A DNA stretch of 42,370 bases from Clostridiales bacterium (GTDB lineage Bacteria > Bacillota > Clostridia > Oscillospirales > Oscillospiraceae), in NCBI GenBank assembly GCA_029265975.1, contig JAJUGN010000013.1, positions 1-42,370 of the forward strand, written 5' to 3'. A program made the position numbers and the translations under genes. Positions 1 to 42,370 of the stretch are shown here, one piece after another (the stretch's first letter is position 1; every line of letters starts with the position of its first letter). Under the pieces are notes generated by a model that did no database searches, was not told the DNA's origin, and saw nothing but the letters and a program-made list of their open reading frames with translations.

Positions 1-118
1 GAGAGGTGTCATTTCCGACGTACACGCCGCCGGAAATGACAGATTTGACTTTTTTCCGCCATTCGTGGCGGAAATTCTGCGAAGCTTTTTTGCTGTAAAC
101 AAGTTCTTCGACAGGCTG
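1..118 (+). repeat. Dispersed structured repeat, copy 1 (cut by window start)
   Basis: Nearly identical to 12530-12648 and, inverted, to the last ~125 bases of the window; only a few substitutions and a one-base length change separate the copies. It contains two inverted repeats: arms GTCATTTCCG/CGGAAATGAC (about 8-41) and TTTCCGCCA/TGGCGGAAA around a TTCG loop. It runs straight into the terminator-like hairpin at 119-148. The left part seen in copies 2 and 3 lies outside the window. It is non-coding as far as I can see; open frames across it are short and not shared with any recognisable protein. Confidence 0.85.
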
Positions 119-152
119 AGCCCCGGCTCGAAAAAACGAGCCGGGGCTTTTA
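119..152 (+). terminator. Intrinsic terminator-like hairpin between repeat copy 1 and the end of glnN
   Basis: Twelve-base perfect arms AGCCCCGGCTCG and CGAGCCGGGGCT around six A residues, followed on the plus strand by TTTT. The T tail is on the plus strand, so it is best oriented for transcripts coming out of the repeat. It also sits 10-40 bases past the glnN stop and, with U residues only in the loop on that strand, could serve glnN less efficiently. Confidence 0.7.
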
Positions 153-160
153 GCGTGTTT

Positions 161-2251
161 TTATATGCAGAACATAAGCTCGCTGTAAGTGGGGAAGGGC
201 CAGTATTTGCCGGAAACCATCGTTTCGAGCTCGTCGGCCGCCGCTCGGGCTTCGTTCATGCAAAGCAATACGTTCTCCCTGAAGTACCTTGCCCTTCCGA
301 GAAGGTCGTCGATCCCGTTTGCCGCCACAAGGGCGTCCTCGACGGAGGAAATCCGCTTCGAGAGGCAGTTTGCAAGCTTTGTCAGATTGGTGACGAGCTC
401 GGCGGCGGCGTCATCGGTTATGTCGACGCCTATGGACTTCTTTGCGGCGACGGTTTCGGAAAGCTCCCTGCTGTAAGCGAAGACCGAGGGTATTATTTCC
501 TTTTTCGCCATATCGATCATTGTGAGAGCCTCAATGTTTAACACCTTGCAGTAGTTTTCCATAAGTATCTCGTATCTTGAGTTTATCTCCGTCTCTGTGA
601 AAATCCTGTGCTTCGAGAAGAGCTTTATGTTCTTCTCGCTCTTGAAATGCGGCAGGGCGTCCACGGTGGATTTAAGATTCAGGAGCCCGCGGCGCTCGGC
701 CTCCTCGACCCATTCGGGGGCGTAGTTGTTACCGTTGAAGATGATGCGCCTGTGCTGCGCGACGCAATCCCTCATGAGCGCACAAAGCTCCGAGTCAAAA
801 TCCGAAGCCTTCTCCAGCCTGTCGGAGAACTGGGAAAGCGCATCGGCCACTATCGTGTTCAGTATTATGTTGGGGCCGGCGATGGAGAAGGAGGAGCCGA
901 GCATACGGAACTCGAACTTGTTGCCGGTAAAGGCGAAGGGTGAGGTGCGGTTCCTGTCCGTAGTGTCCTTGATAAAATCGGGAAGCACCTGTACGCCGGT
1001 CCTCATTGTGCAGGCGGACCTTTTTTCGTAAGGCTGTCCGGCCTCGATAGAGTCAAGAATGCCGCAAAGCTCGTCGCCGAGGAATATGGAAACGATGGCG
1101 GGCGGCGCCTCGTTGGCCCCCAATCTGTGGTCGTTGCCGGCGCTCGCGACGGAAACGCGGAGAAGGTCCTGGTGTTCGTCGACGGCTTTAATTACGGCGC
1201 ATAGGAAGACAAGGAAAATTTTGTTTTCGTGAGGGTTTTTTCCCGGCTCAAAAAGGTTTCTGCCCGTGTTAGTCGCAAGCGACCAGTTGTTGTGCTTTCC
1301 GCTGCCGTTCACACCGGCGAATGGCTTTTCGTGCAGCAGGCAGGCAAGCCCGTGCTTGTCGGCGACCCTTCTCATAAGCTCCATCGTGAGCTGATTGTGG
1401 TCCGTCGCGACATTAGTGGTAGAGAAAATCGGCGCGAGCTCGTGCTGAGCCGGGGCGACCTCGTTGTGCTTGGTCTTGGCAAGTATCCCGAGCTCCCAAA
1501 GCTGGTTGTCAAGATCCTGCATAAACTCCATTACGCGGGGTTTTATAGCTCCGAAGTAATGGTCCTCAAGCTCCTGGCCCTTGGGCGGCCTGGCTCCGAA
1601 AAGCGTCCTTCCGGTGAACATAAGATCCTTGCGCCTTCTGAAAAGCGCCTTGTCTATGAGAAAGTATTCCTGCTCCGGGCCGACAGTGGAGGTCACCCTG
1701 GTCGTCTGGGTGTCGCCCAGAAGCCTCAGCATCCTGACGGCCTCCTTGCTTATCACTTCCATCGAGCGCAGGAGAGGGGTTTTCTTGTCAAGCACCTCTC
1801 CGCTGTATGAGCAGAAGGCGGTCGGTATATAAAGCGTATTATCCTTTACAAAGGCATAGGAGGTCGGATCCCAGGCGGTATAGCCCCTGGCCTCGAAAGT
1901 TGCGCGGAGTCCGCCGGAGGGGAAGGACGAGGCGTCCGGCTCGCCCTTGATAAGCTCCTTGCCGGAGAACTCCATTATGACGCGGCCGCCGCTTTGAGGC
2001 GATATGAAGCTGTCGTGCTTTTCCGCGGTTATGCCGGTCATAGGCTGGAACCAGTGAGTGTAATGCGTGGCGCCCTTCTCGATGGCCCAGTCCATCATGG
2101 CGTTTGCCACCACGTTCGCAACGCCGGGATCAAGCTCCGTGCCGTTTTCGATAGTGCTTTTCAGAGATTTATATGTGTCTTTTGGCAGCTTCTCCCTCAT
2201 TACCGCGTCATTGAAGACCATGCTGCCGAAGATTTCAGGTACTCCCTTCAT
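161..2251 (-). CDS. glnN: Glutamine synthetase type III
   Basis: Makes glutamine from glutamate, ammonia and ATP in the cytosol. The length (696 residues) is that of the GSIII (GlnN) family, far longer than type I enzymes. It carries the GSIII N-terminal region ([24 protein letters not shown]) and the catalytic core with the glutamate/metal site ([10 protein letters not shown]), the [11 protein letters not shown] stretch and the GSGKHNNWS loop. The start is the ATG at 2251, preceded on the minus strand by GGAGG 8 bases away. It is 18 bases downstream of asnA, so the two are one transcript from the promoter at 3359-3387. A second, type I synthetase is encoded at 8810. Having both types is common in Clostridia; GSIII is often linked to nitrogen limitation, but nothing here shows which enzyme dominates. 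No frameshift or missing motif seen. Confidence 0.96.
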
Positions 2252-2269
2252 AAAAACGCCCTCCAGTTT

Positions 2270-3277
2270 TTATAGTAATACAATTCCCGCTTTTTCGCAG
2301 GCTTCGACGGTATCCCTGTCCCATACCGAGGTCTGGACCTCGCCTATATGAGCCTTGCCGAGAAGCAGCATGCTGAGTCTTGACTGCCCTATGCCTCCGC
2401 CGATCGAAAGAGGAAGCTTGCCCTGGAGGAGCAGACTGTGGAAAAGCATTCCGCGCCTTTCGTCCGCACCGGCTTTGGAAAGCTGTTCGTCAAGGGTTTT
2501 CGGGTCGACCCTGATGCCCATAGAAGATATTTCAAAAGCGCAGTTCAAAAGGTCGTTCCAGAAGACGATGTCTCCGTTTAGCTTCCAGTCGTCATAGTCC
2601 GGCGCCCTTCCGTCGTGTTTTATTCCCGACCTCAGGATGTCGCCTATCTGCATGATAAAGGCGGTTTTGTGTTTTCTGAGATACTCGTTTTCGCGCTCCT
2701 TGGGGCTGAGCTCCGGGTACATATCCTCAAGCTCCTGAGTAGTCACAAAGCTTACCTTGTCTGAAAGCTCGGTCTTTATCTGCGGGAAAGCCTTTTTAAG
2801 CTCCGAGAGAGTCTCGCAGACCGCGTCGACCTCCTTGCGGACAGTATCCTTGAGGTATTCGAGGGTCCTGTCTTCGGGGGTTATGACCTTTTCCCAGTCC
2901 CACTGGTCGGTGTATACCGAGTGAAGATTGTCCAGCTCCTCGTCGCGCCTTATCGCGTTCATATCCGTGTACAGCCCCTCGCCGGGCTTGAAGCCGTAAC
3001 GATAAAGCGCATAGCGCTTCCATTTTGCCAGTGAAAAAACGACAACCGCGGTTGTTTTGGCGTCCGCGATTTCAAAGCTGACAGGATGCTCGATGCCGTT
3101 GAGATCGTCGTTGATGCCGGTTCCCTCGGTTACAAAAAGCGGGGCGGAAACGCGCTTGAGATTGAGCGCCGAGCGGAGCTTGTCCTCAAATGTTCTTTTG
3201 AGAAGCCCTATGGCTGTCTGGGTGTCGTAAAGGTTCAAAGTCGATTTGTATCCCTCGGGTATAATAATCTTACTCAT
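2270..3277 (-). CDS. asnA: Aspartate-ammonia ligase (asparagine synthetase A)
   Basis: Ammonia-dependent synthesis of asparagine from aspartate with ATP to AMP, a class II aminoacyl-tRNA-synthetase-like fold. The 335-residue product matches the usual AsnA length (about 330) and has the family N-terminus (KIIIPEGYKSTLNLYDTQ), the APLFVTEGTGINDDLNG segment, the VYTDQWDWEKVI region and the C-terminal GGGIGQSRLSMLLL motif 3-like signature. I chose ATG 3277 over an upstream in-frame start at 3298 because AAGGA lies 8 bases before it and the family begins at this MSKI. First gene of the asnA-glnN unit; divergent from the glutamate synthase operon, so ammonia- and glutamine-using genes share one control region. 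Confidence 0.96.
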   Translation of the reverse strand: MSKIIIPEGYKSTLNLYDTQTAIGLLKRTFEDKLRSALNLKRVSAPLFVTEGTGINDDLNGIEHPVSFEIADAKTTAVVVFSLAKWKRYALYRYGFKPGEGLYTDMNAIRRDEELDNLHSVYTDQWDWEKVITPEDRTLEYLKDTVRKEVDAVCETLSELKKAFPQIKTELSDKVSFVTTQELEDMYPELSPKERENEYLRKHKTAFIMQIGDILRSGIKHDGRAPDYDDWKLNGDIVFWNDLLNCAFEISSMGIRVDPKTLDEQLSKAGADERRGMLFHSLLLQGKLPLSIGGGIGQSRLSMLLLGKAHIGEVQTSVWDRDTVEACEKAGIVLL

Positions 3278-3358
3278 TTCACACGTCCTTGGTGCCAAAT
3301 TTTTCCATTACTAAAAGACGCCGAAGCATACGCCCAGCGCCATTGCTGCTACGGCGGA

Positions 3359-3387
3359 ATTATAAACCTTATTAGGAAATTTGTCAA
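3359..3387 (-). promoter_or_regulatory. Sigma-A-type promoter of asnA-glnN
   Basis: On the minus strand TTGACA (3387-3382), a 17-base spacer, then TATAAT (3364-3359): both hexamers are perfect consensus. The predicted transcript start is near 3352, giving a leader of about 75 bases before the asnA ATG, too short for a T-box. The surrounding 3299-3528 is AT-rich intergenic DNA in which I see nothing else I can name. Confidence 0.85.
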
Positions 3388-3528
3388 TGACCTTGATTTG
3401 CAGTGTAAATTTTGCAATTTTTCAAGACAAACTTGCCAATTGATCTTCAATATTGTAGTTAAAAATGATACATAAACACGAATTTTTTAAATTAATGATT
3501 TTAGCTGCTTTTATACTTGCAGAAATGG

Positions 3529-3558
3529 TTGACAAAAGCTCATTAGCGGGAGTATAAT
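3529..3558 (+). promoter_or_regulatory. Promoter of the glutamate synthase operon
   Basis: TTGACA at 3529-3534, an 18-base spacer and TATAAT at 3553-3558. The transcript would carry a leader of about 75 bases (to 3639) that has a GCCGGG/CCCGGT pairing and a T run at 3613-3618, but no riboswitch or terminator shape that I recognise. Confidence 0.8.
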
Positions 3559-3639
3559 CTCACGCAAGGTTTATGCCGGGAGGCTTGTGACTGCTTTGCC
3601 CGGTCTAGGCGTCTTTTTCGTTTGAAGGAGTTGTTGTCA

Positions 3640-4746
3640 ATGCTAAAAGAAGGCTCAAATGGCTTCAGGAACCCGTCCGGATGCGCGATTTCGGGCATAT
3701 TTTCCAAAAGCGGCAGACGTATTCCGGGTGATAAAATAATAAAGTCCATAAGGATAATGCATGAGCGTTCGAACGGCCTTGGAGGAGGCTTTGCGGCCTA
3801 CGGGATATATCCCGAGTTCAAGGATCAGTTTGCCTTCCATATTTTTTATGATCATGTAAAGGCCAAGGAAGAGTGCGAAGCTTATTTGAGGAATAATTTC
3901 CTGATTGCCTTCCAGTCGGAGATTCCGACGAGAAAGCATCCGAATATATGCGAGGCGCCGCTGATATGGCGTTATTTTGCCCAGCCAATAGAGGCTAGGC
4001 TCATAGAGCGCGAGATAGACGAGAGGGAGTTTGTATCGCGCGTCGTAACCCATGTCAATACATACATTGCCGGTGCCTACATATTCTCCAGCGGAAAGGA
4101 CGTCGGAGTTTTCAAGGCTGTCGGCTATCCTGAGGATGTGGGCGAATTTTACAGGCTTGAGGAATACTCCGGATATTCATGGACTGCGCACGGCCGCTAT
4201 CCCACGAATACCCCGGGCTGGTGGGGCGGAGCGCATCCCTTCGCGCTTCTGGACTATACCGTTGTCCACAACGGCGAGATATCCTCTTACGACGCCAACC
4301 GCCGCTTCATTGAAATGTTCGGCTACAAGTGCAGCCTTCTGACAGATACCGAGGTTATCACATACATAATAGATTATCTCGTCCGCCGGCAGGGGCTTAC
4401 CATGGAGGAGACCGCCAGCGTGATCGCCGCGCCTTTCTGGTCCGTAATAGCCCGCAAGAGCGAGGAGGAGCGCAGGCAGCTCACCTTCCTGCGCAATATG
4501 TTCGCTGGACTGCTGATAACGGGTCCCTTCTCCATAATTCTCGGATTTTCTGGCGGAATCATGGCCCTCAACGACAGGCTGAAGCTCCGCTCCATGGTCG
4601 CGGGCGAAAAGGGCGATATGGCCTACGTCGCGAGCGAGGAAAGCGCCATAAGGATAATCGAGCCGGACCTCGACAGAGTCTGGGCGCCGAGCGGCGGAGA
4701 GCCCGTCATATTTACGCTTAATGGAGGCGAACACAAATGCCGATAA
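3640..4746 (+). CDS. Glutamate synthase, class II glutamine amidotransferase subunit (split type)
   Basis: Hydrolyses glutamine and supplies ammonia to the FMN subunit encoded next door. The 368-residue product has the Ntn glutaminase signature: nucleophile Cys15 in GCAISGIFSKSG, the HGRYPTNT substrate loop and VHNGEISSY. Cys15 is preceded by a 14-residue leader, so, as in GltB, removal of a propeptide would be needed to free the catalytic Cys (inference). ATG 3640 is preferred to the in-frame TTG at 3622 because that TTG lies inside the ribosome-binding GAAGGAG, 9 bases before the ATG. It overlaps the next gene by 10 bases, so translation is probably coupled. The domain is the one at the N-terminus of one-piece GltB; here it is a separate gene, as in archaeal-type enzymes. 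Confidence 0.9.
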   Translation: MLKEGSNGFRNPSGCAISGIFSKSGRRIPGDKIIKSIRIMHERSNGLGGGFAAYGIYPEFKDQFAFHIFYDHVKAKEECEAYLRNNFLIAFQSEIPTRKHPNICEAPLIWRYFAQPIEARLIEREIDEREFVSRVVTHVNTYIAGAYIFSSGKDVGVFKAVGYPEDVGEFYRLEEYSGYSWTAHGRYPTNTPGWWGGAHPFALLDYTVVHNGEISSYDANRRFIEMFGYKCSLLTDTEVITYIIDYLVRRQGLTMEETASVIAAPFWSVIARKSEEERRQLTFLRNMFAGLLITGPFSIILGFSGGIMALNDRLKLRSMVAGEKGDMAYVASEESAIRIIEPDLDRVWAPSGGEPVIFTLNGGEHKCR

Positions 4747-6251
4747 ACTATATCTACCCGGACTACGAGGTTGTAAGGGACTCAAGCCGCTGCATAACCT
4801 GCCGCGCCTGCGAAAGGCAGTGCGCCAACGAGGTTCACAGCTACGATCTGGAGCTTAAGTGCATGGTTTCCGACAGCATGAACTGCGTGGACTGCCAGCG
4901 CTGCGTTTCGCTGTGCCCCACGAGAGCGCTCAAAATCGAAAAGACCACCAACACCTTCAAGGAAAACGCAAACTGGACTCAGAGCCTCATCACCGACGTA
5001 TATCGCCAGGCGGAGAGCGGGGGCATGCTCTCGACATCGATGGGAAACCCGAATCCGCTGCCGGTATACTGGGACAGGATGCTCATAAACGCTTCCCAGG
5101 TCACCAACCCTTCCATCGACCCGCTCCGCGAGCCGATGGAGATTAAGACCTTCCTCGGACGCAAGCCCGAAAAGATCCGCAGGGACGAAAACGGCAGGAT
5201 AATAACCGAGATGTCTCCGCAGCTTGAGCTGAATGTTCCGATTATGTTCTCGGCCATGTCGTTCGGCTCAATAAGCTACAACGCCCACGAGAGCCTTGCG
5301 CGCGCCGCCACAAAGCTGGGCACGCTTTACAACACGGGCGAGGGCGGACTGCATCAGGACTTTTACAAATACGGCAAAAATACCATCGTCCAGGTAGCCT
5401 CGGGACGTTTCGGCGTGCACAAGGGCTATCTCGACGCGGGCGCGGCGATCGAGATCAAGATGGGACAGGGAGCGAAGCCCGGAATCGGCGGACACCTGCC
5501 CGGTGCGAAGATCACGGCCGAGGTCGCAAGGACAAGAATGATACCCGAGGGCACGGACGCGATTTCTCCCGCGCCTCACCATGACATATATTCTATCGAG
5601 GACCTCAGGCAGCTCGTGCTTTCCCTTAAGGAAGCGACCGGCTACAAAAAGCCTGTTTTCGTAAAGATAGCGGCCGTCCACAATGTCGCCGCCATCGCCT
5701 CGGGAATAGCGAGAAGCGGCGCGGACGTCGTGGTCATCGACGGCTTCCGCGGCGGTACGGGCTCTGCCCCGACCAGACTTCGCGACTTTGTGGGAATCCC
5801 CATCGAGCTTGCGCTCGCAAGCGTGGACCAGAGGCTCAGGGACGAGGGGATACGTAATAATGTCTCGCTGGTCATCGGCGGCTCTGTTAGAAGCAGCGCT
5901 GACGTAGTAAAGGCGATCGCTCTCGGCGCGGATGCGGTATACATAGGGACAGGCGCCCTCATAGCTCTCGGCTGCCACCTCTGCCGTTCCTGCCACACAG
6001 GCAAGTGCAACTGGGGAATAGCCACTCAGCGTCCGGAGCTTGTAAAGCGCTTGAACCCCAACGTAGGCTATCAGAGGCTTGTAAACCTCGTAACGGCCTG
6101 GAGCCACGAAATAAAGGAAATGATGGGCGGAATGGGAATAAACTCCATAGAGGCGCTGAGGGGCAACCGCCTGATGCTTCGAGGGGTAGGCCTTACGGAA
6201 ACCGAGCTTCGGGTTCTGGGAATCAAGTACGCAGGAGAGATATGGAGCTGA
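4737..6251 (+). CDS. Glutamate synthase, FMN-binding synthase subunit with ferredoxin domain
   Basis: Combines ammonia with 2-oxoglutarate and reduces the product to glutamate on FMN. At the N-terminus two 4Fe-4S motifs are visible (Cys19, 22, 25, 29 and Cys50, 53, 56, 60), followed by the FMN-binding TIM barrel (MFSAMSFGSISYNA, GEGGLHQDF, KIGMQ-like IEIKMGQGAKPGIGGHLP, VVVIDGFRGGTGSAPT). The 3Fe-4S site of glutamate synthases is present at Cys413, 419 and 424 in a CHLCRSCHTGKC stretch. The 504 residues correspond to the archaeal-type large subunit, which lacks amidotransferase and GXGXG domains; those are the genes at 3640 and 8007. The extra ferredoxin domain fits electron delivery from the Fe-S and FAD proteins encoded downstream. 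Confidence 0.93.
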   Translation: MPINYIYPDYEVVRDSSRCITCRACERQCANEVHSYDLELKCMVSDSMNCVDCQRCVSLCPTRALKIEKTTNTFKENANWTQSLITDVYRQAESGGMLSTSMGNPNPLPVYWDRMLINASQVTNPSIDPLREPMEIKTFLGRKPEKIRRDENGRIITEMSPQLELNVPIMFSAMSFGSISYNAHESLARAATKLGTLYNTGEGGLHQDFYKYGKNTIVQVASGRFGVHKGYLDAGAAIEIKMGQGAKPGIGGHLPGAKITAEVARTRMIPEGTDAISPAPHHDIYSIEDLRQLVLSLKEATGYKKPVFVKIAAVHNVAAIASGIARSGADVVVIDGFRGGTGSAPTRLRDFVGIPIELALASVDQRLRDEGIRNNVSLVIGGSVRSSADVVKAIALGADAVYIGTGALIALGCHLCRSCHTGKCNWGIATQRPELVKRLNPNVGYQRLVNLVTAWSHEIKEMMGGMGINSIEALRGNRLMLRGVGLTETELRVLGIKYAGEIWS

Positions 6252-6346
6252 TCGGGTCAGCGGCCTGAAAGTACAGTCATCCCTTAAAACGGATATAGGT
6301 CTCGGAAAAAATCATCCGGGGCTTTGCGAAAGGAATGGTCATAATA

Positions 6347-6775
6347 ATGAAACGGGTATATGTAAACGAGCAGTGGTGCCTCGGCTGCCACCTCTGTGAA
6401 TATTACTGCGCGTTCGCGAATTCCGGCGTAAACGATATGGTGAAGGCGCTCAAGGACAAAGATATTTACCCGAATATCCAGATAGAAGAGGATAAGGACG
6501 TCAGCTTTGCCGTTTCCTGCCGCCACTGCAGGGATCCGCTCTGCGTGAAAAGCTGCATTTCCGGCTCCCTCAGCATAAGCGACGGCGTAATAAAGGTGGA
6601 CCAGGACAAATGCGTCGGCTGCTATACCTGCATTCTGGCCTGCCCATACGGCGCTATACTGCCGTCTCCGCGGGGAGTGGTGCAGAAGTGCGAGCTGTGC
6701 GTTGACAACATCGGCGGAACGCCGAACTGCGTCAAGGGATGTCCCAACGCCGCGATAGTCTTTGAGGAGAGGTGA
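6347..6775 (+). CDS. Four-cluster 4Fe-4S electron transfer protein (HycB/DmsB-like)
   Basis: Small soluble electron carrier of 142 residues with 16 cysteines in four groups: CLGCHLCEYYC, CRHCRDPLCVKSC, CVGCYTCILACP and CELC...CVKGCP. This spacing is that of the electron-transfer subunits of the HycB/DmsB type. Set between the FMN synthase and the FAD oxidoreductase, it probably relays electrons between them. I prefer ATG 6347: the in-frame ATG at 6335 abuts the ribosome-binding AAAGGA with no spacing, while 6347 is 12 bases away. A gap of about 95 bases precedes it with no evident terminator. Confidence 0.85.
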   Translation: MKRVYVNEQWCLGCHLCEYYCAFANSGVNDMVKALKDKDIYPNIQIEEDKDVSFAVSCRHCRDPLCVKSCISGSLSISDGVIKVDQDKCVGCYTCILACPYGAILPSPRGVVQKCELCVDNIGGTPNCVKGCPNAAIVFEER

Positions 6776-6780
6776 GCGCC

Positions 6781-8010
6781 ATGAAGTATGTTATTATCGG
6801 CAACTCCACGGCGGCGATAGGCTGCGTGGAGGGCATAAGAAAGGTCGACCGGGAGGGCAAGATCCTCATTATTTCTGCGGAGCTTCACCATACATATTCG
6901 AGGCCTCTGATCTCATACCTGCTCATGGGCAAGACGGACGAGCAGAGGATGAAGTACCGTCCGGACGCCTTTTACGAGGAAAACGGCTGCGAGACCATGT
7001 TCGGAAAAAGCGTGACAAAGATATCGCCCGACAAGAAGACCGTAACGCTGGACGACGGCAGCGAAATAGCTTATGACAAGCTCATGGTGGCCTCGGGCTC
7101 GAGACCCTTCGTGCCGCCCGTCGAAGGACTGGAAAAGGTTAAGAACAGAACGTCTTTCATGACGCTGGACGATGCGCATAGCCTGAAGGCTATGACCGGG
7201 CCGAAGACCGACGTCATGATACTGGGCGCGGGGCTTATAGGGCTCAAATGCGCGGAATGCCTTATCGGAAAGGTGAAGTCCATAACGGTCGTGGACATGG
7301 CCGACAGGATACTTCCGAGCATACTTACGCCCGAAGCGGCGGCTGTTGTCCAGCGCCACCTTGAAAAGTACGGCGTAAAGTTCATACTAAGCGACAGCGC
7401 AGCGGAATTTACAAAGGATTCCGCGAAGCTTGCGAGCGGAAAAACTGTGGAATTCGACGTGCTTGTCACGGCGGTCGGAGTCCGTCCGAATACGGGCCTC
7501 GTTTCCGATGCCGGCGGGAAGGTCGGCAAGGGCATATATACGAATGAAAAATGCGAAACCACTCTCAAGGACGTTTACTCTGGCGGCGACTGCACGGAGT
7601 ATTACGATTCGGCTCTGGGTGATGTCAGGATACTTGCGATACTGCCGAACGCCTATATGCAGGGCCTAACGGCGGGAATCAACATGGCGGGCGGAGAAGC
7701 CGCTTTTGAGCATGCGATACCGATGAACGCAATAGGCTTCTACGGCCTGCACATAATCACGGCCGGCGTTTACGAGGGCGAAAGCTATGTGAAGAGCGAC
7801 GGCGAAAATTACAAGGCGCTTTATTTCAAGGACAATGTTCTGAAGGGCTTCATACTGATAGGCGATGTCGCGAGGGCCGGCATTTACACCGCTCTCATAA
7901 GGGAGGCGACCCCTCTTGATTCGATCAATTTTGATATGATCAAGGAGCGCCCGCAGCTTATGGCGTTCGCCAAAAATGTGCGCAGATCGCGCCTGGGGGA
8001 AGAACAATGA
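6781..8010 (+). CDS. NAD(P)/FAD-dependent oxidoreductase of the glutamate synthase operon
   Basis: Two-dinucleotide-binding-domain flavoprotein of 409 residues in the pyridine nucleotide-disulfide / NADH-rubredoxin reductase-like fold. Seen: an N-terminal FAD site (YVIIGNSTAAIGCVEGI), the second nucleotide site (VMILGAGLIGLKCAECL), the TAVGVRPNTGL segment and the FAD-binding GGDC near residue 270. No CxxxxC redox pair of thioredoxin reductases is evident. It would oxidise NAD(P)H (or reduced ferredoxin) for the synthase; cofactor preference cannot be read. The start is ATG 6781, 8 bases after GGAGAGG; an in-frame GTG at 6772 lies within that site. Its last bases overlap the next gene (ATGA, 8007-8010). 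Confidence 0.85.
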   Translation: MKYVIIGNSTAAIGCVEGIRKVDREGKILIISAELHHTYSRPLISYLLMGKTDEQRMKYRPDAFYEENGCETMFGKSVTKISPDKKTVTLDDGSEIAYDKLMVASGSRPFVPPVEGLEKVKNRTSFMTLDDAHSLKAMTGPKTDVMILGAGLIGLKCAECLIGKVKSITVVDMADRILPSILTPEAAAVVQRHLEKYGVKFILSDSAAEFTKDSAKLASGKTVEFDVLVTAVGVRPNTGLVSDAGGKVGKGIYTNEKCETTLKDVYSGGDCTEYYDSALGDVRILAILPNAYMQGLTAGINMAGGEAAFEHAIPMNAIGFYGLHIITAGVYEGESYVKSDGENYKALYFKDNVLKGFILIGDVARAGIYTALIREATPLDSINFDMIKERPQLMAFAKNVRRSRLGEEQ

Positions 8011-8657
8011 AAAACGCAGTTAAATATATGGGCGAGCGCTATGTAGGCTGCGGAGCCCGGGAAGGCGAGATAATAATAGAGGGTGTGCCGGGGAACGACC
8101 TCGGGGCATATCTCGACGGCGCCCACATCACGGTCTACGGGAACGCGCAGGACGCGACCGGAAACACCATGAACGACGGGACCATAACGATATACGGGAA
8201 CACCGGGGACACGGTAGGATATTCAATGCGAGGCGGCGCGATATATGTGCGCGGAAACGCGGGATACCGCGCGGGCATCCACATGAAGGCGTCGATAGAC
8301 AAGGTGCCGACGCTTGTCATAGGCGGCCACTGCGGGAGCTTCCTCGGCGAATACCAGGCCGGCGGCAACATAATAGTGCTGGGGCTCGACTCGGAAGGCA
8401 TACCCGTAGGGGATTTCTGCGGAACCGGACAGCATGGGGGCAAGATATTCCTCCGCACCGAAAAGCTGCCGGACGACCTGCCGGCGCAGGTTATTGCACG
8501 GCAAGCGAGTGAGGAGGATTTGAGCGGGATCATGCCCTTTATCGACACCTTCTGTGAAAAATTCGGAGTTGAAAAGGATAAGGTGATTTCTAAAAATTTC
8601 TTTGTCCTTGTCCCGAACTCGAAAAATCCTTATAAACAGCTTTACTGCTACAATTGA
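8007..8657 (+). CDS. Glutamate synthase GXGXG-domain subunit (GltB C-terminal domain)
   Basis: Right-handed beta-helix domain of the GltB C-terminus / FwdC family, 216 residues. The repeating G-x-x-x-G turns are plain: GNAQDATGNTMNDG, YGNTGDTVGYSMRGG, RGNAGYRAGIHMK, GGHCGSFLGEYQAGG. In one-piece glutamate synthase this domain supports the ammonia channel and is structural rather than catalytic. It is translationally coupled to the FAD gene by the 4-base overlap and closes the operon; the stop is followed directly by the hairpin at 8668-8698. Confidence 0.9.
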   Translation: MKNAVKYMGERYVGCGAREGEIIIEGVPGNDLGAYLDGAHITVYGNAQDATGNTMNDGTITIYGNTGDTVGYSMRGGAIYVRGNAGYRAGIHMKASIDKVPTLVIGGHCGSFLGEYQAGGNIIVLGLDSEGIPVGDFCGTGQHGGKIFLRTEKLPDDLPAQVIARQASEEDLSGIMPFIDTFCEKFGVEKDKVISKNFFVLVPNSKNPYKQLYCYN

Positions 8658-8667
8658 AATGGTGTAT

Positions 8668-8698
8668 AATATAGTAACCGCTTTGCGGTTACTATATT
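8668..8698 (+). terminator. 14-bp perfect hairpin after the glutamate synthase operon
   Basis: Arms AATATAGTAACCGC and GCGGTTACTATATT around TTT. There is no T run immediately after it; the nearest is at 8709-8714. It may end the operon, or, because TATAAT at 8665-8670 overlaps its left edge, it may form the first base-paired element of a glnA leader. Confidence 0.5.
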
Positions 8699-8809
8699 AA
8701 TTATGGCGTTTTTTCGGGGCGGCCAGGTTTTTTGCCCCGAACGGACGAAAAAGCGACGTGACCGCCGCGCGATTGCGACGCCTTATCAATACGAAAGCGA
8801 GTGGCTCGA
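8699..8809 (+). promoter_or_regulatory. Structured leader upstream of glnA
   Basis: Contains arms TCGGGGC (8714-8720) and GCCCCGA (8734-8740), nested inside a weaker TTTTTTCG/CGAAAAA pairing, with a T run inside the loop. A glnA leader beside an ANTAR-protein gene is a natural place for antitermination, but I could not find the paired hexaloop hairpins (A at loop position 1, G at 4) that ANTAR proteins are known to bind. Function is inference. Confidence 0.4.
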
Positions 8810-10033
8810 ATGTACCGTACCGAGAACGATGTATTGGACTTTGTAAACGAAAACGACGTAAAGTTTATACGTCTGGCCTTCTGCGACGTTTACGGGAATC
8901 AGAAGAACGTGTCGATAACGCCTTTGGAGCTTTCCCGCGCTTTCGGTACGGGAATTTCCTTTGACGCCTCTGCGATAAAAGGCTTCGGGATGGAGGAGAA
9001 ATCAGACCTTCTGCTTTTCCCGGACCCCTCCACGCTCGCCGTGCTTCCCTGGCGGCCGGCGCACGGCCGCGTCATCAGGTTTTACTGCGATATCCGCAGG
9101 CCCGACGGAAGCCCTTTCGAGCTTGACGCAAGGCAGCTTCTCAAAAGGACCGTCGCAAAAGCAAAGGCCGAGGGCTTCGGCTTCCATATGAGCGCCGAGT
9201 GCGAATTCTATCTTTTCAAAACGGACGAATACGGCGAGCCGACAAAGGAAACTCTTGACAGGGGCGGATACCTTGATATTACGCCCGCCGACAAGGGAGA
9301 GAACGTCCGCCGCGAGATATGCCTGAACCTTGAGCAGATGGGCGTGCAGTTTGAGAGCTCTCACCATGAGGAAGGCCCGGGGCAGAACGAGATAGACATG
9401 AGGTATTCGGACGCGCTTTCGTCCGCCGACGATGTTACGACCTACAAATCGGTCGTGAGGACGATAGCCGAGCTGAGCGGGCTGCACGCCTGCTTTTCGC
9501 CAAAGCCCATCAGGGATCAGGCGGGCAGCGGCATGCACATAAACATGTCCGTCCGCAGAGCGGGCGAGGAAGCCATGACCGAGGAGCTTAAAAACGGCCT
9601 GCTTGCCGGGATTTTGGAGCATATCGAGTCCATGACGGCGTTCTTGAACCCTGTTTCCGAGTCCTACGAGCGCCTCGGAGTCTGCAAGGCGCCGAAATAC
9701 ATCTCATGGGCGCCCGAAAACCGGTCCCACCTTATAAGAGTGCCTGCCGCCGCCGGCGAATATGCGAGGCTCGAGCTCCGATCCCCCGACTGCATGGCCA
9801 ACCCATATATTGCATATGCTCTCCTCATAGAGGCGGGGATGGACGGAATAAAGCGCGGGCTCAAGCCGCCGGAAGCTCTTGAAATAAACATGTATAAAGC
9901 GCCCGAGGAGCTGCTGTCGAAGCTGAGGAAGCTTCCGGACAGCCTTTCCGAGGCCTTCGCGATTGCCGAAGCGAGCGGGTTCGTTAGAGCCGTTCTGCCT
10001 CCGAAAATGATTGAAGCGTTTAAATACAGATAG
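8810..10033 (+). CDS. glnA: Glutamine synthetase type I (C-terminally short form)
   Basis: ATP-dependent glutamine synthesis. The beta-grasp N-terminus (DVKFIRLAFCDVYGNQKNV) and the catalytic barrel are intact: SAECEFYLF metal/glutamate ligands, GQNEIDMRY, HINMSV with His243, NRSHLIRVP and LRSPDCMANPYIA. At 407 residues it is about 35 shorter than Bacillus-type GlnA (about 444); the chain stops after LPPKMIEAFKYR and lacks the final helix with the WE...Y residues that in GSI-alpha enzymes take part in regulation and subunit contacts. I chose ATG 8810 over the in-frame GTG 8801, since the family starts near this MYRTENDVLDFV and GAGTGG lies 8 bases before. The ANTAR gene follows after 30 bases, suggesting a shared transcript. 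Confidence 0.93.
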   Translation: MYRTENDVLDFVNENDVKFIRLAFCDVYGNQKNVSITPLELSRAFGTGISFDASAIKGFGMEEKSDLLLFPDPSTLAVLPWRPAHGRVIRFYCDIRRPDGSPFELDARQLLKRTVAKAKAEGFGFHMSAECEFYLFKTDEYGEPTKETLDRGGYLDITPADKGENVRREICLNLEQMGVQFESSHHEEGPGQNEIDMRYSDALSSADDVTTYKSVVRTIAELSGLHACFSPKPIRDQAGSGMHINMSVRRAGEEAMTEELKNGLLAGILEHIESMTAFLNPVSESYERLGVCKAPKYISWAPENRSHLIRVPAAAGEYARLELRSPDCMANPYIAYALLIEAGMDGIKRGLKPPEALEINMYKAPEELLSKLRKLPDSLSEAFAIAEASGFVRAVLPPKMIEAFKYR

Positions 10034-10063
10034 AAAGGCGTATCATGAAAGGGGGCGGAGTAT

Positions 10064-10651
10064 ATGGATTTGCGTCAGGCTTCGCGCAAGGTTATGGTGG
10101 TTTCGAGCTCCGACAAAGGCGCGGAGTTTATCGTAAAGCTGCTTGACCCCGCGAGATACGGCTCCGTCACGATTGCAAGGAACGCGGGAGAGGCCAGGAG
10201 AAGCCTCATAAACGGAAATTTTGACACTGTTATAATCAACACACCGCTTACCGACGAGTTTGGACACGAGCTTGCCCTTTACGCGGCGGAAAACTCGGTT
10301 TCCGGCATAATACTGATAGTTAAAAGCCAGATATTCGACGAAATAAGCAGCCGTGTTGAAAATTTCGGTGTCATTACTGTTGCAAAGCCTCTTTCCGCGG
10401 GCATATTCCATCAGACTCTCGCTATGGTCTATGCGACGCAGGAGCGGCTGAGAGGCATGAAGAAGGAAAACGAAAATCTGAGATCAAAGATCGACGAGCT
10501 AAAAATAATCAGCAGGGCGAAGTGCGTGCTTATAGAATACCTCAACATGAGCGAGCCCGCCGCCCACCGGTATATAGAAAAGCAGGCGATGGATATGCGC
10601 ACGACGAAGCTGCAAGTCGCCGAAAAGATATTGAAGATGTACGAAGATTAA
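10064..10651 (+). CDS. ANTAR-domain antitermination regulator with degenerate receiver
   Basis: Predicted RNA-binding regulator of 195 residues. Residues about 9-120 have a response-regulator-like receiver fold and about 135-195 an ANTAR three-helix domain (coiled segment KKENENLRSKIDELKIISRAK followed by MSEPAAHRYIEKQAMDMRTTKLQVAEKIL). The receiver appears non-phosphorylatable: the aspartate expected at the end of strand 3 is Asn59 (DTVIINTPL), and the acidic pair after strand 1 is replaced by Ser residues, although the Lys of VAKPLS is kept. ANTAR proteins of the NasR/AmiR/EutV class bind tandem hairpins and prevent termination; position between glnA and pyrG suggests control of nitrogen genes nearby, but the target is not identified here. 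Confidence 0.88.
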   Translation: MDLRQASRKVMVVSSSDKGAEFIVKLLDPARYGSVTIARNAGEARRSLINGNFDTVIINTPLTDEFGHELALYAAENSVSGIILIVKSQIFDEISSRVENFGVITVAKPLSAGIFHQTLAMVYATQERLRGMKKENENLRSKIDELKIISRAKCVLIEYLNMSEPAAHRYIEKQAMDMRTTKLQVAEKILKMYED

Positions 10652-10669
10652 GATGAGGAGAAAGGAAAA

Positions 10670-12277
10670 ATGACCAAGTATATTTTTGTTACGGGCGGAG
10701 TTGTTTCAGGTCTTGGAAAGGGGATAACGGCCGCTTCTCTCGGCCGTCTTCTCAAGGCGAGAGGTCTTAAGGTCGCGGCTCAGAAGCTTGACCCGTATAT
10801 AAACGTCGACCCCGGAACCATGAGCCCGTATCAGCACGGGGAGGTTTTCGTCACGGAGGACGGGGCCGAAACCGATCTGGATCTTGGCCATTACGAGCGG
10901 TTTATAGACGAGGACCTCAACCAATTCTCCAACCTTACAACAGGCAAGGTCTACTGGAACGTTTTGAACAAGGAGCGGCGCGGCGAGTTTCTCGGCAAAA
11001 CGGTTCAGGTAATACCCCATATAACAAACGAAATCAAGGACTTCATATACAGCGTCGGCAACAAAACGAACGCGGACGTGGTAATCACCGAAATCGGGGG
11101 CACGACGGGAGACATAGAAAGCCAGCCGTTTCTTGAAGCCATCCGCCAGGTATCGCTCGAGGTGGGGAAATCCAACTGTCTTTTCATACATGTGACTTTG
11201 GTGCCCTACATAAAGAGCTCGGGCGAACACAAGTCAAAGCCTACTCAGCACTCCGTAAAGGAGCTGCGCTCGATGGGCATAACCCCGGACGTAATCGTCA
11301 TGCGCAGCGACGAGCCGATAGACGAGGACATCAGGCAGAAGATTTCGCTCTTTTGCAACGTGAAGCCGGACTGCGTTATAGAGAATATCACGATTCCCGT
11401 CCTGTACGAAGCTCCCATTATGCTTGAAAAGAATAATTTCTCGGATATAGTGTGCCGCGAGCTCGGCATAGACGCTAAGGCTCCCGACCTCAGGGAGTGG
11501 GAGGCCATGCTCGAGCGCATCAAAAACCGCAGCAAAACAGTCAGGATAGCGATAGTGGGCAAGTATGTCAAGCTGCACGACGCCTATCTTTCGATTGCAG
11601 AAGCGCTTCAGCACGCGGGCTACGAGCATCAGTCGAAGATCATCATCGAGTGGATAGACTCTGAGGCTATAACTGAGGACACGGCGGAGCCGATACTCGG
11701 CGAATGCGACGGCATACTGATACCGGGCGGCTTCGGCAACAGGGGAATAGAGGGAAAGATAATAGCCGCCAGATACGCGCGCGAGAACAACGTGCCATAC
11801 TTCGGCATATGCCTGGGGATGCAGATCGCCGTCATAGAGTATTCGAGAAACGTCCTCGGACTGAAGGACGCAAATTCCAACGAGTTCGACCCGTACTCAA
11901 AGAACAAGGTTATCGATTTCATGCCTGACCAGAACGACGAGATAAACAAGGGAGGCACGATGCGCCTCGGCAGCTATCCATGCAAGATAGTCGGCGGCTC
12001 AATGATGGAAAAGTGCTATAACAGGCTTCTTATTTCGGAGCGCCACCGGCACAGGTATGAGTTCAACAACGATTACAGGGAGGCGCTCACTGAAGCGGGG
12101 CTCCATATCAGCGGCACCTCGCCGGACGGCCGCATAGTGGAAACGGTTGAGATTCCTGAAAACGACTTTTTCGTGGGGGTGCAGTTCCATCCCGAGTTTA
12201 AAAGCAGGCCCAACAGGGCGCATCCGCTTTTCTCCGGATTTATAAAAGCCGCAGTCCGGAAAAGCGAAAAAAGATGA
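10670..12277 (+). CDS. pyrG: CTP synthase
   Basis: Aminates UTP to CTP using glutamine and ATP. The 535 residues are full length: N-terminal synthase domain with [16 protein letters not shown]-loop and the [21 protein letters not shown] stretch in two conserved halves, then a class I glutamine amidotransferase domain with GICLGMQ (nucleophile Cys381) and His507/Glu509 in the HPEFKS motif. It starts 18 bases after the ANTAR gene behind AGGAGAAAGGA and is likely cotranscribed with it. No separate attenuator with the initial G run known for Bacillus pyrG is possible here, as there is no room for a leader; regulation would be by the upstream promoter. Confidence 0.97.
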
Positions 12278-12460
12278 ATCAATGCAATTTTTGCAGCATT
12301 TTATATGCATTTAACAAGCGCTTAAAGCCCAAAAAGAGCGGCGCTCGGCGTGAACAACTCTTATTTTTATAGCAACGCCTGTTTTAAGCGACTTATCGCT
12401 CAGTAAAATTAATAACAGAATACTGTTGCGCACGCCGGGGATTCCCGGCGGGCGTCAGAC
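12278..12460. other. Gene-free stretch between pyrG and repeat copy 2
   Basis: AT-rich at first, with no open frame that looks coding. At 12434-12450 it holds a hairpin CGCCGGG-GATT-CCCGGCG followed by GGCG. Almost the same hairpin recurs at 12654-12675 on the other side of the repeat copy. No strong T-tailed terminator for pyrG is evident close to its stop. Confidence 0.5.
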
Positions 12461-12461
12461 T

Positions 12462-12648
12462 GTCAAAAAAGCCCAAAGGGCTTTTTTGACAAGGGGGCTA
12501 AATGACGGCCGCTCTGCCGCGCCCGTCATGAGAGGTTTCATTTCCGACGTACACGCCGCCGGAAATGACAGATTTGACTTTGTTTCCGCCATTCGTGGCG
12601 GAAATTCTGCGAAGCTTTTTTGCTGTAAACAAGTTTTTCGACAAGCTG
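12462..12648 (+). repeat. Dispersed structured repeat, copy 2 (complete in the window)
   Basis: The part 12507-12648 matches the inverted copy at 42229-42370 with only a handful of differences, and 12530-12648 matches copy 1. It is a string of inverted repeats: GTCAAAAAAGCCC/GGGCTTTTTTGAC (12462-12490), ATGACGG/CCGTCAT (12502-12529), TCATTTCCG/CGGAAATGA (12538-12568) and TTTCCGCCA/TGGCGGAAA with a TTCG loop (about 12583-12604). The outer ends, TGTCAAAAA and TTTTTCGACA, form a short imperfect inverted repeat, as in small non-autonomous mobile elements. No coding potential recognised. Confidence 0.82.
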
Positions 12649-12649
12649 C

Positions 12650-12682
12650 CGCCCGCCGGGGATTTCCGGCGGGCGTTTTGAT
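12650..12682 (+). terminator. Terminator-like hairpin abutting repeat copy 2
   Basis: Arms CGCCCGCCGG and CCGGCGGGCG around GGATTT, followed by TTTTGATTT on the plus strand. It occupies the same place relative to the repeat as the hairpins at 119 and 42197, although its sequence is unrelated to them. Confidence 0.65.
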
Positions 12683-12783
12683 TTCCTGACGCAAAATCGG
12701 AACATGCGTTCTAAAATTACGAAAAATACATAAAAACAGCGGAAATTGGGCAGTTTTTATTAAAAAAAATTATGAAAATACTA

Positions 12784-12812
12784 TTGATTTTTTTCTGCGA
12801 TATACTTATAAT
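12784..12812 (+). promoter_or_regulatory. Promoter of the dcw cluster
   Basis: TTGATT at 12784-12789, a 17-base spacer, and TATAAT at 12807-12812. The transcript should start near 12819, immediately before the MraZ boxes. Confidence 0.8.
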
Positions 12813-12820
12813 GAAAGCAA

Positions 12821-12850
12821 AGTGGGGCAAAATGGGTTAAAGTGTTGTAA
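12821..12850 (+). promoter_or_regulatory. MraZ operator: three tandem 10-bp boxes
   Basis: Three decamers in exact register, AGTGGGGCAA, AATGGGTTAA and AGTGTTGTAA, with the G-rich core every 10 bases. MraZ is known to bind tandem TGGG-type repeats upstream of its own gene. Lying at the predicted transcript start, they would let MraZ repress the cluster. Confidence 0.8.
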
Positions 12851-12877
12851 AATCCCACGGAAATGGAGGTCGGCGCC

Positions 12878-13294
12878 ATGACGGGCGAATATCAGCACAC
12901 GCTTGATTCCAAGGGCCGTCTCTTCATTCCGTCCAAGCTTCGTGAAAAGCTCGGCAGCGTTTTCTATGTCACCATTTCTATTGACGACTGTCTTTCCGCA
13001 TATCCAATGGAGAACTGGAACAAGATTAAGGAAAAGTTCGACGCGCTGCCGAGCTCGCAGTCCAGAAGGATGCGCCAGCTTTTTGTCAACGCCGCCTGCT
13101 GCGAGCTTGACGGCCAGGGCAGGATACTGCTGCCTCAGAAGCTGCGCGACTATGTGGGGCTCAAAAAAGATGTGACAATCGTGGGAGTGTCCAATCACGC
13201 GGAGATATGGGATTCCGCCAAGTGGGCGGCTCAGGAGCAGGAAGAGCTTACGAAGGAGAATATCGCAGCCGCGATAGAGGAACTGGGATTCTAG
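12878..13294 (+). CDS. mraZ: Transcriptional regulator MraZ
   Basis: AbrB-fold DNA-binding protein of 138 residues that forms rings and represses the dcw promoter. The two swapped-hairpin half-domains carry the conserved DxKGR elements: HTLDSKGRLFIPSKLREKL near the N-terminus and ELDGQGRILLPQKLRDYVGL near residue 80. ATG 12878 is preferred to the in-frame ATG at 12863 because GGAGG lies between the two, 7 bases before 12878, and the family begins MTGEYQH. First gene of the cluster; boxes 12821-12850 are its expected target. Confidence 0.96.
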   Translation: MTGEYQHTLDSKGRLFIPSKLREKLGSVFYVTISIDDCLSAYPMENWNKIKEKFDALPSSQSRRMRQLFVNAACCELDGQGRILLPQKLRDYVGLKKDVTIVGVSNHAEIWDSAKWAAQEQEELTKENIAAAIEELGF

Positions 13295-13316
13295 ATACAT
13301 TTCGGAGGAGGCCGCT

Positions 13317-14249
13317 TTGGGAAGACTTCACAAGCCGGTGCTGCTGGATGAGTGCATAGAGGGACTGAACGTCAGGCCTGACGGCATATACCTCGACGGG
13401 ACTCTGGGCCGGGGCGGGCATTCGTATGAAATCGCAAAAAGGCTTGTATCCGGAAGGCTGATAGCGCTGGACCGCGACGAGACGGCGATAAAGGAGTCCC
13501 GCGAAAGACTGAAGGACTATGCGGACAAAATAAGCTTTGTGCACGGAAACTTCAGGGATATAAAGCGGATACTGGCGGAGCTTGGCGTAGAAGCGGCTGA
13601 CGGAATGCTTTTTGATCTGGGAGTATCCTCGCCTCAGCTTGACGACGCTAAAAGGGGCTTTTCGTATATGGCGGACGCCCCCCTCGATATGCGCATGGAC
13701 GAAAGCTCGCCGCTGACCGCGTACGACGTCGTGAACAGGTGGGACGAGCAGCGGCTGAAAAAAATACTTTTTGAATACGGCGAGGAGCGCTACGCGCAGA
13801 GGATCGCAGCCAATATAGTGAAAAAGAGAGCCGTAAAGCCGATTGCGACCACGTTTGAGCTTGTGGATATCATAAAAGCCTCAATGCCGCCCGAGGCTTT
13901 AAGAGAAAAGCAGCACCCCGCGAAAAGAAGTTTCCAGGCGATACGGATAGCGGTGAACGACGAGCTCGGCGCCATATCGGAAATGCTCTCGGACGCCGCG
14001 GACATGCTGAAAAAGGGCGGCAGGCTGGTCGTCATCAGCTTTCACTCGCTGGAAGACAGGCTGGTGAAAAACGCGATGCAGTCGGGCGAAAAGGGCTGCA
14101 CCTGCCCAAAGGATTTTCCGGTATGCGTATGCGGGTTCGTTCCCAAGCTGAAAATCATCACCAAAAAGCCAGTCACCGCTTCAAAGGAAGAGCTTGAAGA
14201 AAATCCGCGTTCACGCAGCGCGAAGCTGCGGATAGCGGAGAGAATATGA
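13317..14249 (+). CDS. rsmH: 16S rRNA (cytosine1402-N4)-methyltransferase
   Basis: SAM-dependent methylation of C1402 in the ribosomal decoding centre. 310 residues, the usual length, with HKPVLLDECIEGL at the N-terminus, the SAM-binding motif YLDGTLGRGGHSYEI, FDLGVSSPQLD, and the C-terminal ISFHSLEDRLVKN and NPRSRSAKLRIAER signatures. Translation begins at TTG 13317 behind a very strong GGAGGAGG (13304-13311); no ATG fits the family N-terminus. The stop overlaps an in-frame ATG of the following region, typical for the rsmH-ftsL junction. Confidence 0.96.
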   Translation: MGRLHKPVLLDECIEGLNVRPDGIYLDGTLGRGGHSYEIAKRLVSGRLIALDRDETAIKESRERLKDYADKISFVHGNFRDIKRILAELGVEAADGMLFDLGVSSPQLDDAKRGFSYMADAPLDMRMDESSPLTAYDVVNRWDEQRLKKILFEYGEERYAQRIAANIVKKRAVKPIATTFELVDIIKASMPPEALREKQHPAKRSFQAIRIAVNDELGAISEMLSDAADMLKKGGRLVVISFHSLEDRLVKNAMQSGEKGCTCPKDFPVCVCGFVPKLKIITKKPVTASKEELEENPRSRSAKLRIAERI

Positions 14250-14266
14250 TCCGGAGGAATGGAAAA

Positions 14267-14842
14267 ATGCGCGAAAGCGAAGCAAATAGAATAAGGTACG
14301 CAAGAGCCACCTACGGCAGCCTTGCCTATGACCTTAACAGGGCTCTCCGGCCTGAAATAGAAATTCCGGAAGAGCCTGCGGCGAAGCCTGAGCGTGAATC
14401 AAAGCGGAAAGTCAGGATAGACGAACGGAAGAACACAAAGAACGCGGCAAAAGCCAAGACACGCGCAAAAGGCAAAGCAGCGGTCGCGCCGTTCGGAGTC
14501 CTCGGTTTCGCGGCTGCCGCTGTTATGCTTGTTATGGTGCTCATGGGCTATGTGCAGCTTACAAAGATATCCGCCGAAGCCTCAAGCCTGCAGAAGAAGA
14601 TAACGGACCTCAAAAATACCGAAGCAAGGCTGAAAATCAAATATGAAAGCACCTTCGATCTCAGCAAGGTGGAGGAATACGCAACCGGAAGGCTCGGAAT
14701 GGTTCCTGTGACAAACAGCCAGATTTATTATGTGAAAAGCGCGGCTCCGGACAAGGCGGAGATAATTTCTGACAGCAGGCAGGCCGGAATCGTAAAAAAC
14801 GTGACTGCCTTTTTGTCCCGCGTAGTGGAATATTTTAAATAA
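14267..14842 (+). CDS. ftsL: FtsL-like divisome protein
   Basis: Small bitopic division protein, 191 residues. A basic cytoplasmic tail (rich in Lys/Arg, about residues 40-75), one transmembrane helix (about 78-103, FGVLGFAAAAVMLVMVLMGYV), then an extracytoplasmic coiled coil (TKISAEASSLQKKITDLKN) and a YATGRLGMVP end-motif typical of FtsL/septum-initiator proteins. The tail is longer than in Bacillus FtsL. ATG 14267 has GGAGGA 8 bases upstream; the overlapping ATG 14246 lacks a site. Sequence identity of FtsL is weak across bacteria, so the call rests on topology and position between rsmH and the class B PBP, its usual partner with FtsQ. Confidence 0.85.
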   Translation: MRESEANRIRYARATYGSLAYDLNRALRPEIEIPEEPAAKPERESKRKVRIDERKNTKNAAKAKTRAKGKAAVAPFGVLGFAAAAVMLVMVLMGYVQLTKISAEASSLQKKITDLKNTEARLKIKYESTFDLSKVEEYATGRLGMVPVTNSQIYYVKSAAPDKAEIISDSRQAGIVKNVTAFLSRVVEYFK

Positions 14843-14894
14843 CCGTGTTAATATAATCATACCGTAAGGACACTTCAGCATCGGGGAGACGGTT

Positions 14895-17174
14895 ATGGCA
14901 GCGGAGAAAAAGAAGGCGGAACAAAAAGCCAATACGCAGATACTGCGCCGCACACTGTTTTTGCTTGTAGTGTGCGGCATACTTGCTTTTATAGTTATGG
15001 CTGCGCATCTGTACAAGGTACAGGTTCGCGACCACGAATATTACGAGCAGAAGGCGATAGAGCAGCAGCTGAGGCAGACGACCATTTCGGCGTCGAGAGG
15101 CACGATCTACGATTCCAACATGAAGGTGCTCGCCATGAGCGCAAGCGTCGAAACCGTTTACATAAGCCCGGCCGAGCTGAAGATGTACAAGGAGAACCCT
15201 GAGTTCATAGCAAAAAACCTCTCGGAAATCCTGGGCGTCAGCTATGACGATATTATGAAAAAATGGCAGGATACCGGCTCCTGGTACAAAACCGTGGCCG
15301 TGAAGATCGAGCAGGATGTAGCGGACAGGGTGAGAAAATTCAAAAACGACAACAAGATCAAAAGCGTGCACCTTGAAACGGACACAAAAAGGTATTATCC
15401 TTATTCGAGCCTGGCCTCGCAGGTACTCGGTTTCGTCGGTACGGAAAACACGGGGCTTGAAGGCATAGAGTCAAGATACAACGACTATCTGAAGGGCACA
15501 AGCGGAAAAATCGTCCGTGCCGCTACCTCGAACGGGACGGATATGCTTTTCACGAAGTTTGAGAACTATGTTGACGCCAAAAACGGAAACAGCGTGGTGC
15601 TGACCATAGATTCAAATATACAATATTATCTTGAAAAGCACATAGAGCAGGCTATAAAGGACTATGCGATTCTTAACGGCGGCATGGGCATAGTAATGAA
15701 CGTAAAGACCGGCGCCGTGCTCGGAATGGCGACGCTTGAAAACTATAACCCCAACAATTATCAGGAGATAAGCCCCAAAGCGAAGGAAAAGCTGGCCGGT
15801 AAAACCGGGGACGACTACCTGAAGGCGCTTTCGGAGGCTCAGATCAGCCAATGGAGAAACAGGCCGATAAGCGATACCTACGAGCCCGGCTCGACGTTCA
15901 AGATATTCACGCTTGCAATCGCGCTCGAGGAAGGACTTGTAAATGAAAAAAGCACCTTCTACTGCGGCGGAACCGTAAGCGTTCCGGGGCGCGACACGCC
16001 GGTCCACTGCTGGAAATCCGCGGGTCACGGAAACCAGACCCTTGCCGAGGCCGTGCAGCACTCCTGCAACGTGGCGTTCGTCAACATAGGCCTTAAGATA
16101 GGCGCGAAGAAGTTTTACGATTATATGGACGCCTTCGGCTTTTTCGACAGATCCGGCATAGACCTTTACGGGGAAGGGCGGAGCCTCTGGTGGGACAGGG
16201 GGATATTTGAAAATCCGAAAAACCTGTCTCAGCTTGCCGCCGCGTCCTTCGGACAGACCTTCAACATAACTCCCCTGCAGCTTATATCGGCGGTCAGCAG
16301 CGTAGCCAACGGCGGCAAGCTGATGAAGCCCTACGTCGTTTCGAAAATACTTGATCCCGCCGGCAACGTCATAAAGGCAAACGAGCCCAAAATGGAGCGG
16401 CAGGTCATAAGCCAGGAAACGTCCAAAAGAGTCTGCGCCATACTGGAAACGGTCGTCAACGGAGGAGAGAGCACAGGCGCAAACGCCTATGTAGCCGGAT
16501 ACCGCATAGCCGGCAAGACGGCAACATCCGAGAAAATCGGCCAGGGCTCGAACGACTATATAGTATCCTTCGTGGGAATAGCGCCCGCCGACGACCCGCA
16601 GATCGCGGTGCTTGTCATCCTCGACACGCCCGATCCCAAGACCGGAATTTACATAAGCGGCGGAATAATGGCCGCTCCGGCCGTGGGGAAAATATTCGCG
16701 GACGTTCTTCCCTACATCGGCGTGGAGCCGGTATACTCGGAGAAGGAACTTGCAACAATAAACGCAACGGTTCCATATGTGAAAAACATGAGCGTGGACG
16801 AGGCCTCGAAGCACCTTAAGGACAGGGGCTTCGACGTCAGGGTGGTCGGAAGCGGAGCGAGCGTGACGGACCAGATACCTGCGGCAAACATCACGGTTAT
16901 CAAGGGCACCCAGGTGATAATATACGCCGGCGACGCGAAGCCGTCGTCCATGGTCTCCGTTCCGAATCTTTACCGCAAAACATATTCGCAGGCGAAAAGC
17001 GCGCTGGAGGCGGCCGGACTGTACATGAGGACCAGCGGCGTCGCGGCGTCGTCATCGTCTACGATAGTGGTTTCGAGCCAGTCTGTTTCTTCCGGATCTT
17101 CGGTGCCGCTCGGTACGGTGGTCGAGGTCACGCTTATCCAGAGCGACACCTCGGTTATGGAAACGAGGGGCTGA
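14895..17174 (+). CDS. Class B penicillin-binding protein with two PASTA domains (PBP2B/SpoVD type)
   Basis: Septal peptidoglycan transpeptidase, 759 residues: short cytoplasmic tail, membrane anchor (about 20-43), pedestal domain with the SRGTIYD start, transpeptidase domain, and PASTA repeats at about 620-675 and 688-745. Catalytic motifs are STFK (Ser333), SCN (Ser390) and KTA (Lys541). The third motif is KTA where most members have KTG. Serine-rich linker SSSSTIVVSSQSVSSGSS sits inside the second PASTA. In Bacillus both pbpB (division) and spoVD (spore cortex) occupy this place; a single gene here probably serves division. The partner glycosyltransferase FtsW is at 19733. RBS GGGGAG 7 bases before ATG. 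Confidence 0.93.
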   Translation: MAAEKKKAEQKANTQILRRTLFLLVVCGILAFIVMAAHLYKVQVRDHEYYEQKAIEQQLRQTTISASRGTIYDSNMKVLAMSASVETVYISPAELKMYKENPEFIAKNLSEILGVSYDDIMKKWQDTGSWYKTVAVKIEQDVADRVRKFKNDNKIKSVHLETDTKRYYPYSSLASQVLGFVGTENTGLEGIESRYNDYLKGTSGKIVRAATSNGTDMLFTKFENYVDAKNGNSVVLTIDSNIQYYLEKHIEQAIKDYAILNGGMGIVMNVKTGAVLGMATLENYNPNNYQEISPKAKEKLAGKTGDDYLKALSEAQISQWRNRPISDTYEPGSTFKIFTLAIALEEGLVNEKSTFYCGGTVSVPGRDTPVHCWKSAGHGNQTLAEAVQHSCNVAFVNIGLKIGAKKFYDYMDAFGFFDRSGIDLYGEGRSLWWDRGIFENPKNLSQLAAASFGQTFNITPLQLISAVSSVANGGKLMKPYVVSKILDPAGNVIKANEPKMERQVISQETSKRVCAILETVVNGGESTGANAYVAGYRIAGKTATSEKIGQGSNDYIVSFVGIAPADDPQIAVLVILDTPDPKTGIYISGGIMAAPAVGKIFADVLPYIGVEPVYSEKELATINATVPYVKNMSVDEASKHLKDRGFDVRVVGSGASVTDQIPAANITVIKGTQVIIYAGDAKPSSMVSVPNLYRKTYSQAKSALEAAGLYMRTSGVAASSSSTIVVSSQSVSSGSSVPLGTVVEVTLIQSDTSVMETRG

Positions 17175-17219
17175 GAAACTCTCGGCAAACAATCGGCATT
17201 TTGATTTGGCAAACCTTCA

Positions 17220-17233
17220 GGCGCGTACGCGCC
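17220..17233. other. 14-bp perfect palindrome upstream of murE
   Basis: GGCGCGTACGCGCC, self-complementary without a loop, in the 84-base gap between the PBP gene and murE. Too tight to fold as an RNA hairpin at full length; could be a protein-binding site or chance. Confidence 0.3.
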
Positions 17234-17258
17234 GCGCTACTTACGATTGGGGGAACTT

Positions 17259-18722
17259 ATGAAAATAAAGGATTTGCTTGCAGGCGTCAGCGTTCTGGAA
17301 AGCACGGCCGATCCTGAAATGACAGTAGACGATATCGCTTACGACTCCAGGGTTATAAAGCCCGGCACGGTTTTTGTCGCCGTGGAGGGATATGTGACGG
17401 ACGGGCACAAGTATATAGGAAGCGCCGTTAAAAACGGGGCCTCCGCAATTGTCTGCCAGAAGCCGCCCGAAACAGAGGTGCCTTATGTGCTGGTCGAGGA
17501 CTCGCGCCTCGCGCTGGCTCAGATTTCCGCAAACCTTTTCGGTCATCCTGCAAAGGAGCTTATAATAATCGGGGTTACCGGGACAAACGGAAAGACCACG
17601 GTAACCCACCTGATAAAAAGCGTTATAGAGACCGTGACGGGGAAAAAATGCGGGCTTATCGGCACAAACGAGAACATCGTGGGCGACAAGGTATACGAGG
17701 CCGAGCGCACCACTCCCGAATCCTACGACCTGCATAAGCTTTTCCGCGAGATGGCGGACTCGGGCTGCAGATACGCAGTTATGGAGGTGTCCTCCCATGC
17801 GCTTGTCACCGGCAGAGTGGAGGGAGTGCTCTTCGAAGCGGGAGTGTTCACAAACCTGACTCAGGATCACCTGGATTTCCATATTACCATGGAGAACTAC
17901 CGCGACGCCAAGGCGAAACTCTTCGATATCTCCAAAAACGCGGTAATAAACCTTGACGACCCGGCGGGACCGTACCTCAAGGAGTATGCGAAGTGTCCTG
18001 TCGTCACCTATTCTGCCAAAAACGACGGCGCGGATCTTGTGGCGAAAGATATTAAGCTCAGAGAATCGCGTGTGGATTTCTGCGCGGTGGCAATAGGAAA
18101 AATCCAGCGCATGGAGCTTCATATACCCGGAATGTTCTCGGTCTACAATGCTTTGGCCACAATTGCCTGCTGCGAGGTTTTAGGGTTTTCGCTGCCGGAT
18201 ATTTCCGCCGCGCTCAAGGAGTGCAAGGGGGTAAAAGGAAGAGCCGAGGTGGTTCCGGTTGACGCGGACTACACGGTAATCATCGATTACGCGCACTCCC
18301 CGGACGCGCTTGAGAAGATACTGAAGACCGTGAAGGGCTTTGCCAAGGGCCGCATACTGGTCGTCTTCGGCTGCGGGGGAGAACGCGACACCGGAAAGCG
18401 GCCGATCATGGGCAGAATTGCCGCCGAACTTGCAGATTATGTAATCGTCAGCTCGGATAATCCCCGAAGCGAAGATCCCGAGTCTATAATAGACGATGTT
18501 ATAGAGGGCATGAAGGGCTTCAAAACCCCGTACAAGAGGATTTCAGACAGGCCGGAGGCGGTGCGCTGGGCTCTTTCGCATGCAAGGACAGACGATGTTG
18601 TAGTACTTGCCGGAAAAGGCCATGAGGACTATCAGGTCATTGGCACCGAGAAAATACATCAGGACGAGCGCGAAGTAATCGCCGAATATTTTGCGGAAAA
18701 GAAAAAGAATAACAGGGAGTAA
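17259..18722 (+). CDS. murE: UDP-MurNAc-L-Ala-D-Glu:meso-diaminopimelate ligase
   Basis: Adds the third residue of the peptidoglycan stem peptide. 487 residues with the Mur ligase layout: N-terminal UDP-binding domain (VDDIAYDSRVIKPGTVFVA), central ATPase (GVTGTNGKTTVTHL, MEVSSHAL, FTNLTQDHLDFH) and C-terminal domain (VFGCGGERDTGKRPIMG). DNPR at residues 400-403 is the motif known to select meso-diaminopimelate rather than lysine. ATG 17259 has GGGGGAA 4-9 bases upstream; an in-frame TTG at 17247 overlaps that site and is rejected. In most clostridial clusters murF follows; here mraY follows directly. Confidence 0.96.
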   Translation: MKIKDLLAGVSVLESTADPEMTVDDIAYDSRVIKPGTVFVAVEGYVTDGHKYIGSAVKNGASAIVCQKPPETEVPYVLVEDSRLALAQISANLFGHPAKELIIIGVTGTNGKTTVTHLIKSVIETVTGKKCGLIGTNENIVGDKVYEAERTTPESYDLHKLFREMADSGCRYAVMEVSSHALVTGRVEGVLFEAGVFTNLTQDHLDFHITMENYRDAKAKLFDISKNAVINLDDPAGPYLKEYAKCPVVTYSAKNDGADLVAKDIKLRESRVDFCAVAIGKIQRMELHIPGMFSVYNALATIACCEVLGFSLPDISAALKECKGVKGRAEVVPVDADYTVIIDYAHSPDALEKILKTVKGFAKGRILVVFGCGGERDTGKRPIMGRIAAELADYVIVSSDNPRSEDPESIIDDVIEGMKGFKTPYKRISDRPEAVRWALSHARTDDVVVLAGKGHEDYQVIGTEKIHQDEREVIAEYFAEKKKNNRE

Positions 18723-18730
18723 AGCAAACG

Positions 18731-19717
18731 ATGTCTTTATTGTTTTCATTTGCCGTGTCGGCTGCCGTGAGCGCTCTTTTTGGGTTGATTCTCGTCCCGT
18801 ATCTGCGAAAAATAAAAGCCGGGCAGAGCATAAGAAGGGACGGCCCTGTATGGCACATGTCCAAGGAGGGCACTCCGACAATGGGCGGCCTCATATTCGT
18901 CGCCGGAATAGGTGTCTCGGTTTTGGTCACGGGCATGTCCGCCGCTATGAAGGGCGACTGCGCGCACCTTTTCATATTCGCGTTCGCGATAGTATTTTCC
19001 GCCATAGGTTTCCTCGACGATTTTGAGAAGCTCAAGAAGAAGCAGAACCTCGGACTGACCGCTCCGCAGAAATTCCTTCTCCAGCTCATAGTGTCCATAG
19101 CCTTTGTTTCACTGCTCCGTTACTTCGGTTATCTTACGCCTAGACTGTATGTTCCTTTCGCTGGGATAATGCTGCCGATGAACGGGATAGTATATATGCT
19201 GCTGGCATCCTTCGTAATAGTGGGCACCGTCAACGCGGTAAACATTACGGACGGCGCGGACGGCCTCGTGACGGGGGTGTCTATACCTGTCGCCCTTTTT
19301 TTCACCGCGGTGGCCGCAAGCTGGGGCAGGCCGTCCGTCGGAGTGTTTTCCGCCGCGCTGACAGGCGGGCTTGTCGCTTTTTTGGCCTTCAACTACAATC
19401 CGGCTAAGATTTTCATGGGCGATACCGGCTCGCTTTTTCTCGGAGGCTCTATATGCGCTTTGGCCTTTGCTCTCGATATGCCGCTAATTCTGATACCGGT
19501 CGGCATCGTATATGTAGTGGAAACTCTATCGGACATAATCCAGGTGTTTTATTTCAAGCTCACTCACGGCAAGCGCTTCTTTAAGATGGCGCCGCTCCAT
19601 CACCACTTTGAGATGACGGGCTGGAGCGAAAAAAAGCTTTTCTTTGTGTTTTCCGGCGTATCGCTGCTTTTTGCGGCTATAAGCTACATAGCGGTGCTGG
19701 GCCGCTACGGGGGGTAA
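18731..19717 (+). CDS. mraY: Phospho-MurNAc-pentapeptide transferase
   Basis: Integral membrane enzyme that makes lipid I from UDP-MurNAc-pentapeptide and undecaprenyl phosphate. 328 residues with about ten transmembrane helices and the family signatures GTPTMGGLIF, GFLDDFEK, NITDGADGL, FNYNPAKIFMGDTGSLFLGG and PLHHHFEMTGWSE (metal and substrate binding residues). Starts 8 bases after the murE stop, with the ribosome site inside the murE end. Shorter than E. coli MraY (360) but normal for Firmicutes. Confidence 0.96.
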   Translation: MSLLFSFAVSAAVSALFGLILVPYLRKIKAGQSIRRDGPVWHMSKEGTPTMGGLIFVAGIGVSVLVTGMSAAMKGDCAHLFIFAFAIVFSAIGFLDDFEKLKKKQNLGLTAPQKFLLQLIVSIAFVSLLRYFGYLTPRLYVPFAGIMLPMNGIVYMLLASFVIVGTVNAVNITDGADGLVTGVSIPVALFFTAVAASWGRPSVGVFSAALTGGLVAFLAFNYNPAKIFMGDTGSLFLGGSICALAFALDMPLILIPVGIVYVVETLSDIIQVFYFKLTHGKRFFKMAPLHHHFEMTGWSEKKLFFVFSGVSLLFAAISYIAVLGRYGG

Positions 19718-19732
19718 GGGGAGGAATACAAA

Positions 19733-20932
19733 ATGGCACAGTACGGAAGCGCAAACGTCAAGGCCGCGGAGCCGGATAGGCTGTCGGCTTTCGGAAGCGA
19801 CGTTTTTGAACGCGGCAGGGAAAGGAGATTCTTCCGCGCCGGCGCTATCGATATGCCTTTTCTCATGCTGACGATGATAATACTCGGCATAGGGCTTATC
19901 ATGGTTCTTTCCGCAAGCTTTGCGAGGGCGTATTATGAAACGGGCAACCCGACTAAGTACTTTGTAAAGCAGCTGTTTTTCTCCGGCGCCGGCGTAGTCG
20001 CGATGCTGGCATTATCAAAGATAGATTTGAAGTTTATAAGCCGGTTTTCATTTCCGCTGCTCGCAATCTCGATTCTGCTGCTTGTCGTCGTGCCATTCAT
20101 AGGCGTCTCAAAGGGAGATGCCACGCGCTGGATTGACCTCAAGGTCACCACTTTTCAGCCCTCGGAGCTGGCTAAGCTGGCCGTGATTTTGTCTTTTGCT
20201 TCGCTTGCCTGCAAGAGCAAGGATAAAATGAAGACCTTCAGGTACGGAATTCTCCCCTTCGGAATCATCCTTGCCGTTATTGTCGGTCTGCTGATGCTTG
20301 AGCCGCACATATCCGCGTCGATAATCATTATCGCGCTCGGCGCCATTATGATGTTCCTCGGAGGAGCGGACATAAAGTGGTTCGTTATGCTCGGCGTTTT
20401 TGTCGGTGCGGCCGGGGCGCTTATACTCGCCAAATTCGGATATGCGATTGACAGAATAAAAATATGGCAGGACCCATTCTCCGATCCCCTCGGCAAAGGC
20501 TTTCAGATCATCCAGTCGCTTTACGCGATTGGTTCGGGCGGGCTTCTCGGAGTCGGTCTGGGCCAGAGCCGCCAGAAGTATCTGTATCTGCCGGAGGAGC
20601 ATAATGACTATATTTTTTCGATAGTCTGCGAAGAGTTGGGCTACATAGGCGCCATTCTTATACTCACTCTTTTCGCTCTGCTGATAATAAGGGGCTTCTG
20701 GATAGCGATGCACGCTAAGGACCGCTATTCGACCATGGTAGCGGCCGGCCTCACCGCACTTTTATTCCTCCAGGTTTTCTTCAACGTCGCCGTCGTTACA
20801 AACCTCATACCCTGCACAGGCATTTCGCTGCCGTTTTTCAGCTACGGAGGCACGGCGCTGATGCTCCAGCTTGCGGAAATGGGAATAGTGCTGGGGATAT
20901 CAAGGGAAATCCCTATAAAGAGGGCTGGATGA
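19733..20932 (+). CDS. ftsW: SEDS peptidoglycan glycosyltransferase (FtsW/SpoVE)
   Basis: Ten-helix membrane glycosyltransferase that polymerises lipid II with its class B PBP partner. 399 residues with about 35 residues of charged N-terminal cytoplasmic tail before the first helix (PFLMLTMIILGIGLIMVLSAS), then KGDATRWIDL, the conserved FQPSELAKL, the central QDPFSDPLGKGFQIIQSLYAIGSGG split over two motifs, PEEHNDYIFSIVCEELG and the C-terminal GISLPFFSYGGTALM. In the cluster position usually given to ftsW or spoVE; sequence alone does not separate them. murD, usually upstream of ftsW, is absent. Confidence 0.94.
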   Translation: MAQYGSANVKAAEPDRLSAFGSDVFERGRERRFFRAGAIDMPFLMLTMIILGIGLIMVLSASFARAYYETGNPTKYFVKQLFFSGAGVVAMLALSKIDLKFISRFSFPLLAISILLLVVVPFIGVSKGDATRWIDLKVTTFQPSELAKLAVILSFASLACKSKDKMKTFRYGILPFGIILAVIVGLLMLEPHISASIIIIALGAIMMFLGGADIKWFVMLGVFVGAAGALILAKFGYAIDRIKIWQDPFSDPLGKGFQIIQSLYAIGSGGLLGVGLGQSRQKYLYLPEEHNDYIFSIVCEELGYIGAILILTLFALLIIRGFWIAMHAKDRYSTMVAAGLTALLFLQVFFNVAVVTNLIPCTGISLPFFSYGGTALMLQLAEMGIVLGISREIPIKRAG

Positions 20933-20933
20933 G

Positions 20934-22064
20934 ATGAGATTTCTTTTTACCTGCGGGGGAACCGCCGGGCACATTAACCCTGCCGTCGCCATAGCCGGAA
21001 GGCTCAAATATCTGCTGCCCGAATCCGAGTTCCTCTTCGTCGGCGCCGAAGGCAACATGGAGGAGGATCTCGTGCCGCGGGAAGGCTATGAAATTAAGCT
21101 GATTTCGGTTTACAGTCTGCACAGGAGCATCGCACCTAAGGAGATAGCCCATAATATCGCGGCTTTGCATAAGCTGAGCGTAGCAGCGCGGCAGTCGAGG
21201 GAAATAATAGAAAGCTTCAGGCCGGACGTCGTTATAGGAACCGGGGGCTATGTATGCTATCCCGTTATACGCATGGCGAAAAAAATGGGCGTCCCGACGC
21301 TGATACACGAATCCAACGCGGTGCCGGGGCTTACGACGAAAAGACTCGAAAGCAAGGCCGATGTCATAATGGTCGGCTTTGAGGAAAGCCGGAAGCATTA
21401 TAAAAGACCAGAAAAGGTGGTCGTTACCGGAACGCCGGTGAGAAGCGGCTTCATGTGCTGGGAAAAGGAGCAGGCAAAGCGCTCGCTCGGTATTTCAGGG
21501 CCGCTTGTCGTCACTTTCTGGGGGTCTCTCGGCGCCAAGCGCATGAACGCTATAATGGCGGATTTCATTAAGCTTAACTATGAGGCGGGAGCTTTCCGCC
21601 ATATCCACGCGACGGGGAACGGGGATGAGGGGCTCGCGTCGATGCGCAGAATGCTAGACGAGCGCGGCGTTTCGGGGGAGGCCGAAAAAGGCATCGACAT
21701 CAGACCCTATATATTCGACATGCCTAAAGTTATGGCGGCCGCCGACCTCATAATCTGCCGCTCCGGAGCCTCGACGCTCAGCGAGCTTACCCTTATTGGA
21801 AAGCCCGCCATACTGGTGCCTTATCCGTACGCGACGAACAACCATCAGGAAAAAAACGCGAGGGTGCTTTCTGACAAGGGAGGAGCCGTGCTCATAAAGG
21901 ATTCGGAATGCACGGCGGAGCAGCTTTTCGACACGGTAAACGAAATATTGAAAGACAGCGAACGAATGAAAAAAATGTCCGAAGCGATGCGGGGGCTGTC
22001 CGCGCCTGGAGCCACCGACAAAATAGCCGAAACAGTTCTCGAACTCGCGCAAAAACGTAGTTAA
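20934..22064 (+). CDS. murG: Undecaprenyl-PP-MurNAc-pentapeptide:UDP-GlcNAc transferase
   Basis: Peripheral membrane GT-B glycosyltransferase that converts lipid I to lipid II. 376 residues with the N-terminal loop GGTAGHINPAVAIA, GTGGYVCYPV, HESNAVPGLT and the C-terminal CRSGASTLSEL and PYPYATNNHQEKNA nucleotide-sugar site. Starts one base after the ftsW stop, so translation is coupled. About 15 residues longer than average, spread over loops rather than a fused domain. The gene is followed by the terminator-like structure at 22113-22136. Confidence 0.96.
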   Translation: MRFLFTCGGTAGHINPAVAIAGRLKYLLPESEFLFVGAEGNMEEDLVPREGYEIKLISVYSLHRSIAPKEIAHNIAALHKLSVAARQSREIIESFRPDVVIGTGGYVCYPVIRMAKKMGVPTLIHESNAVPGLTTKRLESKADVIMVGFEESRKHYKRPEKVVVTGTPVRSGFMCWEKEQAKRSLGISGPLVVTFWGSLGAKRMNAIMADFIKLNYEAGAFRHIHATGNGDEGLASMRRMLDERGVSGEAEKGIDIRPYIFDMPKVMAAADLIICRSGASTLSELTLIGKPAILVPYPYATNNHQEKNARVLSDKGGAVLIKDSECTAEQLFDTVNEILKDSERMKKMSEAMRGLSAPGATDKIAETVLELAQKRS

Positions 22065-22088
22065 CGAGATGAAGCGCAGCCGCATAGT

Positions 22089-22136
22089 ATGGTCTGTAAA
22101 GAACCATAATCTCCGACAGAGTTCTGTCGGCTTTTT
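22089..22136 (+). terminator. Terminator/attenuator-like hairpin between murG and murA
   Basis: CCGACAG-AGTT-CTGTCGG followed by CTTTTT (22113-22136) has the form of an intrinsic terminator, though with a short stem. A smaller ATGGT/ACCAT pairing lies just before it (22089-22107). It is inside the dcw cluster, 65 bases after the murG stop... and 17 before the murA start codon, so it would reduce read-through into murA-ftsQ-ftsZ. Confidence 0.6.
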
Positions 22137-22152
22137 GTGCGGGGGTGCGATA

Positions 22153-23403
22153 ATGATACTTCGGATAAACGGAGGCAAAAAGCTCTGCGGAAGCGTGGCG
22201 GTACACGGCGCTAAAAACAGCGTTTTGCCCATTATGGCGGCATCTATCCTCGCGGAAGGCGAGAGCGTGATACATAACTGCCCGGACCTCACCGACGTGG
22301 ACGTTTCCATAAATATTCTCACATATCTGGGCTGCAAGGTGAAAAGGAGCGGCGACACGGTTTACATTGATTCCACCGCCATGAATCATTCCGATATTCC
22401 GGATGCGCTCATGCGCGAAATGCGCTCCTCGGTTGTTTTTCTCGGCGCCATTCTGGCGCGGACGGGGGAGGCCGTTCTTACATATCCGGGAGGCTGCGAG
22501 CTCGGTCCGCGCCCTATCGATCTCCACCTTATGGCGCTGCGCGTGCTTGGCGCCGACATAGAAGAAATAGGCGGCAAAATAATCTGCAAGGTCAGAAAGC
22601 TTGAGGGAGGAAGGATCGAACTGCCGATAGCGAGCGTGGGCGCTACTGAAAACGCGATGCTCATGGCCAGCAGATGCCCGGGCAAAACAGTAATCGCAAA
22701 CGCCGCGAGAGAACCTGAAATAGAGGACCTGCAGAATTATCTTCAGAAGCTCGGGGTCGGGATCCACGGAGCCGGAACCGCGATAATCACCGTTGAAGGC
22801 GCGGGGGAAAAGAAAATCGTCGAGCACACAATAATCCCGGACAGGATAGTGGCCTCCACATACGCGCTGGCAGTTGCTTCGGCCGGAGGAAGAGCGGAGA
22901 TAAACAACGTGGAGCCCAGGCATTTCGCCACGGTAATCGACGTCCTCAAAGAGGCGGGCTGCGATATAGAAACGGCGGGCGACAGGCTGAAAATAGCCTG
23001 CGGGAAACACCTCAAGGCGGTCAGGCCGATAATGACCTGCCCTTATCCGGGTTTTCCGACGGACGCACAGCCTCCGCTCATGGCGGCGAGCCTGAAATTT
23101 GAGGGGACTACCGTATTTGTGGAGAATATTTTTGAAAACCGCTACCGTCATGTCGGTGAGCTCAGGCGCATGGGAGCCGACATAAGGACGGAGGGCAGGG
23201 TGGCCGTAATATGCGGCAGAAAAACGCTGCACGGGGCTTCTGTCGAAGCCACCGACCTGAGAGGAGGAGCCGCTCTGGCTGTTGCGGCGCTCGGAGCGGA
23301 GGGCGAGAGCCGGATATCGGGACTCAAGCATATTGACAGAGGCTACGAAAAATTAGAGAAAGCCCTTTCGGAGCTTGGGGCGGACGCCGCAAGAACCGAG
23401 TAA
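22153..23403 (+). CDS. murA: UDP-N-acetylglucosamine 1-carboxyvinyltransferase
   Basis: First committed step of peptidoglycan synthesis: transfers enolpyruvate from PEP to UDP-GlcNAc. 416 residues, the usual length, with GAKNSVLPIMAAS at the N-terminus, the catalytic loop GGCELGPRPIDLH and GFPTDAQPPLMAA. With the start at ATG 22153 the active-site cysteine is Cys115, the same number as in E. coli MurA, and GGGGGTG lies just upstream; an in-frame start at 22069 would put the terminator-like hairpin inside the gene and is rejected. Cysteine at this position means fosfomycin-type alkylation is possible in principle. murA in place of murB within a Firmicute dcw cluster is not unusual. Confidence 0.96.
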   Translation: MILRINGGKKLCGSVAVHGAKNSVLPIMAASILAEGESVIHNCPDLTDVDVSINILTYLGCKVKRSGDTVYIDSTAMNHSDIPDALMREMRSSVVFLGAILARTGEAVLTYPGGCELGPRPIDLHLMALRVLGADIEEIGGKIICKVRKLEGGRIELPIASVGATENAMLMASRCPGKTVIANAAREPEIEDLQNYLQKLGVGIHGAGTAIITVEGAGEKKIVEHTIIPDRIVASTYALAVASAGGRAEINNVEPRHFATVIDVLKEAGCDIETAGDRLKIACGKHLKAVRPIMTCPYPGFPTDAQPPLMAASLKFEGTTVFVENIFENRYRHVGELRRMGADIRTEGRVAVICGRKTLHGASVEATDLRGGAALAVAALGAEGESRISGLKHIDRGYEKLEKALSELGADAARTE

Positions 23404-23422
23404 GCACATAGGAGGAATCAAA

Positions 23423-24181
23423 ATGGCAAATGAGCGCAGACCGCCGCGCCGCCGCGGAAAAAGAAAACGAGGGTTTCTTTTCGGCATAATCACGTTCTTT
23501 TTCATCTGCGGCGCTCTGCTGCTCGGAGTATCCGTTTTTTTTAAGATATCTGTTATCAAGGTGGAGGGAAGCACGAGATACACGCCCGAACAGGTCGTAC
23601 AGGCTTCAGGCATCAAAACGGGGGACAACCTCTTTTTTGTAAACAAGTTCGACGCGACGAGCAGGATTTTCAAGTATCTGCCTTATGCGGAAACGGTTAC
23701 GATGAAAAGGGACCTTCCGAATATCATCGTTATAAGCATAAAGGACGCCGAGGCTGTGGCTTATATTCAGGACGGAGACTCCAGGTGGCTGATGGACAAG
23801 TCCTGCAAGCTCCTGGAAAAGACGCAGGATGAAAGCGCGTCGGGGCTGATACCCATATCGGGAGCCTCGCCGGCGCAGCCGGAGGCGGGACAAAAGCTTA
23901 AGCTCGGCGACAGCACGAAGCAGAACGCGCTTTTTCAGCTTATGAGCGAGTTTGTAAGCCGGGGTATGCTTAAGGACGTGAGAAAAATAGACCTCGCAAA
24001 CCCGGGCGACATAAAGTTTTACTATCTCGGCAGGTTCAACGTGAAGCTGGGGAACAGCGAGGATATCAAGGCAAAGCTGGACCTTCTCCAGACTGCGCTG
24101 GACTCTAAAAGGATCACGCCGACCGCCACCGGAACAATAGACCTTTCACAGAAGAAGGAAGCGCATTTTATAGCGGATTAA
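23423..24181 (+). CDS. ftsQ: Cell division protein FtsQ/DivIB
   Basis: Bitopic divisome protein, 252 residues: strongly basic cytoplasmic tail (RRPPRRRGKRKR), one transmembrane helix (about 13-38), then a POTRA domain (FKISVIKVEGSTRYTPEQVVQASG in two conserved pieces, NLFFVNK) and a beta domain. It bridges FtsL and the septal synthases on the outer face of the membrane. GGAGGAA at 23411 is 7 bases before ATG 23423; the in-frame start at 23375 inside murA is rejected. Position between murA and ftsZ supports the call. ftsA is missing, as usual in many Clostridia clusters. Confidence 0.92.
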   Translation: MANERRPPRRRGKRKRGFLFGIITFFFICGALLLGVSVFFKISVIKVEGSTRYTPEQVVQASGIKTGDNLFFVNKFDATSRIFKYLPYAETVTMKRDLPNIIVISIKDAEAVAYIQDGDSRWLMDKSCKLLEKTQDESASGLIPISGASPAQPEAGQKLKLGDSTKQNALFQLMSEFVSRGMLKDVRKIDLANPGDIKFYYLGRFNVKLGNSEDIKAKLDLLQTALDSKRITPTATGTIDLSQKKEAHFIAD

Positions 24182-24234
24182 GCCGAAAGAAGACGGCATT
24201 TTGGAAAAGTTTTAATAAATGAAACATTATACTA

Positions 24235-24261
24235 TTGACCTGTGATACAAATAGTTATAAA
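24235..24261 (+). promoter_or_regulatory. Possible ftsZ promoter
   Basis: TTGACC (24235-24240) and TATAAA (24256-24261) with a spacer of only 15 bases, in a 145-base AT-rich gap between ftsQ and ftsZ. Spacing is short, so strength is uncertain; a separate ftsZ promoter is common in this cluster. Confidence 0.45.
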
Positions 24262-24326
24262 ATGCATAGAGATATTGCTATTTTCGATCTGTTTATTCAG
24301 AGTAATTATAATCAGGAGGGTTGAAC

Positions 24327-25430
24327 ATGTCATCCTTTGCACTCGAGACCGGCCCGGATAACGTCGTAACCATAAAGGTAGTAGGAGTCGGCGGTGCCGG
24401 AAACAACGTAGTGAACAGAATGGTTGTTTCCGGAACCAAGGGCGTCGAATACATCGCTGTAAATACGGACAAGCAGGCGCTCGCGCTTTCGGCCGCGACC
24501 CAGAAGATACAGATAGGCGAAAAGCTGACTCATGGCCAGGGCGCCGGTTCGGATCCCGAGATAGGACGCAAATCCGCGGAAGAGAACAGGAACAATATAG
24601 CTAAAGCTTTCGAAGACGCGGATATGGTCTTCATTACAGCGGGCATGGGCGGCGGAACAGGAACGGGAGCGGCTCCCGTGGTCGCGGAGATTGCCAGGGA
24701 GAGCGGAATACTTACGGTTGGCGTTGTTACAAAACCCTTCAGCTTCGAGGGACGGCGCAGGATGCAGCAGGCAGAGGCGGGAATAAAGGAGCTTTTGGCC
24801 AGGGTGGACTCCCTTCTTATAATACCAAACGACCGTCTGAAGCATGCGACGGACCAGAAGGTCACCTTCGCAAACGCGTTCGAGATAGCCGACGATGTGC
24901 TTCGCCAGGCCGTATCGAGCATTTCCGACCTTATCAAGAACGCCGGCTTTATCAACCTCGATTTTGCGGACGTTACCACCATAATGAAGAGCGCTGGCCT
25001 TGCCCATATGGGCGTCGGGCACGCGACGGGCAAGGGCAAGGCGGAGGAGGCGGCGAAGGCCGCCGTTTCCAGCCCGCTTATGGAGACATCCATCGACGGA
25101 GCCAAGGGCGTGCTTGTTAACATAACGGGCTCAATGGACATAGGGCTCGAGGAGGTCGAGACTGCGGCGAACCTTGTGCAGTCGGCGGCCCACCCAGAGG
25201 CGAACATTATTTTCGGCGCCGCCTTCGACGACACGATGGACGACGAGATCCGCGTGACCGTAATTGCGACCGGATTCGACGACAAGTCGGCGGCGGCCGC
25301 AGCGAAGAAGGAAGTCAAAAAGACCGGGATGTACACCGGCGGACCGGCGGCGCAGACCGCCGAGGAGGAGCCCAAACAGGACGACGACCCGTTCGGAGAC
25401 ATATTCAAAATCTTTAACAACAAAAATTAA
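24327..25430 (+). CDS. ftsZ: Cell division GTPase FtsZ
   Basis: Tubulin-like GTPase that forms the Z ring. 367 residues: GTP-binding domain with [13 protein letters not shown] and the tubulin signature GGGTGTG at 108-114, the T7 synergy loop [15 protein letters not shown], then a short acidic/Ala-rich linker and a C-terminal peptide [16 protein letters not shown]. That tail differs from the DIPTFLRNR consensus of Bacillus; it keeps hydrophobic spacing and probably binds the local membrane tethers, which are not encoded here. ATG 24327 follows AGGAGGG by 7 bases; the TTG at 24321 is too close. Confidence 0.97.
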
Positions 25431-25437
25431 AAATTGC

Positions 25438-25472
25438 GGAGGACGGCTCTTTCGGGCCGTCCTCCTTGTTTC
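25438..25472 (+). terminator. Terminator of the dcw cluster after ftsZ
   Basis: Ten-base perfect arms GGAGGACGGC and GCCGTCCTCC with an 8-base loop, followed by TTGTTT, 7 bases past the ftsZ stop. Another inverted repeat, TTATTCCCCC/GGGGGATAA-like, at about 25493-25519, could end the convergent gene at 25533. Confidence 0.85.
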
Positions 25473-25532
25473 CGGATATGGCAGGGTTCCGCTTATTCCC
25501 CCGGAGTCAGGGGATAACGGGTCGTGCCGAGC

Positions 25533-25952
25533 TTATCCGCGGAGCGTCCAAAGAATGCAGCTTATAAATGCGACGAGCGCAATCAGCATGAGGGTGAAGA
25601 AAAAAGCTTCGACGGCAACGGCTATCGAGAATGCGATCACAGACGACGCGGAAATAAAACTCAGGACCAAGGCGACGATTATCGTTCCCAATATGGATGC
25701 CAGAAGAATCGCCGCGCAGCCGCGCAGGCAGGAGCCCAGGGGACTATCCGCCGTCACCGCGGCTATCAGCAGAGCCAGCAATACGAGAAACAGCAGAACA
25801 AAGGCGAGCGCAAGCACTACCCAAAGAGTAGAGGCACCGACGCTTATGACGCCGAAAGCGCAGAGAACGCCGATTATCGCCCCTACGATCAGGCTGACGA
25901 AAACGCCTATGCTCGCAGAAGCGGAGCAGAAGCATCTGCCTGAAGAATGCAT
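25533..25952 (-). CDS. Small four-helix integral membrane protein, function unknown
   Basis: 139 residues, nearly all hydrophobic, with four predicted transmembrane helices (about 14-36, 42-66, 78-103 and 107-135) and a short Cys-containing N-terminus (CFCS) plus a Cys pair in the loop between helices 2 and 3 (SCLRGC). No catalytic or transport motif seen and I do not recognise the family. It stands alone, convergent with ftsZ, and is bounded by hairpins on both sides. Reading on the opposite strand gives charged nonsense, while this frame gives clean membrane segments, which supports this strand. The ribosome site (AAGGA about 15 bases upstream) is weakly placed, so the start is uncertain. 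Confidence 0.7.
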   Translation of the reverse strand: MHSSGRCFCSASASIGVFVSLIVGAIIGVLCAFGVISVGASTLWVVLALAFVLLFLVLLALLIAAVTADSPLGSCLRGCAAILLASILGTIIVALVLSFISASSVIAFSIAVAVEAFFFTLMLIALVAFISCILWTLRG

Positions 25953-26039
25953 ATAGAACAGATCATTTCCTTGTTAGATTGAGTAAGCTACTCGGTATAT
26001 AATATGGCATTTTTTCTCCGATTGTGCCGCTTGAGCGCA

Positions 26040-26078
26040 AAACTCCGGAGCGGACCTGATGGCCGAGCTCCGGAGTTT
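26040..26078 (-). terminator. Terminator hairpin downstream of the FAD dehydrogenase gene
   Basis: Twelve-base perfect arms AAACTCCGGAGC and GCTCCGGAGTTT around a 15-base loop. On the minus strand it is followed by TTTTGCG and lies 90 bases past the stop at 26169; a T-rich run on the plus side would allow use in that direction too. Confidence 0.7.
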
Positions 26079-26168
26079 ACGATTTTTATTGTATTCGGGA
26101 CGGCCCGTTTTCGGCGGAACATTGATTTTCGGAGAAAAAAGAATACAGGGACTTCTCCGCCAAAGCGC

Positions 26169-27557
26169 CTATGCCAGCGCTCTTCCGAGCAGCACGCCCA
26201 TCGCGGAGGACATCATCAGCCCCCTGGTCCAGCCGCTGGAGTCACCCAGGCAGTGAAGCCCGTGAATATTGGTATTGAAAGAGGAATCCATTTTTACGCG
26301 GTTAGAGTAAAATTTGAGCTCGGGCGAATAAAGAAGCGTTTCAGTGGAGGCAAAGCCGGGTACGACGTGATCCACCGCCTGTATAAAGTTTATGATGTTT
26401 ATCATCGAACGGTACGGCATCGCGGCTGTAATATCGCCCGCCACTGCGTCCGGAAGCGTCGGCCTCACGTTGGACTGCGCCAGCTCCTTCTGCCAGGTCC
26501 GTTTGCCGTCTAAAATGTCTCCAAAGCGCTGCACAAGGATGTGTCCGGCTCCGAGCATGTTCGTAAGCTCGCCTATCTTCTGGGCGTAGGCGATGGGCTG
26601 GTTGAACGGCTCGGAAAAATTGTGGGAGCACAAGACGGCGATGTTTGTATTTCCTGATTTATGGTCCTTATAGGAGTGCCCGTTTACGACCGCGAGGTCG
26701 TTGTCATAATTCTCCTGGCTTACAAAGCCGCCGGGGTTCTGGCAAAAGGTTCTAACCTTGTTTTTGAAGGGCTTCGGATATCCGATGAGCTTGGATTCGT
26801 AGAGAACCTCGTTTATGCGCTCCATTACTTCGTTGCGCACCTCGACGCGGACGCCTATGTCGACCGTTCCGGGCTGATGGGCGATGCCGTGCTCCTGGCA
26901 GAGCCTCTCGAACCAGTCGGCTCCGCGCCTGCCGGTGGCGACCACGGTTTTATCGGAGAGTATCTCGAAGGAATTATTTCCGGAGCTTAACCGGACGCCT
27001 AAGCAGCGGCCGTCCTTGAGCAGCAGGTCGGTGCATTCATGTCCGAAAAGCATTTCGACTCCGCTGTTAAGAAGGTGCTTTTCAATGGCCAGGTAGATGC
27101 CGCGGGCCTTTTCCGTCCCAAGGTGCCTTATCGGGCAGTCCACGAGCTTAAGTCCCGCCTGTATGGCGCGCTTTCTTATTTCCTTGACCTCCTCGCTCTG
27201 CCCCAGGCCTTCGATATGCGTATCCGCCCCGAATTCCAGATATATGCCGTCGGTATAGTTTATGGTCTCCTGCGCCAGCTCGTCGCCGATAAGGGAAGGG
27301 AGATCCCCTCCCACCTCGGAGCTTAAGGAGAGCTTGCCGTCTGAGAAGGCTCCGGCGCCGGAAAAGCCGGTGGTGATATGGCAGTAGGGCCTGCATGAGA
27401 GGCAGCGTCCGGCGCGCGATTTAGGGCATGTCCGGCTTTCGAGAGCCTGACCCTTTTCGACAATGAGAATCTTCTTTCCGCTGCCCCTCCTGAGCATCTC
27501 GATTGCGGTGAATATACCCGCGGGACCCGCGCCTATTATTACGACGTCGCTATTCAT
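26169..27557 (-). CDS. FAD-dependent dehydrogenase (COG2509-like, uncharacterised)
   Basis: Predicted cytosolic flavoprotein, 462 residues. The N-terminal Rossmann motif GAGPAGIFTAIEML and the second FAD element VVATGRRGADWF are clear, as is the family's cysteine-containing stretch CPKSRAGRCLSC and GFSGAGAFSDGK. The C-terminus has GLHCLGDSSGWTRG, which closes the FAD site. Substrate and reaction are unknown for this family. ATG 27557 has GGAGG 6 bases upstream; the ORF extension to a TTG at 27575 is rejected. It starts 19 bases after the stop of the serine hydrolase gene and probably shares its transcript; no functional link between the two is known to me. Confidence 0.85.
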   Translation of the reverse strand: MNSDVVIIGAGPAGIFTAIEMLRRGSGKKILIVEKGQALESRTCPKSRAGRCLSCRPYCHITTGFSGAGAFSDGKLSLSSEVGGDLPSLIGDELAQETINYTDGIYLEFGADTHIEGLGQSEEVKEIRKRAIQAGLKLVDCPIRHLGTEKARGIYLAIEKHLLNSGVEMLFGHECTDLLLKDGRCLGVRLSSGNNSFEILSDKTVVATGRRGADWFERLCQEHGIAHQPGTVDIGVRVEVRNEVMERINEVLYESKLIGYPKPFKNKVRTFCQNPGGFVSQENYDNDLAVVNGHSYKDHKSGNTNIAVLCSHNFSEPFNQPIAYAQKIGELTNMLGAGHILVQRFGDILDGKRTWQKELAQSNVRPTLPDAVAGDITAAMPYRSMINIINFIQAVDHVVPGFASTETLLYSPELKFYSNRVKMDSSFNTNIHGLHCLGDSSGWTRGLMMSSAMGVLLGRALA

Positions 27558-27576
27558 TTCAGCCTCCGAATTCAAA

Positions 27577-29328
27577 TCAGTTATTCTTATCCTTGTCCAG
27601 CGAGCCTGTCATGACGGGCTCAAAAATGCGCTCGAGCTTGAAATCCAGAAAATCCGGGTCTACGATGGAAAAAATGGAGTGAAGCAGCCTGCCCATGGTC
27701 TCGACGCAGGAAATGTACATCTTTATCTGCTGTACGCCCGGACGCTCCGAAAACTCCACGCTGACCTCGTCGCCTATGAAGGTGAACCTCATCGTCCTTG
27801 AATTGGCGATTTCAAGGAAGGAAAAGCGGATGAGCAGCACTGTGTTCCCGTCGTCGTCCGTATTGAAGCGCCCGAGCGTGCCAAGCAGATAAGGCTCGCC
27901 CCGGATGCTGATTTCGCTTTGTTTCGCGGCTCCGAAGCCGACGGGTATCCGGTAGGTTTCGTCGTTTTCCATTATGATTATATGGAAGATCCCGTTTTCT
28001 ATCGAAAACGAAACGGCTCTCAGTCCCTTTGAGTAGCTGTTCTGAATTATTTGAGCGAAAAGAGGGAAGAGCGAAGCGCTTTTTATTTTTCCGTCCATTA
28101 CATAGGTCCTGCCGTTTAACAGGCGGCAGGGCCTGGGCAGAGCGCCCGCGCTTTCGAGGCATTTTATAAAAAAGGACTGACGGGGCTTTCCCATTTCGGC
28201 TTCTGTCTTCCTCAGCCTTCTCTCGGCCGCAAAATTCCTCGGGAGACTTTCAGGAGGCGAGAAGCCCGCCCCGAAGTACTTTTCGGTGATCGGGAAGAAG
28301 GAGCTCTGCTGGAACATTTCGTTGTTTCCCGCGTTCGATACGACGAGAAGGTTCGTATCAAAAAAACCGAGTACATTTTGCCCGTACATTCCGTTGAATA
28401 AAAATTTGCGCTGATTCCTGCCGACCCAAACGTGATAGCCGTAGTCGAAATCCCCGAAGCGTTCGGGGGTTTTCATTATGTTTTGCGAGGACTCACGAAC
28501 CCATTCCTCCGATATTATTCTTTTCCCGTTCCAAACGCCGCCCTGGAGGTAGAGCTGCCCGATTTTGGCGGCGTCCTCTGGCGCAAGATACATGCCCCAG
28601 CCGCCCTTTTCTATACCCCGGGGGCAGGTCTCCCAGTAATAGTTTTTTATGCCGAGCGGCTCAAAAAGACGCTCGCGCAGGTATTCCGCAAGGCTTTGCC
28701 CGCTTATCTGCCTCACTATGGCGGAGAGCATATAGGAATTCATGCTGTTATAGGAAAAGCCGGAGCCGGGATCAAACTTCAGGGAGGTCTCGAAGAAGCA
28801 CTTGATCCAGTCCTCCTCGGTGACAGAGCCCGCCTCGTTGAAAGTAATCCCGCTGGACATCGTGAGAAGATGCCGGACCGTAAGCCCCTTAAGCACAAGC
28901 GCAGACAGGATAAAGCCCCTCCGCTCGAAAATTTTCGTTACCGGAGTGTCTAGGGAAAGGCGGCCCTCGTCGATGAGCATTCCTATGGCAATACCTGTAA
29001 CGCTTTTGCAGAGCGAATAGGTGGCGCGCCACACATCGCTTCTGTACGCGCCGAAGGAGGTCTCGGATATCACCGCGCCGTTTCGTATTATCATAACGCT
29101 GTGCATGTCAAGGGACCTGTCGCTCTGAAGCTCGTTTAGGTAATCGATTATATGCTCCGACCGCACGCCAGCAGACTCCGGAGCTCTCCTCGGAAAAGCA
29201 GGGGAGACGGCGCGTGCTACGAAAGCCGGCTTCTGGGGCCTGTACGGAATGATAGGAGAGGTGAGATTCCTGGGGTCGGATATCTGCTTCAGGAGCTTTA
29301 TGGTGTTTTTCTGTATGATCAGATCCAA
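27577..29328 (-). CDS. Beta-lactamase-fold serine hydrolase with C-terminal extension
   Basis: 583 residues without signal peptide or membrane segment, so probably cytosolic. Residues about 45-370 are a class C beta-lactamase/esterase-type domain (COG1680): SLCK with Ser105 and Lys108, tyrosine motif FSYNSMNSYMLSAIV, and YHVWVG near 290. The remaining 210 residues are a beta-rich extension I cannot name. This architecture fits amidase/esterase-type hydrolases (6-aminohexanoate-dimer hydrolase relatives) better than true beta-lactamases. Start is TTG 29328, with AAAGGGGGGCGG just upstream and no better ATG. It has its own consensus promoter (29357-29385) and is followed by the FAD dehydrogenase gene. 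Confidence 0.85.
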   Translation of the reverse strand: MDLIIQKNTIKLLKQISDPRNLTSPIIPYRPQKPAFVARAVSPAFPRRAPESAGVRSEHIIDYLNELQSDRSLDMHSVMIIRNGAVISETSFGAYRSDVWRATYSLCKSVTGIAIGMLIDEGRLSLDTPVTKIFERRGFILSALVLKGLTVRHLLTMSSGITFNEAGSVTEEDWIKCFFETSLKFDPGSGFSYNSMNSYMLSAIVRQISGQSLAEYLRERLFEPLGIKNYYWETCPRGIEKGGWGMYLAPEDAAKIGQLYLQGGVWNGKRIISEEWVRESSQNIMKTPERFGDFDYGYHVWVGRNQRKFLFNGMYGQNVLGFFDTNLLVVSNAGNNEMFQQSSFFPITEKYFGAGFSPPESLPRNFAAERRLRKTEAEMGKPRQSFFIKCLESAGALPRPCRLLNGRTYVMDGKIKSASLFPLFAQIIQNSYSKGLRAVSFSIENGIFHIIIMENDETYRIPVGFGAAKQSEISIRGEPYLLGTLGRFNTDDDGNTVLLIRFSFLEIANSRTMRFTFIGDEVSVEFSERPGVQQIKMYISCVETMGRLLHSIFSIVDPDFLDFKLERIFEPVMTGSLDKDKNN

Positions 29329-29356
29329 TTTTCCGCCCCCCTTTGGTTTTGCCTAA

Positions 29357-29385
29357 ATTATAGCAATAAGAATGTGAAAAGTCAA
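29357..29385 (-). promoter_or_regulatory. Promoter of the serine hydrolase-FAD dehydrogenase pair
   Basis: On the minus strand TTGACT (29385-29380), a 17-base spacer and TATAAT (29362-29357). It diverges from the cad-type promoter at 29421, only 35 bases away. Confidence 0.8.
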
Positions 29386-29420
29386 AGCGGCTTTTTGTTA
29401 GGCGGGTCTCCAGGAATGTG

Positions 29421-29449
29421 TTGACAAAAGAAAACGAGTAGTTTATATT
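29421..29449 (+). promoter_or_regulatory. Promoter of the metal resistance operon
   Basis: TTGACA (29421-29426), 17-base spacer, TATATT (29444-29449): near-consensus sigma-A promoter ahead of the repressor gene. Confidence 0.82.
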
Positions 29450-29455
29450 ATAAAC
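29441..29455. promoter_or_regulatory. Candidate operator of the CadC-like repressor
   Basis: Palindrome GTTTATA-T-TATAAAC covering the -10 hexamer, followed by a direct repeat ACGATTGA/ACGATTGC. An ArsR-family dimer bound here would block polymerase. CadC-type operators are AT-rich palindromes in this position; binding itself is inference. Confidence 0.55.
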
Positions 29456-29495
29456 GATTGAACGATTGCTCAAATGTTATCCGGAGATGGTGAAA

Positions 29496-29858
29496 ATGTC
29501 AAGCGAAAACGACCACTGTGAATGCAGCGTTATCCACGAGGACGTGGTACTCGAGGTGAAGAGCAAATTTCCGCCCGAGAGGCCTATATACTGCGTATCC
29601 GAACTGTTTAAGATACTCGGGGATGAAACGAGGACCAGGATAATCTGCGCGCTCGGATTTTCGGAAATGTGCGTATGCGACATAGCCGCCCTGCTGAAGA
29701 TGACAAGCAGCGCGATTTCCCATCAGCTGCGCATACTTAGGGAGTCGCATATCATAAAGAGCCGCCGCGTAGGCAAGGTGGTATACTACAGCCTTGCCGA
29801 CGAACATATAGAGAAGCTTTTTAATATCGCTTTTGAACACATCATGGAGGAATTATAA
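29496..29858 (+). CDS. ArsR/SmtB-family metal-sensing repressor, CadC-like
   Basis: Winged-helix repressor of 120 residues. It has the metal-site layout of CadC: an N-terminal CEC pair (Cys8, Cys10) and the alpha-3 MCVCD motif (Cys59, Cys61), corresponding to Cys7/11/58/60 that bind Cd, Pb or Bi in CadC. The recognition helix region TSSAISHQLRILRESHIIKSRRVGKVVYY is plain. An in-frame ATG at 29466 would add ten residues, but GGAG (29483-29486) favours 29496. It overlaps the ATPase gene by one base, so both are made together; it should release the promoter at 29421 when metal binds. Confidence 0.9.
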   Translation: MSSENDHCECSVIHEDVVLEVKSKFPPERPIYCVSELFKILGDETRTRIICALGFSEMCVCDIAALLKMTSSAISHQLRILRESHIIKSRRVGKVVYYSLADEHIEKLFNIAFEHIMEEL

Positions 29859-31924
29859 TGCCGAAAAAGGAAGAGCTGAAAAAGAAGCGAGTTGAAATAC
29901 ATGACCATGACCGTGATACGGAGCATGACCATGACCGTGACCGTGACACGGAGCATGACAATTCCGCCGATCATGAACACTGCCACACGCATTGTCACGG
30001 GCACGGAAGCTCCTGCGCCTGCGGCAATCCGTCCGCCTGCTCCTGCGGGAAACTTGAGGCCGACGCGGAAATAAGCAATATCATGCTGATACGCATAGGG
30101 GCTTCGATAATACTGCTTCTGGCCGGTCTTCTTATTCCCGTGCCTAAGCTCTACAAAGCCGCTATATTCGGGCTGTCGTTCCTGACGGTCGGGATCGACA
30201 TACTCTTTTCAGCCCTGAAAAATATATTTTCAGGCCGTATATTCGATGAGAACCTGCTCATGACGATAGCCGCCGTATGCGCCTTTATAATCGGCGAGTA
30301 CCCGGAGGGAGCCGCCGTGATAATCCTTTTCCGCATCGGAGAGCTGCTTGAGGAGCGCGCGCTCGGAAATTCCAGAAAGTCAATAAGGGGCCTTATGCAG
30401 CTTAAGCCGGAAAGAGCTATCCTTCTGAAGGACGGGGGCGAGATACCTGTTCCGGCGGCCTCCGTCGCCGTGGGCGACATAATCATTGTCCGTCCGGGAG
30501 AGAGAATACCGCTCGACGGAAAGCTCCTCGACGGGAGGACGACTCTCGACACCTCGGCGATAACCGGAGAATCCATGCCCAGGGCTGTAAATTCCGGCGA
30601 CCAGCTCATGTCGGGCTGCATAAACATAGGTGGAATGATAAGGGTTCGCGTGACGGCGCCGCTTGAAAAATCAACTGTTTCGAGAATACTGGAGATGGTT
30701 CAGTCCGCAAACGCAAAAAAGGCCAAGCCGGAGAAGTTTATAAGCAGGTTTTCAAGGGTTTACACTCCCGTAGTGCTGGCCGCGGCGCTGATAGCATTTG
30801 TGGCGCTCGTACTGCTGTTCAAGCGCCCGATTGCGGTGAGCCTGCGCCGCGTGCTGGTGTTTCTGGTTGTCTCCTGCCCCTGCGCGCTTGTCATCTCCGT
30901 GCCGCTTACATATTTCGCCGGCATAGGCGGAGCCGCCAGACGCGGCGTCCTGTTCAAAAGCTCCTCCGCGATGGACGACATGTCAAGGGTAAGCACCGTC
31001 GTGTTTGACAAAACGGGAACTCTGACTACGGGCAGGTTTTCGGTCACAAGCGTGGAGAGCGCTTTAGTGAATAGGGACATGCTGCTGATGCTGACCGCCT
31101 ACGCCGAGTATTACTCAAACCATCCGCTAGCAAAGTCGGTTATAGCCGCATACGGCGGGAGCATTGACACTAGACGAATAAAAGACTTCAAGGAACTCAG
31201 CGGGAAGGGCGTAAAGGCCAGGATAGGCGATTACAGCGTCATCGCGGGAACCGCTGATTTCCTTAACGGAGAGGGCGTTGAAGTCAGCAGCCGCGACAGC
31301 GGAGAGAGCACGATATACGTTGCAGCGGACGGGAGATACATGGGCCGCATAATGATGAACGACAACCTTAAGCGGGACGCCGTGAGGGCGGTGGATACCC
31401 TGAGGCAGCTCGGGGTTGACAGAGTTGTCATGATGACGGGCGACCGCAACAGGGCGGCGATGAAATCGGCGGTCAGCCTGGGGATAAAGGAGGTATATGC
31501 CGAATACCTGCCCGCAGACAAGGCGCACAAGCTGGGCGAGATAATGAAGCAGCAGCCTCAGGGCAGAAAAACGGCTTTCGTCGGTGACGGAATAAACGAT
31601 ACGCCCGTGCTTGCCTCTGCCGACATCGGAATTTCCATGGGCGGCATAGGATCCGACGCCGCCATAGAGGCTGCGGACGTCGTCATAATGAACGACGAGC
31701 CGACAAAGATATCGACCGCCATAAAGATTGCGAAGGAAACAAAAAAAATAGTGCTTCAGAACATAATTTTGTCTCTGGGCTTCAAAATTTGCGTGATGGT
31801 TTTGGGCCTTTACGGCTTTGTGCCCATGTGGCTGGCTGTTTTCGGCGATGTGGGTGTGGCAATATTGGCTATATTTAACGCCATGAGAGCGTATGAATTG
31901 AGATACTTCACAAGAATAATATAA
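29858..31924 (+). CDS. cadA: Cd/Zn/Pb-type P1B ATPase with His/Asp-rich N-terminus
   Basis: Heavy-metal efflux pump, 688 residues. Motifs: TGES actuator loop (ITGESMPR), CPC in the sixth helix (340-342, with VSCPCALVIS), phosphorylation site DKTGTLT (Asp384), NHPLAKS (HP locus), TGD and GDGINDTPVL; eight transmembrane helices. CPC with a C-terminal Lys/Asp-Gly pattern fits the Cd/Zn/Pb class rather than copper. There is no GMTCxxC heavy-metal domain; instead residues 13-66 are a tail rich in His, Asp, Arg and Cys (HDHDRD, CHTHCHGHG, CACG...CSCGK) that could capture soft metals. The first part of the tail is encoded by tandem DNA repeats (29900-29959). Substrate is inferred together with the CadC-like partner. 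Confidence 0.9.
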   Translation: MPKKEELKKKRVEIHDHDRDTEHDHDRDRDTEHDNSADHEHCHTHCHGHGSSCACGNPSACSCGKLEADAEISNIMLIRIGASIILLLAGLLIPVPKLYKAAIFGLSFLTVGIDILFSALKNIFSGRIFDENLLMTIAAVCAFIIGEYPEGAAVIILFRIGELLEERALGNSRKSIRGLMQLKPERAILLKDGGEIPVPAASVAVGDIIIVRPGERIPLDGKLLDGRTTLDTSAITGESMPRAVNSGDQLMSGCINIGGMIRVRVTAPLEKSTVSRILEMVQSANAKKAKPEKFISRFSRVYTPVVLAAALIAFVALVLLFKRPIAVSLRRVLVFLVVSCPCALVISVPLTYFAGIGGAARRGVLFKSSSAMDDMSRVSTVVFDKTGTLTTGRFSVTSVESALVNRDMLLMLTAYAEYYSNHPLAKSVIAAYGGSIDTRRIKDFKELSGKGVKARIGDYSVIAGTADFLNGEGVEVSSRDSGESTIYVAADGRYMGRIMMNDNLKRDAVRAVDTLRQLGVDRVVMMTGDRNRAAMKSAVSLGIKEVYAEYLPADKAHKLGEIMKQQPQGRKTAFVGDGINDTPVLASADIGISMGGIGSDAAIEAADVVIMNDEPTKISTAIKIAKETKKIVLQNIILSLGFKICVMVLGLYGFVPMWLAVFGDVGVAILAIFNAMRAYELRYFTRII
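29900..29959 (+). repeat. Tandem repeat encoding the HDHDRD tail of the metal ATPase
   Basis: A 24-base unit (29900-29923) is followed by a 30-base version (29924-29953) with an extra GACCGT step and then a partial third unit. The units encode HDHDRDTE and HDHDRDRDTE. Such in-frame repeats change length readily by slippage. Confidence 0.75.
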
Positions 31925-31950
31925 ATATGAGCTTTTTGTTATTTTTTATA

Positions 31951-31979
31951 TTGCATTTTTGAAATCGCAGGTGTAATAT
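31951..31979 (+). promoter_or_regulatory. Promoter of trkH-trkA
   Basis: TTGCAT (31951-31956), a 17-base spacer and TAATAT (31974-31979). Predicted transcript start near 31986, directly ahead of the AAAGGGGGG run at 31989-31997. Confidence 0.65.
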
Positions 31980-32060
31980 CTGCCTTGTAAAGGGGGGATT
32001 GGTATAATCCTCAAGCATCTTCGCCTTTTTTTTGAAGCGCAGAAGAAGAAAAGCAAGCCG

Positions 32061-33377
32061 ATGCGTACCATTGCGCTGAGCTTTTTCGGAATAATATTTG
32101 TGGGAACGCTCCTGCTGATGCTGCCTATATCAACAACCTCGCACACGGGAACGGATTGGCTCACCGCTCTTTTTACGGCTACGTCCGCGACCTGTGTGAC
32201 GGGTCTCGTAGTCGTCGAAACTGCCACCTACTGGACCGGATTCGGCCAGGCCGTTATTCTGCTTCTCATTCAAATCGGCGGACTCGGCTTCATGACCATA
32301 ATCTCGATTTTCTTTTTTATGATAAAGCACCGTGTAGGGCTCCGGGAAAGACTGGTTATGATGCAGAGCCTTAACCTTTACAAGCTTGACGGCGTAGTGA
32401 GGCTGATTAAGCACGTCCTAATAGGAACAATGCTTTTCGAAGTGGCCGGGGCTCTTATAATGATGACCCGGTTTATACCTGACTACGGCATTGGGAGAGG
32501 AATATGGTGCGGCGTCTTTCATTCGGTCTCCGCTTTCTGCAACGCGGGCTTTGATATCATAGGCACGAGGAACGGGGTTTCCGGTGCGATGGTCTATGCG
32601 GACTCGCCGGTTATCCTGCTCACGCTTTCGACGCTGCTTATTGTAGGCGGCCTCGGCTTCTTCGTGTGGGAGGACGTATACAGCAAACGCAGCCTCAAAA
32701 GACTGCAGGTGCATTCCAAGATAGCTCTGCTGGTGACCGCGATACTGCTGGTTTCAGGCACTGTCGGCTTCATGCTCCTGGAAAATTCGAACAAGGGGAC
32801 CCTCGGGAATTTCGGCTTCTGGCAGAAGCTGATGAACGCCTATTTCCAGTCAGCGACTCCTAGGACCGCCGGCTTCAACTCGATCGATCAGGGGCTCATG
32901 ACGGACGGAGGAAAGGCGCTGACTATATTCCTTATGTTTATAGGCGCGGGCGGAGGCTCGACCGCCGGCGGCGTAAAAACGGTAACAGTCGGGGTTTTGT
33001 TCATTTCCTTTTTGTCCGTGCTTTTCAACAAGCGCGACGTCGTGGTGTTCAACCGCAGAATAGACCGGAATCAGATAGTGAACGCCTCCGCGCTGGTTAC
33101 CTTCGCGCTGATGATCAACATTTTCGGAGGGATAATTATTTCGGCCATCGAGGGGCTGCCGTTTCTACATACCCTTTTCGAGACAGCCTCCGCCTACGCC
33201 ACAGTCGGGCTTTCCACGGGGATCACGCCTATGCTCGGCCCCGCCTCAAGGCTGATACTTATAGCCGCGATGTTCTTGGGGCGAGTCGGCGTGACGACGG
33301 TCAGCATAGCCCTCGTATACAAAAATGAAAGTTCGTCGGATATCATATACCCGATTGAAAGCGTAATGATAGGATAG
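32061..33377 (+). CDS. trkH: TrkH/KtrB-type potassium uptake channel subunit
   Basis: Membrane subunit of a Ktr/Trk K+ transporter, at least 438 residues with four M1-P-M2 repeats; pore-loop glycines are visible in TSATCVTGL, SAFCNAGFD, ATPRTAGFN and SAYATVGLS. The first ATG is 32061, but it has no good ribosome site, and the 19 codons before it (from about 32004, KHLRLFFEAQKKKSKP) read like the normal basic N-terminus of the family. A strong AAAGGGGGG sits at 31989-31997, 6 bases before an in-frame ATA (32004), so the true start may be a non-standard codon. Partner TrkA is 34 bases downstream and the two form one operon from the promoter at 31951. Confidence 0.92.
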   Translation: MRTIALSFFGIIFVGTLLLMLPISTTSHTGTDWLTALFTATSATCVTGLVVVETATYWTGFGQAVILLLIQIGGLGFMTIISIFFFMIKHRVGLRERLVMMQSLNLYKLDGVVRLIKHVLIGTMLFEVAGALIMMTRFIPDYGIGRGIWCGVFHSVSAFCNAGFDIIGTRNGVSGAMVYADSPVILLTLSTLLIVGGLGFFVWEDVYSKRSLKRLQVHSKIALLVTAILLVSGTVGFMLLENSNKGTLGNFGFWQKLMNAYFQSATPRTAGFNSIDQGLMTDGGKALTIFLMFIGAGGGSTAGGVKTVTVGVLFISFLSVLFNKRDVVVFNRRIDRNQIVNASALVTFALMINIFGGIIISAIEGLPFLHTLFETASAYATVGLSTGITPMLGPASRLILIAAMFLGRVGVTTVSIALVYKNESSSDIIYPIESVMIG

Positions 33378-33411
33378 AATGAGACTTGCGCGGAGCGCAT
33401 GGGAGGTTATT

Positions 33412-34062
33412 ATGAAGACTTTTGTTGTTATAGGACTCGGGCGCTTCGGAAGCACCCTTGCAAAAAGTCTGTTCGAGATGGGGCACGAGGTTCTTGTAAT
33501 CGACAATAACGAGAACGCGGTTCAGAATTTTTCTCGTTATGTGACGCACGTCGTCGCCGCCAACGCAAACGACATTAACACGCTTAAGGAGCTCGGGGTT
33601 AGAAATTACGACTGCGTTATTCTGACCACCGCCTCTAATATCGAGGAAAGCGTTCTTATCACTCTCGCACTCAAGGAGCTCGGCGTGAAAATGCTCATCT
33701 GCAAGGCGAGGGACGAGCAGCACAAAAAAATCCTTGAAAAAATTGGCGCGGACAGGGTTATCATACCTGAAAACGAAATGGGAATAAAGATGGCCGCCAA
33801 GCTCGGCTCGAAGAATCTGCTGGAGTTCATAGACATTTCGGACGGTTACGGCATTTCGGAGATAAAGGCGCCGGCCGAATGGGTCGGACACGCGCTTTCG
33901 GACCTCGATATCAGGCGGAAGTATAACGTAAACATTATCACCATAAAAAACAAGTGCAAGGATTTAAGCGCCGTTGTCGATCCGGACTATGTTATAGAGG
34001 CCTGTGACGTGCTTGTGATAATGGGCAAGAACGAAAGCATAAAAGCCATCAGCGAATTATAA
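33412..34062 (+). CDS. trkA: Trk/Ktr system regulatory subunit TrkA (RCK protein)
   Basis: Cytosolic ring-forming subunit that gates TrkH in response to nucleotides. 216 residues: RCK-N Rossmann domain with VIGLGRFGSTLAKSL and the acidic end of strand 2 (VIDNNENAVQ), and an RCK-C domain from about residue 140 (GISEIKAPAEWVG ... DVLVIMGKNES). One RCK-N/RCK-C pair, as in KtrA, rather than the doubled TrkA of enterobacteria. ATG 33412 follows GGAGG by 7 bases; the ORF start at 33379 is rejected. Followed by a strong terminator at 34124-34154. Confidence 0.94.
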   Translation: MKTFVVIGLGRFGSTLAKSLFEMGHEVLVIDNNENAVQNFSRYVTHVVAANANDINTLKELGVRNYDCVILTTASNIEESVLITLALKELGVKMLICKARDEQHKKILEKIGADRVIIPENEMGIKMAAKLGSKNLLEFIDISDGYGISEIKAPAEWVGHALSDLDIRRKYNVNIITIKNKCKDLSAVVDPDYVIEACDVLVIMGKNESIKAISEL

Positions 34063-34123
34063 AGGATAAAAGGGGCGCTAGGCGCGTTTCCCAGGGACAC
34101 AAACTGAACCGTTGATTTCAGGT

Positions 34124-34157
34124 AAGGCGGGCAGCAGACTTTGCTGCCCGCCTTTGA
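34124..34157 (+). terminator. Terminator after trkA
   Basis: Thirteen-base perfect arms AAGGCGGGCAGCA and TGCTGCCCGCCTT around GACTT, then a short T stretch. It ends the housekeeping part; 34158-34366 beyond it has no gene that I can support. Confidence 0.8.
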
Positions 34158-34284
34158 CTTTAGGCGGCTGTTTTTCTTGAATCATCCGCAAAGCGCCGAG
34201 TACGCCGATGCGCCAGCGTCGGACGATAAGCGCATGTTCCGCTGTTTTGGAGTAACGCTTGCCGCGCCCGATCACTTAGATTTG

Positions 34285-34325
34285 TATAATAATTTCTTTT
34301 ATTTGCAATATGCAGATAAAAGAAA
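34285..34325 (+). promoter_or_regulatory. TATAAT box and long palindrome upstream of the regulator gene
   Basis: TATAAT at 34285-34290 (no clear -35) is followed two bases later by a 33-base near-palindrome: TTTCTTTTATTTGCA (34293-34307), ATA, TGCAGATAAAAGAAA (34311-34325), with one mismatch. It starts where a transcript from that box would start and ends 41 bases before the gene, a natural autoregulatory operator; as RNA it would fold into a hairpin. Confidence 0.55.
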
Positions 34326-34366
34326 TATACTGATTGTAGAATTATTAAATGAATGGGGTGGGCGGC

Positions 34367-35548
34367 ATGCTTTATTTGACCGTAAAGGAGACCGCGGAGA
34401 AATGGGGGCTGGGCACCCGGATTGTAACCCTGTATTGCGCGGAAGACAAAATAGAGGGAGCGGTCAAGAGGGGGAATCTGTGGCTGATACCGGAGCATGC
34501 CCGGCGGCCTGCCGATAAACGACGCCGCGGGCAATCGGTTCCCGGAACACCGCTTTCGGAGGATCTTGCCAGACTTCTGACCGCCACCGCCGGCGGGATG
34601 CCTTGCGACAATCCGGACGCAATCCTGGACACCGTGAGCGAAGAAAGGATGAGGCTCCAATATGAGGCTGAAATCGCTTATCTGCGGGGAGATTTTCAAG
34701 CTGTAATAGACTGCTTCCAAAGAACCCGGGGGGACGAGGCCGCGCGGCTTCGCGCCTGCCCTATAACGATTGCGGCCGCCATAAGTCTTGGGGATTACGC
34801 CAAATACACCGAGATAGACACCTATCTTAAAAAGTGCGCGGAAGTTTACAAGGGCAGCGGTGCGGCGGCTTTCGCGGAGCAGGCCCTTGCCACTGCAGCC
34901 GTGAGCATTATTGCACCGAACATGGCGCCTAATTGGCTGAAGAAAGGGGATCTCAGCGCCATCGCTCCACAGGCGAAGCCGAATGCCCTTTATTTGCGCG
35001 CGAAGTATTTTCAATGCTTGAATAAGTATGACGCCATGCTGGCCGTGGCCCAGACCGCTTTGACACTGTCCGGGCAGCCTCACGCATTCACCACGACAGA
35101 TATTTATCTTCGGGTGACTTGCGCCGTCGCCTGCCATTGTCTCGGACAAGACGACGATGCCCGGAGCTGGCTTCTGGAAGCCATGCGCCTCGCCCTGCCA
35201 CACGGCTTTATAACGCCATTTGCGGAGGTCGTCACCGCGCTGGGAGGCATGGTGGAACAGTGTCTGGAACGTGAGTTCCCGGCCTTCCGTGAGGCGGTTC
35301 TAGGACAATGGAACCGCACCTGGAAAAACTGGATCGATTTTCATAATCAATTCACGAAGGATAACATCACGCTTATGCTGACACTGAGGGAATATCACAT
35401 CGCCCTGCTTGTGGCCCAGCGCGTCTCTTATGCCGAAATCGCCAGGCAGCACTGCATTTCCGTGGGAAGGCTCAAGAACATTATGCTGGAGATTTATGAA
35501 AAGCTGTACATATCAGGACGGGAGGAGCTTGCAAAATACATCATGTGA
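34367..35548 (+). CDS. Two-domain transcriptional regulator (excisionase-like N-terminus, LuxR-like C-terminus)
   Basis: 393 residues. Residues 1-50 (LTVKETAEKWGLGTR ... GNLWLIPEHARRP) resemble the MerR/excisionase-type winged helix found at the start of many Firmicute regulators. The middle (about 90-300) is alpha-helical with TPR-like, MalT-type spacing. The C-terminus (about 325-393) has a LuxR-like helix-turn-helix: LTLREYHIALLVAQRVSYAEIARQ and SVGRLKNIMLEIYEKL. It would bind DNA and sense an unknown signal or protein through the helical part. ATG 34367 follows GGGGTGGG by 5 bases and begins at the family's MLYLTVKETA; the ATG at 34349 is rejected. It faces the Cys-rich and SLH genes and is their likely regulator (inference). 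Confidence 0.8.
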   Translation: MLYLTVKETAEKWGLGTRIVTLYCAEDKIEGAVKRGNLWLIPEHARRPADKRRRGQSVPGTPLSEDLARLLTATAGGMPCDNPDAILDTVSEERMRLQYEAEIAYLRGDFQAVIDCFQRTRGDEAARLRACPITIAAAISLGDYAKYTEIDTYLKKCAEVYKGSGAAAFAEQALATAAVSIIAPNMAPNWLKKGDLSAIAPQAKPNALYLRAKYFQCLNKYDAMLAVAQTALTLSGQPHAFTTTDIYLRVTCAVACHCLGQDDDARSWLLEAMRLALPHGFITPFAEVVTALGGMVEQCLEREFPAFREAVLGQWNRTWKNWIDFHNQFTKDNITLMLTLREYHIALLVAQRVSYAEIARQHCISVGRLKNIMLEIYEKLYISGREELAKYIM

Positions 35549-35557
35549 GTAAAAAAC

Positions 35558-35583
35558 GTGACTTTTTAAGGGTGAAAAGTCAC
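35558..35583. promoter_or_regulatory. Inverted repeat downstream of the regulator gene
   Basis: GTGACTTTT (35558-35566) and AAAAGTCAC (35575-35583) around an 8-base loop. An overlapping alternative pairing, TTTTTAAGGG with CCCTAAAAAA (to 35594), cannot form at the same time. It begins 10 bases past the regulator stop. Confidence 0.55.
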
Positions 35584-35604
35584 TCCCTAAAAAATGTATT
35601 TTCC

Positions 35605-35640
35605 ACTATGATAGCGATGAAAAGCTATCATAGTTTTTTT
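35605..35640 (+). terminator. Intrinsic terminator between the regulator and the Cys-rich gene
   Basis: Eleven-base perfect arms ACTATGATAGC and GCTATCATAGT around GATGAAAA, followed by six further T residues. It is 30 bases before the start codon of the Cys-rich gene, so it either ends the regulator transcript or attenuates the downstream genes. Confidence 0.8.
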
Positions 35641-35669
35641 ATCCCCGTCCCGGAAAGGAGCGTGAAAAA

Positions 35670-36008
35670 ATGCGCCCTGAGCAAAAGGAACCTTACAAGG
35701 TGTACCGGGCGGGCGGCCGGGAGTTTCCCGTATACCTTGAGTACGACGAGCAGCTAGACGAGAGACATCCGGCCTACCCCGATTTTGAGGAACACCCGGA
35801 GTATACGGGCGAGGGCCGTCCCTTTGCCACGGCGGAGCAGGAGAGCTGCGTAAATTGCAAGCCCGTCATCCCCGGGGAGCCTCTGCCCAGCGACTGCGGA
35901 GGCTGCGGCTGGTTTTACCGGGAGCAGACACCCTGCGACCCTATCGGCGTGTGCATGTGCGAAGCGATGCGGCGCAACCCCAAATCAGATGAGCAGCGAA
36001 GAAAATGA
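35670..36008 (+). CDS. Small Cys-rich protein, probable metal-binding, function unknown
   Basis: 112 residues, soluble, no signal peptide. An acidic, aromatic N-terminal half (residues 1-55; YLEYDEQLDERHPAYPDFEEHPEY) is followed by a cluster of eight cysteines: SCVNC, DCGGC, a single Cys and VCMC, with a GWFYREQTPCD stretch between. The spacing suggests a zinc- or Fe-S-binding knuckle. I do not recognise the family with certainty. AAAGGAG lies 8-14 bases before ATG 35670. It is 57 bases from the SLH gene and shares a TATGATAGC motif region with it, so the two may be controlled together. Confidence 0.75.
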   Translation: MRPEQKEPYKVYRAGGREFPVYLEYDEQLDERHPAYPDFEEHPEYTGEGRPFATAEQESCVNCKPVIPGEPLPSDCGGCGWFYREQTPCDPIGVCMCEAMRRNPKSDEQRRK

Positions 36009-36021
36009 TACGGAAACAAAG

Positions 36022-36037
36022 TATGATAGCTTTATCA
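36022..36037. promoter_or_regulatory. TATGATAGC motif upstream of the SLH gene
   Basis: TATGATAGC (36022-36030) repeats the core of the hairpin arm at 35607-35615 and forms a small palindrome TGATA-GCTT-TATCA (36024-36037). It lies 30 bases before the start codon. It may be a shared operator; no consensus promoter is apparent around it. Confidence 0.35.
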
Positions 36038-36065
36038 CAGTCAAGTACAAGGAAGTCGTGAGAAT

Positions 36066-39000
36066 ATGAAGACGGTACAAAAACGAGTTTTTAGCCTGTT
36101 GCTTTGCGTCATTCTTGCAATAACCGCGCTGCCGCTGAATGTGTTTGCGGACAGCGGCTCAACCGCAGCCGCACAGCGCTTCGCCGCGACTGAAGGCGGC
36201 AGCTCCGGCAATCCGGCCGGGCGGTCTTCCGCCAATGCAAACGGCGGCACTGAGTTTGACAACCCGTTTGGGGACGTGAAGCCCGGCGACTGGTTCTTTG
36301 ATGATGTGGGCTTCGTTTACACCAGCGGCCTGATGACAGGCACCGGAACTGAATCATCGATGTTCAGCCCCGGTATGCCAATGTCCCGGGCCATGCTGGT
36401 CACGGTTCTGTACCGTCTTGCAGGCAGACCGAGCGCATCAGGTCTGCCAAACGCTTTCACCGATGTACCGGAGGGCTCGTGGTACGGAAGCGCGGTAGCG
36501 TGGGCGGCGGCGAACGGCATAACCGGCGGCGTGGGCGGCAACCGTTTCGCGCCGGACGATAACGTCACACGCGAACAGGCGGCGGCGATTCTTCTGAGAT
36601 ATGCGAGGCTGGTCGGAAAGGGACCCGTCGGCGAAATAAAGGGCGGCCCTGAATTTGCCGACAAGGACCAAATCTCGGATTGGGCTTTGGAAGGCGTCAT
36701 GTGGTGCAGCATGATCGGTGTCATCAAAGGCAAGCCCGGGGATAACGGCATGCTTTTTGATCCGCAGGGAAGCGCGATACGCGCAGAGCTTGCGACGATG
36801 CTGCACAGGTTTTCGGATAATGTTGTCAACGGCCCCGCCGACAAAAAGCCTGACGCCGGCTCGGAATCAGACCCGGACTTCGGCGAACCGCTGACAGTCT
36901 CTTTTGACACCGGAGGCGGAACGCCGATAGCTCCCGTTTCCGTGCCCAGGGGAGGCAGGCTCCCGGATGTGTCGATCCCGCTCAAGAACGACAGCACCTT
37001 CACGGGCTGGTATACCGACAGCAGTCTGACGCAACCCTTCTATTCCGACGCCTCCATCACAGAGAGCATGACTCTTTATGCGGCTTATTCAGACAGGGAC
37101 TATAACTATAAGGAATACGTCGATTCAGTCAAGTTTCTGCAGGGCTGCGAAAAAGACATTACATTTGAAATCCTATCTCCGGAACCGGTCAGCAACGGCA
37201 ATCTGAGCAGGTACATAACAATTAAGAACAAAATTCACGGAGAAGAAATACCCGACGTTACCGTAGCGAGCCTGGGCGGAAAAGTCTATGCCGTTTCACC
37301 CAAGGCGCCCTACACTTACACTCCCGGCGATACATACGAGCTTTCCCTGAACGGAGAAAGCTTAAGCTTTAACAATCAGAAACAAGAAATCCGCACAATT
37401 GCCTTCAGCATTAAAAAGCCCGAAACCTATGACGTTCAATTCAAGGACGGCATAGTTTACCTTCTCTGGAGTCAGGTAAACGTAATCGACAGCGGAGTAT
37501 ACAGTCTGCCGAAGGTTTTGGCCGACGACAAAGGAATAACGGTCGGAACAACCATATGCCTGACAGACAAGCTTGATTCAAACGGCCGCGGAATTCTCGA
37601 CGTAAATTCGAAGATCCGCAATGTTCTGAGCATTGTAAACACAGACTCGGCAAGCCCGCAGCGCGTCATGCTGTTTACAAAAGCCGGCAGCGTGGACGAC
37701 GTCTATAAGCAGCTCGACGTTTATTTGAAGCAGAGCGTAGATCCGGAGAACATTGCAAAATCAATAAACCTCCGAAAGCTTGAGGAGGATATTAAAACAA
37801 GCGAGGGCACGATGCGGTTCACCAAGCTCCTTGCGGTGGCGCTCAACGACAGCAAGACGGTGTCTGCCATGACTTTGGCCGGGTACTCGGGCAGCGCTTC
37901 GGCAACGCGCCTGTCCAGTTCCTCATCGCAATTTGCCGCGCCCGCAGAAAACAACGATAAGCTCTCCATTACCGCAAAGGCCCTGGTTTCCGGATTGACC
38001 GTCACAGCATCAATCGGCACGGCCAGAAACACCAATTTTCCCGGCGCGGTCAACAACAAATGGGTCGTGCTGACAATAAAATTCAACTACAACGCGACAA
38101 TCAAGAAAGTTCAGGTAAAGGCCGACTTTACTTTCAAGGAATTCATTACTCTTTCGACGGGAGCGAAGACCGGACTGGATCTAAAGCAGGGGATTTATTT
38201 CGATGCCTGGATTGACGCTTATTCACAGACTGACGTGAGTTTCAACGTCCTTGTAAAGACGGTGGATGCAGACGAGAATTTCCTGGATATCACCGCCGAA
38301 ATCCAGAAGCTTATCGACGGCTTTACGAAAGACAATTCCGATGTCCCGGAGGTTATAAGGGAGGTTTTGGGTTCAAAGGGCGACTACATAGACCTGGTGG
38401 AAGTCAATATTTTCGAGGAGTCGCAGGATGTGAAGATGCCGGCGCCCGTTTTGCAGTTTAAGGAGAAGGGCGACTTCGTCGTCAGGCTGAACCTTGCGGT
38501 GGGGCTGTCGGCGCAAAGCACCATCATGTCCGCCAGCCGCATAGGCATCAGGGGCGGCACAAGCCAGGACCTGGAAACGTACAGGTACGGGCTTGATGGA
38601 GACGGCAGGCAAAGCCTGGACCTGTACTGCGCCGGCTATCTGGGAGTCAAGGCCGGCGTAAGGCTCACCGTAAGCGTCAATTTCTACGGCATTGAGTCAC
38701 TCGGCAGAGTCGGATTCACGGGAGAAGCGGGCGCCTATATGGATCTGTACGGCTTTTTGCAGCTTCATCTGATAAAGGCGGGAGCGGCTCCGGAAATCAA
38801 CATGAACGGCGGCGTCTACATGGAGGTAGGCATCTATCTGGAGCTGAAAATCTTTGCCGAGTCTGAGATGTTCAGCGTAAAGGCGGAGTTTTCCGTACTG
38901 GACAAGAAATTTCCTTTCTATACCCTGGGCAACAGGTATGTGCTGTACAGATTCAAAAATGCCGGCAAAACCGTGCTGATAAACAAAAACGACTACTATA

Positions 39001-42000
39001 TCGGAGAGAGCGGCCTGCTGGACTGCGAAATGCTCGACCTCACCACCGGTCAAGTGGTAAAGGGCGACTATTCCAAGCTCAGCAAATTCTATTTCAAAAT
39101 ATCCAACCCATGGATGATAGATTCGCTTGATAAGAATCATATTCAGGTCCAGCCGCAGTACTTCGGGATAACATATTGCGGCGTCCGTGTCCCGAAAGGC
39201 ACAAAGAGGCTGGACGCCTCGGTGCAGGTCTATTACGGAGGAGACAACCTCTGCTTCAGCAGCCGTGAAAAGGGCTACACCTATAATGAAATCAAGCTCA
39301 TATGGATCGATCCCGGCGTTGACCCCAAAACGGTCAACCTGAACCCGGTGACGGCAACCTATGTGGTCAATATGAACGGCAATAAGGTCGTGGAGACGAA
39401 AAAGCTCGTGCCCGCCGGTACCGTTCCGGGCGCCGTGGACTTGACTGCCTGGTTTAACCCCATAGAAGGTCTGAGCGGATATCAGGAAGCTGAAGTAGCC
39501 GGTTATGTAGGCGATTGGAATGAAGCCATCTGGAAGGACACCATGTATGTGGTGAATATAAACAAGAAGCAGGTGCTGATTTCCTATATATACCTCCGCG
39601 ACGGGCAATGGCACTATGAGGTATATGCCGCCGAAAACGGCGATACGCCGCCCCTGCCTTCAAACTACCAGTCGCCGGGCCCCGGGCGCACTTTTAAGGA
39701 TTGGATGAGACGGGATTACAAGTTTGTAAATTACAGCTACCCGACAAAGAGCAGCGAGACGCTGACGAACTTGGATATATACAGCGCGTGGACGCATAAT
39801 CTGACCGTCACAGGTTACGACAAAACGCGGCCAGTCTATACATTTACCGGGACCTTGGACAAGTGCAATGAAAAATTCAAAGAGAATCAGAAGACAATGC
39901 CCGTGCTATTCCACAATGTGGCGGAGTACGACACCGAGCGGAAGTACATTACCTTCTACTATCCCAGGATGCAGTACACCGCTTACGGACAGAATTTCGA
40001 TATAATGTATTTAAGCGAATCGTTCTTATTCAATTACGGCGAGACCCCGTTGCCGCAGCGCCAAAAGAGCTATCCGGGGTGTACGATTCTGGGCTGGAGC
40101 CACTTATACACCGGAGCGGCTGATTACGCCTATGACGGGCTGCCTCCGGTTACACAGAGTACCTATTATAATCTTATTGTCAATTTCAAGCAGCGGCGTA
40201 TTATATTCAAAACAGATATGGGGGCATTTGCAGACGGCAGCGCCGCAGCAGACTCGGGCATGATTCCGTATCCGGATTATCTCAAGTATATGGAGGACTT
40301 CCATAACGCCAACAACGCGCTCACGATCCAGCCGGTGCAAAAGGACGGCGTGCTATACAAATTCAGTCGCTGGGAAGTGGACTATTCTCAAGACATTCAG
40401 GGCATCCAGACATGGAACGCGGTGTGGGTATACGATTCCGGACAGCAGTTCACCGCCGCATTCAACGCCGGAGAGGGAGCCTCGTTCCCCGGCGGAAGCA
40501 CAAGCGTTTCCCTCCGGGTTACTTACGGTACGCGCCTGAATCTGGCCTCGTACGCCCCCGTGAAGGCTGCGGATAACCAGTACACCTATACCCTGACAGG
40601 CTGGAAGGACCAGGAGGGGAATAATTACGGCCTGGCCGACACAGTAACAGTTAAGAAGGATATGACCTATACGGCGGTTTACACGTCCGCCGAGAGAATA
40701 TACACCGTTACTGTCAGCGCGGCAACCGGAAAGTTCTCCGACGGCACCAGCACAAAAACCTTCACCGGCAAATACGGACAGAATACTAATATTTCGGAAA
40801 GCATAAGCAGCCCCACGCCTCCTGCGGGCAATGCAAATTACCATTATGAGTTTGACGGATGGTCGGAAGCTCTCCCGGAGAAATTTACGCAGGATATGAC
40901 CATTTCCGCAAAGTACAGACAGGTCGAAAACAATTATACGATCACCTTTGACGCCGGAAGCGGTTCCTTTGCGGGCGGCTCGAGTGAAATAACACAGAGC
41001 TACCATTACGGCAACGCAATCGTTCCTCCGGATAATCCGGTTAAAGCGGAGAACGAATATTTCCGGTACGAGTTCACGGGCTGGTTCCCGACGCTGAATG
41101 CGGGGGATACCGTTACCGGCAACCGCACATATACTGCAAACTACCGATCCATACCAAAAGGCACGACGCTGCCGGAGAGCGGAATTACCGTAACAAACGG
41201 AGAAGTGACCGAAGATATCAGCGTGGGCAGCATTTCCGGCTATACGTATAAGATGGTCGAAACGTATGACGGGGCCGCGGTTCCCGTGCTTACGATTACG
41301 GGATCCGGGCTGACCTTCAGCGGAACAGGGAGCGACGTATACATTGCTGTTGAAGGCTCCGCAGGCTCCGTTACCTTCGATAATCTGAACATCTCTGTCA
41401 GCAAAAAATATTTTGACAGCATATGCGTTCGTGAAAGCGGCAGCCAGTTGACCGTAAATATTGAAGGGAACTGCTCTTTCAAAATTACATTGTCGTCAAA
41501 TGAAGCTTCAAATGTCATGCGCATAGAGCGTCCCACAAGATTTGCCGGTACGGACAAAAACGAAGATTCGCTGAATATAGCCACCTCGGGGGGCAAGGCG
41601 ATTTACGTTTCGAACAGCCTGACGTTCGATGCCCTGGATTTGGCGATAAACGCGGCGGGAGGAGAAGGCGTCAATATGAGCTTAATTTACGCTTTCAGCG
41701 AGGATACGGGCTTAGGCGGGCTTATGTGCCGCTTTGTAAATTCCAGCGTTTCGATTGACTCGGACGGCGGAGGACTTATGCTGGGGGCGATCGGCATAGA
41801 AATCCAGAACAGCGTTTTGGGCATGAATTGTGACGGGTCGGCAGGAATTCTCAGCAGATTTGCTGTCAATGCCTCAAGTGTGACCGTCACAGCCGGGCAA
41901 GGACTTATGGTTAGAGGAGAAGCCGTGTTCTCCGGGGCCTCGCAAATCAGGCTTACGGCAAACGCGGAAGCGGCCATAAAGGCCTCAAGCGGTATAAGTG

Positions 42001-42137
42001 TGCCGAATGACTACAATTTGGGAGGCGCGTCAATCCGGCTTTTGACGGACGGCTCAACAGGCGAATATTATACCTTTGCCGTTAATACGGAAGGCATCTG
42101 GGTTCCGTCGTCAAATGTGGAGATACGATCTCCCTGA
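36066..42137 (+). CDS. Giant secreted S-layer-homology protein with InlB-B-type repeats
   Basis: 2023 residues. A signal peptide (1-29, KRVFSLLLCVILAITALPLNVFA) is followed by three SLH domains (about 65-120, 128-182, 195-251) that anchor proteins to secondary wall polymer. A first InlB B-type (Flg_new) repeat lies at 275-342 (FDTGGG ... FTGWYTD ... LYAAY). Residues about 345-1150 are a large beta-rich region I cannot assign. From about 1270, and clearly from 1462 to 1695, there are further InlB-B-like units (FNAGEGASF, FDAGSGSFAGGSS, each with a GW and ending in YTANY). The last 320 residues look like a beta-helix or carbohydrate-binding-like fold. No LPXTG sorting signal, consistent with SLH anchoring. 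Adhesion or surface structure is the likely role. RBS AAGGAAG is about 10 bases upstream. Confidence 0.88.
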   Translation: MKTVQKRVFSLLLCVILAITALPLNVFADSGSTAAAQRFAATEGGSSGNPAGRSSANANGGTEFDNPFGDVKPGDWFFDDVGFVYTSGLMTGTGTESSMFSPGMPMSRAMLVTVLYRLAGRPSASGLPNAFTDVPEGSWYGSAVAWAAANGITGGVGGNRFAPDDNVTREQAAAILLRYARLVGKGPVGEIKGGPEFADKDQISDWALEGVMWCSMIGVIKGKPGDNGMLFDPQGSAIRAELATMLHRFSDNVVNGPADKKPDAGSESDPDFGEPLTVSFDTGGGTPIAPVSVPRGGRLPDVSIPLKNDSTFTGWYTDSSLTQPFYSDASITESMTLYAAYSDRDYNYKEYVDSVKFLQGCEKDITFEILSPEPVSNGNLSRYITIKNKIHGEEIPDVTVASLGGKVYAVSPKAPYTYTPGDTYELSLNGESLSFNNQKQEIRTIAFSIKKPETYDVQFKDGIVYLLWSQVNVIDSGVYSLPKVLADDKGITVGTTICLTDKLDSNGRGILDVNSKIRNVLSIVNTDSASPQRVMLFTKAGSVDDVYKQLDVYLKQSVDPENIAKSINLRKLEEDIKTSEGTMRFTKLLAVALNDSKTVSAMTLAGYSGSASATRLSSSSSQFAAPAENNDKLSITAKALVSGLTVTASIGTARNTNFPGAVNNKWVVLTIKFNYNATIKKVQVKADFTFKEFITLSTGAKTGLDLKQGIYFDAWIDAYSQTDVSFNVLVKTVDADENFLDITAEIQKLIDGFTKDNSDVPEVIREVLGSKGDYIDLVEVNIFEESQDVKMPAPVLQFKEKGDFVVRLNLAVGLSAQSTIMSASRIGIRGGTSQDLETYRYGLDGDGRQSLDLYCAGYLGVKAGVRLTVSVNFYGIESLGRVGFTGEAGAYMDLYGFLQLHLIKAGAAPEINMNGGVYMEVGIYLELKIFAESEMFSVKAEFSVLDKKFPFYTLGNRYVLYRFKNAGKTVLINKNDYYIGESGLLDCEMLDLTTGQVVKGDYSKLSKFYFKISNPWMIDSLDKNHIQVQPQYFGITYCGVRVPKGTKRLDASVQVYYGGDNLCFSSREKGYTYNEIKLIWIDPGVDPKTVNLNPVTATYVVNMNGNKVVETKKLVPAGTVPGAVDLTAWFNPIEGLSGYQEAEVAGYVGDWNEAIWKDTMYVVNINKKQVLISYIYLRDGQWHYEVYAAENGDTPPLPSNYQSPGPGRTFKDWMRRDYKFVNYSYPTKSSETLTNLDIYSAWTHNLTVTGYDKTRPVYTFTGTLDKCNEKFKENQKTMPVLFHNVAEYDTERKYITFYYPRMQYTAYGQNFDIMYLSESFLFNYGETPLPQRQKSYPGCTILGWSHLYTGAADYAYDGLPPVTQSTYYNLIVNFKQRRIIFKTDMGAFADGSAAADSGMIPYPDYLKYMEDFHNANNALTIQPVQKDGVLYKFSRWEVDYSQDIQGIQTWNAVWVYDSGQQFTAAFNAGEGASFPGGSTSVSLRVTYGTRLNLASYAPVKAADNQYTYTLTGWKDQEGNNYGLADTVTVKKDMTYTAVYTSAERIYTVTVSAATGKFSDGTSTKTFTGKYGQNTNISESISSPTPPAGNANYHYEFDGWSEALPEKFTQDMTISAKYRQVENNYTITFDAGSGSFAGGSSEITQSYHYGNAIVPPDNPVKAENEYFRYEFTGWFPTLNAGDTVTGNRTYTANYRSIPKGTTLPESGITVTNGEVTEDISVGSISGYTYKMVETYDGAAVPVLTITGSGLTFSGTGSDVYIAVEGSAGSVTFDNLNISVSKKYFDSICVRESGSQLTVNIEGNCSFKITLSSNEASNVMRIERPTRFAGTDKNEDSLNIATSGGKAIYVSNSLTFDALDLAINAAGGEGVNMSLIYAFSEDTGLGGLMCRFVNSSVSIDSDGGGLMLGAIGIEIQNSVLGMNCDGSAGILSRFAVNASSVTVTAGQGLMVRGEAVFSGASQIRLTANAEAAIKASSGISVPNDYNLGGASIRLLTDGSTGEYYTFAVNTEGIWVPSSNVEIRSP

Positions 42138-42196
42138 AACGCCGCTTAGCCTGCCTGAGAAAACATAGTTAGGAATCAAGCAAATATAAAAAATGC

Positions 42197-42228
42197 AAAC
42201 GGGGCGTTTCTTATGAAACGCCCCGTTT
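42197..42228. terminator. Terminator hairpin after the SLH gene, abutting repeat copy 3
   Basis: Fourteen-base perfect arms AAACGGGGCGTTTC and GAAACGCCCCGTTT around TTAT, 59 bases past the SLH stop. The better T-rich tail (GCATTTTTTATA) is on the minus strand, that is for transcription out of the repeat; on the plus strand the arm itself ends in TTT. Confidence 0.7.
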
Positions 42229-42370
42229 GAGCGTGTCGAAAAATTTGTTTACAGCAAAAAAGCTTCGCAGAATTTCCGCCGCGAATGGCGGAAACAAAGT
42301 CAAATCTGTCATTTCCGGCGGCGTGTACGTCGGAAATGACACCTCTCATGACGGGCGCGGCAGAGCGGCC
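42229..42370 (-). repeat. Dispersed structured repeat, copy 3 (inverted, cut by window end)
   Basis: Reverse complement of 12507-12648 with only a few substitutions. The hairpins TTTCCGCC/GGCGGAAA, GTCATTTCCG/CGGAAATGAC and part of ATGACGG/CCGTCAT are retained; in the first, one base of the loop-closing pair differs from copies 1 and 2. It is oriented so that its TTTTTCGACA end touches the terminator hairpin, as in the other copies. Confidence 0.85.

Follow-up and report, generated by a model that had tools for sequence, protein, structure and literature searches.

The analysed window is an entire contig of 42,370 nucleotides (G000:C24:1-42370) from a 1.97 Mb genome that was assembled in 75 contigs and is 89% complete. 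It holds three copies of a repeat, approximately where the first-pass annotation had placed them (Table 1). The middle copy is complete and lies between pyrG, encoding CTP synthase, and mraZ. Copies 1 and 3 are incomplete because the contig begins and ends within the repeat. Gapless repeat pairs among the window copies are 92-98% alike. Other contigs of the assembly also tend to end within this element, which is a likely cause of the fragmentation of the assembly.

Table 1. Coordinates of the repeat copies, their parts and the adjoining hairpins in the window.
Feature	Position	Strand	Remarks
Copy 1, incomplete at contig end	1..118	+	
Hairpin, right end of copy 1	119..148	.	Terminator side of type III glutamine synthetase gene
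Left copy of duplicated terminator hairpin	12429..12455	.	Abuts the element; folds foot to foot
Complete 193-bp MITE	12456..12648	+	CAGACTGTC to GACAAGCTG; boundaries set by an alignment of many copies and their flanks
Left terminal inverted repeat CAGACTGTCAAAAA	12456..12469	+	Pattern search
Subterminal hairpin, left end, TGTCAAAAAAGCCC/GGGCTTTTTTGACA	12461..12491	+	Sequence reading and predicted fold
Conserved structured core, helices P1 and P2	12530..12615	-	Covariance model R1, L001:1569-1654 minus, 86.3 bits
Right terminal inverted repeat	12634..12648	-	CAGCTTGTCGAAAAA on minus strand
Right copy of duplicated hairpin	12650..12676	.	T run after it
Hairpin, right end of copy 3	42197..42228	.	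Downstream of gene for 2023-aa SLH-domain protein
Copy 3, incomplete at contig end	42229..42370	-	

A search of the whole genome, as the first-pass annotation had suggested, gave 132 matches to the core of the repeat with at most 3 mismatches (56 on the plus and 76 on the minus strand) and none to the reversed pattern. The alignment of copies set the exact boundaries of the element and uncovered duplicates of whole hairpins at them. The element ends with CAGACTGTCRAAAA on one side and with CAGCTTGTCGAAAAA, read inward, on the other; by pattern search, CAGACTGTCRAAAA has 66 exact sites in the genome. The 193-bp element is without coding capacity, and its left end is identical to that of the insertion sequence (IS) L173 over CAGACTGTCRAAAA. 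Bacterial IS-family MITEs are short, non-coding, present in high copy number and share their terminal inverted repeats with an autonomous IS. The 193-bp repeat is such a MITE and not a free-standing RNA gene. It differs from the usual bacterial MITEs in that its target duplication spans a whole hairpin and varies in length, and in that its interior core is kept across genera and is absent from eight autonomous IS loci.

It had been noted at first that one and the same end of each copy meets a terminator hairpin of unrelated sequence. The three hairpins quoted there are present and mutually unrelated, but both ends of the element meet one. At the complete copy, the two hairpins form a 27-bp direct repeat (score 22), of which the left copy is a diverged version. 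We aligned the 60 bases to the left of the element with the 60 bases to its right in 88 copies; 69 were window-type copies (66 from the window genome G000 and 3 from G003) and 19 came from the congener G004. The copies were taken from search loci and fetched stretches; the fetched loci held 101 G000 copies, and those truncated at a contig end or lacking a recognised end were left out before the count, as were 7 of the 26 G004 loci, which had no recognised right end. A matching hairpin was found at both ends in 75 of the 88 copies, in 73 as a direct repeat and in two as an inverted one only (L017 and L119). Direct duplicates with a score of at least 15 were observed in 55 of 69 window-type copies and in 18 of 19 G004 copies. 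When flanks of different copies were paired as a control (five re-pairings of the 69 window-type copies, direct orientation only), the mean score was 6.5 and the maximum 14, against the threshold of 15.

The repeats abut the element with zero gap on either side in 61 of the 73 direct cases (manual count). Across these 73 cases the duplicates are 16-48 bp long (median 29) and their length correlates with the span of the hairpin (r 0.96), while the left hairpin copy folds nearly foot to foot, with a mean of 0.66 unpaired nucleotides per side. The target hairpins are of the terminator type. Hairpins of different sites have unrelated sequences, and the pair at any one site is nearly identical. The flank alignments thus show the element at the foot of a hairpin, with one whole hairpin left on each side after insertion.

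A matching hairpin pair was absent in 13 of the 88 copies. L002 has only a 12-bp A+T-rich duplicate and L020 only a 6-bp match; alignment of the 60-base flanks gave no match for L008, L010, L031, L045, L064, L088 and L094, nor for L104, L129, L140 and the second copy in L097. Several of the unmatched copies bear good but different hairpins at their two ends. Some of these hairpins are common to two copies: the right hairpin of L008 is the left one of L091, the right hairpin of L010 is the left one of L073, and the left hairpin of L104 is the one to the right of window copy 1. This accounts in part for three of the 13 unmatched copies and not for the others. The 30 bases of the hairpin next to window copy 1 are also found to the left of the copy at G000:C49. 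In G004, roughly 0.7 kb separates the C49 left flank from the glutamine synthetase gene found beside window copy 1. Given this synteny, the window copy 1/L104 site was probably once a hairpin-element-hairpin arrangement, later split by recombination or by short-read misjoining. An inverted match was better than the direct one in L012, L017, L078, L119, marginally in L108, and also in the IS L173. Such cases are not predicted by simple duplication, and the inverted loops would need an extra step, perhaps a palindrome flipped during replication.

We compared the window genome with about 0.79 Mb of G004 sequence. Both flanks were present in G004 for 20 of the 101 G000 copies tested. At four of these orthologous sites (L014, L076, L088 and L113) a G004 element with like ends and a different interior occupies the same gap. 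Of the other 16 sites, 13 were inspected, and a single G004 hairpin was legible by eye in 12 of them (not in L067). The cleanest site is L102, where the G004 hairpin equals the left copy in G000, and the G000 element is flanked by this hairpin left and right; L072 and L025 come close to it in clarity. The single hairpin at orthologous sites therefore indicates that insertion duplicated the hairpin. In G004 the interval that corresponds to the window site, between the same pair of genes, contains one hairpin with a T run, of different sequence. The first-pass annotation had offered two readings. Insertion next to terminators is borne out by the duplicated target and the empty sites in the congener, and a non-autonomous mobile element is further supported by the terminal inverted repeats and by a transposase family with like ends. 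A small RNA unit with a replaceable terminator is not needed, since the three window hairpins are unrelated because they are target duplications.

We searched for the transposase partner through the element ends. Of 200 genomes of the family, 51 contain CAGACTGTCRAAAA; by manual sums it has about 350 sites and the reversed pattern 15. One of 20 fetched CAGACTGTCRAAAA sites carries a full IS (L173, the same as L187), which is 1522 bp long, encodes a 484-aa transposase and has the ends CAGACTGTCGAAAA/TCTTCGACAGTCTG. The L187 transposase belongs to the IS1182 family (NF033551, 385.9 bits, cut-off 270), and PF13751, PF01609 and PF05598 were matched in L173. This IS lies between two hairpin copies with loops inverted relative to each other. 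The IS L189 (1496 bp; NF033551, 385.1 bits, cut-off 270; ends CAGTTTGTCAAAAA/TTTTTGACAAACTG) is flanked on each side by a perfect 31-bp hairpin. L187 and L189 are full ISs with like ends between hairpin duplicates, an arrangement seen at IS1182-family transposase genes in G092 and G143. The protein search for the transposase, which brought up L189, matched 17 of 120 family genomes at 1e-20.

A matching hairpin pair was absent at the autonomous ISs L188, L190 and L205; the two ends of L190 and of L205 meet different hairpins, and L188 meets a hairpin at one end only. The transposase search of the window's own genome gave no match in the 89% complete assembly, so this genome may have lost the partner IS, or the assembly may miss it. 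A distant IS1182 subfamily (L192-L195, L206, L209 and L211) has ends near GGACCTGTTGACAAAG. None of its seven loci had a hairpin duplicate within 320 bases of the gene; hairpin duplication is therefore not an IS1182-wide trait.

Hairpin duplicates were also found at MITEs of other genera. With strict end patterns, 8 of 43 further loci showed them directly at the MITE ends, in G002, G028, G092, G105, G112, G170, G197 and G219. A pattern-free search around core matches found hairpin duplicates in 8 of 30 loci, namely L276, L297 (window genome), L278 (G026), L279, L300 (G090), L282 (G170), L283 (G075) and L292. Loci without duplicates are the majority in both searches, but they are not strong negatives.

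The core in the interior of the element reads, on the minus strand, as a CUCGCAGAGUU-like sequence, P1, a linker near AAAGUCAAAUCUGU, P2 with a loop near CGUGUAC, and ACUUCUC. Its predicted fold is very stable (z -6.1 on the minus and -4.4 on the plus strand). We made a MAFFT alignment without structure from 17 hand-picked sequences of 13 genomes. This structure-blind alignment has 19 pairs, and the covariance test that had been proposed for the hairpin arms found compensatory double changes in 14 of them. Paired cells made up 93.8%, compared with 73.0% after shuffling and at most 60.9% with slid partners, and the covariation score was 0.563, compared with 0.191 and at most 0.165, respectively. 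In the model-fitted alignment of 69 matches, which leans to the structure by construction and includes 41 matches with mutual identities below 85%, each of the 19 pairs shows one or more double changes. G-U pairs outnumber A-C pairs by 38 to 5, and by 14 to 5 without one wobble-rich pair; this excess mildly favours a function of the minus strand.

The covariance model was run on 197 genomes of the order, from 111 genera; at 1e-5 it matched 21 genomes in 12 genera, and nine genomes have at least 22 core matches each. No Rfam family scored above its gathering score in the window or in 14 loci, and a comparison of 9 further loci gave one T-box in L299, outside the core. For copy 2, the matches from a lax Rfam search were dismissed, all being far below the gathering scores, and a loose regular expression for the core was discarded because its 2458 strings were mostly unrelated. 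Our literature search on the core found no publication. Where the neighbouring genes are in tandem, the core is antisense to them in 17 of 24 copies, an orientation which leaves read-through expression of the core unsupported. There were no core matches in eight autonomous IS loci, so the core does not come from the ISs seen here, and its derivation from the autonomous IS was rejected. Among nine f7 loci of G042, G229 and G247, eight have the core without IS1182-type ends or hairpin duplicates. The loci L273, L294, L274, L295, L275, L296, L046 and L053 of these genomes carry a high-copy core in another family of the order, where it starts with AGC/CTCGCAGAG and is followed by further hairpin modules. 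A shortened copy in the window genome (L131, G000:C47:23601) is without the P1-P2 core and has kept both ends and the matching hairpins, which suggests that the core may not be required for transposition.

The core may represent a structured RNA or an ssDNA motif that has yet to be described. As an alternative to selection on RNA, template switching may keep the arms of a DNA palindrome matched; the conserved linkers and loop argue against this as the whole story. Of the structured RNA considered in the first-pass annotation, an altered version remains: an interior core that covaries and is conserved across genera. For further work the core offers a candidate RNA motif, for which a covariance model is at hand.

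We put a probability of about 0.88 on the reading that the MITE is moved in trans by an IS1182-family transposase, with duplication of a whole host hairpin, and that its interior holds a conserved structured core. The responsible transposase would belong to an IS1182 subfamily with ends like CAGNNTGTCRAAAA. The target is probably recognised as a structure, such as an extruded cruciform or a four-way junction. The ends of the element would be transferred to the 5' feet of the opposed stem-loops, and repair synthesis would then complete the duplication of the whole hairpin. The feet are neighbours in a cruciform and the joining sites are variably spaced in B-DNA, which would explain duplicates of 16-48 bp that span the hairpin. 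The host gene would keep its terminator because the hairpin and the T run persist on one side, and a spared terminator would permit more than 100 copies at low cost. In DDE transposons the length of the target duplication is usually set by the transposase; here it appears to be set by the target's own structure. Comparison of sequences supports a hairpin-duplicating MITE of the IS1182 type well; the chemistry, the recognition of a cruciform and any function as an RNA are inferred.

Three other explanations have to be weighed against transposition by an IS1182-family enzyme. Tandem terminator hairpins could have existed beforehand, with the element inserted between them, and the several unmatched copies with a different hairpin at each end would fit this. 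It is contradicted at the clearest orthologous sites, L102, L072 and L025, where G004 has a single hairpin, and by hairpin copies which are near identical within a site and unrelated between sites; we give it hardly any credence. Duplication along B-DNA, replicative or with a fixed stagger, would need hairpins only as intergenic terminators that tolerate insertion. The element is indeed intergenic in the 63 copies with called flanking genes, and selection would purge insertions into genes. Such a process would be expected to give a near-constant length and a random phase, whereas the observed length tracks the hairpin from foot to foot over 16-48 bp (r 0.96), which makes it very unlikely. Equally improbable is a structured small RNA gene that ends at any handy terminator and was spread by recombination rather than transposition. 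The covariation of the core, its conservation across genera and its very stable predicted fold on both strands would suit such a gene, yet it leaves the terminal inverted repeats, the identical flanking hairpins and the empty sites unexplained, and the antisense position of the core in tandem contexts also speaks against it.

The targeting of stem-loops and terminators is known from IS1182 relatives in the available text of PMC5678879 and PMC4923244. As described there, the staphylococcal IS1272 and TnSha1 resemble our element in belonging to the IS1182 family and in using stem-loop targets without a consensus, many of them terminators, and their authors regard the target as recognised by structure. 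They delete or replace the stem-loop and leave no target duplication (same sources), whereas the present MITE duplicates the whole stem-loop, which is kept on both sides. Duplication of the whole hairpin is drawn in the same text as a possibility (pathway b, Fig. 13 of PMC5678879); a length set by the target is, in the available part of that paper, an outcome drawn and not demonstrated for stem-loop-targeting IS1182 transposases. According to the accessible portion of PMC12056078, target duplication accompanies the action of IS1182-related transposases in some cases and not in others, and these enzymes may recognise a DNA structure. IS elements that target REPs (PMC1525189) likewise use palindromic targets, but REPs are a repeated sequence family, in contrast to the mutually unrelated target hairpins of the MITE. 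IS1182 elements are over-represented between convergent genes in the part of PMC9208149 available, and convergent gaps hold 30 of our 63 copies with called neighbours.

The literature search gave no report of whole-hairpin duplication, and insertion-sequence reviews may mention it. Relative to the published IS1182 relatives, whole-hairpin duplication is new and the targeting of stem-loops is not. IS1202-type elements, which have another transposase group, resemble the present MITE in their long target duplications (more than 20 bp) and differ in that these are not defined by a hairpin.

With over 70 natural examples and a pair of full-length ISs, the cruciform-target model can be tested directly, and the element offers a natural test case for transposition that reads the shape of DNA instead of its sequence. 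It also suggests how more than 100 copies of an element can accumulate in 2 Mb with genes, and probably terminators, left intact. Tentatively, and with more doubt than confidence, we consider that structure-reading, terminator-duplicating transposition and a conserved RNA cargo absent from Rfam form one unit that has spread through one order. If true, RNA cargo would be present at tens to more than 100 copies per genome in one bacterial order, and an element flanked on either side by a copy of the host's terminator would invariably find a terminator in place next to it.

The congener also carries MITEs of its own. In G004 (L137-L162) we found at least two families, of about 174 and 182 bp, with like ends and different interiors, and longer forms near 238 and 286 bp. 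Solitary element ends adjoin single hairpins at L142, L144 and the L060 site (G004:C7), the last with an apparent stub of an element end beside the hairpin. This suggests that the solitary ends are remnants of decay or excision.
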